Below are positions 1 through 64,000 of a stretch of 64,000 bases of DNA, piece by piece (position 1 is the stretch's first letter; each line of letters opens with the position of its first letter). A program made the translations under genes and the position numbers. Under the pieces are notes generated by a model. It was given only the letters and a program-made list of their open reading frames with translations. It had not been told where the DNA came from and did no database searches. Source of the stretch: Actinomycetota bacterium (GTDB taxonomy: Bacteria > Actinomycetota > Actinomycetes > Propionibacteriales > Propionibacteriaceae); assembly GCA_020161015.1 (NCBI GenBank), contig JAIUOT010000057.1:1-64000 (forward strand), written 5' to 3'.

Positions 1-356
1 CCGGCGACAGCCTTCTTCTTGCCCTTGCGGGTGCGGGCGTTGGTCCGGGTGCGCTGACCGCGGACGGGAAGGCCCATGCGATGACGACGGCCCTGGTAGG
101 AGCCGATCTCGATCTTGCGACGGATGTCTGCGGCCACGGCGCGACGGAGGTCACCCTCGGTCTCGTAGTTGGCCTCGATGTGGTCACGCAGGGCGACCAG
201 CTGCTCGTCGGTGAGTTGGTGGACACGGATGTCGCCACTGATCCCAGTGGCCGCCAGGGTCTCCTTGGCGCGGGTACGGCCGATGCCGAAAATGTAGGTG
301 AGGGCGATCTCGAGACGCTTCTCGCGCGGCAGATCGACCCCGATGAGGCGTGCCAT
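1..356 (-). CDS. rpsM: 30S ribosomal protein S13, 3' end cut by window
   Basis: Small-subunit head protein S13, which contacts the P-site tRNA and forms inter-subunit bridges. 118 codons are visible, starting [21 protein letters not shown]; the helix-hairpin part ([14 protein letters not shown]) and the basic C-terminal part ([16 protein letters not shown]) are clear. The family is about 122-126 residues, so only the last few residues and the stop lie outside the window. The ATG at 356 follows a weak purine run (AAAGG). It is the last visible gene of a minus-strand infA-rpmJ-rpsM run, the usual actinobacterial start of the alpha ribosomal cluster. Very secure. Confidence 0.98.
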
Positions 357-444
357 CAGGCGGTTACCTTTCAATGCTGTCGAGCCGGCGAACCGACTCG
401 CGAAGGTGTCTGGCGTGATGCGTCCCCTTGCCGCCTGGCATGGG

Positions 445-463
445 CCCCGGCCTTCGTCCGGGG
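445..463 (-). other. small hairpin in the rpsM leader
   Basis: CCCCGG and CCGGGG arms (6 bp) separated by 7 bases, in the 227-base gap between rpmJ and rpsM and therefore in the rpsM leader. It could be an attenuator-like or processing element, or chance in GC-rich DNA. No other structure in this gap is convincing. Confidence 0.3.
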
Positions 464-583
464 GTGTTTCACCGCCGTCCTGCTCGCGGTGTTGCTATCA
501 CGTTGGTGTGGTTATTCAGTTGTGTGGCCCGAGGGCCGGTGTTCCGCGTCCCGCGCTGGGCGGGCCTTGGATGAGCGTTCCGC

Positions 584-697
584 TCAGCCCTGGCGCTGCT
601 TGTGGCGCGGGTTGTCGCAGATCACCATCACGCGACCGTGCCGGCGGATCACCTTGCACTTGTCGCAGATCTTCTTGACGCTCGGCTGAACCTTCAT
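584..697 (-). CDS. rpmJ: 50S ribosomal protein L36
   Basis: 37-residue large-subunit protein beginning [20 protein letters not shown]. It carries the zinc-ribbon ligands CxxC (Cys11, Cys14), Cys27 and His32, so this is the zinc-binding (C+) form. The start is fixed by family length and by a GAGGAG Shine-Dalgarno 7 bases upstream. It lies between infA and rpsM, as in most actinobacteria. No oddities. Confidence 0.98.
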
Positions 698-773
698 CGA
701 GCAACTCCTCGATCATCGCCGAGCACAGGGATGCCCTGTGGTTCGGACTGGTGGTGGATTTCTAGCGGTCTTG

Positions 774-995
774 CTACCGGTGCCGGAAGACGATGCGTCC
801 ACGGCTCAGGTCGTAGGGGGACAGCTCCACGACCACCCGGTCGGCCGGAATGATGCGGATGTAGTGCTGCCGCATCTTGCCGCTGATGGTCGCGAGAACC
901 TTGTGCCCGTTGGCCAGTTCCACCCGGAACATGGCGTTGGGCAGGGCTTCGACGACGGTTCCCTCCAGTTCGAGGGCGCCTTCCTTCTTCGCCAT
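774..995 (-). CDS. infA: translation initiation factor IF-1
   Basis: 73-residue single OB-fold protein ([20 protein letters not shown]...) that binds the ribosomal A site during initiation. Length and sequence match the family exactly ([30 protein letters not shown]-like [18 protein letters not shown]). The internal ATG at 995 is chosen over a longer in-frame start because IF-1 always begins M(A)KK. A GGGAG lies only 2 bases before it, so Shine-Dalgarno spacing is poor. First gene of the ribosomal run; divergent from the oxidoreductase at 1153. Confidence 0.97.
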
Positions 996-1080
996 TACTC
1001 CCAATCGTTGAGTGTGTGTGGACGCACGCCCGTGCAGGCACAGGTCATGCAAGGGTCAAGACTACTTCACAAGCCCAAGC

Positions 1081-1097
1081 GGCCCCAAATCGGGGCC
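1081..1097. other. hairpin in the infA/oxidoreductase divergent region
   Basis: Inverted repeat GGCCCC-(5 bases)-GGGGCC between the divergent genes. There is no U-rich run on either side, so it is more likely a leader structure or protein site than a terminator. Confidence 0.3.
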
Positions 1098-1152
1098 GGC
1101 GACCACACCTTGCCGGGAATGCCGGCGGGATGCCTCCACGTTACCTGCTGTC

Positions 1153-2052
1153 ATGCGAGCAGTGGTCTTCGACAGCTACGGTCCCCCGGACGTCCTGCAC
1201 ACCGCGGAGGTGGCCGCACCCACCCCGGCACCGGGAAGCGTGCGGATCCGGGTGCGCGCGGCCGGGGTGAACCCCTTCGACTACAAGCAGCGCTCGGGGA
1301 TGATGTCCCGCGGCGCGGCACTCGAGGCACCGGTGGTGCCGGGCCTGGAGGCCGCCGGCGTCGTGGACGCGATCGGCGAGGGCGTCGAGGGGGTCGCCGT
1401 CGGCGACGAGGTGTTCGGCCTCGGCAGGGCGACCTACGCCGAGCAGGCGGTCCTCCGCGCCTGGGCACCGCTGCCGGCCGGCCTGGGCTTCACCGACGCT
1501 GCGGCCCTGTCGGTGGCGGGCGAGACGACGATCCGGATGCTCGACGTGCTGCGTCCGGCGCCGGGCGCGACGGTGCTCGTGCACGGGGCGGCGGGCGGTG
1601 TCGGCCAGGCGGCCGTGCAGATCGCCGTCGCGAACGGGCTGCGGGTGATCGGGACGGCGAGCACGCACAACCACGACTGGCTCCGGGAACTCGGCGCCGA
1701 GCCGGTGGCCTACGGCGAGGGGCTGGTGGAGCGCGTGCGCGCACTGGCCCCGGACGGCGTCGACGGCGTCCTCGACACGGCCGGCAGCCAGCTGGACGAC
1801 CTCATCGCGATCGCGGGATCGCCGGCGAAGGTCGTCACCATCGCCAACTACACCGCGGCGGAGCGCGGCGTCCACGTCACCGGGGGCGGGGGCGACGCGT
1901 CCGCGGCCCTGGCCACCGTGGCCGGCCTGGCCGCGTCCGGACGCCTGCGGGTGCGGGTCGTCCGCACGCTCCCGCTGGAGCAGGCCGCGGAGGCCCACAC
2001 CCTGAGCGAGGCGCGCAGTTCCGGCGGGAAGATCGTGCTGACCGTGAGTTGA
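1153..2052 (+). CDS. NADPH:quinone oxidoreductase-like zinc-free MDR alcohol dehydrogenase
   Basis: 299-residue medium-chain dehydrogenase/reductase. It shows the N-terminal GroES-like fold (GPPDVL, RAAGVNPFDYKQRSG), the substrate-domain loop (VPGLEAAGVVDAIGEGVEGVAVGDEVFGL) and the nucleotide-binding loop VHGAAGGVGQAAVQ near residues 140-153. The zinc ligands of true alcohol dehydrogenases are absent, as in the quinone-oxidoreductase/zeta-crystallin subfamily. It probably reduces quinones or enones with NADPH; the substrate is unknown. The ATG at 1153 gives the normal N-terminus; a longer in-frame start at 1012 would add an unrelated 47 residues. Single gene, divergent from infA. Confidence 0.85.
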   Translation: MRAVVFDSYGPPDVLHTAEVAAPTPAPGSVRIRVRAAGVNPFDYKQRSGMMSRGAALEAPVVPGLEAAGVVDAIGEGVEGVAVGDEVFGLGRATYAEQAVLRAWAPLPAGLGFTDAAALSVAGETTIRMLDVLRPAPGATVLVHGAAGGVGQAAVQIAVANGLRVIGTASTHNHDWLRELGAEPVAYGEGLVERVRALAPDGVDGVLDTAGSQLDDLIAIAGSPAKVVTIANYTAAERGVHVTGGGGDASAALATVAGLAASGRLRVRVVRTLPLEQAAEAHTLSEARSSGGKIVLTVS

Positions 2053-2062
2053 GCGTTCCCTG

Positions 2063-2086
2063 CTGCGCCGCGGGAGTGCGGCGTAG
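2063..2086 (+). terminator. possible terminator hairpin after the oxidoreductase
   Basis: CTGCGCCGC and GCGGCGTAG arms (8 of 9 pairs) around a 6-base loop, 11 bases after the stop at 2052. No U-tract follows. The hairpin lies between this gene and the helD-like gene. Confidence 0.4.
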
Positions 2087-2122
2087 ACTTGTCCGTCGCG
2101 CACCTTTGCAGAAGGACACCAC

Positions 2123-4312
2123 GTGGATTCACCCTCGTCACCCCCGAGCGACCTCGCGAGGGAGCTGGCCATCGAGCAGGCGCACGTAGACCTCGTCTAC
2201 GAGCACCTCGAGGAGGCCACCCGCTCGGCCCGCAAGGTGGCATCCCAGGGCCAGGACCTGTACCGGTCCGACCGTGAGACCTGGGTTCGCGAGGAGGACG
2301 GCACCGCCCTGTTCGAGCGCGACGCGTTCGCTTTCCAGGCCGCACGCCGGCTCGCCATCCTCGACGCAGAGCACGAGGGACTCGTGTTCGGCCGCCTCGA
2401 CCACACCGACGGCGAGACCCGCTACATCGGCCGGATCGGCGTCCGCGACGCCGACTACGAGCCGCTGGTGATCGACTGGCGGGCGCGCGCAGCGGAGCCG
2501 TTCTACCGCGCCACCGCCACCGACCCGATGGGCGTGGTGCGCCGGCGGGTGCTGCGCTGCCGCAACGACATCGTCGTCGGCATCGAGGACGACCTGCTCG
2601 ACAGCAACCACGGCGGCGACGACCTGGTGATCATCGGCGAGGGCGCCCTGATGGCCGCCCTGAAGCGCGCCCGCGGCCCGCGCATGCGCGACATCGTCGC
2701 GACGATCCAGGCCGAGCAGGACGAGGCGATCCGCGCCGAGCACGCGGGCGTCACGGTCATCTCCGGCGGCCCGGGCACAGGCAAGACCGTGGTCGCGCTG
2801 CACCGGGCGGCCTACCTGCTGTACTCCAACCGGCGCCGGTTCGAGCGCGGAGGGATCCTCGTGGTCGGCCCGAGCGGGCTGTTCATGGACTACATCGAGC
2901 GGGTGCTGCCGTCCCTCGGCGAGGACTCGGTGACACTGCGTCCGATCGGCGGGGTGGCTGTCGACACGCTCGGCTTCAGCGCGTCCCGCAACGACGCCGC
3001 CGAGGCCGCGGCGATCAAGGGCAGCCTGCGGATGGTGCCGCTGCTGAAGCGCCTGGTGAACCTGCCGCTGCTCGACCCGGGCGCGGACCAGCCGCCGCTC
3101 CGGGTGACGGTGAAGGGCGAGGCGCTGACGCTCGACGCCGCCACGCTCGGCCGGATCCGCCGCGACGTGCTCACCCGCACGCGGGCGAACGCCGGGCGCC
3201 CCGCGGCGGAGACCGCGGTGATGGCCGCGCTGTACGAGCGGCTGCCGGGCGACCTCGAGCTCGACCTGCCCACGATGACCGAACTGGTGAAGGACTCCGC
3301 GCTCTACCGGATGTTCCTCCAGGCGTGGTGGCCCGACCTGACCGCCACCGACGTGCTGCGCCGGCTGGCGTCGCCGCAGGTGGTGGCGCGCGTGGGCGAG
3401 GGCATCCTCGACGGGACCGAGCAGGGCGCCCTCGCTGCGTCCTTCGCGTTCGCCGACTGGTCGGTGGCGGACGTGGCGCTCCTCGACGAACTGGTCTCCA
3501 TGCTGGGGCCGATCGACGACTCCGAGGAGCCTGAGGAGCCGCTGCTGTTCCTGCCGGACGGGACGGAGATCACCGAGGTGGTGACGACGGCGGACCGGCT
3601 GCGCACCGTCCGCGAGCACGACCCCCAGGCCGACCTGCACGACACGTTCACGCACCTGCTCGTCGACGAGGCGCAGGACATCAGCCCCATGCAGTGGCGG
3701 ATGCTGCGTCGGCGCGGGTCCCAGGCGAGCTGGACGATCGTCGGCGACCCCGCGCAGAGCAGCTGGCCCGACCCGGCGGAGTCCGAGCGCGCGCTGGCCG
3801 ACCTGATCGGTTCCGCGCCGAACCGCCGGTACCGGCTCTCCACCAACTACCGCAGCCCCGCGGAGGTGTTCGAGCTGGCCGCGAAGGTGGTCCGTCCGGC
3901 CTTCCCGGACGCCGACCTGCCGGTGGCCGTCCGCTCCACCGGCGTGGAGCCCGCATTGCTCGCGGTGCCGGAGGAGGCGCTGGTCGCCGAACTCGACCGG
4001 GTGCTGGCCGACCTGGCCGGACTCGTGGAGGGGACGATCGGCGTGATCGCCGCGCCGTCACGGCTCGACGCTCTGGCCGGTGCGGAACTGCCGTCCGTGG
4101 ACGGCGAGGCGGGACGGATCACGTTCCTCACCCCGCTGAACGCCAAGGGCCTGGAGTACGACGCGGTCGTGGTGGTCGGTCCGGACGAGATCGTCACGGA
4201 GTCGCCGGGCGGCGTCCGCGTCCTCTACGTCGCGCTCACCCGGCCGACGCAGCGGCTGGTGACGATCGATGTGGGGCGATCTCCCGGAGCCTGGCGAGAA
4301 TCTCTGCGGTAG
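2123..4312 (+). CDS. HelD/HelR-like RNA-polymerase-associated SF1 motor ATPase
   Basis: 729-residue UvrD/Rep-type ATPase of the HelD family, which removes stalled RNA polymerase from nucleic acid; actinobacterial members (HelR) can protect RNA polymerase from rifamycins. An N-terminal helical arm opens the protein (DLARELAIEQAHVDLVYEHL). Walker A GGPGTGKTVVALHR is near residues 213-226, Walker B LLVDEAQDISPMQW near 511, and the C-terminal helicase motifs KGLEYDAVVVV (about 674) and VALTRPTQRLV (about 702) follow. The GTG start at 2123 has AGAAGGAC upstream. The last 77 bases overlap the 3' end of the convergent metF. Length fits the actinobacterial class. A role in rifamycin tolerance is inference; I saw no recognisable rifamycin-associated element upstream. 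Confidence 0.9.
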   Translation: MDSPSSPPSDLARELAIEQAHVDLVYEHLEEATRSARKVASQGQDLYRSDRETWVREEDGTALFERDAFAFQAARRLAILDAEHEGLVFGRLDHTDGETRYIGRIGVRDADYEPLVIDWRARAAEPFYRATATDPMGVVRRRVLRCRNDIVVGIEDDLLDSNHGGDDLVIIGEGALMAALKRARGPRMRDIVATIQAEQDEAIRAEHAGVTVISGGPGTGKTVVALHRAAYLLYSNRRRFERGGILVVGPSGLFMDYIERVLPSLGEDSVTLRPIGGVAVDTLGFSASRNDAAEAAAIKGSLRMVPLLKRLVNLPLLDPGADQPPLRVTVKGEALTLDAATLGRIRRDVLTRTRANAGRPAAETAVMAALYERLPGDLELDLPTMTELVKDSALYRMFLQAWWPDLTATDVLRRLASPQVVARVGEGILDGTEQGALAASFAFADWSVADVALLDELVSMLGPIDDSEEPEEPLLFLPDGTEITEVVTTADRLRTVREHDPQADLHDTFTHLLVDEAQDISPMQWRMLRRRGSQASWTIVGDPAQSSWPDPAESERALADLIGSAPNRRYRLSTNYRSPAEVFELAAKVVRPAFPDADLPVAVRSTGVEPALLAVPEEALVAELDRVLADLAGLVEGTIGVIAAPSRLDALAGAELPSVDGEAGRITFLTPLNAKGLEYDAVVVVGPDEIVTESPGGVRVLYVALTRPTQRLVTIDVGRSPGAWRESLR

Positions 4313-5162
4313 CCCGCGAGCGGTTCTGGGTGAAGAACTGCAGCCCCGGCGCACCGCCGGCCAGCAGCCGGTCGCAGAGCTCGACCGCGATGTCGACCCC
4401 CACCCGGCGCACCGCTGCGGGGTCGTCGGCGACGGCGTGCAGCCGGTCGACGACGACGCGGGGCAGGTCGGCGCCGGAGAAGGTGGCCATGCGCTCGATC
4501 TGGCGCACATTGGTGACCGGCATGATGCCGGCGATGACCGGCAGGCGGCAGCCCAGGGCCCGCACCCGCTCGACGAGGCGGAAGTAGGCGTCGGCGTCGA
4601 AGAAGAGCTGGGTGATCGCGAACTCGGCGCCGGCCTGCTCCTTCTCCGCGAGGATCCGGGCGTCGAGGTCGAGGTCGAAGTGCTCGGGGTGCCCGTCGGG
4701 GAAGGCGGCCACGCCCACGCAGAAGTCGCCGCTGGCCTTCACCAGCCGGACGAGGTCGGTGGCGTGGTCGAGCCCGTCCGGGTGCCGCTCCCAGGGGGCG
4801 GAGGGGCCGCCGGGCGGGTCGCCGCGGACCGCGAGGATGTGCCGGACGCCGGCGTCGGCGTAGGCGTCCAGGGCCCCGCGGAGGTCGGCGACCGACTGGC
4901 TGACGCAGGTGAGGTGGCCCATGGTGAGCGCCGAGGTGCGCTGCCGGATCAGGCGGGTGGCGTCGATGGTGCGGGCCCGGGTGGAGCCGGAGGCGCCGTA
5001 GGTGACGGAGACGAAGTCGGGGTGGAGCGGGTCGAGTCCGGCGATCGCGTCGAGGAGCTGCGCCTGGCCGGCGTCGTCCTTGGGCGGGAAGAACTCGAAC
5101 GACATCGTGGCGTGGTCGCCTGCGGCGAGCACGTCGGCGATGGTCGGTTCGGGTCCGGGCAT
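4236..5162 (-). CDS. metF: methylenetetrahydrofolate reductase
   Basis: 308-residue TIM-barrel flavoprotein reducing 5,10-methylene-THF to 5-methyl-THF for methionine synthesis. Visible motifs: SFEFFPPKDDAG (catalytic Glu), FVSVTYGASGSTR, TMGHLTCVSQS, ILAVRGDPPGG, FAITQLFFDADAYFRLVERVRALG and PVIAGIMPVTN. ATG at 5162, preceded by TACCCT 7 bases upstream, suggests a leaderless mRNA. Divergent from the polyprenyl synthase, the same arrangement as the metF-like Rv2172c and idsA2 in M. tuberculosis. Its 3' end runs 77 bases into the convergent helD-like gene. Confidence 0.95.
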   Translation of the reverse strand: MPGPEPTIADVLAAGDHATMSFEFFPPKDDAGQAQLLDAIAGLDPLHPDFVSVTYGASGSTRARTIDATRLIRQRTSALTMGHLTCVSQSVADLRGALDAYADAGVRHILAVRGDPPGGPSAPWERHPDGLDHATDLVRLVKASGDFCVGVAAFPDGHPEHFDLDLDARILAEKEQAGAEFAITQLFFDADAYFRLVERVRALGCRLPVIAGIMPVTNVRQIERMATFSGADLPRVVVDRLHAVADDPAAVRRVGVDIAVELCDRLLAGGAPGLQFFTQNRSRATAEILARLREIAPHRSSPAAASAG

Positions 5163-5169
5163 GGGGGCA

Positions 5170-5207
5170 AGGGTAGGCGAGCGCCTGCGCGCGGGGCAGT
5201 CTAGGCT
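5170..5207. promoter_or_regulatory. divergent leaderless promoters, metF / polyprenyl synthase
   Basis: Minus strand: TACCCT at 5175-5170, 7 bases before the metF ATG. Plus strand: TAGGCT at 5202-5207, 6 bases before the polyprenyl synthase GTG. Neither gene has a Shine-Dalgarno, so transcription probably begins at the start codons. Confidence 0.6.
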
Positions 5208-5213
5208 CAGACC

Positions 5214-6311
5214 GTGGTCACCCTGGACGCCGCCGACCCGCTGTCGGACCCGCTGCGCGCCGCCGTCGGCGACGCGCTGGCCGCCTTCCTCGACTCGCGC
5301 GGACGGGCGCTCGGCACGCTCGGGCCCGAGGTGGACGACCTGGTCCGGCTGGCCGCGGTGTTCACCGACGGCGGCAAGCGGCTGCGTCCGGCGTTCTGCT
5401 GCTGGGGCTACCTGGCCGCGACCGGCGGCAGCCGGGTGCCGGACTGGGTGGTGCGCGCCGCCGCGAGCCTCGACCTTTTGCATGTGAGCGCGCTGGTGCA
5501 TGACGACGTCATGGACGGCTCCCGCACCCGCCGGGGCCTGCCGGCGGCGCACGTGCAGCTCGCCGCGCGGCACGCCGCGGCCGGCGGCAGGGGCGGCTCG
5601 GAGGAGTTCGGCCGGGCCGGGGCGATCCTGCTCGGCGACCTGCTGCTGATGTGGTCGGTGGAGCTGTTCAACGAGTGTGGGGCGCCGTCGGGCGCCCTGG
5701 CTGCGGCGCAGCCGCTGCTGGCGTCGATGCGTGCGGAGGTGACGGGCGGGCAGTACCTGGACATCACCGCGCAGACGCGCTCGCCGCTGGACGCGCGCAC
5801 CGACCCCGCGTCCGTCGTCGCGCAGGTGCGGCGGGTGGTGGAGTACAAGACCGCGCGGTACACGGTGATCCGTCCGCTGCAGATCGGGGCGGCGCTGGGC
5901 GGTGCGGACGCCGTCCTGCTCGACCGTCTGGAGCGTTACGGCTCACCGCTGGGCAGGGCGTTCCAGTACCGCGACGACGTGCTCGGCGTGTTCGGCGACG
6001 AGGCGGTCACCGGCAAGCCGGCCGGGGACGACCTGCGCGAGGGCAAGCTGACCGTGCTCATCGCCAACGCCATGGCCGGCAGCGGCGAGGAGGCCGCCGC
6101 GCGGCTGGACGCGCTGCTCGGCAGGGAGCTCAGCGACGCCGAGGTCGCGGAGGCGCGGGCGCTGATCGTCGCGTCCGGTGCGCGGGAGGCGGCCGAGGCG
6201 GAGATCGAGGCGGCGTCCGGCGAGGCACGGGCCGCGCTGGTCGGGTTGGGCGACCTCGCGTCTCGTGGCCTGGACGCCCTCGTCGACCTGGCGACGCGTC
6301 GCGACGCGTGA
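5214..6311 (+). CDS. polyprenyl (geranylgeranyl-type) diphosphate synthase
   Basis: 365-residue all-helical trans-prenyltransferase that condenses isopentenyl diphosphate onto allylic diphosphates. The first Asp-rich motif is LVHDDVMDGSRTRRG (DDxxD, near residues 99-103) with the conserved GGKRLRP upstream; the second is FQYRDDVLGVFGDEAVTGKPAGDDLREGK. This fits the actinobacterial IdsA/GrcC group; product chain length cannot be read safely, though the bulky residues before the first DDxxD favour shorter chains. GTG start with a leaderless-type promoter. Synteny with metF and pknL matches idsA2 of mycobacteria. It may supply menaquinone or carotenoid precursors (inference). Confidence 0.92.
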   Translation: MVTLDAADPLSDPLRAAVGDALAAFLDSRGRALGTLGPEVDDLVRLAAVFTDGGKRLRPAFCCWGYLAATGGSRVPDWVVRAAASLDLLHVSALVHDDVMDGSRTRRGLPAAHVQLAARHAAAGGRGGSEEFGRAGAILLGDLLLMWSVELFNECGAPSGALAAAQPLLASMRAEVTGGQYLDITAQTRSPLDARTDPASVVAQVRRVVEYKTARYTVIRPLQIGAALGGADAVLLDRLERYGSPLGRAFQYRDDVLGVFGDEAVTGKPAGDDLREGKLTVLIANAMAGSGEEAAARLDALLGRELSDAEVAEARALIVASGAREAAEAEIEAASGEARAALVGLGDLASRGLDALVDLATRRDA

Positions 6312-6382
6312 GGCGTTCGTTCGCCGGTGGCGAGGCGTCGCCCGGTTCCGGTTCTGATCGGCGTCCCTGCTCGTCTGCCTGC

Positions 6383-7192
6383 TCAGCGGACCACGAGGGC
6401 GTTCAGCTCGCCGACCGCGAGGGCCCGGGTGGCGGTGTAGCTGCCGGGAAGGCTCCCCGAGGCGCCCAGCGCCGACCAGCCGATCCGCCAGTTGGTGGTC
6501 GCGGTGACCGTGTAGCTGCCCTTCGGCAGTGACGCCTTCTCGTAGGTGTAGCCGCAGTCCGGAGAGGCCGTTCCGGGCCTGGCCGTGCGGGGGTAGGCGC
6601 GGGTGGCCGTGCAGGTCACGGTGTGGCCGTCCCCCATGTCGAAGGTGGTCGAGAGCCAGGTCGCACGCAGCGTGAACGTGATGCCGTACGCCCGCACCCT
6701 GCTGGTGACGGTTCGGGGGCCGTCCGTCCACAGCCACAGCGGGTAGCCGACAGCGGCCATCTTCCACTCGTTCGCCTCCGGGTCAGGACCGAATTGCGGG
6801 GTGGGGTCGGGCAGTTGCAGCCGCACGATCAGCGTGCGCGCCATCGCGCTCAGGTCGAGCATCAACTGCGCCCGCGACGGCTTCGTGCTCTCCGTCGGCG
6901 TGGTGCACGAGAAGGCCTGGTTCATCCGTCGGCAGGCTCCGATGAACGCGCGCCACTGTTCAGCGGTGAGCTTGGGTTCTGGGGAGTTGCTCGGCGCTTT
7001 CGCACGATTGTCGGATTCTCCCGAGCCTCCGCTAGCCTTTCGTCGCGGTCGCGAAATATCTAGGCGACCTTGGTAGCTACCTTGGCTGCCTTCAACAGTC
7101 ACGTCTCCCGATCCGCCGTCAGCGGTGGCCATTGGTGCGGGACCGAGGGCCACCAGACCCGCTAACACCAAAGCCATGGTCAACCTGCGCAC
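6383..7192 (-). CDS. secreted protein of unknown function
   Basis: 269 residues with a clear Sec signal peptide (MRRLTMALVLAGLVALGPAPMATADGG). After a Ser/Gly/Lys-rich linker comes a conserved-looking globular part with LWLWTDGPRTVTSRVRAYG, DMGDGHTVTCTATRAYP and SPDCGYTYEKASLPKGSYTVTATTNWRIGW. I recognise this pattern only as a secreted actinobacterial family without assigned function. The GTG start is preceded by AGGAGG and overlaps the end of the upstream lipoprotein gene by 13 bases, so the two are translationally coupled. An in-frame ATG at 7177 is the alternative start. Cys residues in the mature part could form disulfides. Confidence 0.75.
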   Translation of the reverse strand: MRRLTMALVLAGLVALGPAPMATADGGSGDVTVEGSQGSYQGRLDISRPRRKASGGSGESDNRAKAPSNSPEPKLTAEQWRAFIGACRRMNQAFSCTTPTESTKPSRAQLMLDLSAMARTLIVRLQLPDPTPQFGPDPEANEWKMAAVGYPLWLWTDGPRTVTSRVRAYGITFTLRATWLSTTFDMGDGHTVTCTATRAYPRTARPGTASPDCGYTYEKASLPKGSYTVTATTNWRIGWSALGASGSLPGSYTATRALAVGELNALVVR

Positions 7193-7767
7193 TTGCCCTC
7201 CTCCTGACCATCGGCGCCTTGGATCTTCAGAACGCCGTCAAACCGGCCGAAGTAGAGCAGATCCTCAATCAAATACCCCGGACCGACCTTCTTGCCGTGC
7301 TCAAGAACCGTTGTTGACCGCGCGTCGACGCAAGCTGTCATTGCCACGATCGAAGACTCCTTGGATACCCCGGCTCTGCGCTGAATGGACACAAGTCGGA
7401 TCTCACCACCCTCCAGCCGCCGAGAGTCCGCCTTCAGTGACCGGTACAAAGCCATCGAGTCGCTTAGGAAGGCCCCTGTTGTTGTTTCAAGGAGCGTCTG
7501 AGTTGGTTCCGCGACCCCACCGGAACGGAAGATCCGAACGTCCTCGGCGAAGAACCTCCGGTACACAGCCTCGGCCTCGGCGTAGAGCTTGTCCTTGGCC
7601 ACCATCTCGTCGTACTGCTGCTGCGAGCAGCTGAACTCCGCGCCTCCGGCCTCGGGCGTGCACGCGTAGGTGGGCACCGGCGTCGGAGGGGGCGCGGCCG
7701 GCTGGCACCCCGCCAGAAGGCAGGCAGCGAACAGTGTCACTGCGAGTCGCCCGGGCCAAGACAGCAT
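7180..7767 (-). CDS. lipoprotein of unknown function
   Basis: 195-residue lipoprotein: signal peptide MLSWPGRLAVTLFAACLLAGC with lipobox LAGC (Cys21), a Pro-rich linker, then a soluble domain of about 150 residues (YDEMVAKDKLYAEAEAVYRRFFAEDVRIFRSGG..., MTACVDARSTTVLEHGKKVGPG). The domain shape resembles SnoaL/NTF2-like lipoproteins, but that is a guess. ATG at 7767 is chosen because AGGAGGT sits just upstream; a GTG at 7800 would put 11 residues before the signal. First gene of a two-gene unit with the secreted protein at 6383-7192. Divergent from the DnaA-box region. Confidence 0.75.
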   Translation of the reverse strand: MLSWPGRLAVTLFAACLLAGCQPAAPPPTPVPTYACTPEAGGAEFSCSQQQYDEMVAKDKLYAEAEAVYRRFFAEDVRIFRSGGVAEPTQTLLETTTGAFLSDSMALYRSLKADSRRLEGGEIRLVSIQRRAGVSKESSIVAMTACVDARSTTVLEHGKKVGPGYLIEDLLYFGRFDGVLKIQGADGQEEGKCAG

Positions 7768-7833
7768 GGGTACCTCCTGGGGGTGGCAGGAGTCTGGCAC
7801 AGCCGCACCCCCTCGAAACAGGCCCCGAGGCGG

Positions 7834-7977
7834 TTATCCACACCAATCCCCGGAAAGTCGTGCACTTGTCCACAACCGCCGGGCGACGGGCGCGCGGATG
7901 GCTCCAGCTCCGGCTGATGTCAAGGGCAGGAGGCCGAATGTGGACAACTTCGTCCATTCAAAACCCCTTGTGGATAA
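7834..7977. promoter_or_regulatory. cluster of four DnaA-box-like 9-mers, two facing two
   Basis: TTATCCACA at 7834-7842 and TTGTCCACA at 7866-7874 on the plus strand; the same two 9-mers inverted (TGTGGACAA at 7939-7947, TGTGGATAA at 7969-7977). The first matches the DnaA-box consensus exactly. Outer and inner boxes form a nested symmetry, with start-to-start spacings of 32 and 30 bases on the two sides. The cluster lies in the 259-base region between the lipoprotein and the DUF222-HNH gene, about 40 bases upstream of the latter's -10 hexamer. It could bind DnaA or a protein that mimics its specificity. Confidence 0.7.
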
Positions 7978-8014
7978 CCACTTTCCGGGTGCAGGAACTG
8001 TCAGTGGGGGCTCT

Positions 8015-8020
8015 TAGCGT
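8015..8020 (+). promoter_or_regulatory. -10 hexamer of the DUF222-HNH gene
   Basis: TAGCGT, 6 bases before the ATG at 8027, with no Shine-Dalgarno: a leaderless-type promoter just downstream of the DnaA-box-like cluster. Confidence 0.5.
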
Positions 8021-8026
8021 GAGGTT

Positions 8027-9370
8027 ATGGAAGCGGAGCTCGAGCACCTGTCCGACGGTGAGTTGCTCACCGTCATCGGGCGTGCCCTCGACGTCCTGCT
8101 GTCCGACCGCACGCCCGCTCCGGACGACCGACAGCTGCTCACGCTCCTTCGCGCCTCGCTCGGGATCGGTGCCCGGCTGGAGGCATGGCAGTCCGCTCTG
8201 GCGGCGCGCGCCGAGGCGACGGAGGCCGCGTGGCGCGAGCACGGAACCTCGACCTCGACGTGGCTGGCGGACGCGGCGAACCTCACCCGCCGAGAGGCCG
8301 CCCGGCTCGTCGCCTCTGGCCAGGGACTGCAACGCTTCGCGGCCGTGGGACGGGCGCTGTCCGCCGGCAGCGTCCTTCCGGGCCAGGCCGGAGCGATCAC
8401 CGGGGTGCTCGACGGGCTGTCCGAGGACCTGCCCCCCGGATCCCTCGACGAGGCCGAGCAGCTCATGCTCGGGTTCGCGGCGAGCCACAACTCCACCGAA
8501 CTGCGGCGTCTCGGGCACCGGCTGCTGGAGGTGCTCGACCCGGTGGGCGCCGAGCAGCGGGACGCCGCCCGGCTGGAGCGGGAGCACCGGCTCGCTATGC
8601 GCTCGCGCCACCTGACCTTCGCCCACGACCACCACGGGTCGGTGCTCTTCCACGGCAGCCTTCCGTCGGCCGAGGCCGAGCCGTTCATCCGCATCATCGA
8701 CGCGTACGCCGCTGCGGCCCGGCGCGGACTGGACCGGGTCGACCCGGCCGCCGAGCACCTCACCCCCGCGATGTGGCGGGCTGATGCGCTGCTGGCGATG
8801 GTCGCCCAGCACTCCCAGCAGTCGCTCGCCCCCTCGCACGGGGGTGACCGGCCGCGCGTGGTGGTGACGGTGTCCTACGACACCCTCGCCACCGCGGCGC
8901 GGGATCGGGGGCTCCTGGCCGGCTCCGCGATCGGCGGACGCGAGCCCGTCCCCGCGTCGGTGCTGCGGCAGTGGCTGTGCGACGCCGACGTGCTCCCCGC
9001 GGTGCTCGGGGGTCCGTCCGAGGTGCTCGACGTCGGACGCGCCCAGCGGCTGGTGACACCGCCGATCAGGGCGGCGCTCGAAGTCAGGGACGACGGCTGC
9101 GTCTTCCCCGGCTGCGACAAGCCGCCCAGCGCCTGTCACGCCCACCACATCGTTCCGTGGTGGGCGGGAGGACGGACGGCGCTCGACAACCTGCTGCTCG
9201 TGTGCGCGCACCACCACGGCATCGTCGAGCCGGGCCACGACCCCACCGCGGACCGCTGGCAGGCGCGCCTCGGCGCGGATGGCGTGCCCGAGGTGCTGCC
9301 GCCGCTGCGCGTCGATCCTCGCCGGAGACCACGCCGGCACACCCGGTTCCTGAGCGCCGTGAGGAGGTAG
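8027..9370 (+). CDS. DUF222 / HNH endonuclease domain protein (13E12-repeat type)
   Basis: 447 residues. The N-terminal two thirds is the helical DUF222 region (ARLEAWQSALAARAEATEAAWREHG, WLADAANLTRREAARLV, MWRADALLAMV). The C-terminal HNH fold lies near residues 348-400: CVFPGC, CHAHHIVPWWAGGRTALDNLLLVCAHHHGIVE, giving paired Cys ligands, the catalytic His pair and the Asn. These proteins are multicopy in many actinobacteria and associated with the mycobacterial REP13E12 repeats; their role is unknown. The gene stands alone, follows the DnaA-box-like cluster, and is followed by 308 non-coding bases, consistent with an inserted unit. I see no terminal repeats or target duplication. Confidence 0.88.
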   Translation: MEAELEHLSDGELLTVIGRALDVLLSDRTPAPDDRQLLTLLRASLGIGARLEAWQSALAARAEATEAAWREHGTSTSTWLADAANLTRREAARLVASGQGLQRFAAVGRALSAGSVLPGQAGAITGVLDGLSEDLPPGSLDEAEQLMLGFAASHNSTELRRLGHRLLEVLDPVGAEQRDAARLEREHRLAMRSRHLTFAHDHHGSVLFHGSLPSAEAEPFIRIIDAYAAAARRGLDRVDPAAEHLTPAMWRADALLAMVAQHSQQSLAPSHGGDRPRVVVTVSYDTLATAARDRGLLAGSAIGGREPVPASVLRQWLCDADVLPAVLGGPSEVLDVGRAQRLVTPPIRAALEVRDDGCVFPGCDKPPSACHAHHIVPWWAGGRTALDNLLLVCAHHHGIVEPGHDPTADRWQARLGADGVPEVLPPLRVDPRRRPRRHTRFLSAVRR

Positions 9371-9678
9371 GCCTGTGTGTGCGATACCCATGGGAAGAAG
9401 GACGAGGCATCCCAGCGCGGGCGAGCCTTCGCCTCGGGCGGTCAGGATGGCGGACAGAGGGCCCAGGAGGGGCAGTCGGCAGGCGGCGCTGCGGCCAGCC
9501 GGGGCCTGGGCGAGCAACCGCACCGATCCCGGGACTGGAGCGAGCCACGATCAGCGCCCCCGCCTCGGCGCGCGTCCAGGACGGCGCCACTGCCGACCAG
9601 GACGAACCACCGACAGCGGCCCCGGACGTGGCGAGCGGAACGGATCATGGCCGAACGCGCCGGCTTACCCGCCTCACC
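9371..9678. other. 308-base non-coding gap
   Basis: Convergent region between the HNH gene and thiE. No reading frame here has convincing composition or a recognisable product, and I found no strong hairpin or repeat. Confidence 0.5.
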
Positions 9679-10386
9679 TCAGTGGCGGAAGACCTGGAAG
9701 GTCAGGCTCTGCATCGCCGGGTCGGCGTTCCAGGCCTGCCGCACGCGGTCCTTGAGTGCGATCGCGGCCGCCTCGGGGTCGGCGGCGGCGGTGATCGCGC
9801 GGGACACCGCGATGCGCTTGGCGCCGGCGTCGAGCACCCGGTCGAGAGTCGCTGCGGTGATGCCGCCGACGGCGAACCACGGCTTGGAGTCCGGGTCGCC
9901 GGGAGGAGCCACGCGCGTGGCGTAGCGCACGAGTTCGAGGCCGGCGTCGGGGGTGAGCCCGCCGAAGACCGGGCCGACCGTCAGGTAGTTCACCTCGGGG
10001 TCGGCCAGCGCGGCGTCCACCTGCTCGTTGGTGTGGCAGGAGCGGCCGATCAGCGCCCAGCGGTGCAGGTGCCCACGCGCGGCGGCCGGCGACTCCCCCC
10101 GCTCGGGAAGATGCAGCAGGTCGGCCTCGAACTCCTCGGCGAGCTCCACCGACTTGTACGCGCTCACCAGCCCCTGGTACCGGTACGACGCGCGCCTCAT
10201 CGTCCTGAGCGCCTCGAGCAGGCGATCCTGGTCGGCACTGGGGTCACGCAGCTGGATGAGGTCCACCCCGCCGGAGAAGCAGGCGTCGACGAACTCCGAC
10301 AGGTCGCCCTCGTCGGCCCGGGCGCCGGTGATCAGCAGCAGGCGGGCCAGCCCCAGGCGGGTGGAAAGGCCGAGAAGCGCGGTCAT
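9679..10386 (-). CDS. thiE: thiamine-phosphate synthase / TenI-family protein
   Basis: 235-residue TIM barrel of the TMP-TENI family; ThiE couples hydroxymethylpyrimidine diphosphate and thiazole phosphate to thiamine phosphate. Family landmarks: VDLIQLRDPSA, EADLLHLPERGES, IGRSCHTNEQVDAALADPEVNYLTVGPVF and WFAVGGITAATLDRVLDAGA. The HLGQ and SxH positions of classical ThiE read HLPE and SCH here, nearer some TenI-like proteins, so thiazole tautomerase-like activity is an alternative. ATG at 10386, with TAGTCT 6 bases upstream on the minus strand. Divergent from the PASTA kinase. Confidence 0.75.
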   Translation of the reverse strand: MTALLGLSTRLGLARLLLITGARADEGDLSEFVDACFSGGVDLIQLRDPSADQDRLLEALRTMRRASYRYQGLVSAYKSVELAEEFEADLLHLPERGESPAAARGHLHRWALIGRSCHTNEQVDAALADPEVNYLTVGPVFGGLTPDAGLELVRYATRVAPPGDPDSKPWFAVGGITAATLDRVLDAGAKRIAVSRAITAAADPEAAAIALKDRVRQAWNADPAMQSLTFQVFRH

Positions 10387-10392
10387 TGGACC

Positions 10393-10398
10393 AGACTA
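10393..10398 (-). promoter_or_regulatory. leaderless -10 of thiE
   Basis: TAGTCT on the minus strand, 6 bases before the ATG at 10386. Confidence 0.55.
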
Positions 10399-10441
10399 CG
10401 GCCGACGGCGCGTTGAGAGCGACGAACTTGCGGCGCACTCC

Positions 10442-10447
10442 TACAAT
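10442..10447 (+). promoter_or_regulatory. -10 hexamer of the PASTA kinase
   Basis: TACAAT (5 of 6 to TATAAT), about 57 bases before the ATG at 10505, giving a leader of about 50 bases. No good -35 is visible. Confidence 0.45.
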
Positions 10448-10504
10448 CGCCACTAGGTCTGGACGGCCTACTTCCCCGACTTGTCCGGAGCCAGCGTGAC
10501 GACC

Positions 10505-12511
<2,007 letters not shown>

Positions 12512-12535
12512 CCGGCCGACCCGCCGGAGGGCCGG
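12512..12535 (+). terminator. possible terminator after pknL
   Basis: CCGGCC and GGCCGG arms around 12 bases, directly after the stop at 12511 and between convergent genes. Several alternative GC hairpins are possible up to 12555, and no U-tract is seen. Confidence 0.35.
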
Positions 12536-12560
12536 CACCGAACGGCCATGGGCGGCCGGC

Positions 12561-13202
12561 TCAGGCGGGCGTCCAGGCGCCCTTGCCGCGCAGGTCGGTG
12601 AGCGCGCACGGCGTCATGTCCCGCACCCGGTTGAAGACCAGCGACAGGCCGCGCTCGTTGAGCAGGCCGTCGTGGATCAGGAAGCCCTGCGACGCCCCCA
12701 CTTCGCGGGCGAAGTCGACGGTCTCCTTCATCGCGGCCCACGGCCCGTAGGCGGGGACGGCCAGCACGTCCACCCCGGACGGGACCGCGGCCAGCGCGTC
12801 GCCGGGATGGAAGAACGTGGGCTCGCCCTCGGCGCTGAACACCAGGCCGACGTTGCCGATCCGCGGGATGTCGCGGTGGATCACGGCGTGCAGCCCGCCC
12901 ACGGCCGCCACGCTCAGCCCGCCCAGTTCCACCCGGGTGTCGGCCGTGATCGCCTCCCCCCGCCCGAGGTCGACGGCGTCCAGCACCCCCGGCTCGACGA
13001 GGACGCGGGCCTGCGGATTGGCCGCCACCAGCGCCGGGGCCTGCGCGGGGTCGACGTGGTCGGGGTGCAGGTGCGTGATGAGGATCGCGTCGAGGTCGGT
13101 CAGCCCGTGCCACTCGTCGGAGAGGTTGCCCGGGTCGACCAGGACGCGCATGCCCGGCGTCTCGACAAGGACGGCGGCGTGCCCCAGGTGTGTGATCCTC
13201 AT
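12561..13202 (-). CDS. metallo-beta-lactamase-fold hydrolase
   Basis: 213 residues with the MBL zinc signature ITHLHPDHVD (HxHxDH), further ligands GGLHAVIHRD and FHPGDAL, and a C-terminal FLIHDGLLNERG. The compact single-domain shape resembles the UlaG-like/YtnP-like group of cytosolic MBL hydrolases; the substrate is unknown. It is the last gene of the minus-strand aroG-to-MBL run, one base after aroQ, and so probably co-transcribed with shikimate genes. No enzymatic step in that pathway needs an MBL hydrolase, so the link may be positional only. Confidence 0.85.
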   Translation of the reverse strand: MRITHLGHAAVLVETPGMRVLVDPGNLSDEWHGLTDLDAILITHLHPDHVDPAQAPALVAANPQARVLVEPGVLDAVDLGRGEAITADTRVELGGLSVAAVGGLHAVIHRDIPRIGNVGLVFSAEGEPTFFHPGDALAAVPSGVDVLAVPAYGPWAAMKETVDFAREVGASQGFLIHDGLLNERGLSLVFNRVRDMTPCALTDLRGKGAWTPA

Positions 13203-13203
13203 C

Positions 13204-13644
13204 TCACTCGCCCTTCAGTCGTTCGATCACGTAGTGCATGGCCATCGTGTACCCCGTCGCGCCGAACCCGGTCAGCACGCCGACGGCGATGTCGGAGAGG
13301 TAGGAGTGCCGCCGGAACTCCTCGCGCGCGTGCACATTCGAGATGTGCACCTCGCAGAACGGGATCGCGACCGCGGCGAACGCGTCCCGGATCGCCACCG
13401 ACGTGTGCGTGAACGCGCCCGGGTTGATGATCACGAAGCGGGTGCCCTCCGCCCTCGCTGCGTGCAGGCGGTCGACGATGGCGCCCTCGTGGTTGCTCTG
13501 GAAGGTGTCGACCTCGAGCCCCTCTGCCGCCCCCTGGGCGACCAGCCCGGCCTCGATCTCCGCCAGCGTCGTGGCCCCGTAGATGTCCGGCTCGCGCGTG
13601 CCGAGCGTGTTGAGGTTGGGCCCGTTGATGACCAGCACGTCCAT
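13204..13644 (-). CDS. aroQ: type II 3-dehydroquinate dehydratase
   Basis: 146 residues, the standard length of the dodecameric type II enzyme converting 3-dehydroquinate to 3-dehydroshikimate. Signature [19 protein letters not shown] (active-site Tyr in the flexible lid), [35 protein letters not shown], and catalytic His in [21 protein letters not shown] at 13644. Coupled downstream of aroK (5-base gap) and upstream of the MBL gene. Confidence 0.97.
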
Positions 13645-13649
13645 GGGGC

Positions 13650-14150
13650 CTACTCTCCCACGCCCGCCTCGCCGAGCGCCTCCAGGACCCGCGCGACGAC
13701 CTGCTGGGGGGCGCGGGCGTCCACGCACACCACGATGTCGGCGGCCTCCCGGTACGCCTGCTGCCGCGCGGCGTACAGCTCGGGGAGGTCCCGGTTGCGC
13801 AGCATCGGGCGGGACGCGTCGTCGCCCACCCGCGCGAGCGCGTGCTCCAGGCTCACGTCGAGCAGCACCACCCGGTGGCCGGTGAGCGCCGCCCTGACCG
13901 ACGCCGAGCCGAGCGTCCCCCCGCCGAGGGCGAGGACGGCCTCCGGCCCGTCCAGCAGGCCACGGACGACCTCCGCCTCGATCCGGCGGAAGCCGGGCTC
14001 TCCGTCGGCCTCGAAGATCGCCGGGATCGTCCGTCCCTCCGCGGCCTCGATGGCGGCGTCCGCGTCGACGAACGGAACCCCCAGCCGCGCGGCGAGCAAC
14101 CGTCCGACCGTCGACTTGCCGGCGCCCATGAACCCCACCAGGACGATCAC
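13650..14150 (-). CDS. aroK: shikimate kinase
   Basis: 166-residue P-loop kinase phosphorylating shikimate at O3. Starts [20 protein letters not shown] (Walker A), then the substrate-binding [25 protein letters not shown] and the lid RPMLRN. GTG start at 14150 overlaps the aroE stop by 4 bases (GTGA), so it is translationally coupled. Longer in-frame starts would only extend into aroE. Confidence 0.96.
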
Positions 14151-14962
14151 CGGCCCACCTCCAGCGCCGCCCGTCCCGCGGCGAACATGGCCTCCACCGG
14201 CGCGGGGCGCCCGGTGAACAGCGTGAACTGCCGCGCGGCCTGGTGCACCAGCAGGTCGAGCCCGCCGACCACGGCCATGCCGGCCGCCGCGGCCCGGCCG
14301 GCCAGTGGGGTCGGCCAGCCGGCGTACACGGCGTCGAACAACAGCCCCTCGCGCGCCCCGGCGAGGGCGAACCCGTCGGCCGCACCCCCCGGCAGCGTCG
14401 ACAGCACCACCGGCTCCGGGCCGGACGACCACTCTTCCAGGGGCGCCGTCCGCACGACCACCTCCGGCGCCGCCACCCCGGCCCAGTCGCGCAGGCCCTC
14501 GGCACGTCCGCTCGCACGGGCGTAGGACGTCACCTCCCGCACCCCGAGCTCCGCCAGCGCCAGCACGGCCGAGCGGGCCGTCGCACCGGCACCGAGGATC
14601 GCGGCCCGCGTCCACCCGTCCCGCCACGCCGGGCGCAGCGCGTCCACCAGCCCGGGGACGTCGGTGTTGTGGGCCACCCAGCCGCCGGACGCCGACCGCA
14701 CCAGCGTGTTGCCCACCCCCGCCCGCGCCGCCAGCGGCGTCACCTCGTCGGCCACCTCCAGGCAGGCCTCCTTGAGCGGCATGGTGAGGCTCAGCCCGCG
14801 CCACGCGGCGTCCAGCCCGGCGAGGAACCCGGGCAGCTCGGCGGCGACCAGCTCGACGCGGTCGTAGGTCCAGCCCTCGAGCCCGAGCGCGGCGTAGCCC
14901 GCGGTGTGCAGGACCGGCGACAAGGAGTGCGCGATCGGCGAGCCCAGCACCGCGGCCCTCAC
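14147..14962 (-). CDS. aroE: shikimate 5-dehydrogenase
   Basis: 271 residues. The N-terminal substrate domain has [23 protein letters not shown] and [13 protein letters not shown] (catalytic Lys). HNTDVPGL is followed by the Rossmann loop [19 protein letters not shown]. Reduces 3-dehydroshikimate with NADPH. The usual N(A/S)R(S/T)xxRA cofactor strand is weak here ([14 protein letters not shown]), and [14 protein letters not shown] replaces the common DxxYxPxxTPLL. Overlaps its neighbours by 4 bases at both ends (GTGA). The N-terminal motif fixes the start at 14962. Confidence 0.94.
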
Positions 14963-15996
14963 GCCGCCGGCACCCCCGCGAGCACGGCGCCGACCAGCCG
15001 TCCCGCCGTCGTCGCCTCGTCGATCGATACCTCCTGGTGGGTGACGCCGCGCACCTGGCGCGCACCCACGGCGGACAGCGCGACGCCCGCCCGCGAGGCG
15101 GCCGCCACCACCTCAGCAGCCGTCTGCCGGCCCGTGTCCATCACCACGATGTTCGTCGTCACCGCCCCCAGCCGGACGGCCTCCGGCGCCGCGGCGGCCA
15201 CCTCCGTGGCGAACGCGGCCGCGGCGACATGGTCCTCACCCAGACGCGGCAGGTGGTGGTCGAGGGCGTACCCGGCCGCCGCGGCCAGCACCCCGGCCTG
15301 CCGCCAGCCCGCCCCGAGCCGCTTGCGCTGCACCCGCGCCCGGGCGATGTTCTGCCTGCTGGAGACGAGCATCGAGCCGACCGGGGCGCCCAGGCCCTTG
15401 GAGAAGCACACGTTCACCGTGTCGAACAGCCGCCCGTAGTCGGCCAGCGCCACCCCCGTGGCCACGTGGGCGTTCCACAGCCGTGCACCGTCCAGGTGGA
15501 GCCCCACTCCGGCGTCGCGGCACAGCGCGGACACCTCGGCCAGGTGCGCGAACGGTTGGACGGTGCCGCCGCCGAAGTTGTGCGTGTTCTCCAGGGCCAC
15601 GGCTGCGGTCGAGACCAGGTAGGGACCGGCGTCCGGCGTGATCAGCCGCTCGATCGTGGCGGCGTCGGCCACCCCGTCCCGGGAGTCCCAGGTGCGCATG
15701 GTGACCCCGTGCAGCGCGCCGTGGGCACCCATCTCGGCCCGGGCGATGTGCGCCCGCACGTCGCAGACGACCTCGGCCCCCGGCGGCACGAGCAGCCACA
15801 CCCCGAGCAGGTTCGCCAGCGAGCCGGTCGCGCAGAACAGCCCCGCCTCGTGGCCGAGCAGCGCGGCCACCCTCGCCTCGAGCGCGTTGACGGTCGGGTC
15901 CTCCGCGTACACGTCGTCGCCCACCGGTGCGGCCGCCATGGCCGCGAGCATGCCCGGGGTCGGCCGGGTCAGGGTGTCGCTGCGGAGGTCGATCAT
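14959..15996 (-). CDS. low-specificity L-threonine aldolase family PLP enzyme
   Basis: 345-residue fold-type I PLP enzyme cleaving L-threonine or L-allo-threonine to glycine and acetaldehyde. Motifs: MIDLRSDTLTRPTPGMLAAM, VGDDVYAEDPTVNALE, LENTHNFGGG, LHLDGARLWNA (Asp for the PLP nitrogen) and VNVCFSKGLGAPVGSML (Schiff-base Lys). Starts immediately after the aroG stop (TAG directly before ATG), and its own stop overlaps the aroE start. An aldolase inside an aromatic-acid operon is unusual; beta-hydroxy-aromatic amino acids are a possible substrate, but that is speculation. Confidence 0.92.
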   Translation of the reverse strand: MIDLRSDTLTRPTPGMLAAMAAAPVGDDVYAEDPTVNALEARVAALLGHEAGLFCATGSLANLLGVWLLVPPGAEVVCDVRAHIARAEMGAHGALHGVTMRTWDSRDGVADAATIERLITPDAGPYLVSTAAVALENTHNFGGGTVQPFAHLAEVSALCRDAGVGLHLDGARLWNAHVATGVALADYGRLFDTVNVCFSKGLGAPVGSMLVSSRQNIARARVQRKRLGAGWRQAGVLAAAAGYALDHHLPRLGEDHVAAAAFATEVAAAAPEAVRLGAVTTNIVVMDTGRQTAAEVVAAASRAGVALSAVGARQVRGVTHQEVSIDEATTAGRLVGAVLAGVPAA

Positions 15997-17385
15997 CTAG
16001 AAGTCCTCTGCCGAGTACTCCTGCACCGGGTTGACCCGACGGATCCGTCCATCGGTGAGGCGCTCGGCCACCAGGAACGCCAGCTCGAGCGACTGGTTGC
16101 GGTTCAGCCGCGGGTCGCAGGCGGTCTCGTACCGGTTCGCCAGGTCCGCCTCGGCGAGCTCGTCCACGCCGCCGACGCACTCGGTGACGTCGTCCCCGGT
16201 GAGCTCGATGTGCACCCCGCCCGGCCAGGTGCCCAGCTCCTGGTGCACGTCGAAGAACCCGTTGAGCTCGTCGGCCACCTGGCTGAACGCCCGCGTCTTG
16301 TAGCCGAGCGAGGTCTCGAAGGTGTTGCCGTGCATGGGGTCGCAGACCCAGGCGACCTTGCGCCCGGTGTCCTCGACGGCCTCGACGATCGGCGGCAGCA
16401 CATCGCGCACCCTGGCCGCCCCCATGCGGGAGATCACCGTCAGCCGGCCCGGCTCCTGGTCGGGGTCCAGCCGCTCGGCCAGCGCCACCGCCTCGCTCGG
16501 GGTGACCGACGGGCCGAGCTTGATCCCGATCGGGTTGCGCAGGTGGCGCAGGTACTCGACATGGGCGCCGTCCAGCTGGCGCGTCCGCTCGCCGATCCAC
16601 ACCATGTGGGCGCTCACGTTGTACGGCGTGTCGGTACGCGAGTCGATGCGGGTGAGCGCGTGCTCGTACTCCAGCAGCAGCGCCTCGTGGCTGGAGTAGA
16701 AGTCGACGGTCCGGAACGACTCGTTGGCGACCCCGCAGGCCACCATGAACGCCAGCGCCCGCTCGATCTCGGCGGCCAGCTGCTCGTAGCGCTCCTCGAC
16801 GTTGGAGTTGCGCACGAAGTCGGAGTTCCACGAGTGCACGGCGCGGAGGTCGGCGAAGCCGCCCTTCACGAACGCCCGCAGCAGGTTCAGCGTGGCGGCC
16901 GAGTGGTTGTAGACCTCGATCAGCCGCCGCGGGTCGGGACGGCGCGAGGCGGGCTCGAAGTCGAGGGCGTTCACCGCGTCGCCCCGGTACGCCGGCAGCG
17001 TGGTCGCGCCCCGGGTCTCGGTGTCGCGGCTGCGGGGCTTGGCGTACTGCCCGGCGATGCGTCCGACCTTGAGCACCGGCACCTGCGCCGCGTAGGTGAG
17101 CACCACCGCCATGCTCAGCAGCACCCGCAGCTTGCCGCGGATGTTCGCCGCGGTCACGGTGTCGAAGGTCTCGGCACAGTCGCCGCCCTGGAGCAGGAAC
17201 GAGCGCCCGGCCGCCACCTCCGCCAGCTTGCCGCGCAGGTCGTCGCACTCCCCGGCGAACACCAGTGGTGGACGGTGCCGCAGCTCGGCGAGCACCCGGG
17301 CGACCTCGTCCACGTCCGGGTACGTCGGCTGCTGGGCTGCGCCCATCCGGTGCAGTTCGGCCAGCGACGGGATCGGTTCCAACAC
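15997..17385 (-). CDS. aroG: class II DAHP synthase
   Basis: 462-residue plant/actinobacterial (AroAII) 3-deoxy-D-arabino-heptulosonate 7-phosphate synthase, the entry step of aromatic biosynthesis. Motifs: FAGECDDLRGKLAEVAAG, LLQGGDCAETF (metal Cys), VGRIAGQYAKPRS, YRGDAVN, GIKLGPSVTPSEAV, ISRMGAARVRDVLPP, DPMHGNT and HIELTGDDVTECVGG. GTG at 17385 is chosen for family length and for TATCCT 7 bases upstream, implying a leaderless mRNA. First gene of the minus-strand shikimate unit. Equivalent in position to Rv2178c. Confidence 0.96.
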   Translation of the reverse strand: MLEPIPSLAELHRMGAAQQPTYPDVDEVARVLAELRHRPPLVFAGECDDLRGKLAEVAAGRSFLLQGGDCAETFDTVTAANIRGKLRVLLSMAVVLTYAAQVPVLKVGRIAGQYAKPRSRDTETRGATTLPAYRGDAVNALDFEPASRRPDPRRLIEVYNHSAATLNLLRAFVKGGFADLRAVHSWNSDFVRNSNVEERYEQLAAEIERALAFMVACGVANESFRTVDFYSSHEALLLEYEHALTRIDSRTDTPYNVSAHMVWIGERTRQLDGAHVEYLRHLRNPIGIKLGPSVTPSEAVALAERLDPDQEPGRLTVISRMGAARVRDVLPPIVEAVEDTGRKVAWVCDPMHGNTFETSLGYKTRAFSQVADELNGFFDVHQELGTWPGGVHIELTGDDVTECVGGVDELAEADLANRYETACDPRLNRNQSLELAFLVAERLTDGRIRRVNPVQEYSAEDF

Positions 17386-17390
17386 GGCGG

Positions 17391-18152
17391 TCAGGATAGT
17401 CCGCCCGAGGGCAACTCCGGCGCCGGGGTGCCGTACCCCGGACGCGGGAGCACTCGGGCGTCGGCCTCCTCGGCCGACAACGAGCCGCTCTTGAGGGAGG
17501 TTCCGTAGGCGTCGACGTAGGTCTGGCCGGAGAGGTCCTGGATCGCCGCCATCACCTCGTCGGTCACCCAGCGCAGCCCGTTGCGGTCGTCGTGGAGCTC
17601 CGCGTAGGCGGAGAAGTCGAGCGGCTCGCCGATCACGATCCGCGGCCGGCGGATCCACGGGATGCCGGTGCGGGTGCGCACGGCCGCGGTGTCGAACATC
17701 GCCACCGGGATCACCGGGACGCCCGCCGCGAGCGCCAGCCGGGCCACGCCGGTGCGTCCCTTGTACAGGCGGCCGTCCGGGGAGCGCGTGCCCTCGGGGT
17801 AGATGCCGACCATGCCGCCGTCGGACAGGACCTTCAGCACCGGGCCGAGGCCGTCGAGACTCACCCGTCCCCCCGACCGGTCGAGCGGTACCTGGCCGAC
17901 GGCCTTGAGGAACCAGGCCACGATCTTCGCCCCGATCCCGCCCCGTCCGGCGAACAACTCCGCCTTCGCCGGGAAGGTCAGGGGGCGGTGCAGCATCGCG
18001 GGCAGCACGAAGGTGTCACCGGCGGCGAGGTGGTTGCTGGCCAGGATGGCCCCACCGGTGCGCGGGATGTGCTCCTCGCCCTCGATCCGGGCACGGAAGC
18101 CGAACCGGACGACGGGCCAGAACAACAGGTTCTTGAAGAGGCCGTACCACAC
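17391..18152 (-). CDS. plsC: 1-acyl-sn-glycerol-3-phosphate acyltransferase family protein
   Basis: 253-residue membrane-associated acyltransferase. The HX4D catalytic motif is in NHLAAGD (about residues 40-46), and the glycerophosphate-binding YPEGTRSPDG, LALAAGVPVIPVAM and acyl-pocket segments are present. The N-terminus has a short hydrophobic stretch (WYGLFKNLLFWPVVRFGF) for membrane attachment. It likely makes phosphatidic acid or acylates mannolipids. GTG at 18152 with TAGGCT 7 bases upstream. Five bases upstream of aroG; Rv2182c occupies the same neighbourhood. Confidence 0.9.
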   Translation of the reverse strand: MWYGLFKNLLFWPVVRFGFRARIEGEEHIPRTGGAILASNHLAAGDTFVLPAMLHRPLTFPAKAELFAGRGGIGAKIVAWFLKAVGQVPLDRSGGRVSLDGLGPVLKVLSDGGMVGIYPEGTRSPDGRLYKGRTGVARLALAAGVPVIPVAMFDTAAVRTRTGIPWIRRPRIVIGEPLDFSAYAELHDDRNGLRWVTDEVMAAIQDLSGQTYVDAYGTSLKSGSLSAEEADARVLPRPGYGTPAPELPSGGLS

Positions 18153-18159
18153 GGCGGAC

Positions 18160-18169
18160 AGCCTACGAT
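18160..18169. promoter_or_regulatory. two overlapping divergent -10 hexamers (plsC / esterase)
   Basis: Minus-strand TAGGCT (18165-18160) is 7 bases before the plsC GTG; plus-strand TACGAT (18164-18169) is 6 bases before the esterase ATG. The hexamers share two base pairs, so RNA polymerase cannot open both at once. Confidence 0.6.
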
Positions 18170-18175
18170 GACCGC

Positions 18176-18913
18176 ATGCAGGTGAGCGATCACGCCCAGC
18201 CCTTCCACACCGACGTCGGCTCGATCGGCGTGCTCTTCTGCCACGGCTTCACGGGGTCCCCGTGGTCGCTGATGGAGTGGGCGCGCATCACCGCGGACGC
18301 CGGCTACCGCGTGTCGCTCCCCCGGCTCCCCGGGCACGGCACGACCTGGCAGGAACTGAACCTGACCACCTGGCGTGACTGGTACGCCGCGGCCGAGCGG
18401 GCGTTCCTCGAACTGCGCGCCTCCTGCGACAAGGTGTTCGTCGCCGGCCTGAGCATGGGTGGTGGGCTCGCGCTGCGCCTGGCCGAGAAGTACCCGGACG
18501 ATGTGGCGGGCCTCGTGCTGGTGAATCCGGCCGTGCTCGGCGCGCCGAAGATGCTGGCGCTTCCGGTGCTCTCGCTGGTGAAGGCGTCGTCGAAGTCGAT
18601 CGGCTCGGACATCGCCCACGCCGGCGTCGACGAGTTCGCCTACGACCGGACGCCGCTGCGCGCCGCCAACTCCATGATGAAGATGTGGCTCGACGTCCGT
18701 TCCTGCCTCGACCTCGTCAGCTGCCCGATCCTGGTCTTCCGGTCGACCAACGACCACGTGGTGCCCGCGGCGTCCACCGCCTTCGTGCTGAGCCACGTGT
18801 CCAGCGAGGACGTCACCGAGCGCGTGCTCGAGCGCAGCTACCACGTGGCCACGATGGACCACGACAAGGAGCAGATCTTCACCGAGTCGCTGGAGTTCTT
18901 CGCCGCCCACTAG
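18176..18913 (+). CDS. carboxylesterase / monoacylglycerol-lipase-like alpha/beta hydrolase
   Basis: 245 residues. Oxyanion strand VLFCHGFTGSPWSL, nucleophile elbow GLSMGGG (Ser93), acid in FRSTNDHVVP and His in SYHVATMDHDKE complete the triad, with a small cap between. This resembles the Est30/carboxylesterase group that cleaves short- to medium-chain esters and monoglycerides. No signal peptide, so cytosolic. The ATG at 18176 is the leaderless start. Facing plsC, it may take part in acyl-lipid turnover (inference). Ends 3 bases before the convergent lipoprotein gene. Confidence 0.88.
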   Translation: MQVSDHAQPFHTDVGSIGVLFCHGFTGSPWSLMEWARITADAGYRVSLPRLPGHGTTWQELNLTTWRDWYAAAERAFLELRASCDKVFVAGLSMGGGLALRLAEKYPDDVAGLVLVNPAVLGAPKMLALPVLSLVKASSKSIGSDIAHAGVDEFAYDRTPLRAANSMMKMWLDVRSCLDLVSCPILVFRSTNDHVVPAASTAFVLSHVSSEDVTERVLERSYHVATMDHDKEQIFTESLEFFAAH

Positions 18914-18916
18914 GGC

Positions 18917-20017
18917 TCAGGGCGTCGCGGCCCGCCGCGTGAGCTCGTCGAGGTACCACGTGCGCACCTGGTCCCGCTCGGCCTTGGTCGCCGCGTCCGT
19001 GCGGGCGAAGCGGTCGACCAGCTCGACCGCGTCGTCGTGGCCGAGGTGCGCGAACACCTGGCCGACGGCCACCGCTGCGAGGGCGTAGTCGGTGGTCGAG
19101 TCGATGGCGTCGGGGAGGTCGTAGGGGACACCGCTCGCGGCGAGGTGGGACCGGACGAGCGCCCGGTTCTCGTCCGCCATCACCGGGTACGCCTCCTGGC
19201 TGACCCATTCCGCCAGACCCTCGACCGCCCAGTGCTCCCCCGCGCTGCTGCACGGTGACTCCACCGCCGCGTGCACGGACTCGTGCAGCAGGACGGGTTC
19301 GAGCCACTCGTCGGTGAGCTGCGGACTGAGGGTGATCCGCGGCGTCCCCATGCCGCAGGCCGCGACGCCGCCGGTCTCTGCGGCGTTCAGCCCGGTCACG
19401 ACGACGAAGTCCGCCGACGTGCGCGGCCGCTCGACCACGATGCCGCCGTCCCACTCGATCCCCTCGGGGACCACGTCTGCGCGTGCGACCAGCGCTGCGG
19501 CCGCGTCCAGTTGCTGCCCCAGCCGCGCCCGCTCGTCGGCCGTGAGGCCGGAGCTGAGCAGGGTGCCGTGGCTGGCCGCGGTGACGTCCAGCATCTCCAG
19601 CGTCCACAGCGGCACCTGCGGCGAGGTACGCAGGCCGGTGATCACCGGGCGGCCCGCCTGCGTCCCGAGGGCGACGTAGAGGACGTTGCTCGCCTCCTCG
19701 TCGTCGCCCGGGAGCTTCCAGGAGACCTCGAGCATCGAGCCGCCGGGCGGGACCTCCACCGACGCGCCGGCCGACGTCATCACGCGGTACCAGCGGGCGC
19801 CGAGGCGGTACCCGTCGGGATTGGCGAAGTTCGCCATGAACGCACCCGGATCCTTGTTCCGCGCGGCGAGGTTGAGCCGGGAGGCGAGGGTCTGCTCCGG
19901 GTGCGGATCGGTGGTGGTGGGCTCCAGGGGTGCGACGCAGCCGCCCACGAGCAGCAGTGCCGTCGCCAGCCAGGGCCCGGGGCGCCTCAGCCGACGATGC
20001 GACGCGCGCCGGCCCAC
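18917..20017 (-). CDS. lipoprotein with metallopeptidase-like HExxH-type motif
   Basis: About 366 residues from the GTG at 20017, giving a signal peptide rich in Arg (MGRRASHRRLRRPGPWLATA) with lipobox VGGC. The mature protein has an NTF2-like first half (RLNLAARNKDPGAFMANFANPD) and a second half with LLHESVHAAVE followed by EGLAEWVSQEAYP, the HExxH-plus-distal-E pattern of gluzincin zinc peptidases. The conserved first Glu is present (HESVH). Peptidase activity is inference. Overlaps the NlpC/P60 stop by 31 bases; a CTG at 19990, in a 4-base CTGA overlap, is an alternative start but would shorten the n-region. Probably co-expressed with the NlpC/P60 hydrolase. Confidence 0.75.
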   Translation of the reverse strand: MGRRASHRRLRRPGPWLATALLLVGGCVAPLEPTTTDPHPEQTLASRLNLAARNKDPGAFMANFANPDGYRLGARWYRVMTSAGASVEVPPGGSMLEVSWKLPGDDEEASNVLYVALGTQAGRPVITGLRTSPQVPLWTLEMLDVTAASHGTLLSSGLTADERARLGQQLDAAAALVARADVVPEGIEWDGGIVVERPRTSADFVVVTGLNAAETGGVAACGMGTPRITLSPQLTDEWLEPVLLHESVHAAVESPCSSAGEHWAVEGLAEWVSQEAYPVMADENRALVRSHLAASGVPYDLPDAIDSTTDYALAAVAVGQVFAHLGHDDAVELVDRFARTDAATKAERDQVRTWYLDELTRRAATP

Positions 20018-21045
20018 GGTGCCGGGTAGGAATTCAGCGTCTGGATCACCAGGTCGGCCCGGGTGTTCCGCGCGTGCACGATCTTGCCGTTGCCGATGTA
20101 CATCCCCACGTGGTGCACCGGGTGGTACCAGAAGATCAGGTCGCCGGGCTTCAGTTCGCTGCGCGACACCGGACGCCCGAGGCGCGACTGCGCGGACGAG
20201 GAGTGCGGCAGCGAGATCCCGACCGAGCGGTAGGCGGCGAGCATCAGGCCCGAGCAGTCGAACTGGGTGGGGCCGGACCGCGACCACACGTACTGGCCGA
20301 TCTTCACCTTCGACACCGCGTACCGGATCGCTCCGAGGGCCTTGGCGTTCGCGGTCACGCCGTCGAGGTCGTTCAGGCTCCACGAGGTGGTGCCTCCCTC
20401 GGCCGCGTCCAGCTCCGCGCGCTGCTGGGCGGTCAGCTGGAGGACGAGGGCCTGCGCCTGGTCGACCTTGTCCTGCAGGTCCTTCTTCAGCGCGGCGAGC
20501 TTCTGCTCCTGCTCGCCCAGCGCCGCCGACTCGGCCGCCTCGGTGCGACGCATGTCGGCCAGGTTCGCCTGCTCGGCCTCGTGCTCGGCGAGCGTGGCGT
20601 TCATGTCCTGGTCGACCTTGTCCGCCGTGGACAGCCGGTCGAGCATCGTCTCTGGGTCGCCGCTGGTGAACACCTGGACGGTCGGGTCGAGGTCACGGTT
20701 GCGGAACTGGATCAGGGCGATGGCCCGCACCTGCTCCGCCAGCGCGTCGACCTTCGCCTGCTGGGTGGCGATGTCGGCCTGGAGCACGGCCAGCCGGTCC
20801 TTGCTCTCGGCGAGGGCCTGCGCCGCGGCGTCGTAGTCCTCACCGACCGCGCTGGCCTGCTCCTCGAGCGCGAGCACCTGCGCCTTCGCGTCCTTCAGCT
20901 TGGTCTCGGTCGCGCTCGGTGCGGACGGGGACGGGGACGGGCTCGGAGGAGTGGCCTGGGACGGGTCAACGGCCTGCGCGCCGAACAACACCAGCGTGGC
21001 GACCGCCACGGCGACCGCGGTGCGCGTGCTTCGCCGAGCCCCCAC
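19987..21045 (-). CDS. secreted NlpC/P60 peptidoglycan endopeptidase with coiled coil
   Basis: 352 residues. Signal peptide (MGARRSTRTAVAVAVATLVLFGAQA), a Pro/Ser linker, a long coiled coil (about 45-205; ETKLKDAKAQVLALEEQAS..., DLQDKVDQAQALVLQLTAQQ), then the NlpC/P60 domain. Catalytic Cys264 is in QFDCSGLMLAAYRS, with His in VHHVGMYIGNGKIVHA. This is the RipA/Rv2190c type that cleaves the D-Glu-DAP bond during cell separation; the coiled coil is usually autoinhibitory or binds FtsEX-like partners. GTG start with strong GGGAGGGG upstream. Same position and strand as Rv2190c. Confidence 0.94.
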   Translation of the reverse strand: MGARRSTRTAVAVAVATLVLFGAQAVDPSQATPPSPSPSPSAPSATETKLKDAKAQVLALEEQASAVGEDYDAAAQALAESKDRLAVLQADIATQQAKVDALAEQVRAIALIQFRNRDLDPTVQVFTSGDPETMLDRLSTADKVDQDMNATLAEHEAEQANLADMRRTEAAESAALGEQEQKLAALKKDLQDKVDQAQALVLQLTAQQRAELDAAEGGTTSWSLNDLDGVTANAKALGAIRYAVSKVKIGQYVWSRSGPTQFDCSGLMLAAYRSVGISLPHSSSAQSRLGRPVSRSELKPGDLIFWYHPVHHVGMYIGNGKIVHARNTRADLVIQTLNSYPAPWAGARRIVG

Positions 21046-21078
21046 TGCATCCCCTCCCGCTGAAACAAAACTGAGAAA

Positions 21079-21107
21079 ATCCTAAGGGAGGGCGGTGCCG
21101 AAGGCAA
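21079..21107 (-). promoter_or_regulatory. promoter of the NlpC/P60 gene
   Basis: TTGCCT (21107-21102), 17-base spacer, TAGGAT (21084-21079) on the minus strand, in an AT-rich patch, followed by a leader of about 27 bases with GGGAGGGG. The TAG stop of the upstream small gene is the first three bases of the -10. Confidence 0.5.
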
Positions 21108-21324
21108 CTCCGTCCGTTCGGGAGGGCGACTCGGACCGGACAAGGCGCAACGGCGGGAGGAGCCCCGACGCCGCCATGGCACTCAAGGCCGCCTGCTCCT
21201 CGTCGTCCAGCACCAGGGCGTCGGGGAGCGGACCGAGCAGTACCGACACCACGCAGTCGGCACAGGCCGGGCCCCTCGCCCGGCAGGTGCCGCAGTCGAC
21301 ATGCAGTACGTCCATGCCCACCAT
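21082..21324 (-). CDS. small Cys-rich conserved protein
   Basis: 80 residues with an N-terminal cluster VDCGTCRARGPACADCVV (four Cys, zinc- or Fe-S-ribbon-like) and a C-terminal part LVLDDEEQAALSAMAASGLLPPLRLV. I recognise it as a small protein that sits beside NlpC/P60 genes in actinobacteria, function unknown. ATG 21324 has GAGGGGG 8 bases upstream; ATG 21315 (MDVLHVDC) is an equally plausible start. The stop codon is embedded in the -10 of the NlpC/P60 gene. Confidence 0.7.
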   Translation of the reverse strand: MVGMDVLHVDCGTCRARGPACADCVVSVLLGPLPDALVLDDEEQAALSAMAASGLLPPLRLVRSESPSRTDGVAFGTALP

Positions 21325-21361
21325 CGTGACGGCCCCCTCTGACACTCCCCACGGGTGCACC

Positions 21362-21367
21362 TAGGCT
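21362..21367 (+). promoter_or_regulatory. leaderless -10 of the 21374 lipoprotein
   Basis: TAGGCT, 6 bases before the ATG at 21374; no Shine-Dalgarno. Confidence 0.55.
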
Positions 21368-21373
21368 GCCCCC

Positions 21374-22561
21374 ATGGGTGCCCGGATCGTCGCCGCGGCC
21401 ATCGCCGCGCTGCTGCTGGCCGCCTGCACGACGCCGTCGCCCCCGCCGGCGCCCACCCCGGCCGCCGCGTCCCCCTCGCCGGCCGCACCCTCCCCGTCCG
21501 TGCCGCCGGCCACCTGGCAACAGGTCGCCCTGCCCGCAGGGCTCCGCCCCTCTGCCCTCGCCGCGGCGGGCGAGGACCTCCTTGTGGGCGGGCGGACGGA
21601 TGCCCCGGCCCCGATGCTGGTGCGGCTGCACGACGGCTCGCCGGCCGCCCGGTTCCGGCTGGCGCCGGCCGACCCGAACGCCGAGGCCGCCGACCTCGTC
21701 CGCCTCACCGTGGCCGGCGACGACGTCCACGCGATCGGCTCGATGATCGCCGGCGCCCACTCCAACCCGCGCCTGACGGTGTGGGACGGCTCGCTGTCCA
21801 CCTCCCGGCTGGCCAGCAGGCCCCAGGAGTTCTTCACCTTCGGCGGCCACGACGCCGGCCCGCTGCTCGGCACGGTGGTGGTCGACGGACGGCCGGTGAT
21901 CGCCGGGAGCCGCGTCGGCGGCCGCGGCCCGTACGGGCTGCTGTGGACACGCAGGGGCCACACGTGGACCTCGCAGGAGCCGCCGTCCGGCCTGGCGTCC
22001 ACGCCGGACCGGGAGTTCGGGTTCAGCGCGGTGGCCGCGTCCGGCGACCGCGTGGTCATCACCGGGGACGAGCTGGGCCTCGCCGGGGGGCTCACCCAGC
22101 TGCCCGTTGCCTTCGTCGGCGGCGTCGCCGGCCCGTGGCAGCACCTGCCCCTCCCGGTGCCGGCCGACCCCCCGCCCGTGCCCGGCCAGCTGACGCGGGC
22201 GACGTCGGTCGCCTGCACCGCCGCCGGCACGACCTGCTGGGTGGCCGGCTGGGCGCGCGGGCACGCCCTCGCGTGGCCGCTCACCGTCCCGGCCGCGGGC
22301 GAGGCGACGGCCGCGACGCCCGCTGTGCTCCCCGGGGATCCCCCCGGCGGGAACGACCCCACGGCCCTGGTGACGCTCGCCGGCGGGCGTCCGGTCGTGA
22401 CCACCAACGCGAACGTGCCCACGACCGCGGTGCAGTGCGCGACCGGCTGGCTCGCGCTGCCCGGTCCGCAGGGCCGCACAACCGCCCTGGCCGCGGCCGG
22501 TGGTTCGGCCTACGCCGTGTCCGACGGCGTCCTGTGGCGGCTCGACCTGCCTTCCTGCTGA
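21374..22561 (+). CDS. lipoprotein, probable beta-propeller-like
   Basis: 395 residues. Lipoprotein signal MGARIVAAAIAALLLAAC with Cys18, a Pro/Ala/Ser linker to about residue 48, then repeated Gly-rich beta segments (LAAAGEDLLVGG, LVRLTVAGDDVHAIGS, FSAVAASGDRVVITG, TTALAAAGGSAYAVSDGVLWRLD). The repeated hydrophobic-GD/GG-V-x-x-G pattern suggests a beta-propeller of sorbitol-dehydrogenase or Kelch type; I cannot assign a family. Three Cys in the mature part may pair. Stands alone, transcribed toward the exonuclease gene. Confidence 0.7.
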   Translation: MGARIVAAAIAALLLAACTTPSPPPAPTPAAASPSPAAPSPSVPPATWQQVALPAGLRPSALAAAGEDLLVGGRTDAPAPMLVRLHDGSPAARFRLAPADPNAEAADLVRLTVAGDDVHAIGSMIAGAHSNPRLTVWDGSLSTSRLASRPQEFFTFGGHDAGPLLGTVVVDGRPVIAGSRVGGRGPYGLLWTRRGHTWTSQEPPSGLASTPDREFGFSAVAASGDRVVITGDELGLAGGLTQLPVAFVGGVAGPWQHLPLPVPADPPPVPGQLTRATSVACTAAGTTCWVAGWARGHALAWPLTVPAAGEATAATPAVLPGDPPGGNDPTALVTLAGGRPVVTTNANVPTTAVQCATGWLALPGPQGRTTALAAAGGSAYAVSDGVLWRLDLPSC

Positions 22562-22608
22562 GCGCGACACGCCGCACGCTCGGTGCCGCCGGTGTCAGAG
22601 GGCCGGTC

Positions 22609-22614
22609 TAGCGT
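22609..22614 (+). promoter_or_regulatory. leaderless -10 of the DEDD/GIY-YIG gene
   Basis: TAGCGT, 7 bases before the GTG at 22622. It supports this start over the longer in-frame one at 22583. Confidence 0.5.
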
Positions 22615-22621
22615 CCGTCCC

Positions 22622-24328
22622 GTGACCAGTACCGCCATGGCGCAGCCGAGCTTCGACGACCTCGGCCGTCCGCTGTCGCAGGTCACGTTCTGCGTCGTCG
22701 ACCTGGAGACGACCGGCAGCACCGGGGAGGACACCATCACCGAGTTCGGCGCGGTGAAGGTGTGCGGCGGGGAGGTGCTCGGGGAGTTCCAGACGCTGGT
22801 CAACCCCAACACCCACATCCCGGCGCTGGTGGCCGTGCTCACCGGGATCACCGACGTCATGGTCGCGGGGGCGCCGAAGCTGGCCGAGGTGCTGCCCAGC
22901 TTCCTCGAGTTCGCGTCCGGCTGCGTGCTGGTTGCCCACAACGCCGCCTTCGACGTCGGCTTCCTCAAGCGCGCCTGCGCCGCCCACGGCTACCCGTGGC
23001 CGGGCCCGGAGGTGCTCGACACCGTCGCGCTCGCCCGGCAGGTGCTGCTGCGCGACGAGGTCCCCAATGTGAAGCTGGCCACCCTGGCCGCGCACTTCCG
23101 CGCGTCCACCACGCCCAACCACCGGGCGCTGGCCGACGCCCGCGCCACCGTCGACGTGCTGCACGGCCTGCTCGAGCGTGTCGGCAACCTCGGCTGCCAC
23201 ACCATCGAGGACCTGCTGGAGTTCACCCGACGGGTCTCCCCGGAGCGCCGCGCCAAGCGCACGCTGGCCCACGGTGTGCCTTCCTCGCCGGGGATCTACC
23301 AGTTCGTCGCCGACCTCGCCGGGCCGGACGGGCGTCCGCGCCGGCAGGTGCTCTACGTGGGCAAGAGCCGCAACCTGCGCCGCCGGGTGGCGAGCTACTT
23401 CACCGCGGCGGAGACCCGTCCGCGGATCGACGAGATGGTGCGGATCGCCACCGGCGTCGAGACCACGGTCTGCCGGACGCCGCTGGAGGCCGACGTCCTG
23501 GAGCTCCGGCTCATCGCCGCCCACTCCCCCCGCTACAACCGGCGCTCGAAGTTCCCCGAGCGCCAGGTCTGGCTGAAGCTCACCCGCGAGCCGTACCCGC
23601 GCCTGTCCATCGTGAAGGCGATCGCCGACGACGCCGCGCTCTACTTCGGCCCGTTCCGCCGCCGTGCCGCGGCCGAGCAGGCGATGCTCGCGCTCTACGA
23701 CGCGTTCCCGATCCGGCAGTGCACCGCGCGGCTGTCGCCGCGACGCGCGACCAGCCCCTGCGCCCTGGCGGGGATGGGGAGGTGCTGCGCCCCGTGCGAG
23801 CTGGCGGTCACTCCCGCCGAGTACGCGGAACTCACCGACCGCGTGCGCACCTGCCTGACCACCGACGTCGGTCCGCTGGTGCGTCAGGTGGAGCCGCGGC
23901 TGCGCCAGCTCGTGCGGGCCGAGCGCTTCGAGGACGCCGCCGTGCTCACCGACCGCGTGGAAGGGCTCAGCCGGGCAGCCCTGCGCCACCACCGGCTCGC
24001 CAGCCTCGCCGGCTGCCCCCAGATCGTCGCCGCCTACCGCAGCGAGCGCGGCTGGGAGATCCACGTGATCCGGCACGGACGGCTCGCCGCGGCCGCGCTG
24101 GCACGTCCCGGCGAGGTGCCCCAGCAGGTGGCGAGGGACGCCGTGACCGTCGCGGAGTGGGTGGCGCCGCCGGTGGGCCCGGCCCCCGCGGCGATCGTGG
24201 AGGAGACCGAGCGCATCGCCGACTGGCTGGAGCGGCCGGGCGTCCGCATCATCGAGATCGAGGGCGAGTGGAGCTGGCCGCTGCGGATCGGCCCGGCGGC
24301 GTCGGTGCGGATTAGGATCAGCGCATGA
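22622..24328 (+). CDS. DEDDh exonuclease fused to UvrC/Cho-like GIY-YIG nuclease
   Basis: 568 residues. The N-terminal DnaQ-like 3'-5' exonuclease has VVDLETTG (about 25), HNAAFDVGFL (about 105) and NHRALADARATVDV (about 166), so all DEDDh residues are present. The GIY-YIG nuclease starts near 224 (GIYQFVADL, VLYVGKSRNLRRRV) and continues into UvrC-like segments (EADVLELRLIAAHSPRYNRRSKFP). A Cys cluster (SPCALAGMGRCCAPCELAV) follows, then a UVR-like helix (RAERFEDAAVLTDRV). Rv2191 is the positional homologue. It presumably acts in DNA repair, coupling incision and resection; this is inference from domains. Overlaps the next gene by 4 bases. Confidence 0.9.
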   Translation: MTSTAMAQPSFDDLGRPLSQVTFCVVDLETTGSTGEDTITEFGAVKVCGGEVLGEFQTLVNPNTHIPALVAVLTGITDVMVAGAPKLAEVLPSFLEFASGCVLVAHNAAFDVGFLKRACAAHGYPWPGPEVLDTVALARQVLLRDEVPNVKLATLAAHFRASTTPNHRALADARATVDVLHGLLERVGNLGCHTIEDLLEFTRRVSPERRAKRTLAHGVPSSPGIYQFVADLAGPDGRPRRQVLYVGKSRNLRRRVASYFTAAETRPRIDEMVRIATGVETTVCRTPLEADVLELRLIAAHSPRYNRRSKFPERQVWLKLTREPYPRLSIVKAIADDAALYFGPFRRRAAAEQAMLALYDAFPIRQCTARLSPRRATSPCALAGMGRCCAPCELAVTPAEYAELTDRVRTCLTTDVGPLVRQVEPRLRQLVRAERFEDAAVLTDRVEGLSRAALRHHRLASLAGCPQIVAAYRSERGWEIHVIRHGRLAAAALARPGEVPQQVARDAVTVAEWVAPPVGPAPAAIVEETERIADWLERPGVRIIEIEGEWSWPLRIGPAASVRIRISA

Positions 24329-24603
24329 TCACCGCGATTGTGTTCGTCAAGGCCGATGTCGCCCGCATCCCCGAGGTCGCCAAGCAGATCGCCGACCTCG
24401 ACGGCGTGTCCGAGGTCTACTCGGTGACCGGCACGATCGACCTGATCGCGATGGTCCGCGTCCACACCATCGACCAGGTGGCCACCACCGTGGCCGACCA
24501 GGTCAACAAGGTGCCCGGGGTGGAGGGCACGGAGACGCACATCGCGTTCCGCGCCTACTCCACCCACGACCTCGAGGCGGCCTTCGCGATCGGGGCCGAC
24601 TAG
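24325..24603 (+). CDS. Lrp/AsnC-type ligand-binding (RAM) domain protein
   Basis: 92 residues, a stand-alone RAM domain (IVFVKADVARIPEVAKQIADLDGVSEVYSVTGTIDLIAMVRV, ...GVEGTETHIAFRAYS) without the HTH of full Lrp regulators. It probably senses small ligands as an oligomer or modulates a partner. ATG overlaps the nuclease stop (ATGA), yet TAGGAT lies 6 bases before it, inside the upstream gene, so it may have its own leaderless promoter as well. Convergent with the cyclophilin gene. Confidence 0.88.
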   Translation: MITAIVFVKADVARIPEVAKQIADLDGVSEVYSVTGTIDLIAMVRVHTIDQVATTVADQVNKVPGVEGTETHIAFRAYSTHDLEAAFAIGAD

Positions 24604-24640
24604 GTCAGGGAGCCGGTCCCCCGCCGGGGCCGGAGCGTCC

Positions 24641-25168
24641 TCAGTCCTGCGTGACCTCGACCGACTCGAGGACCACCGGCTCGACCGGCCGGTCCATCCG
24701 ACCGGTCCGCACCGCGGCGATCTTGTCGACGACCGCGCGCGACGCCTCGTCCGCGACCTCGCCGAAGATGGTGTGCTTGCGGTTCAGGTGCGGCGTCGGG
24801 ACGACGGTGATGAAGAACTGCGAGCCGTTCGTGCCCCGGCCCATGCGGATGCCGGCGTTGGCCATGGCGAGCAGGTAGGGGCGGTTGAACACGAGGTCGG
24901 GGTGGATCTCGTCGTCGAAGTTGTAGCCCGGGCCGCCGGTACCGGTGCCGAGCGGGCAGCCGCCCTGGATCATGAAGCCGTCGATGACGCGGTGGAACGT
25001 GAGCCCGTCGTAGAAGTTGCCGGTGGTCGGCGCGCCGGTCTGCGGATCGGTGTACTCCTTGGTGCCGGTGGCGAGGCCGACGAAGTTCGCGACGGTCTTC
25101 GGTGCCTGGTCTGCGAACAGGGTCACCACGATGTCGCCGTGGTTGGTGTGCAGGGTTGCCTGGGCCAT
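24641..25168 (-). CDS. ppiA: peptidyl-prolyl cis-trans isomerase, cyclophilin type
   Basis: 175-residue single-domain cyclophilin without signal peptide, so cytosolic. Active-site elements: [15 protein letters not shown] (catalytic Arg), [30 protein letters not shown] 25168 with GAAAGGAAGG upstream. Monocistronic, divergent from the sunset-domain gene. Confidence 0.95.
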
Positions 25169-25235
25169 GTGGCCTTCCTTTCTTCTGCGGTCGCCCCATC
25201 CTGACAGATGCTGTGTTTCGCGGCGCCGCTACGGG

Positions 25236-25241
25236 TACGGT
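25236..25241 (+). promoter_or_regulatory. -10 hexamer of the sunset-domain gene
   Basis: TACGGT, about 29 bases before the GTG at 25270; the short leader carries GGGAGGC. Confidence 0.35.
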
Positions 25242-25269
25242 GGGTGCTAGCCGAGGATCGGGAGGCAGA

Positions 25270-26319
25270 GTGAAGACCAAGAAGTTGCTCAGGGTGGTCG
25301 AGGACGGCACGCAGACCGCGGTCGAGTACTTGTCGCCATACGTCGAGCAGGCCCTCCGCGAGGGCGGCGAGCTGGCCGACGAGACCTACCAGCGGATCCG
25401 TCCGGTGCTGAAGGACGCGCGCATCCGTGGGGCGAGGCTCGCCTCCGACACCTTCGAGCGGGTCCACCCCGTGATCGACGACGCCCTCGACCGGGTGTCC
25501 CCCGCGGTGGACGCCACCGTGAAGGCCGTCCGTCCCGCCGTGGACGACGTGCTCGGCCGCATCCCGCCGACCGTCGACTACGCGCGCGAGAAGGTGCAGG
25601 CCGACTACCTGCCGCGCGTCGCGGAACTCCTGCGTGACCTCGCCCGGCAGCCGCTGGCCAAGGAACTCAAGGTGGCAGTGGCGTCCGCGGCCCTGGCCAA
25701 GGAGCTGGAGAAGGCCTCCCGCCCGAAGAAGTCGGGCTGGAAGACCTTCGGCAAGATCCTGCTGGCCGGCGCGGTGCTCGGTGGGGTGGTCGCGGCGCTG
25801 CGCAAGCTGCTCGCCGACCCGTCCAGCGGCTGGGAGACCCACACCCCGAAGACCGCCTACGTCGCCGATCCCGTCGCCGACGTGGTCGATGACGTCACCG
25901 ACAAGGCCGCCGACCTGGCCGACGCCGCCAAGGACGTCGCCGGAGACGTCGCGGACGCGGCGAAGGAGGCGGCCGGTGCCGCTGGTGCCGCGGTGGAGGA
26001 CCTCGCCGACTCGGCCGCCGACGTCGTCGAGGACGTGAAGGACGCGGCCGCCGACGCGGGCGAGGACATCGAGGAGAAGCTCAGCAAGCTCGCCGACGAG
26101 GCCGAGGGGGGCGATGCCTCCCCTTTAGCCGGTAGCCCCTACGGTGACGGCTCGTACGTCGGTGACGAACCGCCGCAGGGGTACACCATCAAGGGCAACG
26201 ACCGCTCGATGAAGTACCACGTCCCCGGGAGCGCCGCCTACGAGCGGACGATCGCCGAGGTGTGGTTCGAGACCGAGGAGGCGGCGCAGGCCGCCGGCTT
26301 CGTCCGCGCCCAGCGGTGA
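25270..26319 (+). CDS. membrane-anchored helical-repeat protein with C-terminal sunset domain
   Basis: 349 residues. The N-terminal 150 residues are amphipathic helices with an apolipoprotein-like repeat ([37 protein letters not shown]). One membrane helix follows ([20 protein letters not shown], about 160-179), then a second Ala/Asp/Lys-rich helical region ([20 protein letters not shown]...) like LEA proteins. The C-terminal 60 residues match the sunset domain ([37 protein letters not shown]). The function of such domains is not established. GTG 25270 has GGGAGGC; upstream in-frame starts lie in the promoter region. Confidence 0.82.
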
Positions 26320-26360
26320 CCGGCTCCCGCCCAGCGGCGGGATGCTGAAAAGACACTGAG

Positions 26361-26395
26361 AATCCGGGGTCCCGACTCACACGGGGCCCCGGATT
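26361..26395. terminator. 14-bp near-perfect hairpin, probable terminator
   Basis: Arms AATCCGGGGTCCCG (26361-26374) and CGGGGCCCCGGATT (26382-26395) pair over 14 positions with one G-U, around a 7-base loop. It lies 41 bases after the sunset-domain stop and 16 bases before the next gene. No U-tract, as is common for actinobacterial terminators. Confidence 0.6.
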
Positions 26396-26410
26396 CCGAC
26401 CTTCCCGGGT

Positions 26411-26659
26411 GTGCAGGAAACCAATCACCACTGGGTGCAGGCCGCGCCGTTCCGCGCCCTTGTCCTCTGGCTCGTCGAGCTCACCGGGCTGCCGTGGGCC
26501 GTCCTCGCCGAGCAGGCCGAGGTGCCGCCGGCCGTCGTGCACCGGCTGCTCCACGGACGGGGCGGACGCCGTCCCGCCCGCATCCCGCGCGACTGCGCCG
26601 CCCGCCTGCTGGCCCTCGACGGGCACGCGCTCACCCATCTCGCCCGGCAACGCCGGTAG
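26411..26659 (+). CDS. small HTH-like protein
   Basis: 82 residues. The central part (WAVLAEQAEVPPAVVHRLLHGRGGRRPARIPRDCAARLLAL) has the spacing of a Cro/xre-like helix-turn-helix: a short helix, a turn at VPPAV, a recognition helix VHRLLHG and a following helix. The start is GTG at 26411, right after the terminator hairpin, with no obvious Shine-Dalgarno. It ends 9 bases before the prepilin peptidase. I recognise the shape but not a named family; it could be a local DNA-binding regulator. Confidence 0.6.
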   Translation: MQETNHHWVQAAPFRALVLWLVELTGLPWAVLAEQAEVPPAVVHRLLHGRGGRRPARIPRDCAARLLALDGHALTHLARQRR

Positions 26660-26662
26660 TCT
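26657..26662 (+). promoter_or_regulatory. leaderless -10 of the prepilin peptidase
   Basis: TAGTCT, 6 bases before the GTG at 26669; its TAG is also the stop codon of the small HTH-like gene. Confidence 0.5.
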
Positions 26663-26668
26663 GCGCCC

Positions 26669-27340
26669 GTGCCCACCCCGGTGACCGTGCTGGTCGCGGT
26701 CCTGCTGTCCGCCGCCGTCGCCCTGGCGACGCCGGCCCTGCTGCGCCGCCAGCCGCTGCCCACGGACGCCGACGACCTGCCTCCGTTCGCCGACCTGGCC
26801 ACCCCCCGGTTCCGGCTGGCCGTCCTTGTCGTCTCCGCGCTGGCGACCACGCTCGCGCTGCTGCTCACCGCACCCGAACACTGGGCGGTCTGGGCGCCGT
26901 TCACCAGCCTTGGCGCCCTGCTCGTGCTGGTCGACCTCCGCACAACCTACCTGCCGCTGCGCCTGAACTACCTTGTCCTCGCGCTCGCCCTCGCCGGCGC
27001 CGGCGTGGCGGCCGCCCTCACGCGCACCTGGCAGCCGCTGGTGGGCGCGGCGGTGACGGGCGCTGTCGCGACGGGCGTCCTGTGGCTGGTGTGGCGGGCC
27101 AGCGGCGGCCGGCTCGGGTTCGGCGACGTCCGGCTGGCCGGGCTCATCGGCGTCGTGACGGGCACGCAGGGCCTGCCACTGCCGGTGTGGGCCTTCGTGC
27201 TGGGGAGCGCCACCGGGGCGGTGTGGGGCGTGGTGTCCTGGCTGCGGCGCGGTGGCGACGGCGCGTTCCCCTACGGGCCCGCCCTGTGGCTCGGCCCGCT
27301 CCTGGCGCTGCTGGTCAGGCGGGTCTTGCTGCCCGGGTGA
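26669..27340 (+). CDS. A24-family prepilin peptidase-like membrane protein
   Basis: 223 residues, about six membrane helices. The aspartyl peptidase residues are visible: Asp in LVDLRTTYLPLRLNY and Asp in GFGDVRLAGLIG, plus the FPYGPALWLGPLLAL end. The N-terminal cytosolic methylase domain of full PilD is missing, as in many actinobacterial TadV-type enzymes. No pilin or Tad genes are nearby, so its substrate is elsewhere in the genome. Its last 26 bases overlap the convergent trpD. Confidence 0.85.
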   Translation: MPTPVTVLVAVLLSAAVALATPALLRRQPLPTDADDLPPFADLATPRFRLAVLVVSALATTLALLLTAPEHWAVWAPFTSLGALLVLVDLRTTYLPLRLNYLVLALALAGAGVAAALTRTWQPLVGAAVTGAVATGVLWLVWRASGGRLGFGDVRLAGLIGVVTGTQGLPLPVWAFVLGSATGAVWGVVSWLRRGGDGAFPYGPALWLGPLLALLVRRVLLPG

Positions 27341-28361
27341 CGCGGACCCAGTCCTCGAGCACCCGCGCCGCTGCGCCGGAGTCGATGGCGGCGAAGGCGC
27401 GCTCCAGCGGCGCGGCGAGTTGCGTGGCCAACGGCGTGCCGAGGTCCGGCCCGGCGAAGGCCAGCTGCGCGGCCGCGGAGTTCAGGGCGACGATGTCGCG
27501 CACGGGGCCCGGCGTCCCCGAGAGCACGTCGTGCACGACGGCGGCGTTGTGGGCCGGGTCGCCGCCGACGAGGTCGTCCCTGCCCGCCGGGGCCACGCCC
27601 AGCTCGGACGGGTCCAGGCGGGTGGTGGACACCTCGCCCCCACCGATCACCCACACCTGGGAGGGGCCCGTGGTGGTGAGCTCGTCGAGCCCGTCCTCAC
27701 CGTGGAACACCAGGCCCCGGTGCCCCCGACCGGCGATCACACCGGCCATGAGCGGCGCCATCCGCACGTCGGCCACGCCGACAGCGGAGGCGTGCGGGCG
27801 AGCCGGGTTGGCCAGCGGGCCGAGGAAGTTGAAGGCCGTCGGCACGCCGAGCTCGCGGCGGGCGGACGACGCGAAGCGCAGCGCCGGGTGGTACAGCGGG
27901 GCGAACAGGAACACGATGCCGGCCTCGGCCAGCACCCGTGCCTGGGCGGCCGGCGGCACGTCCAGCACCACGCCCAGCGCCTCCAGGCAGTCCGCCGTGC
28001 CGCTCGCGCTCGATGCGGCGCGGTTGCCGTGCTTGACCACGGGCACCCCGCAGGCGGCGGTCACGATCGCCGCCATGGTGGACACGTTCACGGTGTTCGC
28101 GCGGTCGCCCCCGGAGCCGACGACGTCGACCGCCTCCGCGTCGAGGTCGATCGGGGTGGCGCGGGCCAGCATGGCCTGGGCGAGGCCGGTCAGCTCGGAG
28201 ACGGTCTCACCCTTGGCGCGCAGCGCGATCGCGAAGCCGGCGATCTGCACGGGGGTGACGTCGCCGGCGAGCACCTGGTCCATCGCCCAGGAGGTGGCCT
28301 CGGGCTCGAGGTGGTTGCCGCGGACCAGGTCGGACAGCAGGCCCGCCCAGGTGAAGGTCAC
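27315..28361 (-). CDS. trpD: anthranilate phosphoribosyltransferase
   Basis: 348 residues. PRPP-binding VDVVGSGGDRANTVNVST, VVKHGNRAASSASGTADCLEALG and anthranilate-site FLFAPLYHPALRFASSARRELGVPTAFNFLGPLANPA are present. It catalyses the second step of tryptophan synthesis. GTG at 28361 overlaps the stop of the receiver-like gene (GTGA). No other trp gene is in the window; Rv2192c is likewise isolated beside ctaE. Confidence 0.95.
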   Translation of the reverse strand: MTFTWAGLLSDLVRGNHLEPEATSWAMDQVLAGDVTPVQIAGFAIALRAKGETVSELTGLAQAMLARATPIDLDAEAVDVVGSGGDRANTVNVSTMAAIVTAACGVPVVKHGNRAASSASGTADCLEALGVVLDVPPAAQARVLAEAGIVFLFAPLYHPALRFASSARRELGVPTAFNFLGPLANPARPHASAVGVADVRMAPLMAGVIAGRGHRGLVFHGEDGLDELTTTGPSQVWVIGGGEVSTTRLDPSELGVAPAGRDDLVGGDPAHNAAVVHDVLSGTPGPVRDIVALNSAAAQLAFAGPDLGTPLATQLAAPLERAFAAIDSGAAARVLEDWVRVTRAARPA

Positions 28362-28771
28362 GCGGTCGCCTTCTCCGCGAGCCGGGCACGCAGCAGGTCG
28401 GCGGCCGCCGCGGGCAGGCGCACAGGGTCGATCGGGTAGGGGGTGATGCCGTCGGCCTCCGACCAGGTGGCCAGCCAGGCGTCCGCCACGCGCGCGAGGA
28501 GCAGGAGCACCGGCGGGCAGTCGGCGATCTCGTTCTTGAGCTGGTGGCACAGCCCGATGCCGCCGGACGGCGTGGCCTCCGCGTCCAGGATCACCAGGTC
28601 GACGCCCCCGGCGTCCATGGTCTGGAGGACCACCGGCTGGGTGGCCACCTCGAACACGTCGAGCTCGGGCAGGTCGGCCGCGACCCGGCGTCCCAGCGCC
28701 AGGCGAACCTGCTCACGCGTGGTCCGGTCGTCGGAGTACACCAGCACCCGCGCGGTCGTCTGTTCGGTCAT
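28358..28771 (-). CDS. degenerate response-regulator receiver protein
   Basis: 137 residues, a stand-alone receiver-like fold. The acidic pair is at Asp14-Asp15 (VYSDDRTT) and a candidate phospho-acceptor Asp63 lies in LVILDAEATPSGGIG. The Thr/Ser after beta-4 and the Lys after beta-5 that true receivers need appear replaced (PVLLLLARVAD, ITPYPIDPVRL), so normal phosphotransfer is doubtful. It overlaps ctaG upstream and trpD downstream by 4 bases each and is thus part of a ctaG-receiver-trpD operon. No histidine kinase nearby. Confidence 0.78.
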   Translation of the reverse strand: MTEQTTARVLVYSDDRTTREQVRLALGRRVAADLPELDVFEVATQPVVLQTMDAGGVDLVILDAEATPSGGIGLCHQLKNEIADCPPVLLLLARVADAWLATWSEADGITPYPIDPVRLPAAAADLLRARLAEKATA

Positions 28772-29769
28772 CGATCTTCCTCATCCGGCGTCGCCGCCTC
28801 GCGTCCACCTGTGGCGTCATCGTAACCGGTCGAGGGCCCCGATCCGGCGGCCGCCCGCTGCGCAGCCAGGCGCTCCTCCCGGTCGAGTCGCCGGTCCTCG
28901 CGGGCCGCCTCGCGCCGGCTGTCGGCGTACCACTGGGCGAGGAACACCGCCATGATGATGCCCATCGTGAGGTCGCCGGTGGCCCACATGATCGCGCCCG
29001 CAAGGTACTGGTCGTCGATCGGTGCCGGTGGCCAGGCGCGGTTGAACGCCAGGTACCACTCCTCGGCGATCAGCCGGGGCGAGCCCATGATCGTCACGCC
29101 GAGGAACGCCTGTGCCGGCATGGTGAGGAACAGCAGCAGCATGCGCATCGGGTAGGGCAGGCGGTTCGGCATCGGGTCGTTGCCCAGCAGCGGGAAGAAG
29201 AACAGGCAGCCGACGGTGACCATGTAGACGTGCAGCAGGTCGTGCGCCCAGTCGACGTCGAGGGTGAAGCGGTAGAGCTCGGTCAGGTAGAGCGCGAACG
29301 GTGTCGTGATGAGCAGGGCCGTCGCCAGCGCCGGGTTGAACAGCACCTTCATCGGCCAGGAGTGCAGGACCCGCATCACGCGGCGACGCCCGTCCTTGCC
29401 GAGGTTGCGCAGCAGCAGGGTCACCGGCGCCCCGATCGCGAGGAAGACCGGAGTGATCATCGTCAGGATCATGTGCTGCACCATGTGCACGCTGAACAGC
29501 ACGGTGTCGTAGGCGCCGAGTGCGCTCATGCCGGCCACCGTCGCCGTCCCGATGCCGCCCACGCACCACGACCAGGTGCGCACCGCCGGCCACCGGACGC
29601 CCTGCGCGCGCAGCCGCCACACCCCCCACAGGTACAGCGCCAGCCCGAGGGTCGCGGGGACGGCGAACAGCCAGTCCCACTTCCACTCGGTGAGCAGGCG
29701 GAGCCAGGTCAGCGGCGGCGGCTGGTTGGTGGGGTCGGCATGCAGCGGCACGAGCCCGGCGAATCCCAT
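28768..29769 (-). CDS. ctaG: cytochrome c oxidase assembly protein, CtaG/CopC-D-like
   Basis: 333-residue membrane protein with about seven helices ([64 protein letters not shown]...). The conserved His-rich SVHMVQHM and [23 protein letters not shown] segments are typical of the caa3_CtaG family, implicated in copper delivery to CuB. The C-terminus is a charged cytosolic tail. ATG 29769 is 6 bases after GATAAT. Divergent from ctaE, which suits co-regulated oxidase biogenesis. Confidence 0.88.
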
Positions 29770-29775
29770 GGGGCA

Positions 29776-29824
29776 ATTATCGATGGATCGGGTGGTGCCC
29801 ATTAAGGCAGCCGTTCGTCATAAT
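29776..29824. promoter_or_regulatory. divergent promoters ctaG / ctaE
   Basis: Minus-strand GATAAT (29781-29776) and plus-strand CATAAT (29819-29824), each 6 bases from its ATG and each 5 of 6 to TATAAT. No convincing -35 elements. Both look leaderless. Confidence 0.55.
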
Positions 29825-29830
29825 GGCGCA

Positions 29831-30562
29831 ATGGCCCACACCACACCGCTGAGCGCACCGACCGGCCTCCCCCACGGAGCCGTCCACGAGGTCGCGCCCA
29901 GCCGCTTGCAGGGCCTGCGCGGTCGCCCCGACGCACTGTCGGTGGGCGTCATCATCTGGCTCGCCAGCGAGCTCATGTTCTTCGCCGCCCTCTTCGGTGC
30001 GTACTTCTCGCTGCGCGAGACGACGACCGCGGCCGCGATCGCCGCCGGCACCACCCCGATGTGGGAGTGGGGGTCGAATCACCTACTCAACGACTGGTTC
30101 GGGATCAGCTTCCCGTGGTTCGCGACGATCAACACCACGATCCTGCTGCTGTCGTCGGTGACCTGCCAGCTCGGCGTGCACGCCGCGGAACGCGGTCAGG
30201 TGGGCCGTTCCGGCTCGCTGGCGCGGATCGGCGGCTGGGGCCTGCGGGAGTGGTACACGCTCACCTTCGTCATGGGCGCGGTGTTCATCGGCGGCCAGGC
30301 GTACGAGTACGCGACCCTCGTCAGCGAGGGCTTCACGCTCTCGGTGAATGCCTACACGTCGGCGTTCTTCCTCGCCACCGGCTTCCACGGCCTGCACGTG
30401 ATCGGCGGTTTGGTGGCATTTTTGCTTATGTTGGGACGGACTTATCTGTCCCGCCGGTTCACCCATGAACAGGCCGTCCACGCCATTGTTACCTCGTACT
30501 ACTGGCATTTCGTCGACGCGATCTGGGTCGTGCTCTTCGGCGTGCTCTACCTGCTGCGCTGA
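29831..30562 (+). CDS. ctaE: cytochrome aa3 oxidase subunit III
   Basis: 243 residues, five membrane helices ([82 protein letters not shown]). The glutamates and His of the family ([22 protein letters not shown]) are in place. First gene of ctaE-qcrC-qcrA-qcrB, the actinobacterial order that places an oxidase subunit with the bc1 genes and mirrors the III-IV supercomplex. Confidence 0.96.
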
Positions 30563-30583
30563 CTTCCCAAGGAGGAACCCCTG

Positions 30584-31420
30584 ATGAGATTCCTGACCCG
30601 CGGAGGTCGGTCGCCGAAACCCCGAGCATCGTTGCGCCGGCACCGCGCTGCGCGTCCCCTGTTGCTCGGCCTCAGCCTGCTCTTCGTCGGCACGCTCTAC
30701 GCCGCGCTCACCCCGGCAGCGCCGTCCTCCGCGGAGGGTGCCACCGACCAGCAGCTCGTCGCGCAGGGCAAGAACCTCTTCGCCGTGAACTGCGCCTCGT
30801 GCCACGGCCTCAACGCCGAGGGCCTCGCCCAGCAGGGGGCCCCGTCGCTGACCAACGTCGGCGCCGCCGCGGTCGACTTCCAGGTGCGCACCGGCCGCAT
30901 GCCGATGGCCAACCCTCTGGCCCAGGCCCCGCGCAAGGAGAACGTCTTCACCGACGACGAGATCGCGGCGCTGGCCGCCTACGTCGCCAGCCTCGGCGAC
31001 GGCCCCGGGATCCCCACCGAGGACCAGTACAACCCTGCCGGCCTGAGCCCGGAGGACGTCGCCCGCGGCGGTGAGCTGTTCCGCACCAACTGCTCCGCCT
31101 GCCACAACTTCAAGGGCGCCGGCGGTGCCCTGCCGAACGGTCTGGTCGCCCCGAGCCTGCAGGAGTCGACCCCCAAGGAGGTCTACGAGGCGCTGCGCAC
31201 CGGCCCCGGCCAGATGCCCGTGTTCGCCGCCGGCGCCGTCCCTGACGACGACGTCAAGTCGATCATCGGCTACCTCGAGCAGGTGAACGCGACGCCGTCG
31301 GCAGGCCTCACCCTCGGCGGCCTCGGCCCGGTGTCTGAGGGCTTCTGGGCATGGGTGGTCGGGATCGGTGGCCTCGTCCTGTTCGCCGTCTGGATCGCCT
31401 CCCGGGGAGCCCGCGCATGA
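30584..31420 (+). CDS. qcrC: di-haem cytochrome c of menaquinol:cytochrome c reductase
   Basis: 278 residues. N-terminal membrane anchor (RPLLLGLSLLFVGTLYAAL), two CxxCH haem sites (CASCH near residue 70, CSACH near 170) with downstream Met ligands, and a C-terminal helix (GFWAWVVGIGGLVLFAVWIA). The di-haem form replaces soluble cytochrome c and passes electrons directly to CtaC. ATG 30584 with AAGGAGGA. Overlaps qcrA (ATGA). Confidence 0.97.
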   Translation: MRFLTRGGRSPKPRASLRRHRAARPLLLGLSLLFVGTLYAALTPAAPSSAEGATDQQLVAQGKNLFAVNCASCHGLNAEGLAQQGAPSLTNVGAAAVDFQVRTGRMPMANPLAQAPRKENVFTDDEIAALAAYVASLGDGPGIPTEDQYNPAGLSPEDVARGGELFRTNCSACHNFKGAGGALPNGLVAPSLQESTPKEVYEALRTGPGQMPVFAAGAVPDDDVKSIIGYLEQVNATPSAGLTLGGLGPVSEGFWAWVVGIGGLVLFAVWIASRGARA

Positions 31421-32460
31421 ACGACCCGCAGACCGACCTCCCCGTGCCCGACCCCGGGCTGGAGGAGCACCCGCCGCGCTTCACCGACGTCGACGACGCC
31501 GCCGCGGACCGCGCCTACAAGCAGATCGTCGGCATGCTGGCCGCCGTCCCTGTGCTCGTGGTCGCGTTCCTCGTGGTCTACTTCGCCGTCCCCAGGGACG
31601 CGGAGCTCGTGCTGTTCGGCGCCAACCTGAAGATGCAGACCACCCTCCTCGGCCTGACCGCGGGGGTGGCGACGCTGCTGATCGGCATCTCCGCGATCCA
31701 CTGGGCGCGCATGCTGATGAGCGACGAGGAGATCGTCGGCGACCGGCACGGTGCCGCGTCCCCGCCCGAGGCGCGCGAGCGCGTGCTGACCGACCTGGAG
31801 ACCGGCATCGAGGCGTCCGGCATCCGCCGGCGCAAGCTGCTCGGCACCGGCATGGCCGGAGCGCTCGGCATGATGGCCCTTCCGGCCGTGGTGAGCCTGG
31901 CCGACATGGGCCCGTGGCCCACCGCGGAGCTGCGTGCCAAGACCATCGAGAAGACGATCTGGGCAGAGGGTGTCCACCTGGTCAACGACGTCACCTTCAC
32001 CCGGCTGAAGGCCACCGAACTGGTGGTCGGGCAGCTGGTGAACGCCCAGCCGGAGACGCTTCAGGAGTACCACGGGGCCGCGCTCCAGCAGCAGAAGGCG
32101 AAGGCGTCCATCATCGTCGTCAGGATGGACCCCAACAGCATCCGCATCCCCGAGTCGCGGCGGGACTGGCAGGTGGACGGGATCCTCTGCTACTCCAAGA
32201 TCTGCACGCACGTCGGCTGCCCGATCAGCCTGTGGGAGCAGCAGACGCACCACCTGCTCTGCCCGTGCCACCAGTCGACCTTCGACCTGGGCAACTCCGG
32301 CGTCGTGGTGTTCGGCCCGGCCGCCCGCGCGCTGCCGCAGCTGCCGATCACGACGGACGCGGAGGGGTACCTGGTGGCCAGGAGCGACTTCACCGTCCCG
32401 GTGGGGCCGAGCTACTTCGAACGGGACTCGTCGAAGGACTTCCAGGAGGGTGACCGCTGA
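31417..32460 (+). CDS. qcrA: Rieske iron-sulfur subunit
   Basis: 347 residues with three N-terminal membrane helices (about 38-56, 78-100, 140-165), then the Rieske domain: CTHVGC near 263 and CPCHQSTFD near 282 supply the two Cys and two His ligands of the 2Fe-2S cluster. An IRRRKLLGTG twin-arginine motif precedes the third helix, matching the dual Sec/Tat insertion shown for actinobacterial QcrA. ATG 31417 overlaps qcrC. Its TGA overlaps the qcrB ATG by one base. Confidence 0.96.
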   Translation: MNDPQTDLPVPDPGLEEHPPRFTDVDDAAADRAYKQIVGMLAAVPVLVVAFLVVYFAVPRDAELVLFGANLKMQTTLLGLTAGVATLLIGISAIHWARMLMSDEEIVGDRHGAASPPEARERVLTDLETGIEASGIRRRKLLGTGMAGALGMMALPAVVSLADMGPWPTAELRAKTIEKTIWAEGVHLVNDVTFTRLKATELVVGQLVNAQPETLQEYHGAALQQQKAKASIIVVRMDPNSIRIPESRRDWQVDGILCYSKICTHVGCPISLWEQQTHHLLCPCHQSTFDLGNSGVVVFGPAARALPQLPITTDAEGYLVARSDFTVPVGPSYFERDSSKDFQEGDR

Positions 32461-34166
32461 TGGCCAAGCCAGCAGAACTCAACCCCGACTCCCCCGCGCT
32501 GGAGGTCCGGACGCCGCCCAAGGACGCGGGACCCGGCAAGCTCGCCGGACCGGCCACCTGGGTCGACGACCGGATCGGCCTGGCGAAGCTCGCCGGCAAC
32601 ATCCGCAAGGTCTTCCCCGACCACTGGTCGTTCCTGCTCGGCGAGATCGCGCTGTACTCCTTCGTGATCCTGCTGTTGACCGGCGTCTTCCTGACCATCT
32701 GGTTCAAGCCCTCGATGGCCGAGGTGGAGTACGCCGGCACCTACGAGCTCATGCACGGCATCCCGATGTCGGAGGCGTTCGCGTCCACGCTGAGCATCAG
32801 CTTCGACATCCGCGGCGGCCTTCTGGTCCGCCAGATCCACCACTGGGCGGCGATGCTGTTCGTGGCGGCGATGACCGCGCACATGCTGCGCGTGTTCTTC
32901 ACCGGCGCGTTCCGCAAGCCGCGCGAGCTCAACTGGATCATCGGGATCGGCCTGTTCTCCATGGGCCTGGTCGAAGGCTTCGCCGGCTACTCGCTGCCTG
33001 ACGACCTGCTGTCGGGCACCGGCCTGCGGTTCGTGGACGGGCTCGTCCGCTCGATCCCGCTGATCGGCACCTGGGCGGAGTTCTTCATCTTCGGCGGCGA
33101 GTTCCCCGGAGAGCTGGTGATCCCGCGGCTGTACATGGTGCACATCCTGCTGATCCCCGGGCTGCTGCTCGGCCTGATCAGCGCGCACATGGCGCTGCTG
33201 GTCTACCACAAGCACACCCACTGGCCGGGCCCCGGGCGCACCAACCGGAACATCCAGGGCTACCCGTTCTTCCCGATCTACGTGGCGAAGGCCGGCGGCT
33301 TCTTCTTCATCGTGTTCGGCGTGACGATCCTCATGGGCGCGCTGATGCAGATCAACCCCGTGTGGCTGTACGGGCCGTACAACCCGTCGCAGGTGACCGC
33401 CGGCTCGCAGCCGGACTGGTACATGGGCTTCGTCGAGGGCGCGATCCGCATCATCCCGAACTGGGAGTGGCACATCCTGGGCACCACCTGGTCGTGGAAC
33501 ATCTTCCTTCCCGGCGTGGGGCTGATGGGCCTGCTGTTCACAGGGTTGGCGCTCTACCCGTTCATCGAGGCCTGGATCACCGGCGACACCTCCGAGCACC
33601 ACCTGCTGGATCGTCCGCGCAACGCGCCCGTCCGCACGGCCATCGGCGTGGCCGGGATGACCGCGTACGCGATGTTCTGGCTCTCGGGCGGCAACGACAT
33701 CATCGCCACGCAGTTCCACGTGTCGCTGAACGCGGTGACCTACTTCATGCGGGTCGCCGTCTTCGTCGCCCCGGTGATCGCGTTCATCGTCACCAAGCGC
33801 ATCTGCATCTCGTTGCAGCGCCAGGACGCCGAGCGTGTCCTGCACGGGTCGGAGTCCGGCGTGATCGTCCGCAGCCCCGACGGCGGCTTCTCCGAGGCGC
33901 ACGTGCCGATCACCCCGGGTGAGGCCTACTCGCTGACCCGGCACCCGCAGCCCAAGGCGCTGGTGCCGAACGGGAAGAAGGTCGGACGGCTGCGTCGCCG
34001 GCTCTCCGCGTGGTACGCCGACGGGCAGCTGCCCAAGCCGACGGCCGCCGAGATCGCCGGGGCGGCCCACCACGGTGCCATCGAGGCCGACCACGGCACC
34101 CCCGCGGTGGACGCCGGCCACGACGCGCCCGCCCTCGAGGGCAGCGACGCCGGGGACGCACGCTGA
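32460..34166 (+). CDS. qcrB: cytochrome b subunit of menaquinol:cytochrome c reductase
   Basis: 568 residues. Haem-ligand His pairs are in RQIHHWAAMLFVAAMTAHMLRVFF and RLYMVHILLIPGLLLGLISAHMALLVYHKH. The Qo-site loop reads GSQPDWYMGF where mitochondrial cytochrome b has PEW, a variation seen in actinobacteria. Eight or more helices, then a long cytosolic tail of about 130 residues rich in His/Ala/Asp at the end, typical of actinobacterial QcrB. The protein is the target of Q203-type inhibitors in mycobacteria. Last obligatory gene of the ctaE-qcrCAB operon; a GNAT gene begins in its stop codon. Confidence 0.96.
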   Translation: MAKPAELNPDSPALEVRTPPKDAGPGKLAGPATWVDDRIGLAKLAGNIRKVFPDHWSFLLGEIALYSFVILLLTGVFLTIWFKPSMAEVEYAGTYELMHGIPMSEAFASTLSISFDIRGGLLVRQIHHWAAMLFVAAMTAHMLRVFFTGAFRKPRELNWIIGIGLFSMGLVEGFAGYSLPDDLLSGTGLRFVDGLVRSIPLIGTWAEFFIFGGEFPGELVIPRLYMVHILLIPGLLLGLISAHMALLVYHKHTHWPGPGRTNRNIQGYPFFPIYVAKAGGFFFIVFGVTILMGALMQINPVWLYGPYNPSQVTAGSQPDWYMGFVEGAIRIIPNWEWHILGTTWSWNIFLPGVGLMGLLFTGLALYPFIEAWITGDTSEHHLLDRPRNAPVRTAIGVAGMTAYAMFWLSGGNDIIATQFHVSLNAVTYFMRVAVFVAPVIAFIVTKRICISLQRQDAERVLHGSESGVIVRSPDGGFSEAHVPITPGEAYSLTRHPQPKALVPNGKKVGRLRRRLSAWYADGQLPKPTAAEIAGAAHHGAIEADHGTPAVDAGHDAPALEGSDAGDAR

Positions 34167-34699
34167 GCCCCGTCGTCGAGGTCGCGCGCGCCGGGTCGAC
34201 GCTGCCGTCGCCGCAGGAGGTCGAGCAGCTGTACGCGCTCGCGTCCGCCCGGGGGCCGCTGGCCGAGCCGGTCGAGGTCGCGGAGCTCTACGCGACGCTG
34301 TACGACCTCACGCTGGACCGGCCCGACCTGGTGGCGGTCACGGCCCGCGAGGTCGGCGAACTCGTCGGCTTCGCGTACGGGCACGCGTGGCGCTGGAGCG
34401 AGCAGACCGACGAGTGGTCGGCCGACCTGGCCGGGCGCCTCGGTGACGACGCGTCGGGCCTGGACGGGTCGTTCGCGGTCCAGTTGCTGGCCGTGCACCC
34501 GTCCTTCACCCGCAACGGGCTGGGCTTTGAACTGCTGAAACGCCTGATGATCGCGTCCGCGTCGGCCGTCCACTGGCTGGCGACCAGCGACCTGGACACC
34601 CCTGCGCGACGGCTGTACCGACGCATGGGCTACCGTCCGCTCGGGTACGGGCCCGAGACGCCCAGCGGAAGCCCGGGGCTGGTGCTGATCCACGGCTGA
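34163..34699 (+). CDS. GNAT N-acetyltransferase, probable CTG start
   Basis: 178 residues if started at the CTG overlapping the qcrB stop (CTGA). The acetyl-CoA fold is visible: ELVGFAYGHAWRW (beta-4 region), FAVQLLAVHPSFTRNGLGFELLKRLM (V/L-x-V-x-P, then a R/NxxGxG-like pyrophosphate loop reading TRNGLG) and SDLDTPARRLYRRMGYRPLGYG. No ATG, GTG or TTG lies near the expected N-terminus; the nearest upstream GTG (34010) would overlap qcrB by 157 bases with an Arg-rich tail. Substrate unknown. Translational coupling with qcrB is likely. Confidence 0.72.
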   Translation: MSPVVEVARAGSTLPSPQEVEQLYALASARGPLAEPVEVAELYATLYDLTLDRPDLVAVTAREVGELVGFAYGHAWRWSEQTDEWSADLAGRLGDDASGLDGSFAVQLLAVHPSFTRNGLGFELLKRLMIASASAVHWLATSDLDTPARRLYRRMGYRPLGYGPETPSGSPGLVLIHG

Positions 34700-36178
<1,479 letters not shown>

Positions 36179-36222
36179 GACGCGCTCCCGTCCGCACGCT
36201 GCCCGCGAGCACGCTCACCTGA

Positions 36223-36250
36223 GGCTGGCCCGCCCACTTGAGGGCCAGCC
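36223..36250 (+). terminator. hairpin downstream of guaB1
   Basis: GGCTGGCCC (36223-36231) pairs with GGGCCAGCC (36242-36250), 9 bp and a 10-base loop, 45 bases after the guaB1 stop. It reuses the first copy of the GGGCCAGC repeat family. Confidence 0.45.
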
Positions 36251-36329
36251 CTCCCACTCGAGGGCCAGCCTTCGCGTCGAGGGCCAGCACCGGTGTGCGG
36301 GCCCTCGGCCGTAACGCTGGCCCTCGACG
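36233..36329. repeat. GAGGGCCAGC repeats, three direct and one inverted
   Basis: Near-identical units CCCACTTGAGGGCCAGCC (36233-36250), CCCACTCGAGGGCCAGCC (36253-36270) and GTCGAGGGCCAGC (36276-36288), spaced 20 and 19 bases. An inverted copy GCTGGCCCTCGACG (36316-36329) is an exact 14-base complement of 36275-36288, with a 27-base loop. Confidence 0.8.
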
Positions 36330-36334
36330 ACGGA

Positions 36335-36382
36335 GCCGGGCGGACGTGTTCAGCCGGGCGGACGCGTCCAGCCGAGCGGATG
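36335..36382. repeat. 18-base tandem repeat, 2.6 copies
   Basis: GCCGGGCGGACGTGTTCA (36335-36352), GCCGGGCGGACGCGTCCA (36353-36370) and a diverged partial copy GCCGAGCGGATG (36371-36382), between guaB1 and the channel gene. Confidence 0.75.
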
Positions 36383-36417
36383 CCCCGTGGACGTGCCGTG
36401 TGGACGCGCCGGGCGGC

Positions 36418-38295
36418 TCAGGCGCGTCCGGTGGCGAGGACGATCACGCGATCGGCGGGATCGAACGTGACCTGCTCGGCCTTCCTCGGGTTCACGCGGA
36501 CGCCGTAGCCGTGCCGTCCGTGGTGGGCGTGCTCGGCGACGCGATACCCGATCGCGGTCTCGCCGCGGCGGCGGGCCGCCTCCAGCACCGTGTAGAAGTC
36601 CACGGGCCGGCCCGGGACGACGTACTCGGTGACCGGGTTGAGGTAGATCTCGCTGCCCTCGCTCTCGAAGAGGGTCTCGAACACCTCTGTCAGGCGACGG
36701 TTCTCCGACACCTGCGAGAGCAGCAGGGCGATCAGCTTGTCACTGACGATGAAGTCGTCGGCCTGGGTCACCTCGGCGAGTTCGCGGTTGGCGTCGTCCA
36801 GCATCTCGCTCACGATGTTCAGCGTGAACCCGCCGTGGCTGGAGAGGTCGCGCAGCTGGAGGAGGGTCACCAGGGTGCGGCTGTCCGCGCGCTGGAGGTC
36901 CGGATCGGAGGTGTCCGCGAGCACGAGGATGTGGTCGAACCCCGACACGTCGAGCGCCTCGAGCACCGAACGTCGGGTGGGTGACGCGTGCTGGACGGTC
37001 GCCTCGATGTTCACCAGGGCGGGCAGCTCCGGCGGCTCGGCCGGCGCCACGATGCGCACCTGGGAGCCGGGCGCGACGTACTCGTCGAGCTCGCTCAGCA
37101 TCAGGGGCAGGTTCGCGTTGACGCCGAGCACCAGCGTGCGCTCCGGACGCATCGCGACCACCGCCCCGTCCGCCACGTTCTCCAGGTCGGGCGTGCCGGG
37201 CTCGGCCAGGCTGATCCGGCTGTCGTCCTCCGCGATCACGATCACCTGGTCGCCGTCTCCCAGGACGGTGTCGGGGGCGGGGTTGATCAGCACACGGCCG
37301 CCGGCCACCAGGCCGATCGCCGTGCAGTCGGCGAAGGCGAGCTGGGCGTCGAAGTAGCTCCTGCCCACCAGCGACGGCTGCTCGGTGAAGTAGATCTCGT
37401 CGCCGTCGAAGTCGAGCAGTTCGGAGTACACGACAGAGAGTCCGGACTGGCGGCAGGTCTGCACGGTGATCCGCGCGATCAGCTCCGACCCGAGTACCCA
37501 GTGGGCCTCGTCCCGGCCGACCAGTCGCGCCACCTCGAGGTTGGTCGGGTCCGCCAGCTCTCCGACGATGTGGTAGCGGCCGTCCGGGCGGTCGGGGTCG
37601 TTGGTGAGGGCCAGGGCCGTCTTGATCACCTCTGCGTCCGGCTCGTTCGACCCCTCCGGGGCAAGGATGATGATGCTGCGCGCCTGCGCCGGGCTGACGA
37701 GCGCCAGGTCCGCCGCACGCTTGGGGTCGCCGGTGCGGCAGACGACCGAGGTGCGTCCCAGGTCGCCGGTGGACGCACGGATCGCGTCCTCCATCTCGAC
37801 CTTGTCGCGTTCGGCGAGCACCACGACGGATGCCCGGCGACGGGACTGGTTGGCGATCGAGAGCTCGTGGATGATCGAGTGGATCTTCGGGTTCCACCCC
37901 AGGATCAGCGTGTGGTCGTGCTCCAGCACCGTCGAGCGCCCCTTGCGGAGCTCCTCGACCTTGGCGTCGAACGCTCCCGAGACGATGCCGATGAGGCTCG
38001 CGACGATGACCAGGCCGCCGATCGTGATCACCAGCATCAGCAGCCGGAAGCCCCAGCCGGCGTCACCGCCCATGGTCCCGGGGTCCAGGGTGCGCATCAG
38101 GCCGCCCCAGAGGATGTCGATGAAGTCGCCCTCGCCGGCGTCGTCCGGGAACGCGCGGAACACCCACACCAGGCCGCTGACCAGCAGCACCAGGGCGACG
38201 GTGGCCAGTCCGAGCAGCCCCATCAGCGCGATCGTCCCGCGCGACATGACGTTGTCGAACCAGTAGCGGAACCGCTCGCCGGCGCTGTGCTTCAT
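36418..38295 (-). CDS. CASTOR/POLLUX-like putative ion channel
   Basis: 625 residues. Two membrane helices near the N-terminus (TIALMGLLGLATVALVLLVSGLVWVF; FRLLMLVITIGGLVIVASLIGIVSGAF) flank a pore-like segment (FIDILWGGLMRTLDPGTMGGD). Two long Rossmann/RCK-like cytosolic halves follow (HTLILGWNPKIHSIIHEL, SVVVLAERDKVEMEDAI..., RTLVLGVNANLPLMLSELD). This is the architecture of plant CASTOR/POLLUX and their bacterial relatives, gated by ligands such as Ca2+; ion specificity here is unknown. Unlike KtrAB/Trk, no TVGYG-type filter is evident. ATG 38295 with GGGGAGAAG upstream. Confidence 0.88.
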   Translation of the reverse strand: MKHSAGERFRYWFDNVMSRGTIALMGLLGLATVALVLLVSGLVWVFRAFPDDAGEGDFIDILWGGLMRTLDPGTMGGDAGWGFRLLMLVITIGGLVIVASLIGIVSGAFDAKVEELRKGRSTVLEHDHTLILGWNPKIHSIIHELSIANQSRRRASVVVLAERDKVEMEDAIRASTGDLGRTSVVCRTGDPKRAADLALVSPAQARSIIILAPEGSNEPDAEVIKTALALTNDPDRPDGRYHIVGELADPTNLEVARLVGRDEAHWVLGSELIARITVQTCRQSGLSVVYSELLDFDGDEIYFTEQPSLVGRSYFDAQLAFADCTAIGLVAGGRVLINPAPDTVLGDGDQVIVIAEDDSRISLAEPGTPDLENVADGAVVAMRPERTLVLGVNANLPLMLSELDEYVAPGSQVRIVAPAEPPELPALVNIEATVQHASPTRRSVLEALDVSGFDHILVLADTSDPDLQRADSRTLVTLLQLRDLSSHGGFTLNIVSEMLDDANRELAEVTQADDFIVSDKLIALLLSQVSENRRLTEVFETLFESEGSEIYLNPVTEYVVPGRPVDFYTVLEAARRRGETAIGYRVAEHAHHGRHGYGVRVNPRKAEQVTFDPADRVIVLATGRA

Positions 38296-38374
38296 CGGCT
38301 TCTCCCCTGTCACGCTGCGGCAGAAGCCTATTGGGTGGGCGCCAGCGGACGCCTCCGTCCGGCCGGCGACGCGC

Positions 38375-39391
38375 TCAGCGCTCGGCGAGGGGATCCGGCA
38401 TGGGGATGCCGAGAGCAAGGGAGAGCTGCCGGTAGCCCTCGACGATCTGCGCGTCGGGCCCGAACTCCGGATCCGGGCACACGTAGTCGTGGGGCAGGTG
38501 GGCCTCCAGGGGGACCTGGTAGACCTGCACCCGGTCGGGCGGGACGAGGCGGCGCACCAGCTGCTCGTTGAAGTCGTGGTCGATGCTGGCGTCCCCCGCG
38601 TTGCGCAGCAGCAGGACGGAGCCGCCCACCGAGGCGGCCGGCTGCCGCTCCAGCCACAGCCGTAGCCCCAGGAACGCAGCGATGCCCTTGAGGGAGTAGC
38701 GCGGGTAGACCATCCCGGCCACGTTGTCCGCGCCCTTCTCCGGCGCCCACCAGGCGTAGCTGTCCACCGGGGACAGCCGCAGGGCACGCGTCATCGCCGG
38801 CACCTGCCAGCTGGCGTAGCCCCCGGGGTTGAGCAGGGGCGAGATCAGCACCGTGTGGGCCACCTCCGGACGCGCCGCCGCGGCCCACATGGCCAGCGCC
38901 CCGCCGCCGGACAGTCCCATCACCTGGACCCGGTCGCCGAGCCCCGCGCCGGTGTCGATCGCCTGGTCGGCGAAGGCCCGGAGCTCCTCCACCGTCAGCC
39001 GGGAGAACTCGTCGGTCATCTTGTCGGCGAGCCCGTGGTGCGGCAGGCGCGGCACCCACACGTTGTAGCCCTGGTCGCGGTACGCCTTCGCGACGAGCCG
39101 GAACCCGTCGGGGGTGTTGGTGTAGCCGTGGAAGATCACCAGCGCCACCGGGGAGCGGGCGCCGGTCAGCGCGGCGATGCTGCCACCCCGCGCCAGCAGC
39201 GGCAGTTGCTTCTCCGCGGCGAGGACGGCATCGATCCCGGCGACCGCCTTCGCGTAGGACGCGTCCGGCTCGGGACGCGCGGTCAGGTCGGGATCAAGGA
39301 CCGGGGTGAAGAGAACGAGCGCGAGCGCGGCGAGCAGGGCGAGCAACACCCACAGGACGCGCCGGAGGACTTTCCGGCGGCGACGAGCCAT
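38375..39391 (-). CDS. membrane-anchored or secreted alpha/beta hydrolase
   Basis: 338 residues. The Arg-rich N-terminus plus hydrophobic stretch (RRVLWVLLALLAALALVLF) is a signal anchor. The hydrolase domain has VALVIFHGYTNTPDGF, the nucleophile elbow GLSGGGALAMWA (Ser), acid region LLLRNAGDASIDHDFNE and His in LPHDYVCP. It resembles esterase/lipase-type hydrolases of the carboxylesterase group; substrate unknown. ATG 39391 with TAACCT 6 bases upstream, so leaderless. Positioned between the channel gene and the oxidase operon, with a terminator hairpin upstream. Confidence 0.8.
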   Translation of the reverse strand: MARRRRKVLRRVLWVLLALLAALALVLFTPVLDPDLTARPEPDASYAKAVAGIDAVLAAEKQLPLLARGGSIAALTGARSPVALVIFHGYTNTPDGFRLVAKAYRDQGYNVWVPRLPHHGLADKMTDEFSRLTVEELRAFADQAIDTGAGLGDRVQVMGLSGGGALAMWAAAARPEVAHTVLISPLLNPGGYASWQVPAMTRALRLSPVDSYAWWAPEKGADNVAGMVYPRYSLKGIAAFLGLRLWLERQPAASVGGSVLLLRNAGDASIDHDFNEQLVRRLVPPDRVQVYQVPLEAHLPHDYVCPDPEFGPDAQIVEGYRQLSLALGIPMPDPLAER

Positions 39392-39397
39392 GACTTC

Positions 39398-39403
39398 AGG
39401 TTA
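39398..39403 (-). promoter_or_regulatory. leaderless -10 of the 39391 hydrolase
   Basis: TAACCT on the minus strand, 6 bases before the ATG. Confidence 0.5.
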
Positions 39404-39426
39404 GGACGAACGGATCTCCCCCACCG

Positions 39427-39460
39427 GGGAATCCGGACGGGGGCCGCTGCACGGATTCCC
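39427..39460 (-). terminator. hairpin terminating ctaC-ctaD-ctaF
   Basis: Perfect 9-bp inverted repeat GGGAATCCG / CGGATTCCC with a 16-base GC-rich loop, 19 bases past the ctaF stop. No U-tract. Confidence 0.5.
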
Positions 39461-39478
39461 GTGCGCCGGCACCGATGC

Positions 39479-39874
39479 TCAGTGCTGGTAGTCGCGCCGG
39501 TAGTACTGGTAGGTCCAGCCGGTGACCGCCCAGATGCCCAGGCCCACCCCGAGGAGAGTGAGCCACCAGCCGAAGACCGGGCCGAGGCCCATCAGCATCA
39601 CGGTGAGGGCGGTCCAGAACGGCCAGATGCTCGTGGAGGGGAAGAACCCGACCTCGCCGGCGCCCTCGATGATCTCGCCGTCCTTGCGGTCCTCGGGACG
39701 CGCGTCGATCTTGCGGGACTGGATCGAGAAGTACGTCGACAGCATCCCGAAGAACGCCAGGGTGAGCAGCAGCGCCACCGTCCCGATGATCTCGCGGGAG
39801 ACGAACCAGTAGACCGGTGCCACGGCCACGAAGAAGACCGTGATCATCACGAAGATCAACCGCTCGGCCTTCAC
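39479..39874 (-). CDS. ctaF: cytochrome c oxidase subunit IV, actinobacterial type
   Basis: 131 residues with about four membrane helices ([78 protein letters not shown]) and the conserved [13 protein letters not shown]. This small subunit is essential for oxidase activity in corynebacteria (CtaF) and corresponds to Rv2199c. GTG 39874 overlaps the ctaD stop (GTGA). The upstream in-frame start at 40105 lies inside ctaD and is rejected. Confidence 0.93.
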
Positions 39875-41574
39875 TTCGCGTCTCCGCTCGTCAGTTCGTC
39901 GATGGTGTCCTGGGCCGGGTTGACCGGCTGCCGAAGCTCCGGACGGGACGCGTCGAGCGCGGGGGAGAACGACCGGATCGACGGCATCTTGTCGAAGTTG
40001 AACCGCGGCGGCGGGCTCGAGGTGGCCCACTCCAGCGACCGTCCCCAGCCCCACGGGTCGTTGGTCTTCACCAGCGGCGCGTTGCGGCTGATCCACACGT
40101 TCCACAGGAACGGGAGCATCGAGACCCCGAGCAGGAAGGCGCCCACGGTCGAGACCTGGTTGAGGAAGGTGAACCCCTCACCCGGCAGGTAGTCGGCGAT
40201 CCGTCGCTGCATGCCCTCCACGCCCAGCCAGTGCTGCACGAGGAAGGTCAGGTGGAAGCCGATGAACAACAGCCAGAAGTGCAGCTTGCCCAGCCGCTCG
40301 TTCAGCATCCGTCCGGTGAGCTTGGGCCACCAGAAGTAGAAGCCCGCGAACATCGCGAAGACCACGGTGCCGAACAGGACGTAGTGGAAGTGCGCGACCA
40401 CGAAGTAGGTGTCCGACACCGGGAAGTCCAGGGGCGGGGACGCCAGCATGATGCCGGTCAGGCCACCGAAGAGGAACGAGGTGAGGAAGCCGATCGCCCA
40501 GACCATGGGCGTGTCGAAGGTCAGGGCACCGCCCCACATCGTGCCGATCCAGTTGAAGAACTTCACCCCGGTCGGGACGGCGATCAGGAAGGTCATGAAC
40601 GAGAAGAACGGCAGGTTCACCGCGCCGGTGACGAACATGTGGTGGGCCCACACCGAGATCGACAGGGCGCCGATCGCCAGGGTCGCCGCGACCAGCCCGA
40701 TGTAGCCGAAGATCGGCTTGCGGCTGAAGACCGGCAGGATCTCGGTGATGATGCCGAAGAACGGCAGCGCGATGATGTAGACCTCTGGGTGCCCGAAGAA
40801 CCAGAACAGGTGCTGCCAGAGCACCGCCCCTCCGGTGGCCGGGTCGAGGATGTGCGTCCCCATCCGGCGGTCGGCCTCCAGCACCAGCAGGCCCGCGGCC
40901 AGCACCGGGAAGCAGATCAGGATCATGATCGAGGTGACCAGGATGTTCCAGGTGAAGATGGGCATCCGGAACATCGTCATGCCCGGGGCGCGCAGCGTGA
41001 TGATCGTGGTGGTGAAGTTCACCGCGCCGAGGATGGTGGACAGGCCCATCACGTAGAGGCCCATGATCCACAGGTCTCCGCCGATGCCCGGCGAGTTCAC
41101 CGCGTCCGACAGTGGCACGTAGGCGAACCAGCCGAAGCTGGCCGCGCCGCCGGGGGTCAGGAAGCCCAGGCAGGCCGTGATCGAGCCGAACAGGTACAGC
41201 CAGTAGCTGAAGGCGTTCAGCCGAGGGAACGCCACGTCCGGAGCGCCGATCTGGAGCGGCATGATCGCGTTCGCGAAGGCGACGAACATCGGCGTCGCGA
41301 ACATCAGCAGCATCAGCGTGCCGTGCATCGTGAACAGCTGGTTGAACGTCTCGTAGTGCATGAACTGAAGGCCCGGGTAGGCCAGCTCTGCCCGGATCGC
41401 CAGCGCCATCAGGCCGGCGAAGGCGAAGTAGAGCAGCGACGTGATGAAGTACATGTTGCCGATCACCTTGTGATCGGTCGTGGTGAGCAGCTTCATCGCG
41501 AGCGCGCCCCAGCGACGGCGCTCGACGAGCGGGCGGGCGTCGACCTCGTCGAGGCTCAGGCGGGCGACGGTCAC
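39871..41574 (-). CDS. ctaD: cytochrome aa3 oxidase subunit I
   Basis: 567-residue haem-copper oxidase core, 12 helices. Haem a ligand in [10 protein letters not shown], CuB/Tyr crosslink region [16 protein letters not shown]-channel, [10 protein letters not shown] (CuB His pair), and [12 protein letters not shown] (haem a3 and haem a). A-type proton-channel residue Glu is in the HPEV helix. GTG 41574 overlaps ctaC (GTGA). In M. tuberculosis ctaD is far from ctaC; here ctaC-ctaD-ctaF form one unit. Confidence 0.97.
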
Positions 41575-42431
41575 TTCTGCTCCTCCCCTTCCGCTGCCGG
41601 GACGCTGGGCACGACGTTCGGGTAGACCGGGGCGGTGATCTCGCCGGTCTGGCCGGACGCCTTCAGCGTGTTCAGGTAGGCCACGTAGTCCTCCTCGCTG
41701 ACGACGTGGACGGTGAACAGCATGGCCGCGTGGTACGTCCCGCACAGCTCCGCGCACTTGCCGGAGTAGGTGCCGATCTTGTCCGGGGTGACGTCGAAGG
41801 AGTTCAGGCGCCCGGGGATCACGTCCAGCTTGTAGTAGAAGGCCGGGATGTAGAAGGAGTGGATGACGTCGGCCGAACGCAGGTTGAACCGCACCGGCTT
41901 GTCCACCGGCAGGTACAGGTCGGGGATCTTGTCGATCGTGCCGGCCTCATGGACGACGGCGCCGACGGCCGGGTTGGCGTCCTCCATGTAGGAGAACGAC
42001 CACGACCACTTCTGTCCGACGACGTTGATGGTGTGCACCGGCTGGTCGGTGACCTTCGCCTGGACGCCGTTCTGGGTCTGGACGGTGAAGAAGAACAGCA
42101 CGCCGATGATCAGGAACGGCACCAGCGTGTAGAGCAGTTCGAGCGGCAGGTTGTACTGGCGCTGCGCCGGCAGGTGGTCGTCGCCCTTCTTGCGGTAGCG
42201 GATCATCACCCAGATGATCAGGCCCCACACGAAGACGCCGACGGCCAGTGCCGCGATCCACGAACCCACCCAGAGGTTGCCGATCAGCGGGGCCCTGTCG
42301 GACGCCGCCTCCGGCAGCCCGAACCGCCCCCACTGGGCAACGGTCTCGGCACTGCAGCCGCTGAGGGCCACCGTCCCGACCAGGGCCGTCGTGGCCAGCA
42401 CCAGTCGCCTCGACCGTCCCTGTCGCCCCAC
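41571..42431 (-). CDS. ctaC: cytochrome aa3 oxidase subunit II, lipoprotein
   Basis: 286 residues. Lipoprotein signal with lipobox LSGC, two membrane helices ([39 protein letters not shown]), then the CuA cupredoxin domain: [22 protein letters not shown] (the two Cys, Glu, His and Met ligands). It receives electrons from QcrC. GTG at 42431 with GGAAGG about 9 bases upstream. First gene of ctaC-ctaD-ctaF. Confidence 0.96.
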
Positions 42432-42494
42432 GAGGTGCCCTTCCGGTTCGATGCCTGCTCTTGGAATGCGCGAAACCCTAGCTTCAGGGGCAGG

Positions 42495-42845
42495 TCAGTG
42501 GAAGCTGTCCCCACACGCGCAGGAGCCCGTCGCGTTCGGGTTGTCGATGGTGAATCCCTGCTGCTCGATGGTGTCGACGAAGTCGATCGTGGCACCGATG
42601 AGGTAGGGGGCGCTCATGCGGTCGGTGACCACATTGACGCCGTACCAGTCGGCGACGACGTCACCGTCGAGGGTGCGGTCGTCGAGCTGGAGCTGGTAGC
42701 GCAGCCCCGAGCAGCCGCCGGGGGCCACCGAGATCCGCAGCGCCAGGCTGTCGACGTCCTCGTTGGAGATGAGGTCCTTGACCTTGGCGGCAGCCCCCTC
42801 GGTGAGGGTGATGCCGTCGGTGGTGACCTGGGAGTCGAGGGTCAT
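42495..42845 (-). CDS. erpA: A-type iron-sulfur carrier (HesB/IscA/ErpA)
   Basis: 116 residues with the three conserved Cys: one in APGGCSGLRYQL, two in the C-terminal GSCACGDSF. Delivers Fe-S clusters to apo-proteins; the neighbouring Rieske-containing bcc complex is a plausible client. ATG 42845 follows AGGA. Same neighbourhood as Rv2204c. Monocistronic or read with the downstream ctaC. Confidence 0.94.
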   Translation of the reverse strand: MTLDSQVTTDGITLTEGAAAKVKDLISNEDVDSLALRISVAPGGCSGLRYQLQLDDRTLDGDVVADWYGVNVVTDRMSAPYLIGATIDFVDTIEQQGFTIDNPNATGSCACGDSFH

Positions 42846-42939
42846 ATTGTTCCTGGATCCTTCCGGAATGAGGCTTCCTGCACTGCAACCGCCCCTGTGG
42901 GACGGGTATTCCGCAGTCAGGTCAGTCTACGTGAGGGGC

Positions 42940-43896
42940 TCAGGAACCCGGTACCCAGCCGGAGGCGATGCGTACCGCCGCGCCGGCCAGGGCCGCCGCG
43001 TCCACCGGCCCGGGCGGCAGCAGGTGCGCGGCCTCGATACCGAGGGTGCGCAGCTCGCGGCGGGCGAGGCCCGTCCCCGTCGTGACCAGCACGCACGGGC
43101 GTTGGGCCTGCTCGGCCCACTCGGCGACGGCCACGACGACCGGCCCGCCGCGGTCCAGGGCGGACAGCTCCGTGCAGCCGGTGACGACCAGGTCGGCCGC
43201 CCGCAGGGTCCGTTCGAGGCTCGCCTCCTGGTGGCAAAACTGCGTACCGCTGAGGAGCCGTCCCTCGGACGCGAGGACCGCCAGCCCCGTCCCGCCGGCA
43301 GCCCCGCCCCCGGGCGCGACGGCCAGGCCGTCCCCCCACTCCGCGGCGCGGGCGGCAAGGGCCGCGTCGGCGGCCAGGAGCTCTGCGACGTCGAGGCGGG
43401 CGGCGAAGGCCCGCCGGGCCAGCCCGCCCCCGATCCCGGTCGCCGGGAGCTCCAGGTCCCCGGCGGGCACGAGCCCGGTGACCACGCGTCCGGCGAGGGC
43501 CGCGCCGGCCACGTCGCGCAGGCCGGCCCCGCCGTCGTGGGCGGTGACGCCGGTCAGGTCGAGCACCACCTCGCGGTCGTCGGGACGCAGGGACGCGACC
43601 AGCCACTCGCCGACGTCCGCCGTGCCCGCCTCCGGCGCCCAGGGTGCCGTCAGCGGTTGCTGGAGGCCCACCAGGAGCCGTCCGGCGCCGCGCACGAGCC
43701 AGCGGTCGCCCTCGAACCGGGGCGAGACGCCCCACAGGGCCGCGACCGCGATCGCCAGCGGGGGGCCGCCGGCAGCGACCGGCACGACGGCCACCTCCGC
43801 GGAGGGTGCGAAGCCGCGGCCGAGGGCCGTCCCCGCCGCGACCGGGTCGAGGTCGCCGATGGCGCCGGTGACGACAGCGACGCGCAGCCTGCTCAC
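42940..43896 (-). CDS. glycerate-kinase-family protein
   Basis: 318 residues, Gly-rich two-domain fold of the GckA/GarK-type glycerate kinases (VAAGGPPLAIAVAALWG, LDLTGVTAHDGGAGLRDVAGAAL, GGGAAGGTGLAVLASEGRLLSGTQF, ADLVVTGCTELSALDRGGPVVVAVAEWA). It corresponds in place to Rv2205c. It is shorter than usual (about 370) and the N-terminal DSFKGS-like motif is absent (VVTGAIGDLDP), so kinase activity is uncertain. GTG 43896 overlaps the previous gene (GTGA). Confidence 0.75.
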   Translation of the reverse strand: MSRLRVAVVTGAIGDLDPVAAGTALGRGFAPSAEVAVVPVAAGGPPLAIAVAALWGVSPRFEGDRWLVRGAGRLLVGLQQPLTAPWAPEAGTADVGEWLVASLRPDDREVVLDLTGVTAHDGGAGLRDVAGAALAGRVVTGLVPAGDLELPATGIGGGLARRAFAARLDVAELLAADAALAARAAEWGDGLAVAPGGGAAGGTGLAVLASEGRLLSGTQFCHQEASLERTLRAADLVVTGCTELSALDRGGPVVVAVAEWAEQAQRPCVLVTTGTGLARRELRTLGIEAAHLLPPGPVDAAALAGAAVRIASGWVPGS

Positions 43897-44237
43897 GCCT
43901 GCTCCGGGAACGGCGGTTGCTCGAAGCCCCCGGACGGCGTGTCGGGGGGCAGTTCCACCGGCTCGACGGCCCCCTCGCCGTGCAGGCGCCGCACGGCCTC
44001 GCGGAGCGCGGCGGCCTCGTCGCGCAACCGGCCGGCGCGCGCGGACAGCTCGTCGAACCGGGCGGCGAGGTCCTGCTCGCGCCGCAGCGCCTCGGGCGGG
44101 TCGAGGCGCGGCCGGTCGAAGGCGAGCCGCCGGCGGGCAGCGGCGACGTCCGCGAGGTCGGCCCGCACGTCGTGGAGGGAGGCGAGGGCGCGCTGGTAGG
44201 CGAGCTCGGCCGCCTCGCGACCACCGGCTTCGACCAC
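43893..44237 (-). CDS. coiled-coil hypothetical protein
   Basis: 114 residues, almost entirely heptad-like helix (LAYQRALASLHDVRADLADV, REQDLAARFDELSARAGRL, DEAAALREAVRRLHGEGA) with an acidic Pro-rich tail. I do not recognise a family. GTG 44237 is preceded by GAGGGG. Coupled to the glycerate-kinase-like gene by a 4-base overlap, so the two products may work together. Confidence 0.6.
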   Translation of the reverse strand: MVEAGGREAAELAYQRALASLHDVRADLADVAAARRRLAFDRPRLDPPEALRREQDLAARFDELSARAGRLRDEAAALREAVRRLHGEGAVEPVELPPDTPSGGFEQPPFPEQA

Positions 44238-44273
44238 GTCCGACTCCCCTCGTTCCCCCGGCCGCCGAGTGAC

Positions 44274-44279
44274 CTAGGA
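44274..44279 (+). promoter_or_regulatory. -10 of the DUF3043 gene
   Basis: TAGGAT, 35 bases before the GTG at 44315; the leader contains GAGG. Confidence 0.4.
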
Positions 44280-44314
44280 TGTGGCAGTCATGTTCGCACC
44301 AAGCGAGGTTTGAA

Positions 44315-44893
44315 GTGGGACTGTTCCGCCCTTACGAGCGCCCAGAGGGTGAATCGGCAACGCCCGAGCCCACCCCGGCCGCCACCCCCGACACCGCCAG
44401 GGCGGTGGGGAAGGGCGCGCCCACCCCGTCGCGTCGCGAGGCGGAGGCCGCGCGCCGCGAGCGGCTCAACCCGACCCTGTCGCCCAAGGAGCTCCGCCAG
44501 CGCGAGCGCGCGGCGAAGAACGCCCTGCGCGACGAGCAGTTCGCCCGCACGGAGGCGGCTCCCGGCAAGGTGCTGATGCGCGACTACGTCGACTCCCGGC
44601 GCGGGGTGGCCCAGTGGTCGATGCCGATCCTGATGATCACGCTGGCCCTCTCGCTGGTCATCAGCGGGTTCGGCAACGACGCGGCGCTGGCCGTCACCGG
44701 CTTCACCTACTCGATCTTCCTGCTGATCGCCGTCGACCTGTTCCTGACCTGGCGGGGCTTCAAGAAGCTGCACGCCGAGCGCCTTCCGAAGGAGCCCCTG
44801 AAGGGGCTGGTCGGCTACATGCTCAACCGGGCGATCAACATCCGCCGGCTGCGGCTGCCCGCGCCGCGGGTGAAGCCGGGCGACCAGATCTAG
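44315..44893 (+). CDS. DUF3043 membrane protein
   Basis: 192 residues. A charged N-terminal half ends in the conserved SPKELRQRERAAKNALRDEQ and MRDYVDSRRGVAQWSMPILM, followed by two membrane helices (ILMITLALSLVISGF; LAVTGFTYSIFLLIAVDLFL) and a basic tail (GYMLNRAINIRRLRLPAPRVKPG). This matches the actinobacterial DUF3043 family and Rv2206. Function unknown. GTG 44315 is chosen over the frame start at 44279, which lies on the -10. Confidence 0.85.
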   Translation: MGLFRPYERPEGESATPEPTPAATPDTARAVGKGAPTPSRREAEAARRERLNPTLSPKELRQRERAAKNALRDEQFARTEAAPGKVLMRDYVDSRRGVAQWSMPILMITLALSLVISGFGNDAALAVTGFTYSIFLLIAVDLFLTWRGFKKLHAERLPKEPLKGLVGYMLNRAINIRRLRLPAPRVKPGDQI

Positions 44894-44895
44894 CC

Positions 44896-45099
44896 GTGGG
44901 CTACTACTGGGCGGTCACGCCGGAGCCCTCTGAGGAGGACGCCGCAGAGCTCGGACTCGAGGTCGAGTTCGACGACCAGGGCCAGGCGGAGGCGTGGCTC
45001 ACGACGAGCTACCTGGGGCTCTCCGGCGCCGGCATCCATGAGGTGACCCTGTACGAGAACGACCGGCTCGTCTACGGGCCGATGAGCCTCGACGACTGA
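44896..45099 (+). CDS. small conserved acidic protein
   Basis: 67 residues: MGYYWAVTPEPSEEDAAELG, then AEAWLTTSYLGLSGAGIHEVTLYENDRLVYGPMSLDD. The WL-x(n)-G(V/I)xxVTL...VYGPMSL pattern is found in a small actinobacterial family of unknown function. GTG start 2 bases after the DUF3043 stop, so co-transcribed with it. Strong Asp/Glu bias, no Cys, no membrane segment. Confidence 0.72.
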   Translation: MGYYWAVTPEPSEEDAAELGLEVEFDDQGQAEAWLTTSYLGLSGAGIHEVTLYENDRLVYGPMSLDD

Positions 45100-45111
45100 C
45101 CGCAGGGCCGG

Positions 45112-45855
45112 TCAGCGCAGCCGGGCGGCCAGCGTCTCCACGGTCGCCCGCAGCCGCTCCAGCACCCGGTCGCGGTCGACCGGCAGCGGGGCCTGCCAGG
45201 TGACGGCGACCGCCGCGAGGTTCGACGGCGAGGGCACCGCCACCGCGACGGACGCGAAGCCTTCCGTGACCTCGGAGTCCTCCTCCGCGAAACCCTGACG
45301 CCGGGTGGCGGCGAGGATCCCGCGCAGCTCGGCGAGCGTCGCCGGCCCGATGGCGGTGCGCCGCACCAGCGCGGCACGCGACGGGTAGAGGGCACGCACC
45401 TGCGCGGGGGGCAGGCCGGCGAGGATGGCCCGCCCGGACGCGGTCAGGTGGGCGGGCAGCCGGACGCCGACGTCGGTCACCAGCCGCGCCCGCCCCGCGG
45501 CACGCTCCTCGACCAGGTAGACCACGTCGGCGCCGAACAGCACGGCCAGGTGGGCCGACAGGCCGAGGGAGTCGACCAGACGGGCGATCGGCAGGCGGGC
45601 CAGCCGGGTCAGGGGCGCCTGGCGGGTGTAGCCCTGGCCGACTTCCCACGCGGCGACGCCGACGCCCCACAGCTGGTCCTCCGGGTAGTGCACGACGAAG
45701 GACTCAGCCGCCATCGCGTGCAGCAGGTGGTAGGTCGTGGAGCGCGGCAGCCCGATCTCCGCGGCGATCCGCTGTGCCGGGACGGGTGCGGTGCGCCCGG
45801 AGAGGAAGCGCAGCACCCGCAGCGCAGCGGTCGCAGCCGGGACGGGACGACTCAC
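45112..45855 (-). CDS. IclR-family regulator of the hut operon
   Basis: 247 residues. N-terminal winged helix (AALRVLRFLSGRTAPVPAQRIAAEIGLPRSTTYHLLHAMAAESFV), then the IclR effector domain (LAVLFGADVVYLVEERAAGRARLV, RLPAHLTASGRAILAGLP, FASVAVAVPSPSNLAAVAV). Divergent from hutH, which makes it the likely regulator of histidine catabolism; the effector could be histidine, urocanate or formiminoglutamate (inference). GTG 45855; a perfect inverted repeat overlaps its probable promoter. Confidence 0.9.
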   Translation of the reverse strand: MSRPVPAATAALRVLRFLSGRTAPVPAQRIAAEIGLPRSTTYHLLHAMAAESFVVHYPEDQLWGVGVAAWEVGQGYTRQAPLTRLARLPIARLVDSLGLSAHLAVLFGADVVYLVEERAAGRARLVTDVGVRLPAHLTASGRAILAGLPPAQVRALYPSRAALVRRTAIGPATLAELRGILAATRRQGFAEEDSEVTEGFASVAVAVPSPSNLAAVAVTWQAPLPVDRDRVLERLRATVETLAARLR

Positions 45856-45862
45856 GGCACCA

Positions 45863-45878
45863 GTCTCGCATCCGAGAC
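45863..45878. promoter_or_regulatory. candidate IclR operator
   Basis: GTCTCG-CATC-CGAGAC, a perfect 6+4+6 palindrome 8 bases upstream of the IclR start. It covers the near-consensus minus-strand -10 (GAGACT, 6 bases before the GTG) and lies upstream of the hutH -35, positioned for autorepression and hut control. Confidence 0.5.
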
Positions 45879-45897
45879 AGCAGTACCGGAACAGGCG

Positions 45898-45926
45898 TTC
45901 ACGCCCGGCCCCGGCGGGGCTTGAAT
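45898..45926 (+). promoter_or_regulatory. hutH promoter
   Basis: TTCACG (-35, 45898-45903), 17-base spacer, TTGAAT (-10, 45921-45926), 6 bases before the hutH ATG; leaderless-type. Confidence 0.5.
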
Positions 45927-45932
45927 GGCTCC

Positions 45933-47453
45933 ATGGTCGAGATCGCTGTGGGCACCGGGCCGCTGGCCCGTACGGACGTGGTCGCGGTGGCGCGCGAGGG
46001 CGCCCGCGTCCGGCTGGACGAGGGTGCGCAGGCGGCCATCAGGGCCTCCCGCCGGCACATCGACGCGCTGGCCGCCGCCGGCGACGGCGTCTACGGCGTC
46101 TCCACCGGGTTCGGTGCGCTGGCCACCCGCAGCATCCCCGCGTCCGAGCGCACGCGGCTCCAGCGCAGCCTCATCCGCTCCCACGCCGCCGGGAACGGTC
46201 CGCTCGTCGAGGACGAGGTGGTCCGCGCGCTGATGCTGCTGCGGCTGCGGACGCTCGCCAGCGGACACAGCGGCGTCCGGCTGGAGACCGCGCAGGCCTA
46301 CGCCGCGCTGCTCAACTCCGGGCTCGTGCCGCTGGTGCACGAGTACGGCAGCCTGGGCTGCTCCGGTGACCTGGCCCCGCTCGCGCACTGCGCGCTGGCC
46401 CTGATCGGCGAGGGCGAGGTGCGCGACGGCGGCGTCGTGCGGCCAGCGGCGGAGGCGCTCGCCGACCACGGCCTCGCCCCCGTGGTGTTGGCGGAGAAGG
46501 AGGGCCTGGCGCTGATCAACGGCACCGACGGCATGCTCGGCATGCTCGTGCTCGCGCTCGCCGACCTCGAGGTCCTGCTCGACACCGCCGACCTGGCCGC
46601 GGCCATGAGCGTCGAGGGCCAGCTCGGCACCGACCGCACCTTCGCCGCGGACCTCATGGCGCTCCGTCCCCAGGTGGGCCAGGCCACGAGCGCAGCCAAC
46701 CTGCGCCGGTTCCTCGCCGGCTCCCCCATCGTGGCGAGCCACCGGCACGGCGACGGCGTCGTGCAGGACGCCTACTCGCTGCGCTGCACCCCGCAGGTGC
46801 ACGGCAGCGTGCGCGACGCCGTGGACTACGCCGCCACGATCGCCGAGCGGGAGCTCGCGTCCGCCATCGACAACCCCTCCGTGCTCGACGACGGGCGCGT
46901 GGAGTCCCACGGCAACTTCCACGGCGCGCCGGTGGCGCACGTGCTGGACTTCCTCGCCATCGGCGTCGCGGACGTCGCCGGCATCAGCGAGCGCCGCACC
47001 GACCGCTTCCTCGACGTCGCAAGGAACCGCGGGCTCCCGCCCTTCCTGGCCGACGACCCGGGCATCGACTCCGGGCTGATGATCGCCCAGTACACCCAGG
47101 CCGGCGTGGTCTCCACGCTGAAGCGGCTGGCCGTCCCGGCCAGCGTCGACTCGATCCCCTCCAGCGCCCTCCAGGAGGATCACGTCTCGATGGGCTGGGC
47201 GGCCGCCCGCAAGCTGCGCACCGCCGTGGACGGGCTCGCCCGCGTGCTCGCCGTCGAGGCGATGGCCGCGGCCCGAGGCATCGACCTGCGCGCCCCCCTG
47301 CGTCCGGCCCCCGCGACGGCGGCGGCGATCGCCGTGCTGCGCGCGTCCGTCCCCGGGCCGGGCCCCGACCGCTTCCTCGCCCCCGAGATCGAAGCCACCC
47401 ACCGACTCGTCGCCAGCGGAGCGCTGGTGGCGGCAGCGAAGGAGAACTCATGA
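45933..47453 (+). CDS. hutH: histidine ammonia-lyase
   Basis: 506 residues, converting histidine to urocanate and ammonia. The MIO prosthetic group forms from the triad in [18 protein letters not shown]: here Cys143-Ser144-Gly145 rather than the usual Ala-Ser-Gly, a substitution I also recall in Streptomyces HAL. Catalytic Tyr in [12 protein letters not shown]. First gene of hutH-hutU-M20-hutF-hutI, every junction a 4-base overlap. ATG 45933. Confidence 0.97.
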
Positions 47454-49102
47454 CGCACGATCCCGTCCGCGCCCCCCGGGGGACCGCGCTGAGCGCGAAG
47501 TCCTGGCAGACCGAGGCGCCGCTGCGCATGCTGATGAACAACCTCGACCCCGAGGTGGCCGAGCGGCCGGAAGACCTGGTCGTCTACGGCGGGACCGGCC
47601 GCGCGGCGCGCTCGTGGGAGGCCTTCGACGCCATCGTCGCCACCCTGCGCGACCTCGAGGACGACGAGACCCTGCTGGTGCAGTCCGGCAAGCCGGTCGG
47701 GGTGTTCCGGACGCACGAGTGGGCCCCGCGGGTACTGATCGCCAACTCCAACCTCGTCGGCGACTGGGCCACCTGGCCGGAGTTCCGCCGGCTGGAGGCC
47801 AAGGGGCTGATGATGTACGGCCAGATGACGGCCGGCTCGTGGATCTACATCGGCACCCAGGGCATCCTCCAGGGCACCTACGAGACGTTCGGCGCCGTGG
47901 CGCGCAAGCGGTTCGGCGGCACGCTCGCCGGCACCCTCACCCTCACCGCCGGCTGCGGGGGCATGGGCGGAGCGCAGCCGCTGGCGGTCACCATGAACGA
48001 GGGTGCGGTACTGATCGTCGACGTGGACGCCGGCCGGCTCGCGCGGCGCGTCGAGCACGGCTACCTCGACGAGTACACCGCCGACTACCCGACCGCCGTG
48101 GAGCGCGTCCTGGCGGCGAAGGCCGAGCGGCGCCCGCTGTCGGTGGGGCTGGTGGGCAACGCCGCGGAAGTGTTCCCGCGGCTGCTCGCCGAGGGCGTCG
48201 CTGTGGACGTGGTCACCGACCAGACCTCCGCGCACGACCCGCTCAGCTACCTCCCGATCGGCATTCCGGTGGAGGACTGGCACCGGGTCGCCGCCGAGGA
48301 TCCGGCCGGGTTCACCGAGCGCGCCCGGGCGTCGATGGCGCGGCACGTCGAGGCCATGGTGGGCTTCCTCGACGCCGGGGCAGAGGTGTTCGACTACGGC
48401 AACTCGTTGCGGGCCGAGGCCGAACTGGGCGGCTACGACCGGGCGTTCGCCTTCCCCGGCTTCGTGCCGGCCTACATCCGTCCGCTGTTCTGCGAGGGCA
48501 AGGGCCCGTTCCGCTGGGCGGCCCTCTCCGGCGACCCTGCCGACATCGCCGCGACGGACCGTGCGATCCTCGAGCTGTTCCCGCACGACGAGCACCTGCG
48601 GCGCTGGATCACCAAGGCCGGCGAGCAGGTGCACTTCGAGGGCCTGCCGGCACGGATCTGCTGGCTGGGCTACGGCGAACGGCACCTGGCCGGGCTGAAA
48701 TTCAACGAGATGGTCGCCTCCGGAGAGCTCTCCGCGCCCGTCGTGATCGGGCGCGACCACCTGGACTCCGGCTCGGTCGCCTCTCCGTACCGGGAGACCG
48801 AGGCGATGGCAGACGGCTCGGACGCGATCGCGGACTGGCCGTTGCTCAACGCCCTGCTCAACACGGCGTCCGGCGCCACCTGGGTGTCGCTGCACCACGG
48901 CGGGGGCGTCGGCATCGGCCGCTCGATCCACGCCGGGCAGGTGGTCGTCGCCGACGGCACGCCGCTCGCAGCGGAGAAGATCTCCCGGGTGCTGGTCAAC
49001 GACCCGGGCACCGGGGTCATGCGACACGTGGACGCCGGCTACGAGCGGGCGCGCGAGGTGGCCCGGGAGCGCGGCGTCCGCATCCCGATGATGGAGCAGT
49101 GA
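47450..49102 (+). CDS. hutU: urocanate hydratase
   Basis: 550 residues, NAD-dependent conversion of urocanate to imidazolone propionate. Family landmarks: [105 protein letters not shown] and [15 protein letters not shown]. Starts in the hutH stop (ATGA). Confidence 0.98.
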
Positions 49103-50286
49103 GCGTGGGCGCCAACGAACTGCTGGCCTCGATCGAGGACGTCGGCCGGACGCCCGGCGGCGGGTACACCCGGCTGGCCTGGGACCCGGCGACGATGGCG
49201 CTGCGCGAGTGGTTCGCCGGGGAGGCGCTGGCGCTGGGGCTCGACCTCGTCGAGGACGGCAACGGCAACCAGTTCGCCTGGTGGGGGCACGGCCCGGACG
49301 CGCTGCTGGTGGGCTCGCACCTGGACTCCGTCCCCGAGGGCGGACCTCTGGACGGGCCGCTGGGCGTGGCCTCCGCCCTGGCCGCTGTGGGCGCACTGAA
49401 GGCCTCGGGCTGGGCCCCCTCGCGCCCCCTGGCGGTGGCCAACTTCACCGACGAGGAGGGCGGCCGCTTCGGGATCGCCTGCCTGGGCTCGCGGCTGGCC
49501 ACCGGCGCGATCGCGCCCGGCACCGCGCTGGGGCTGCGCGACGAGGACGGCACGTCGCTCGCCGAGGCCATGCAGGCGCAGGGCCGCGACCCCCGTGCCG
49601 CGGGCCCCGCCGACTGGCTGGCCGACGTGAAGTACTACGTTGAGCTACATGTCGAGCAGGGCCGCTGGCTCGCTCCCCACGGGGCGGCCGTCGGCGTCGC
49701 GTCGGCGATCTGGCCGCACGGGCGCTACCGCTTCGAGTTCTGCGGACAGGGCAACCACGCCGGCGCCACGGCGATGGCCGACCGGCACGACCCGATGCTC
49801 GCCTACGCCGCCACCGTGCTGGCTGCCAGGGAGCTGGCGTCCGCGTCCGGGCAGCGCGCCACCCTGGGACGCCTCCGTGTGGAGCCGGGCAGCACCAACT
49901 CCATCCCGTCCCGCGTCACCGCCTGGCTGGACGCCCGCGCGTCGGACCAGGGCGAGCTCGAGGCCCTCGTCGCCGGCATCACCGCGCGCGCGGAGGCCGC
50001 GGCGGCCGCCGACGGCACGACCGTGGCGCTGACGCCGGAGTCGGTCACCGGCGCGGTCGAGTTCGACCACGCCCTGCGCCACCGGCTCGCCGGCCTGCTG
50101 GACGCCCCGGTGCTGGCGACCGGCGCCGGGCACGACGCGGGGATCCTCGCCGCACGGCTGCCGACGGCGATGCTCTTCGTCCGCAACCCCACCGGGGTCT
50201 CCCACGCCCCCCAGGAGTCCGCGACGCCACAGGACATCGACGAGGGCGTCGCGGCCCTCACCCGGGTGATCGAGGAACTCGGATGA
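49099..50286 (+). CDS. M20 amidohydrolase (allantoate-amidohydrolase-like) of the hut pathway
   Basis: 395 residues, AllC/hydantoinase-type M20 fold: [22 protein letters not shown] (metal His and Asp), [18 protein letters not shown] (catalytic Glu), [51 protein letters not shown] and GVSHAPQE. Its place between hutU and hutF, as in Streptomyces (allantoate amidohydrolase annotation beside hutI/hutF/hutU), suggests it hydrolyses N-formylglutamate made by HutF, replacing HutG. That role is inference. GTG 49099 overlaps the hutU stop (GTGA); GTG 49105 is possible. Confidence 0.85.
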
Positions 50287-51407
50287 GGTCCCACCCGGCC
50301 TTCGCCGACTGCCACTCCCACGCGTTCCACCGGGCGCTGCGGGGACGCGCCGTCGGCGGCGCAGACTTCTGGGGCTGGCGCGACGGCATGTACGCGGTCG
50401 CCCAGTCGCTCGACCCCGACCTCTACCACCGGCTGGCCAGGGCGACGTTCGCGGAGATGGCGCTCGCCGGGATCGGGGCCGTCGGCGAGTTCCACTACCT
50501 GCACCACGGGCCGGGGGGTGTGCCGTACGACGACCCCCACGCGATGGCCGACGCCGTCGTCGCCGCGGCCTGGGAGGTCGGGCTGCGGATCTGCCTGCTC
50601 GACACCTGCTACCTGCGCGCGGGCTTCGCCGGCGAGCAGTTGCACCCCGCGCAACTCCGCTTCGTGCACGGTGACGCCGAGGAGTGGGCCGCCGGCGTCG
50701 CCGGCCTGGCCGCCCGGTACGCCGACAACCCGGCCGTCGTGATCGGGACCGCCATCCACTCCGTGCGCGCCGTCGACGAGGCGTCCCTGCCGGTGGTCGC
50801 CGCGGCCCTCCCGGACGCGCCGCTGCACGTGCACGTGTCCGAGCAGCCCGCGGAGAACGAGGCCTGCCTCGCGGCGACCGGACGCACCCCGGTGGGCCTG
50901 CTGGCCGACGCGGGGGTGTGGGAGCCCCGGACGACCGCCGTCCACGCCACCCACCTCACCGGCGCCGACATCGCCACGCTGGGCGCCGCGGGCGGGTACG
51001 CCTGCTTCTGCCCCACCACGGAGGCGGAGCTGGCCGACGGCATCGGCCCGAGCACCCGGTTGCGCGAGGCCGGGGTGCGGATCACCCTCGGCTCGGACTC
51101 GAACACCGTCATCGACATGTTCGCCGAGGCCCGCGGGCTCGCCATGAACGAACGCCTGGCGTCCGGTCGCCGCGAGGGCTGGACGGCAGCCGAGTTGTGG
51201 CGGGCCGCGACCACCGACGGCGCCGCGTCGCTCGGCTTCGGCGGGCTCGGCGGGTTCGAGCTCGCCGGTTCGGTACGCACCGCCGGTGCGTCGGAACCCC
51301 TGTGGGCGGCGTCCGCCGCCGACGTGGTGGCTCCCGACGGGCTCGACCCGGAGTGGGTGCGTGCCGAACTGTCCGCCGTCGTCGACGAGGTCTGGAGGCG
51401 CGTGTGA
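50283..51407 (+). CDS. hutF: formimidoylglutamate deiminase, N-terminally short
   Basis: 374 residues versus about 450 for the family. The amidohydrolase barrel is intact: [14 protein letters not shown] (metal HxH), [70 protein letters not shown]. The N-terminal beta-sandwich strands that normally precede the HxHxF motif are absent; the HSH lies at residues 11-13. The C-terminal return of that small domain is also compressed. The ATG overlaps the M20 stop (ATGA), leaving no room for a longer start. Product N-formylglutamate. Confidence 0.85.
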
Positions 51408-52558
51408 GCGTCGTGGAGAAGGCGCCGGCGAGCCTGGTCGTCACCGGCATCGGCGAACTGGTCACCTGGGAGGCCGAGCGTCCCGTGCGGCGCGACGCCG
51501 CCCTGGTCGTGCAGGACGGGCGGGTGGCCTGGGTGGGCGACACCGCGGACGCGCCCGCGGCCGACCACGCGCTGGACGCTGCCGGCGCCGCGGTGGTGCC
51601 GGGCTTCGTCGACTCCCACACCCACCTCGTGTTCGCCGGCGACCGGGCGGAGGAGTTCGCCGCGCGGATGGCCGGCCGGCCGTACGAGGCCGGCGGGATC
51701 CGGACGACCGTCGCGGCGACGCGGGCGGCCGCAGAGGACGACCTCGACCGCCTCGCCCGCGCCCGGCTCGCCGAGCTGCGCGCGCAGGGCACGACCACCG
51801 TGGAGATCAAGAGCGGCTACGGCCTCGACACCGCCACGGAGGAGCGCCTGCTCCGCGTCGCGCACCGGCTCACGCAGGAGACGACCTTCCTCGGCGCGCA
51901 CGTCGTCCCTTCCGGGCAGGACGCCGACGCCTACGTCGACCTCGTCACGGGCGAGATGCTCGCCCGCTGCGCACCGCACGCGAAGTGGGTGGACGTGTTC
52001 TGCGAGCGGGGGGCGTTCGACGCGGACCAGGCGAGGACCGTGCTCGCCGCCGGCATGGCGGCCGGCCTCCAGCCGCGGGTGCACGCCAACCAGCTCGGCC
52101 ACGGGCCCGGCGTCCAGCTGGCCTGCGAGCTGGGCGCGGCCGCCGCCGACCACTGCACCTACCTCAGCGACGCCGACGTGGGCGCGCTCGCCGGGACCGG
52201 CGTGGTGGCCGGGCTGCTGCCCGGTGTCGAGTTCTCGACCCGCCACCCCTACCCGGACGCCCGCCGCCTGCTGGACGCCGGCGTGCGGATCGCCCTGGCC
52301 ACCGACTGCAACCCGGGCACCTCCTACACGTCCTCGATCCCGTTCTGCATCGCCCTCGCCGTGCGCGAGATGGGGCTCACCCCGACGGAGGCGCTCCGCG
52401 CCGCCACAGAGGGCGGGGCCGCGTCCCTGCGTCGCACCGATGTCGGGCACCTGCGGGTCGGCGCCCGCGCGGACCTCGTCCTGCTGGACGCGCCCAGCCA
52501 CGTCCACCTGGCCTACCGGCCGGGCGTCCCGCTCGTGACCCGGGTGCTGGCTTCCTGA
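51404..52558 (+). CDS. hutI: imidazolonepropionase
   Basis: 384 residues, opening the imidazolone ring to N-formimidoyl-glutamate. Complete amidohydrolase with N-terminal beta domain ([15 protein letters not shown]) and metal motif [28 protein letters not shown], plus [54 protein letters not shown] and [18 protein letters not shown] 51404 overlaps the hutF stop (GTGA). Last gene of the operon. Confidence 0.97.
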
Positions 52559-52589
52559 GCGCACCCCTCACCCGGGGCGGGCCGACGGG

Positions 52590-53684
52590 TCAGGACTCGC
52601 GGACGCCGGGAGTGACGAACGGCGGCTTGACGACCTCGAACGGCTCCAGGCGGTCGCGGACCACCACGTCGACGGTGTGGCCGACGGCCACCGAGCGGTC
52701 GAGGAGCGCCAGCGCGATGCCCGTGCCCAGGGTGGGCGAGAACGTGCCCGAGGTGACCTCGCCGACGTCCGCGCCGCCGGCCTGCACGCGCATGTGCGGA
52801 CGCGGGATGCCGCGTCCCAGGGCCTTCAGGCCGCGCAGCAGCGGGCCGGACTTCGCCTCCCGCTGTGCGCGCAGCGCGTCCGCGCCCCAGAAGGACGGCT
52901 TGTTCCAGCCGACGGCCCAGCCGAGGTTGGCCATCACCGGCGAGATCTCCGGGCTCAGGTCGTGGCCGTGCAGCGGGTAGCCCATCTCGGTGCGCAGGGT
53001 GTCCCGGGCCCCGAGGCCGCAGGGCAGGATGTCGTACTCGGCGCCGGCGGCGAGGACCGCGTCCCACAGCGGCGCTGCGGCCTCGGCGGGGACGACCAGC
53101 TCGTAGCCCCGCTCACCGGTGTAGCCGGTGCGGCAGACGATCAGCCCGCTCCCGCCCCACGCGCCGCTGGCGAAGCTCATGTAGTCCTGGCCGACCGGCA
53201 GCCCGAGCGCCGACAGCACCTCGTCGGAGCTGGTGCCCTGGACGGCGATGACCGCGTGCGCGGTGTGCTCGTTGACCACCTCGACGCCGGCCGGGGCCGC
53301 CTCGGACAGCAGGCGCACCACCGTGGTGGTGTTGGCGGCGTTGGGGATCAGGAACACCTCCTCCGGCGAGATGAGGTAGGCGATCAGGTCGTCCACCACT
53401 CCCCCGTCCGCCGCGCACAGCAGGTTGTACTGCGCCTGCCCGGGGCCGATGCGGTCGAGGTCGTTGGTCAGGCAGGCGTTGACGAACGCCGCGGCGCCCG
53501 CCCCGCGGACCCGGGCCTTGCCGAGGTGGCTGACGTCGAAGACGCCGACGGCGGACCGCACCGCGCGGTGCTCCGCGACGACACCGGAGTACTGCAGTGG
53601 CATCAGCCAGCCGCCGAACTCGGAGAACTTTGCGCCGAGGGCGACGTGCCGGTCGTGCAGGGGCGAGGTGAGCGGTTCGGTCAT
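52590..53684 (-). CDS. gcvT: glycine cleavage system T protein (aminomethyltransferase)
   Basis: 364 residues. Folate/aminomethyl fold: [105 protein letters not shown] and [19 protein letters not shown]. Transfers the methylene group of glycine to THF. gcvH and gcvP are not here. ATG 53684 with AGGAAGGG; TAGGCT about 24 bases upstream overlaps the end of the ADH gene. Matches Rv2211c. Confidence 0.96.
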
Positions 53685-53714
53685 CGGTGGCCCTTCCTGT
53701 CGGGGCCAGCCTAG

Positions 53715-54839
53715 CTAGAGCGACCGGCGCAGGATCCCGGCGAGGTCGTCCGCGGTCACGGCGACCGGGTTGCCCTTCGTGCTGGACGCGGACGCCGCCG
53801 CTGCGGCCACCGGCGCGATCGCGTCCTCGGTGAGGCCGAGGGCGGCCAGCCCGGGGACGCCGAGCTCCGCGGTGCTCTCGTTCCACCAGTCCAGGAGGGC
53901 CGTCGGGTCGTCGCGGCCGGTGAGGAGGGCGGCGACCTCCGCGTAGCGCGCGACGACCGCGTCCGTGCCGTGCGCGAGGTTGAACTCGCAGACCTCCACC
54001 ATGACGCTCGCCGTGAGGGCGCCGTGGGGGGCACCCAGGTGGCCGCCGAGCGGCCCGGCGAGCCCGTGGGCCGCGCCCAGCTTGCCGTTGGCCAGCGCCA
54101 GCCCCGACAGCAGCGAGCACAGGGCGACGTCGGTCCGCGCGGCCAGGTCGGTGCCGTCGTCGTAGGCCCGCCGCAGCCCCGATCCGGCGCGCCGGATGCC
54201 CTCGCGGCAGAACCCGTCGGTGAGCGGGTTCGCGAACGGGGAGACGAACGGCTCGATGCACTGCACGAGGGCGTCGAGCCCGGCGTGCGCGGTGACCGAC
54301 GGCGGGCACTCCAGGGTCAGCGCCGGGTCGACGATGGCCACCCGGGCCAGCATGGACGGCGACCGGAGGCTGACCTTCACGCGGTGCTCGGTCGAGGTCA
54401 CCACCCCGTTCGCCGTGACCTCGGAGCCGGTGCCGGCCGTGGTGGGGACGGCGACGAACGGCAGGCACGGGACCGCGAGCGGCCGGCCCTCGCCGATGAC
54501 CTCCGCGTAGTCGAGGGGGTCACCGCCGTTGGTCACCAGCGCCGCGACGATCTTGGCCGCGTCGAGCACGGCCCCGCCCCCGATGCCGACCACGACGTCC
54601 GCCCCGTGCTCGCGCGCGGCCTGCGCCCCGGCCCGCACGACCTCCATCGTCGGCTCACCGCTCACGGGGAAGGTGGCCACGCCGGGGAGCGTGTCGATCA
54701 GGCGCTCGTGCCGGGACGGGTCGGAGCCGGTGCACACGAAGGGACGGGAGCCCAGGGCCGCCACGGCGGCGGCGAGCTCGGAGCTGCGTCCGGCGCCGAA
54801 ACGGATGCTGGCGGCGGTGGCGAAGGTGAAGGAGGTCAC
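53715..54839 (-). CDS. iron-containing alcohol dehydrogenase
   Basis: 374 residues of the group III ADH/maleylacetate-reductase fold. NAD loop GADVVVGIGGGAVLDAAKIVA, then VPTTAGTGSEVTANGVVTS, and metal ligands Asp/His in AIVDPALTL, SVTAHAGLDALVQCIE and LAAAHGLAGPLGGHLGAPHGALTA. The HGxxxG and spacing favour the maleylacetate reductase/PduQ-like side; substrate unknown. GTG 54839 is chosen because CAGACT lies 6 bases before it; GTG 54857 would add six residues. Confidence 0.86.
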   Translation of the reverse strand: MTSFTFATAASIRFGAGRSSELAAAVAALGSRPFVCTGSDPSRHERLIDTLPGVATFPVSGEPTMEVVRAGAQAAREHGADVVVGIGGGAVLDAAKIVAALVTNGGDPLDYAEVIGEGRPLAVPCLPFVAVPTTAGTGSEVTANGVVTSTEHRVKVSLRSPSMLARVAIVDPALTLECPPSVTAHAGLDALVQCIEPFVSPFANPLTDGFCREGIRRAGSGLRRAYDDGTDLAARTDVALCSLLSGLALANGKLGAAHGLAGPLGGHLGAPHGALTASVMVEVCEFNLAHGTDAVVARYAEVAALLTGRDDPTALLDWWNESTAELGVPGLAALGLTEDAIAPVAAAAASASSTKGNPVAVTADDLAGILRRSL

Positions 54840-54958
54840 GGGTGCAGTCTGCCCCACCGCGGACGGCGGCGCGGGCCTCCGCGCGGTCGTCCGGCCGTCC
54901 GCCGAGACGCCGTCCGGCTTCGGGACCGGTTCTGGAACATGCCTGCCGGAGTCGGGAC

Positions 54959-54964
54959 TAGCCT
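54959..54964 (+). promoter_or_regulatory. -10 of pepA
   Basis: TAGCCT, 43 bases before the GTG at 55008, with a leader containing GAGAGG. Confidence 0.4.
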
Positions 54965-55007
54965 TAGGAGTCGCAGCAGCCCTGGCGATGTGCAGAGAGG
55001 ACCTTTC

Positions 55008-56504
55008 GTGCCGACCACCGATGTTCCCCCGATCACCTTGTCAGCGAGCGTTCCCCGGCAGCTGGACGCGCTCGTGGTCGGACTCGCGGAGGCGAGTGAC
55101 GCCGAGATCCTGATCGGCCTCCCCGAGGACGTGGCGAAGAGCCTGTCGAAGACCACCGGGCTGGAGCCGATCGCGCTCGCCCGCCGCTTCGGCGCGTCGG
55201 CGAAGCCCGGCAGGACCGCCCTGCTCGCCGGCCCCGCCGGCCTGCGCGTCGTGGTCGTGGGGGTCGGCCCCATCGACGTCACGCCCGAACAGGTCCGCCG
55301 CGCCGTGGGTGCCGCCGTCCGCCTCGTGGCCGGGCTGCCCGCGTCCGCACCGCAGGTGGTCGCGATCAGCCTGGAGACGGCGGAGCCGCAGCTCATCAAG
55401 GGCGCAGCGGAGGGCGCCCTGCTCGGCGCGTACTCCTACCGTCCGGCCACCGGCGAGGCCGCGGGCATCGGCCAGCTCATGCTGGTGAGCCCCAGCCGGA
55501 AGCCGGAGGCCCGGCAGGCGCTCGACCTGGCCGTGACCACGGCGACGGCCGTGAACACCGCCCGCGACTGGGTGAACACCCCCGCCAACCTGCTCTACCC
55601 GGAGAGCTTCGCCGACGACGCGCGCCAGCTGGCCCGCGGGGCGAAGATCGGCATCGAACTGTGGGACGACAAGGCGCTCGAGCGCGACGGCTTCGGCGGC
55701 ATCCTCGCCGTCGGCGGCGGCTCGCAGCGCAAGCCCCGGCTGCTGAAGCTGTCCTACGCCCCGCGCGGCGCCCGCTTCCACCTCGCCCTGATCGGCAAGG
55801 GCATCACCTTCGACGCGGGCGGGCTCGACCTGAAGACCGCCGACGGCATGTACACCATGAAGTGCGACATGGCCGGCGCCGCCGCCATCCTCGCCGCGGT
55901 CACCGCGATCGCCGAGCTGGGGCTGCGGATCCGGGTGACCGCCTGGGCTGCCATGGCGGAGAACATGCCCTCCGGGACGGCCTTCCGGCCCTCGGACGTG
56001 CTCACGATGTACGGCGGGAAGACCGTCGAGAACGGCAACTCCGACGCCGAGGGCCGCCTGGTGATGGCCGACGCGCTCGCGAAGGCCTCGGAGGAGAAGC
56101 CCGACCTGGTGCTCGACGTCGCGACGCTCACCGGGGCGTGCATGGTGGCGCTCGGCGAGCGGGTCGCCGGCCTGATGGCCCGCGACGACCAGACCGCCGA
56201 CCTGGTGCTGGACGCGGCGGAGGCCGCCGGCGAGCAGTTCTGGCAGCTCCCCATCCCCGAGGACGCGCGGCCCAAGCTCGAGTCCAAGGTGGCCGACCTG
56301 AAGTCGACCGGGGACAAGTACGGCGGCGCGCTCACGGCCGCGGCGTTCCTGTCCGAATTCGTCCCCACGGACATCCCGTGGGGCCACCTCGACATCGCCG
56401 GGCCGGCGTTCAACTCCGGCGCAGCCTACGACTACACCCCCTCCGGCGGGACGGGCGCCGCGGTGCGCACCCTGATCGCGCTGGCCCACGCCCTGGCCAA
56501 CTGA
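55008..56504 (+). CDS. pepA: leucyl aminopeptidase (M17)
   Basis: 498 residues. N-terminal macro-like domain, then the two-metal peptidase: GKGITFDAGGLDLK (Lys264 and Asp), MKCDMAGAAAIL, MPSGTAFRPSDVLTMYGGKTVE and the M17 signature reading NSDAEGRLVMADAL instead of NTDAEGRL, a conservative change. Cytosolic; recycles peptides. GTG 55008 with AGAGAGG. Same place as Rv2213 (pepB). The next gene starts 2 bases after its stop. Confidence 0.95.
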   Translation: MPTTDVPPITLSASVPRQLDALVVGLAEASDAEILIGLPEDVAKSLSKTTGLEPIALARRFGASAKPGRTALLAGPAGLRVVVVGVGPIDVTPEQVRRAVGAAVRLVAGLPASAPQVVAISLETAEPQLIKGAAEGALLGAYSYRPATGEAAGIGQLMLVSPSRKPEARQALDLAVTTATAVNTARDWVNTPANLLYPESFADDARQLARGAKIGIELWDDKALERDGFGGILAVGGGSQRKPRLLKLSYAPRGARFHLALIGKGITFDAGGLDLKTADGMYTMKCDMAGAAAILAAVTAIAELGLRIRVTAWAAMAENMPSGTAFRPSDVLTMYGGKTVENGNSDAEGRLVMADALAKASEEKPDLVLDVATLTGACMVALGERVAGLMARDDQTADLVLDAAEAAGEQFWQLPIPEDARPKLESKVADLKSTGDKYGGALTAAAFLSEFVPTDIPWGHLDIAGPAFNSGAAYDYTPSGGTGAAVRTLIALAHALAN

Positions 56505-56506
56505 CG

Positions 56507-58054
56507 ATGTCCGACTACGACCTCCTCGTGGTGGGCGCCGGCGCTGCCGGACTGCTCGCCGCCGTCGCCGCGCGCCGCCTCGGCGATCGCGTGCTGGTGG
56601 TGGACTCCGGCGCCCTCGCCGGCGGCAACACCGCCAGCTCCGACGGCCGGATGTGGCTGCCGGGCAACCCCCTGGCCGCCCGGGCCGGCGGCCCGGACAC
56701 CGTCGAGGAGGCGAGCAGCTACCTCGAGGCGCTCCTGGGCCCGGCCGCAACCCCGTCGTCGGCGCAGCGGCGGGCGGCGTACGTCCGCACGGCCGGGAAG
56801 GTGGCGCGCTGGCTGACGTCGTCCAACATCGCCCTCGGCGTGGTCAAGGGCGCACCGGACGAGCGGACCGACCTGCCCGGCTCGCGCACCACGGGACGGG
56901 TGCTCGCAGCCCAGCCGATGGACCGCCGCGTGCTGGGTGAGTGGGACGCCGCGCTGCGCCAGGCCGACGCGCCCGGCCCGCTCGCCCGCTTCCTCCCGCT
57001 CCGGCGCACCACCTCCACTCCCGGCGAGGCCCTCGTCGCCCACCTCCTGCACCGCGCGACCGCGAATGGCGTCGACCTGTGGCTGGAGTCGCCCGTGGTC
57101 GACCTGCTGGCCGGCCCGGACGGCGTCACCGGTGCGGTCGTGCGCCACGACGACGTGGTCACCCCGGTGACCGCCACCCGTGTGCTCCTGGCCGCCGGCG
57201 GCTTCGAGCACAACCAGGGTCTGCGGGAGGAGTACCTGCCGCTGCCGACCGATGCGGCGTGGTCGCTGTCGGGCGGCGCCAACCACGGCGACCTGCTGAA
57301 CCTCGCGGTCGTGCACGGGGCGGCGACCGGCGGGCTGGACGACGCGTGGTGGGTGCCGGTGATGGTGGCCGAGGGCAGGGCGTGGTCGCTGGACGAGGTC
57401 CGCGGGCGTCCGCACTGCGTCATCGTCGACACCGCGGGCGACCGCTTCTTCGACGAGACGCTGCCGGCCAACACCGCCGGCCGCACGCTCTACGAGCGCA
57501 GCAGGGGGGTGCGGGCCGTGCCGTCCTTCCTCGTGCTCGACAACCGCCACCGCCAGTCGGTCGAGCTCGGCCCGTGGCCCGCGGGCAGCACGCCGCGCAA
57601 GGCCCTGGACGCCGGCGAGATCGTCCGCGCGAGCACCCTCAACGACCTTGCGCAGGCCCTCGGGGTCGACCGGGCCGGCCTGCTGGGAACGGTGGTGCGC
57701 TTCAACGGCTTCGCCGCCAAGGGCAAGGACCTGGACTTCTCCCGCGGGGAGTCGGCCTCCGCCGTGGCCGCGGGCGAGCGCGGAAAGCGCCGCAACGCCA
57801 GCCTGGGCAAGCTCGACAAGTCGCCGTTCTGGGCGGTCAAGGTGTACCCCGGCGACGCCGGGACCAAGGGCGGCCTCCTCATCGACGCGGACGCGCGCGT
57901 GCTGCGTCCGGACGGCACGCCGCTGGCGGGGCTGTACGCCTGCGGCGGGTCCGCGGCGTCCCTGTTCCACGGGGTCTCCCCCGCGCCGGGCGCCGCGCTC
58001 GGGTCGGCGCTGGTCGAGGCGTTCCTCGCCGCGACCCACCGTCCCCTCGACTGA
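56507..58054 (+). CDS. FAD-binding fumarate-reductase / ketosteroid-dehydrogenase-like flavoprotein
   Basis: 515 residues. N-terminal Rossmann DYDLLVVGAGAAGLLAAVAARR, VVDSGALAGGNTASSDGRMW, capping domain, second dinucleotide region VLLAAGGFEHN, and C-terminal GGLLIDADARVLRPDGTPLAGLYACGG followed by GAALGSALVEA. This is the succinate dehydrogenase/fumarate reductase flavoprotein superfamily, closest in shape to 3-ketosteroid delta-1-dehydrogenases; substrate unknown. No signal peptide. Two bases after pepA, so co-transcribed. Confidence 0.86.
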   Translation: MSDYDLLVVGAGAAGLLAAVAARRLGDRVLVVDSGALAGGNTASSDGRMWLPGNPLAARAGGPDTVEEASSYLEALLGPAATPSSAQRRAAYVRTAGKVARWLTSSNIALGVVKGAPDERTDLPGSRTTGRVLAAQPMDRRVLGEWDAALRQADAPGPLARFLPLRRTTSTPGEALVAHLLHRATANGVDLWLESPVVDLLAGPDGVTGAVVRHDDVVTPVTATRVLLAAGGFEHNQGLREEYLPLPTDAAWSLSGGANHGDLLNLAVVHGAATGGLDDAWWVPVMVAEGRAWSLDEVRGRPHCVIVDTAGDRFFDETLPANTAGRTLYERSRGVRAVPSFLVLDNRHRQSVELGPWPAGSTPRKALDAGEIVRASTLNDLAQALGVDRAGLLGTVVRFNGFAAKGKDLDFSRGESASAVAAGERGKRRNASLGKLDKSPFWAVKVYPGDAGTKGGLLIDADARVLRPDGTPLAGLYACGGSAASLFHGVSPAPGAALGSALVEAFLAATHRPLD

Positions 58055-58091
58055 GGCGCGGACGGGCCAGCGCCCTGCGGGGTGGAGCGGG

Positions 58092-58424
58092 TCAGCCGGC
58101 CGAGCGTCGGCGCGCGTTGTAGTCGCGCATGCGCTGCGGGTAGCCCACCACGCCCGCGTCGTAGGCCGGGAGGCCGTGCCGGGCCGCGAAGCGACGCGCC
58201 CACTCGACGCTGGCGACGCTGCGCCGCGTCCATTCGCCGTCGAAGGCGATCAGCAGGAGGGTTGCGCGGGTCATCGTCGTGGGTAGTTCGATGAATGCCT
58301 CGACCCCACGGCGGGTGGCGACGAAGTCCTCGAGATGGGCGACGGTCGCGGGCTCCATGGCGGCCTCGCGACCACCGCCGGCGGCCCGCCCGCGCTTTCT
58401 TGAGAACCAGCCCACGGCGCCCAT
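58092..58424 (-). CDS. small conserved actinobacterial protein
   Basis: 110 residues: basic N-terminus GWFSRKRGRAAGGG, then a domain with VAHLEDFVATRRGVEAFIE, TLLLIAFDGEWTRRSVAS and a conserved C-terminal GLPAYDAGVVGYPQRMRDYNARR. I recognise this as a protein found beside sucB/lipB in actinobacteria, sometimes misnamed oxidoreductase; function unknown. ATG 58424. Convergent with the flavoprotein, divergent from sucB. Confidence 0.78.
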   Translation of the reverse strand: MGAVGWFSRKRGRAAGGGREAAMEPATVAHLEDFVATRRGVEAFIELPTTMTRATLLLIAFDGEWTRRSVASVEWARRFAARHGLPAYDAGVVGYPQRMRDYNARRRSAG

Positions 58425-58445
58425 TATGGCTGGCGCAAACCGGGC

Positions 58446-58451
58446 TAGTCT
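58446..58451 (+). promoter_or_regulatory. -10 of sucB-lipB
   Basis: TAGTCT, 39 bases before the sucB ATG; the leader carries AAGGAG. Confidence 0.45.
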
Positions 58452-58490
58452 GAAAACCTGCACTGACCAGATCTTGAAGGAGCTCACGAC

Positions 58491-60251
58491 ATGTCCACTC
58501 CCGTCCCGCTGCCGGCACTCGGGGAAAGCGTCACTGAGGGCACCATCTCCCGCTGGCTGAAGCAGGTCGGGGACCGGGTCGAGGTGGACGAGGCGCTGGT
58601 CGAGGTCTCCACGGACAAGGTCGACACCGAGATCCCGGCGCCCGTCGCGGGCGTCGTCCTGGAGATCCTGGTGCCGGAGGACGGCGTCGCCGCCGTCGGC
58701 GCGGTGCTGGCGACGATCGGCGAGCCCGGCGAGGCCGCGGGCGAGGCGCCGGCGGCGCCGCAGCCGGAGCCCACCGCGCAGACCGCCGCCGCCGAGTCGC
58801 TCGAGACCGACCAGGAGGAGCAGGCCACGGAGGCGACCCCCGAGCCCCCCGCGCCTGTACCGCAGGCCCCCGCAGAGCAGGCCCCCGCGCAGCCGCAGGC
58901 GGCCTCCCCCGCCCCCGCCGGGGCAGGATCCGACAGCACCGAGGTGCTGCTGCCCCAGCTGGGTGAGTCCGTCACCGAGGGCACCATCTCGCGCTGGCTG
59001 AAGCAGGTCGGCGACCAGGTCGAGGCCGACGAACCGCTGGTCGAGGTGTCCACCGACAAGGTCGACACCGAGATCCCCGCCCCCGCCTCCGGCGTGCTGC
59101 TCGAGATCCGGGTGGCCGAGGACGCTGTGGCCGCGGTCGGCTCCGTCCTCGCCGTCATCGGCTCCGGGGCTGCGGCGGCTCCCGCGGAGCCCGCGCCGGC
59201 TCCGGCCGCGCCGGCCGTCCCCGCCGCCGCACCGGCAGCCCCGGTGCCGGCACGCCGCGCCGCGGAGGAGACTCCCGAGGCGGGGTACGTGACACCGCTG
59301 GTCCGCAAGATGGCCGAGTCGGCAGGCGTCGACCTCGCCTCCCTCACCGGCACCGGCGTGGGCGGACGCATCCGCAAGCAGGACGTCCTCGCCGCGGCCG
59401 AGGCCAAGAAGGCCGCGGACGAGGCGGCACGGAAGGCCGCGGAAGAGGCCGCCCGCGCGGCTGCGTCCCCCGCCCCGCAGGCCACCCAGCCCGCGCCGGC
59501 GGCACCGTCCAGCCCCGCCCCGAGTGGCGACGGCACCGGCAAGCGTGGCACGACGGAGAAGATGACCCGCATCCGCGCCACGATCGCCAAGCGCATGGTC
59601 GAGTCGCTGCACGTGTCGGCCCAGCTCACCGCGACCGTCGAGGTCGACCTCACGGCCATCTCCAAGCTCCGCGCGAAGGAGAAGGACGCCTTCCGGGCAC
59701 GCGAGGGCGTCGGCCTGTCGTACCTGCCGTTCATCGCGAAGGCCGCCGTCGAGGCGCTGAAGCAGTTCCCGAAGGTGAACGCCACCATCGACACCGAGGC
59801 CGGCACCATCACCTACGCCGACGCCGAGCACCTGGGCGTCGCCGTCGACACCGAGAAGGGCCTGATGGTCCCGGTGATCAAGGACGCCGGCGACCTGTCG
59901 GTCACCGGGCTGGCCAAGAAGATCGGTGACCTCGCGTCCCGCAGCCGGTCGAACAAGGTCACCCCGGACGAGCTCTCGGGCGGCACGTTCACGATCACCA
60001 ACTACGGCTCGGCCGGCACCCTGTTCGACACCCCGATCATCAACCAGCCGCAGGTGGCCATCCTCGGCACGGGCGCGCTGGTGAAGCGTCCGATGGTGGT
60101 GAAGGACCCGAACCTGGGCGAGATCATCGCGGTGCGCGACATGATGTACCTCTCGATGAGCTACGACCACCGTCTGGTGGACGGCGCGGACGCGGCCCGT
60201 TTCCTCAGCTTCGTGAAGGCGCGGCTCGAGGAGGGCGACTTCGACCTGTGA
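58491..60251 (+). CDS. sucB: dihydrolipoamide acyltransferase E2 with two lipoyl domains
   Basis: 586 residues. Two near-identical lipoyl domains (about 1-78 and 152-228), each with the lipoyl-lysine motif [14 protein letters not shown], joined by Pro/Ala/Glu linkers. The E1/E3-binding domain follows ([32 protein letters not shown], about 265-300), then the trimeric catalytic domain ending [16 protein letters not shown] (catalytic His and Asp). The annotated name is sucB; the mycobacterial positional homologue DlaT (Rv2215) serves pyruvate dehydrogenase. ATG 58491 with AAGGAG. Overlaps lipB, which supplies its lipoyl groups. Confidence 0.96.
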
Positions 60252-61030
60252 CGGTCCCTCCCGCAGGCTCGCGCGAGCAGGTCGCCGACCCCCGTCCGGT
60301 CGAGTTCCGCTACCTCGGCCTGGCCGAGGGCGTCCTGAGCGACTACCACGAGGCCTGGGCGCTGCAGCGCGAGGTGCACGCCCGGGTCGCGTCCGGTGAG
60401 CTCGGGCCGCAGGTGCTGTACGTCGAGCACCCGCCGGTCTACACCGCGGGACGGCGCACCGAGCCGCACGAGCGTCCGTTCGACGGCACGCCGGTGGTGG
60501 ACGTCGACCGCGGCGGCAAGATCACCTACCACGGTCCCGGGCAGCTGGTCGGCTACCCGATCGTGTTCCTGCCCCGGGCCGTCGGGGTGGTCGACTACGT
60601 GCGCCGGGTCGAGGAGGCCCTGATCCGCCTGCTCGCCGGCTACGGCGTGGCCACCGGACGCGTTCCGGGTCGCACCGGCGTGTGGCTGGCCGCAGACGAG
60701 GAGCGGCCGGAGCGCAAGATCGCCGCCATCGGCATCCGCGTATCACGGCAGACGACCATGCACGGCTTCGCGCTGAACGTGGCGTCCGACCTGGCCGACT
60801 TCGGACGGATCGTCCCGTGCGGCATCACCGACGCCGGCGTGACGTCCCTGGAAGCCGAACTCGGCCGCCCGGCGCCGTCCCTGCTCGAGGTCGGCCGCGA
60901 CCTGGAGCCACACCTGCGCGAACTGCTCGCCTTCCAGCCCTTCGAGCAGTCACCGGACCTGTACGCCGGCGTCGCAGCCCCCGAGGAGCTCCCCGACACC
61001 CCCACCATCACCTACGGCCTCACCGGCTGA
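60248..61030 (+). CDS. lipB: octanoyl-[ACP]:protein octanoyltransferase
   Basis: 260 residues. Motifs [36 protein letters not shown] (RGGxxTxHxPGQ), [22 protein letters not shown] (catalytic Lys) and IVPCGI with nucleophile Cys191. Moves octanoate to apo-lipoyl domains such as those of SucB just upstream, before LipA inserts sulfur. GTG overlaps the sucB stop (GTGA). lipA, next in mycobacteria, is not here: the palindrome and FG-GAP genes follow. Confidence 0.97.
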
Positions 61031-61081
61031 CGCTCGCCACCCACCCCGCGGCCGCCCGGCCCTCCCCTCCCGTTCCTGCTG

Positions 61082-61131
61082 CCGAATGCAACTCCCGCTG
61101 CCGGAATTCCGGCAGCGGGAGTTGCATTCGG
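61082..61131. repeat. perfect 50-bp palindrome
   Basis: 25-base arms meeting at AATT with no loop; the left arm begins CCGAATGCAACTCCCGCTG and the centre is CCGGAATTCCGG. It starts 51 bases after lipB. As RNA it would form a 22-25 bp stem, a plausible bidirectional terminator, but its perfection and length exceed need. Confidence 0.95.
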
Positions 61132-61175
61132 GGGCGCGAGCCGGAGATGGCGGGGGCGCGAGCGGGGGCGCGAGC
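61130..61175. repeat. GGGGGCGCGAGC repeated three times
   Basis: Copies at 61130-61141 (touching the palindrome end), 61152-61163 and 61164-61175; the last two are in tandem. Confidence 0.8.
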
Positions 61176-61314
61176 GGATGAGTGGGGCGCGGGGCGGCGT
61201 ACGAACCTTGTACGACTCTCGTCCATGACGTGCCTCCGGCGATGGGGCGTGGCAGCGTGGAGGGCATCCCCCACCGCGTTCGTGCGTGTGGGGCGTGTCC
61301 CCAGGAGGCCATCG

Positions 61315-62682
61315 ATGAGGTTCCCGCCCATGGTCGTCGCGGCGACCGCGGCAATCGCGCTCGCCGTGCCCGGTCCGTTGCCGGCAGTGGCGAGCCCGCT
61401 CACCGCGCCGGCGGCCCCGGCGGCTCGCGCGGCGGAACCGGACTTCGACGGCGACGGCACGGTGGACCTCGCCGTGTCGGTGATCCCGGACGAGCAGATG
61501 ACCGCCCTGCGCGTCCACTACGGTTCGGGCGCGACGGTCACCGTCAGCGCACCCGAGCTCACCGGTGATGCCGAGGGCCAGGTGCGGCGCGGACTGGTCG
61601 CTCACGACCTGGACGCGGACGGCTACACCGACCTCGCGGTCGGGGCGGCCTTCGGCACCACGCAGCTGGTCTACCTGCTGTTCGGGTCGGCGTCCGGGCT
61701 GGACTTCTCCGCACCGGTCGCGGTGCCGGCACCCACCCAGGTCGACGACAAGGGGGTGTTCGGTGAGTCGCTCGCCGTCCTGGACGCGCCGGTGCGGCGT
61801 CTCGCGGTCGGGATCGGCTACGGCTACGGCGACTTCACCGGTGGCGTCGCGGTGTACGACCTCGACGCGGACGGCGTCCCGTCCGGCGCACCGACGCTGG
61901 TCACGCCGTCCTCGGTCGGGATCGGCGACTCCTCGTCCTACTTCGGCCAGAGCGTCGCGGCGACGGGAAGTCTGCTGTTCGTGGGGGCGCCCGTCGCCGA
62001 CGTCGGCCCGGTCCTCAACGCCGGGGCGGTCGCCGTGCTCACGATGGGCCCGGACGGTGTCCGCAGCAGCAGGATCCTGTCCCAGGCGACGGCGGGCGTC
62101 GCCGGCGTACCCGCGCGCGGGGACGCGTTCGGCTACAGCCTCGCCGCGGGCCAGGGCTACCTCGCGGTGGGAGCCCCCGGTGATGCGGTCGGACCGGTAC
62201 GGGTCACCGGCTCAGTCGCCGTCTTCCGGATCAGCGGGACCACGGTCACCCCGCGCGCCCGCATCTCCCAGTCCTCCTCCGGGGTCCCCGGCATCGCGGA
62301 GAAGCACGACCGCTTCGGCCACGCCGTCGCCCTGGGCACCGTGTGCACCGGCGTCACCGGCGTGGTCGTCGGCGGACCGGGCGAGGCCATCGGCACGTCC
62401 GTCCTCGCAGGAGCGGCCTGGGTCGTCCCGCTGTCGCCGAGCCGGACCTGCACGGCCCGCCAGCTGTACGCGGGCCACGGCCTGCCCGGCAGGCCCGCCT
62501 ACGGCATGTTCCTCGGCTCGTCGGTCGGCGTCGCCAGGGACGCCGGGACCAGTCGGGACACCGTGGTGATCGGCGGCGCCGGGGACTACCACCAGAGCGG
62601 CAGCCTGATCACCTGGTCGACGCGCACGCACACGACGCTGGCCTCCCGCTCCGAATCCGTCCTGGCCCTCGCCGGACGCTGA
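61315..62682 (+). CDS. secreted FG-GAP/integrin-alpha-like beta-propeller protein A
   Basis: 455 residues. Signal peptide MRFPPMVVAATAAIALAVPG...ASPLTAPA. FG-GAP repeats with Ca-binding DxDxDG loops (PDFDGDGTVDLAVS, HDLDADGYTDLAVGAAFG) and repeated F-G-x-S/A-V/L-A ... VGAP blades (YFGQSVAATGSLLFVGAP, FGYSLAAGQGYLAVGAPGD, RFGHAVALGTVCTGVTGVVVGGPGE). Expected to be an extracellular seven-bladed propeller for surface adhesion or binding; the ligand is unknown. ATG 61315 with AGGAGG. Upstream frame extension lies in the repeat region and is rejected. Confidence 0.85.
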   Translation: MRFPPMVVAATAAIALAVPGPLPAVASPLTAPAAPAARAAEPDFDGDGTVDLAVSVIPDEQMTALRVHYGSGATVTVSAPELTGDAEGQVRRGLVAHDLDADGYTDLAVGAAFGTTQLVYLLFGSASGLDFSAPVAVPAPTQVDDKGVFGESLAVLDAPVRRLAVGIGYGYGDFTGGVAVYDLDADGVPSGAPTLVTPSSVGIGDSSSYFGQSVAATGSLLFVGAPVADVGPVLNAGAVAVLTMGPDGVRSSRILSQATAGVAGVPARGDAFGYSLAAGQGYLAVGAPGDAVGPVRVTGSVAVFRISGTTVTPRARISQSSSGVPGIAEKHDRFGHAVALGTVCTGVTGVVVGGPGEAIGTSVLAGAAWVVPLSPSRTCTARQLYAGHGLPGRPAYGMFLGSSVGVARDAGTSRDTVVIGGAGDYHQSGSLITWSTRTHTTLASRSESVLALAGR

Positions 62683-62708
62683 CCCCGAACACCCCGACGA
62701 AGGAAGCC

Positions 62709-64000
62709 ATGACCCGCACAAGGACCCTGATCACCGCCCTGCTCGCCGGGCTGTGCCTCGCGTGCACGCCGTCCGCGCCCCCGGCCACGTCGGCGCCACA
62801 GGTCGCGCCGGCGAGTACCTCCACGCCGGATTTCGATCGCGACGGCCTCGTCGACTACGCCTTCGTCCACGCCGTCGGCGACGGTTTCCCCGAGGTGGTC
62901 GTGCGCTACGGGAGCGGGAGCTCGCTCACGCTGTCGACCCAGCTGACGATCGGCAAGCCCTCCGGGTACACCGACAACCCCGTCGCCCGCGACCTGAACG
63001 CCGACGGGTACACCGACCTGCTGTTCACCGCCCGCGGCTCGGCGGACGGGCTGTTCGACGAGCAGCAACTGGGCGTCGTGTTCGGGTCGGCATCCGGGCT
63101 CGATCTCACCACGCTGCACCTGCAGGCCGTGCCCGCCGTCGACACGAGCCACCGCGTCTTCTCGCTGGCCGTCGTGACCGGCCCGGCGCCCCGGGTCGCT
63201 CTCGGGGCGACCACGACCCTGGACAGCGGCACGTCCGGAGTGGTGGTCGTCTACGCGCTGAGCCCGGCCGGGCTCCCCGTCGGCGCCGCCAGCGTGCTGC
63301 GTCCCGGCTCGTCCCGGCTCCCCAGGCTCACCGACCGCGGGTCGTTCGGCTCGGCGTTGGCGGCCTCGGGCAGCCAGCTGTTCGTCGGTGCTCCCTACGC
63401 CAAGGTGGGCTCGGCGAGCTACGCCGGCGCCGTCACCGAGATCGTCTTCGGCAGCTCAGGCGTGAGCTCGGCGAAGCTCATCACCCAGAGCACGAAGGGC
63501 GTCACCGGAGCGGCGGGCAAGCTCGACCGGTTCGGCGACAGTCTCGCCGCCCGGGACGGCTACCTGGCGGTCGGCGCTCCGGGTGACACCGTCGGGGGCA
63601 TCGCCAGGACCGGCTCGGTGCAGCTGTTCAGCGTCCGGTCGGCCTCGGTGACACCGGTCAAACGGCTCTGGCAGGGCACGACCGGCGTGCCCGGCAAGGC
63701 CGAGCGGTACGACTACTTCGGCTCCTCGGTCGAGATCGGCCAGGTCTGCACCGGCGTCCCGGCGGTGGTCGTGGGCGGGCTCGGCGAGTCCGTCGCCAAC
63801 GGTCACGAGGACGACGGCTCGGTGTGGGTCATCCCGGTGAAGATCACCAGCGCGTGCCCGGCGCGCCAGCTGTGGGAGGGCCACGGCATCGGCGTGAAGC
63901 CCGCCGACATGCGTGCGCTCGGCAGTTCCGTCGCGGTGATCCGCCAGGCGGGCGAGCCGGCCGACCGGATCCTGATGGGGGGCTGGGGCTCCTTCAGCGA
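62709..64000 (+). CDS. exported FG-GAP protein B, 3' end cut by window
   Basis: 430 codons visible, open at the window end. N-terminus MTRTRTLITALLAGLCLAC followed by a Pro/Ser/Ala linker resembles a lipoprotein signal, though the lipobox (CLAC) is poor. DFDRDGLVDYAFV and DLNADGYTDLLFTARG are Ca-binding loops, followed by SFGSALAASGSQLFVGAPY, RFGDSLAARDGYLAVGAPGD and YFGSSVEIGQVCTGVPAVVVGG. The same blade order as protein A and the shared CTGV motif show tandem duplication. ATG 62709, 26 bases after protein A, behind AGGAAG. Confidence 0.85.
   Translation, partial: MTRTRTLITALLAGLCLACTPSAPPATSAPQVAPASTSTPDFDRDGLVDYAFVHAVGDGFPEVVVRYGSGSSLTLSTQLTIGKPSGYTDNPVARDLNADGYTDLLFTARGSADGLFDEQQLGVVFGSASGLDLTTLHLQAVPAVDTSHRVFSLAVVTGPAPRVALGATTTLDSGTSGVVVVYALSPAGLPVGAASVLRPGSSRLPRLTDRGSFGSALAASGSQLFVGAPYAKVGSASYAGAVTEIVFGSSGVSSAKLITQSTKGVTGAAGKLDRFGDSLAARDGYLAVGAPGDTVGGIARTGSVQLFSVRSASVTPVKRLWQGTTGVPGKAERYDYFGSSVEIGQVCTGVPAVVVGGLGESVANGHEDDGSVWVIPVKITSACPARQLWEGHGIGVKPADMRALGSSVAVIRQAGEPADRILMGGWGSFS

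Follow-up and report, generated by a model that had tools for sequence, protein, structure and literature searches.

The stretch of DNA analysed here (the window) covers 64 kb at a GC content of 72.5% and belongs to a 3.67 Mb draft genome in 65 contigs (G000), whose named near relatives are Propionicimonas, Micropruina and metagenome assemblies labelled Propionibacteriaceae. To the right of the region of interest lies a gene for a protein of 447 aa (8027..9370, + strand, ATG at 8027). To its left, on the other strand, LP1 encodes a lipoprotein-like protein of 195 aa (7180..7767, − strand, start ATG at 7767) behind a presumed ribosome-binding site, AGGAGGT (7772..7778, − strand), and overlaps LP2 (6383..7192, − strand), which encodes a secreted-protein-like product of 269 aa and probably shares an operon with it. 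Start codons throughout are our own choices. Between LP1 and the 447-aa gene we found four matches to TTRTCCACA: box 1 (TTATCCACA, 7834..7842, + strand) and box 2 (TTGTCCACA, 7866..7874, + strand), followed by box 3 (TTGTCCACA, 7939..7947, − strand) and box 4 (TTATCCACA, 7969..7977, − strand, in the context CTTGTGGATAAC). Counted from the LP1 start, box 1 is the proximal promoter box (−75, minus-oriented relative to LP1) and box 2 the distal one (−107); counted from the start of the 447-aa gene, box 4 is proximal (−58) and box 3 distal (−88). The initial annotation had read this arrangement as four nested, inverted sites with start-to-start spacings of 32 and 30 and an 11-mer shared by the outer pair, all of which we recovered: the gaps amount to 23 and 21 bp, and the 11-mer, GGTTATCCACA, occupies 7832-7842, with its inverted copy at 7969-7979.

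These are the only TTRTCCACA matches in the whole window, for which 100 dinucleotide-preserving shuffles yield a mean of 0.07 matches and a maximum of 1, so that the box density is indeed non-random, as had been proposed. The complete draft genome contains 27 exact sites, against 10 for a reversed-pattern control, and outside the window cluster they occur singly or in twos. The cluster is the densest group of exact boxes in the genome and exceeds the dnaA region that we read (4.6 kb on contig C39; L012, L013), where this GC-rich genome has only two exact boxes.

The identification of the rightward gene as DUF222-HNH was correct, since both Pfam domains score over their cut-offs (DUF222, 97.6 bits against 24.4; HNH, 25 bits against 21.4). 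Its HNH residues are intact, and C358, C363, H373, H374, N388, C393, H396 and H397 are invariant in 31 sequences. Among solved structures the only matches, to IscB and Cas8f-HNH, were weak and concerned the HNH part, and a PADLOC scan of five proteins for defence systems gave no match. The sequence preceding the ATG reads ACTGTCAGTGGGGGCTCTTAGCGTGAGGTTATG and contains the −10-like TANNNT hexamer TAGCGT (8015..8020, + strand), six bases before the start codon. Leaderless starts are common in Actinobacteria, and the closeness of this hexamer to the ATG suggests a leaderless promoter, of which TGTCAG (7999..8004, + strand), seen by eye before many DUF222 genes, is probably a further part. Beside many DUF222 genes we also noticed by eye REP-like palindromes, for example CCCGGCG-A-GCCGGGATCTCC or GGTCGAGCCTGTCGAGACC (L105-L109, L079, L090, L094, L095, L099).

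To place these boxes among other DUF222 promoters, we drew on 80 named DUF222 loci, of which 66 served for upstream counts and 14 were excluded for being cut at or near the match or for being extra copies of a species or genus already included. A further 69 matches, none of them partial, came from the upper part of the DUF222 hit list; two loci, L074 and L077, had no upstream sequence. The resulting 133 upstreams were thinned to 113 at 85% identity. In this sample of nearest relatives, which is not a random one, an exact box starts at −100..−45 in 33 of 113 distinct upstreams, when a Markov control gives a mean of 0.07 and a maximum of 2 in 300 runs. The interval −150..0 contains 2.36 boxes per kb, compared with 0.049 per kb in −1000..−150, the latter figure resting on 3 boxes in the 72 regions of sufficient length. 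Other DUF222 genes do therefore share the boxes, and they do so at a fixed position, mostly −56..−62 and −73..−90. Sorted by identity to the window protein, an exact box at −100..−45 was found in 12/29 (≥54%), 1/7 (47-53%), 18/54 (41-46%), 0/8 (38-40%) and 2/15 (≤37%) upstreams. The 80 upstreams without an exact box include some of proteins 62-64% identical. In several close copies lacking boxes (L040, L041, L063-L065) we saw by eye GTGCA...TGCAC-like repeats upstream instead, as if the operator had been exchanged. The two further DUF222 copies of G000, which has three, have no exact box nearby.

Within the subfamily of the window gene, minus-oriented boxes recur at about −88 and about −58 (L032, L037, L039, L042), one of them as TCATCCACA in L032 and both as ATATCCACA in L037. 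Conservation at orthologous loci, on which the initial annotation had staked its proposal, is thus borne out for the register of the boxes but not for their surroundings: in the close homologues L032-L042, the flanks available (up to about 1.5 kb) contain none of the neighbours of the window gene (thiE, GGPPS, LP). In a more distant subfamily (about 41-47% identity) a divergent arrangement is frequent, with boxes at about −77 (−) and about −59 (+), and in Micropruina glycogenica the boxes are convergent, at −89 (+) and −57 (−). The 11 Micromonosporaceae loci that we read all lack an exact box at −100..−45. On a tree of 74 proteins, each of at least 330 residues, the exact-box state requires 10 changes, fewer than in any of 500 shuffles, and five of them are forced by well-supported branches. 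The state is therefore clustered on the DUF222 tree, yet it has been gained or lost repeatedly.

Conservation extends beyond the 9-mer itself. All 11 minus-oriented sites at −58 carry CTTGTGGA, and in 23 plus-oriented DUF222 sites a G precedes the box in 91% and follows it in 83%, with ATTC thereafter. We do not count a footprint test on five close promoters as proof, since the box used as anchor makes it circular at that position. A variant was met in genus g27, of the same order and with genomes of 7-9 Mb (L368-L397), where we read 17 loci and located the promoter motif in 11. There a palindrome, CCTTRTNNAYAAGG, takes the proximal position at DUF222 genes; its centre varies and lacks the box core in 4 of the 11 located promoters, and the distal site, TTNTCCACA, lies at −97..−100 in seven of them. 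The proximal site of the window, CTTGTGGATAAC, is close to this palindrome, which may serve another factor as operator.

A second regulatory site is frequent at the same promoters. The LexA motif of Mycobacterium tuberculosis is given as TCGAACN4GTTCGA in the accessible text of PMC4181829; it precedes lexA in 24 of the 29 loci that we read, with no more than one mismatch. Such an SOS box (at most three mismatches) lies at −70..−20 in 47 of 113 DUF222 promoters against 5 of 111 control stretches. The SOS box and an exact DnaA-type box occur together in 21 of the 113 upstreams; 26 have only the former, 12 only the latter and 54 neither. The subfamily with divergent boxes has its SOS box at −47, directly after the box at −59; a LexA site downstream of the proximal box would add DNA-damage control to these promoters. 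In the window, the best match before the DUF222-HNH gene has six mismatches, beyond the cut-off of three. The other two DUF222 genes of G000 have an SOS box at about −102, with one and two mismatches.

The left pair is conserved with LP1-LP2. At least one exact box is present in 14 of 14 LP1 upstreams, including 7/7 of those reached only by LP2 protein search; these boxes are typically minus-oriented at −74..−81, with a second often at −102..−112. LP1-LP2 pairs occur without DUF222 and DUF222 pairs without LP1-LP2; at L188, retrieved by a pair search in 46 genomes, a direct pair precedes LP1-LP2 and there is no DUF222 gene in 3 kb. Because GGPPS adjoins LP2 in G002 and G027 too, LP1-LP2 is probably old at its place beside that gene. 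No Pfam family exceeds its cut-off for LP1, LP2 or two proteins of the SIG family described below, and of the 824 LP2 homologues the best 120 listed are unnamed or 'hypothetical'. In four other genomes (L323, L324, L325, L326), LP1-LP2 or LP2 homologues lie a few kb from a DUF222 gene, so the families may be linked by more than the operator.

This separate conservation of the left pair, with LP1-LP2, and of the right pair, with DUF222-HNH, leads us to reject the single symmetric cluster that had been described, and with it any one palindromic element. LP1-LP2 starts to the left on the other strand and DUF222-HNH starts to the right; the cluster is therefore the region between divergent genes, and its symmetry is the meeting of two divergent promoters. 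As judged from sequence, the cluster is a real, conserved operator of promoter type.

Box pairs are found well beyond these two families. About half of the pairs in the 46 genomes face DUF222, LP1, comEA, Tad-type, ssb-type, M23, AbiEi_4, HTH (SIG) or dnaA genes. Genes of comEA type (Pfam SLBB + HHH_3) face pairs at L254, L260, L262 and L424, and by homology at L207; SSB genes (Pfam) at L182, L192, L408, L411 and L420; SAF genes (Pfam) at L197, L252, L403 and L419; ParA genes (Pfam) at L206, L258 and L259, and by homology at L247; T2SSE genes (Pfam) at L191 and L208; M23 genes (Pfam) at L187, L193 and L406, and by homology at L407; and AbiEi_4 genes, with a weak Pfam match, at L196, L421 and L422. 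From their neighbours, judged by eye, and from what is known of such loci, we take the ParA, SAF and T2SSE genes to be CpaE, CpaB and Tad genes. DNA uptake systems are known to include ComEA, type IV/Tad pili and an SSB. It should be noted that the comEA, ssb, SAF, ParA and M23 loci were found via the boxes, and not the boxes via the loci. The dnaA gene itself is preceded by pairs at L415 (G014; direct, 20 bp; DnaA by Pfam) and L261 (G011; divergent, 32 bp; 189 bp upstream). Automatic homology assignment placed 19/42 direct and 18/30 distinct divergent pairs, leaving 23/42 and 12/30, of which five were put by Pfam, contig-end sequence or eye with LP1 (L194, L203), AbiEi_4 (L196) and DUF222 (L242, L249).

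The HTH genes, which are sigma-like and form the SIG family, have a conserved divergent pair (L006, L025, L248, L253, L398, L417), which lies 81-105 bp ahead of the start in those measured and is preceded in L006 and L248 by TTTGTCAAGGGGTTTTG. The complete Micropruina glycogenica chromosome has eight exact pairs within 40 bp, at DUF222 genes (three) and at LP1-LP2, the HTH gene SIG, SAF, DUF4244 and an IS200-like transposase gene (one each). In the last case (L402, Y1_Tnp) a direct pair 30 bp apart lies in front of the gene. In G000, 15 of the 27 exact sites are at the window cluster (four), SIG genes (five), dnaA (two) and four further genes with one each, namely comEA, M23, ParA/CpaE-like and AbiEi_4 (start uncertain); the remaining 12 lie elsewhere, some within open frames. 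The comEA gene (L023) combines an exact box at −89 with a one-mismatch box at −60; the M23 gene (L004) has one with one mismatch at −79 and an exact one at −61; and the ParA/CpaE-like gene (L027) carries such sites, so that the operator is present at DNA-uptake-type genes of the window's own genome. In leaderless-looking genes the proximal box is at −59..−62 for comEA (5/5), M23 (4/4), AbiEi_4 (2/3) and ParA/CpaE type (2/3); for ssb, SAF, SIG, LP1 and others it is further up than −62.

The distances within pairs follow the helical repeat. Centre spacings of the 42 direct pairs in the 46 genomes are 15 (one), 18-20, 27-32 and 40-41, with none at 21-26 or 33-39, and those of 39 divergent pairs are 15-20, 25-29, 32 (one) and 39-40; gaps between boxes range from 6 to 32 bp over the 81 pairs. 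None of 2000 uniform sets was as periodic, at about 11 bp, as these 81 pairs. Homologous promoters are not independent, so the spacings, compiled by hand, were collapsed, keeping a single value for each gene class and spacing, after which 0 of 3000 nulls for direct and 2 of 3000 for divergent pairs were as periodic. Collapsed inverted spacings with convergent pairs mixed in show no periodicity (1186 and 2097 of 3000 nulls as high). Within one kind of gene the spacing jumps by about one turn: 15, 19, 26, 27 and 29 for comEA, 18, 27, 28 and 39 for the ParA/CpaE type, and 16, 27 and 40 for AbiEi_4. At DUF222 genes and at those comEA-, M23-, AbiEi_4- and ParA/CpaE-type genes that were measured, the second box sits some two to four turns of the helix above the one near −60.

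On the best reading of these data, the pairs would serve as operators for a regulon of DNA uptake and DNA processing, with DnaA as the likely binder or possibly another regulator of the same specificity. Because the same paired sites recur at DNA-uptake-type and ssb genes, one shared control is likely. For the window, we propose that the cluster consists of two back-to-back pairs of DnaA-type boxes and that DnaA binds each of them and switches the adjoining genes on together with DNA-uptake genes, to which we assign a probability of about one half. Two molecules bound to a pair would sit on the same side of the DNA and could cooperate. Their place would be adjacent to RNA polymerase and immediately above the −35 region of a leaderless promoter, with DnaA as presumed binder and activator, and the genes so controlled would form a competence-type regulon (DNA uptake and processing) that includes this DUF222-HNH copy. 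Among the roles suggested in the initial annotation, a regulatory site with DnaA-like specificity appears to fit best, given the fixed register at DUF222 genes; the kind of site seems right and its reach wider, for the pairs before comEA-, ssb-, Tad- and M23-type genes speak against a DUF222-specific site.

Several observations bear on the binder. The sequences TTATCCACA and TTGTCCACA match a high-affinity DnaA box of the phylum, and TTGTCCACA is listed as that of Streptomyces coelicolor and M. tuberculosis in the accessible text of PMC4285127. Sites downstream of dnaA in 30 genomes, picked by their TCCACA core, lean to TTATCCACAg. The boxes have the fixed, conserved position upstream of promoters expected of DnaA-regulated promoters. 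The specificity deduced for the binder is partly circular, because the 9-mer defined the sites that were searched. DnaA would also be consistent with the free orientation of the boxes, with the pairs before dnaA in two genomes and with the pairs depending on neither SIG nor a DUF222 hit. Arguing against it are the free-centre palindrome CCTTRTNNAYAAGG of g27, which a DnaA site would not be expected to show, the wide spacing of the boxes compared with E. coli and the conserved flanks beyond the 9-mer.

The pairs could instead be operators of a dedicated actinobacterial competence activator with a DnaA-box-like site, binding a phased pair at −60 and above, which we regard as possible but less likely. 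The flanks around the 9-mer at DUF222 sites, the g27 palindrome and the DNA-uptake character of the gene set all favour such a factor, as does the fact that, in the accessible text of PMC12849477, the competence signal and regulatory cascade of Micrococcus luteus remain unidentified. On the other hand, direct, divergent and convergent orientations would be unusual for one dimeric factor, and no candidate gene emerged, no HTH gene being recognised by eye in seven SAF and ParA/CpaE loci. SIG, an HTH gene with a pair of its own, was considered as general regulator and ruled out, for it is absent from nine genomes that keep boxes at DUF222 genes (G002, G007, G008, G015, G019, G023, G026, G027 and G028).

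Operators, whether of DnaA or of a factor resembling it, are more likely than a titration site, an origin or a nuclease target. That the DUF222-HNH protein recognises or cuts the sites, for autoregulation, homing or as its target, is improbable. The fixed distance between boxes and DUF222 genes at non-orthologous loci (L032-L042) would agree with it, but pairs precede unrelated genes and close DUF222 proteins exist without boxes. Moreover, seven of the 46 genomes gave no DUF222 hit with the window protein, yet five of them have pairs (G005, G011, G013, G014 and G024, of which G011 and G013 are more than 90% complete) and only G020 and G059 lack them, which counts against the HNH target put forward initially. 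A DnaA-titration or replication-timing site of datA or DARS type, another of the initial suggestions, is quite unlikely as well: the cluster does surpass the dnaA region in box density, but each half is conserved separately with its own gene and register, and titration is not needed to account for a fixed promoter register. The chromosomal origin was excluded, as the single dnaA hit is at C39:103344-103544 and the window is on C41. Chance or composition is a negligible explanation, refuted by the controls for the window and for the DUF222 upstreams (0.07 expected in each).

These results bear on the control of competence in Actinobacteria, for which the upstream signals and cascade have yet to be identified even in M. 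luteus (PMC12849477, accessible text). An operator of fixed register and helical spacing, common to comEA-, Tad- and ssb-type and DUF222 genes, supplies a bait sequence and a defined set of genes, with DnaA as the candidate binder. For the many DUF222-HNH copies a function in mismatch repair has been proposed but not proven (PMC4181829, accessible text), and here too the boxes offer a handle. In the open-licence literature searched, nothing in print ties these genes to replication initiation and to LexA; such a connection would be new wiring.

Comparison with known systems places the pairs among them as follows. In Bacillus subtilis, competence genes are preceded by pairs of ComK boxes whose spacings differ by turns of the helix; pairing and helical spacing are alike here, whereas the AT-rich ComK sequence and its regulator are unrelated. 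The elements datA, DARS and oriC are clusters of DnaA boxes, as is the one in the window, which differs in not lying beside dnaA and in having its boxes in promoter register. In the E. coli DnaA regulon defined by ChIP-seq, TTATCCACA-type box pairs likewise lie upstream of genes, there of replication and DNA repair, and DnaA prefers boxes 2-3 bp apart (PMC11317965, accessible text). The candidate DnaA sites described here differ in their gaps of 6-32 bp in steps of about 11 bp, so that they are not double boxes in the E. coli sense, and in their gene set, which comprises DNA-uptake-type, ssb-type, DUF222-HNH and LP1-LP2 genes. The 13E12 genes of M. tuberculosis (REP13E12, DUF222-HNH) belong to the same protein family and are under LexA/SOS control (PMC4181829, PMC5005354), LexA regulation being reported in the accessible part of PMC5005354; the window gene has a box pair and no SOS box, and a box pair is not mentioned for the M. 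tuberculosis genes in the accessible text of the two papers. In M. luteus, competence involves comEA/EC, the SAF gene Mlut_14650 and CpaE, and mutations affecting com expression cluster in a region that covers an HTH gene and a SAF (RcpC/CpaB) gene adjoining CpaE (PMC8467076, PMC12849477; the mutations in PMC8467076). The same kinds of gene head box-bearing loci here, in other families of Actinobacteria, and the accessible text of these two papers describes no shared operator or regulator. Set against all of these, the pairs are sites of an ordinary kind, paired DnaA-type boxes, in what seems to be a new role and arrangement.
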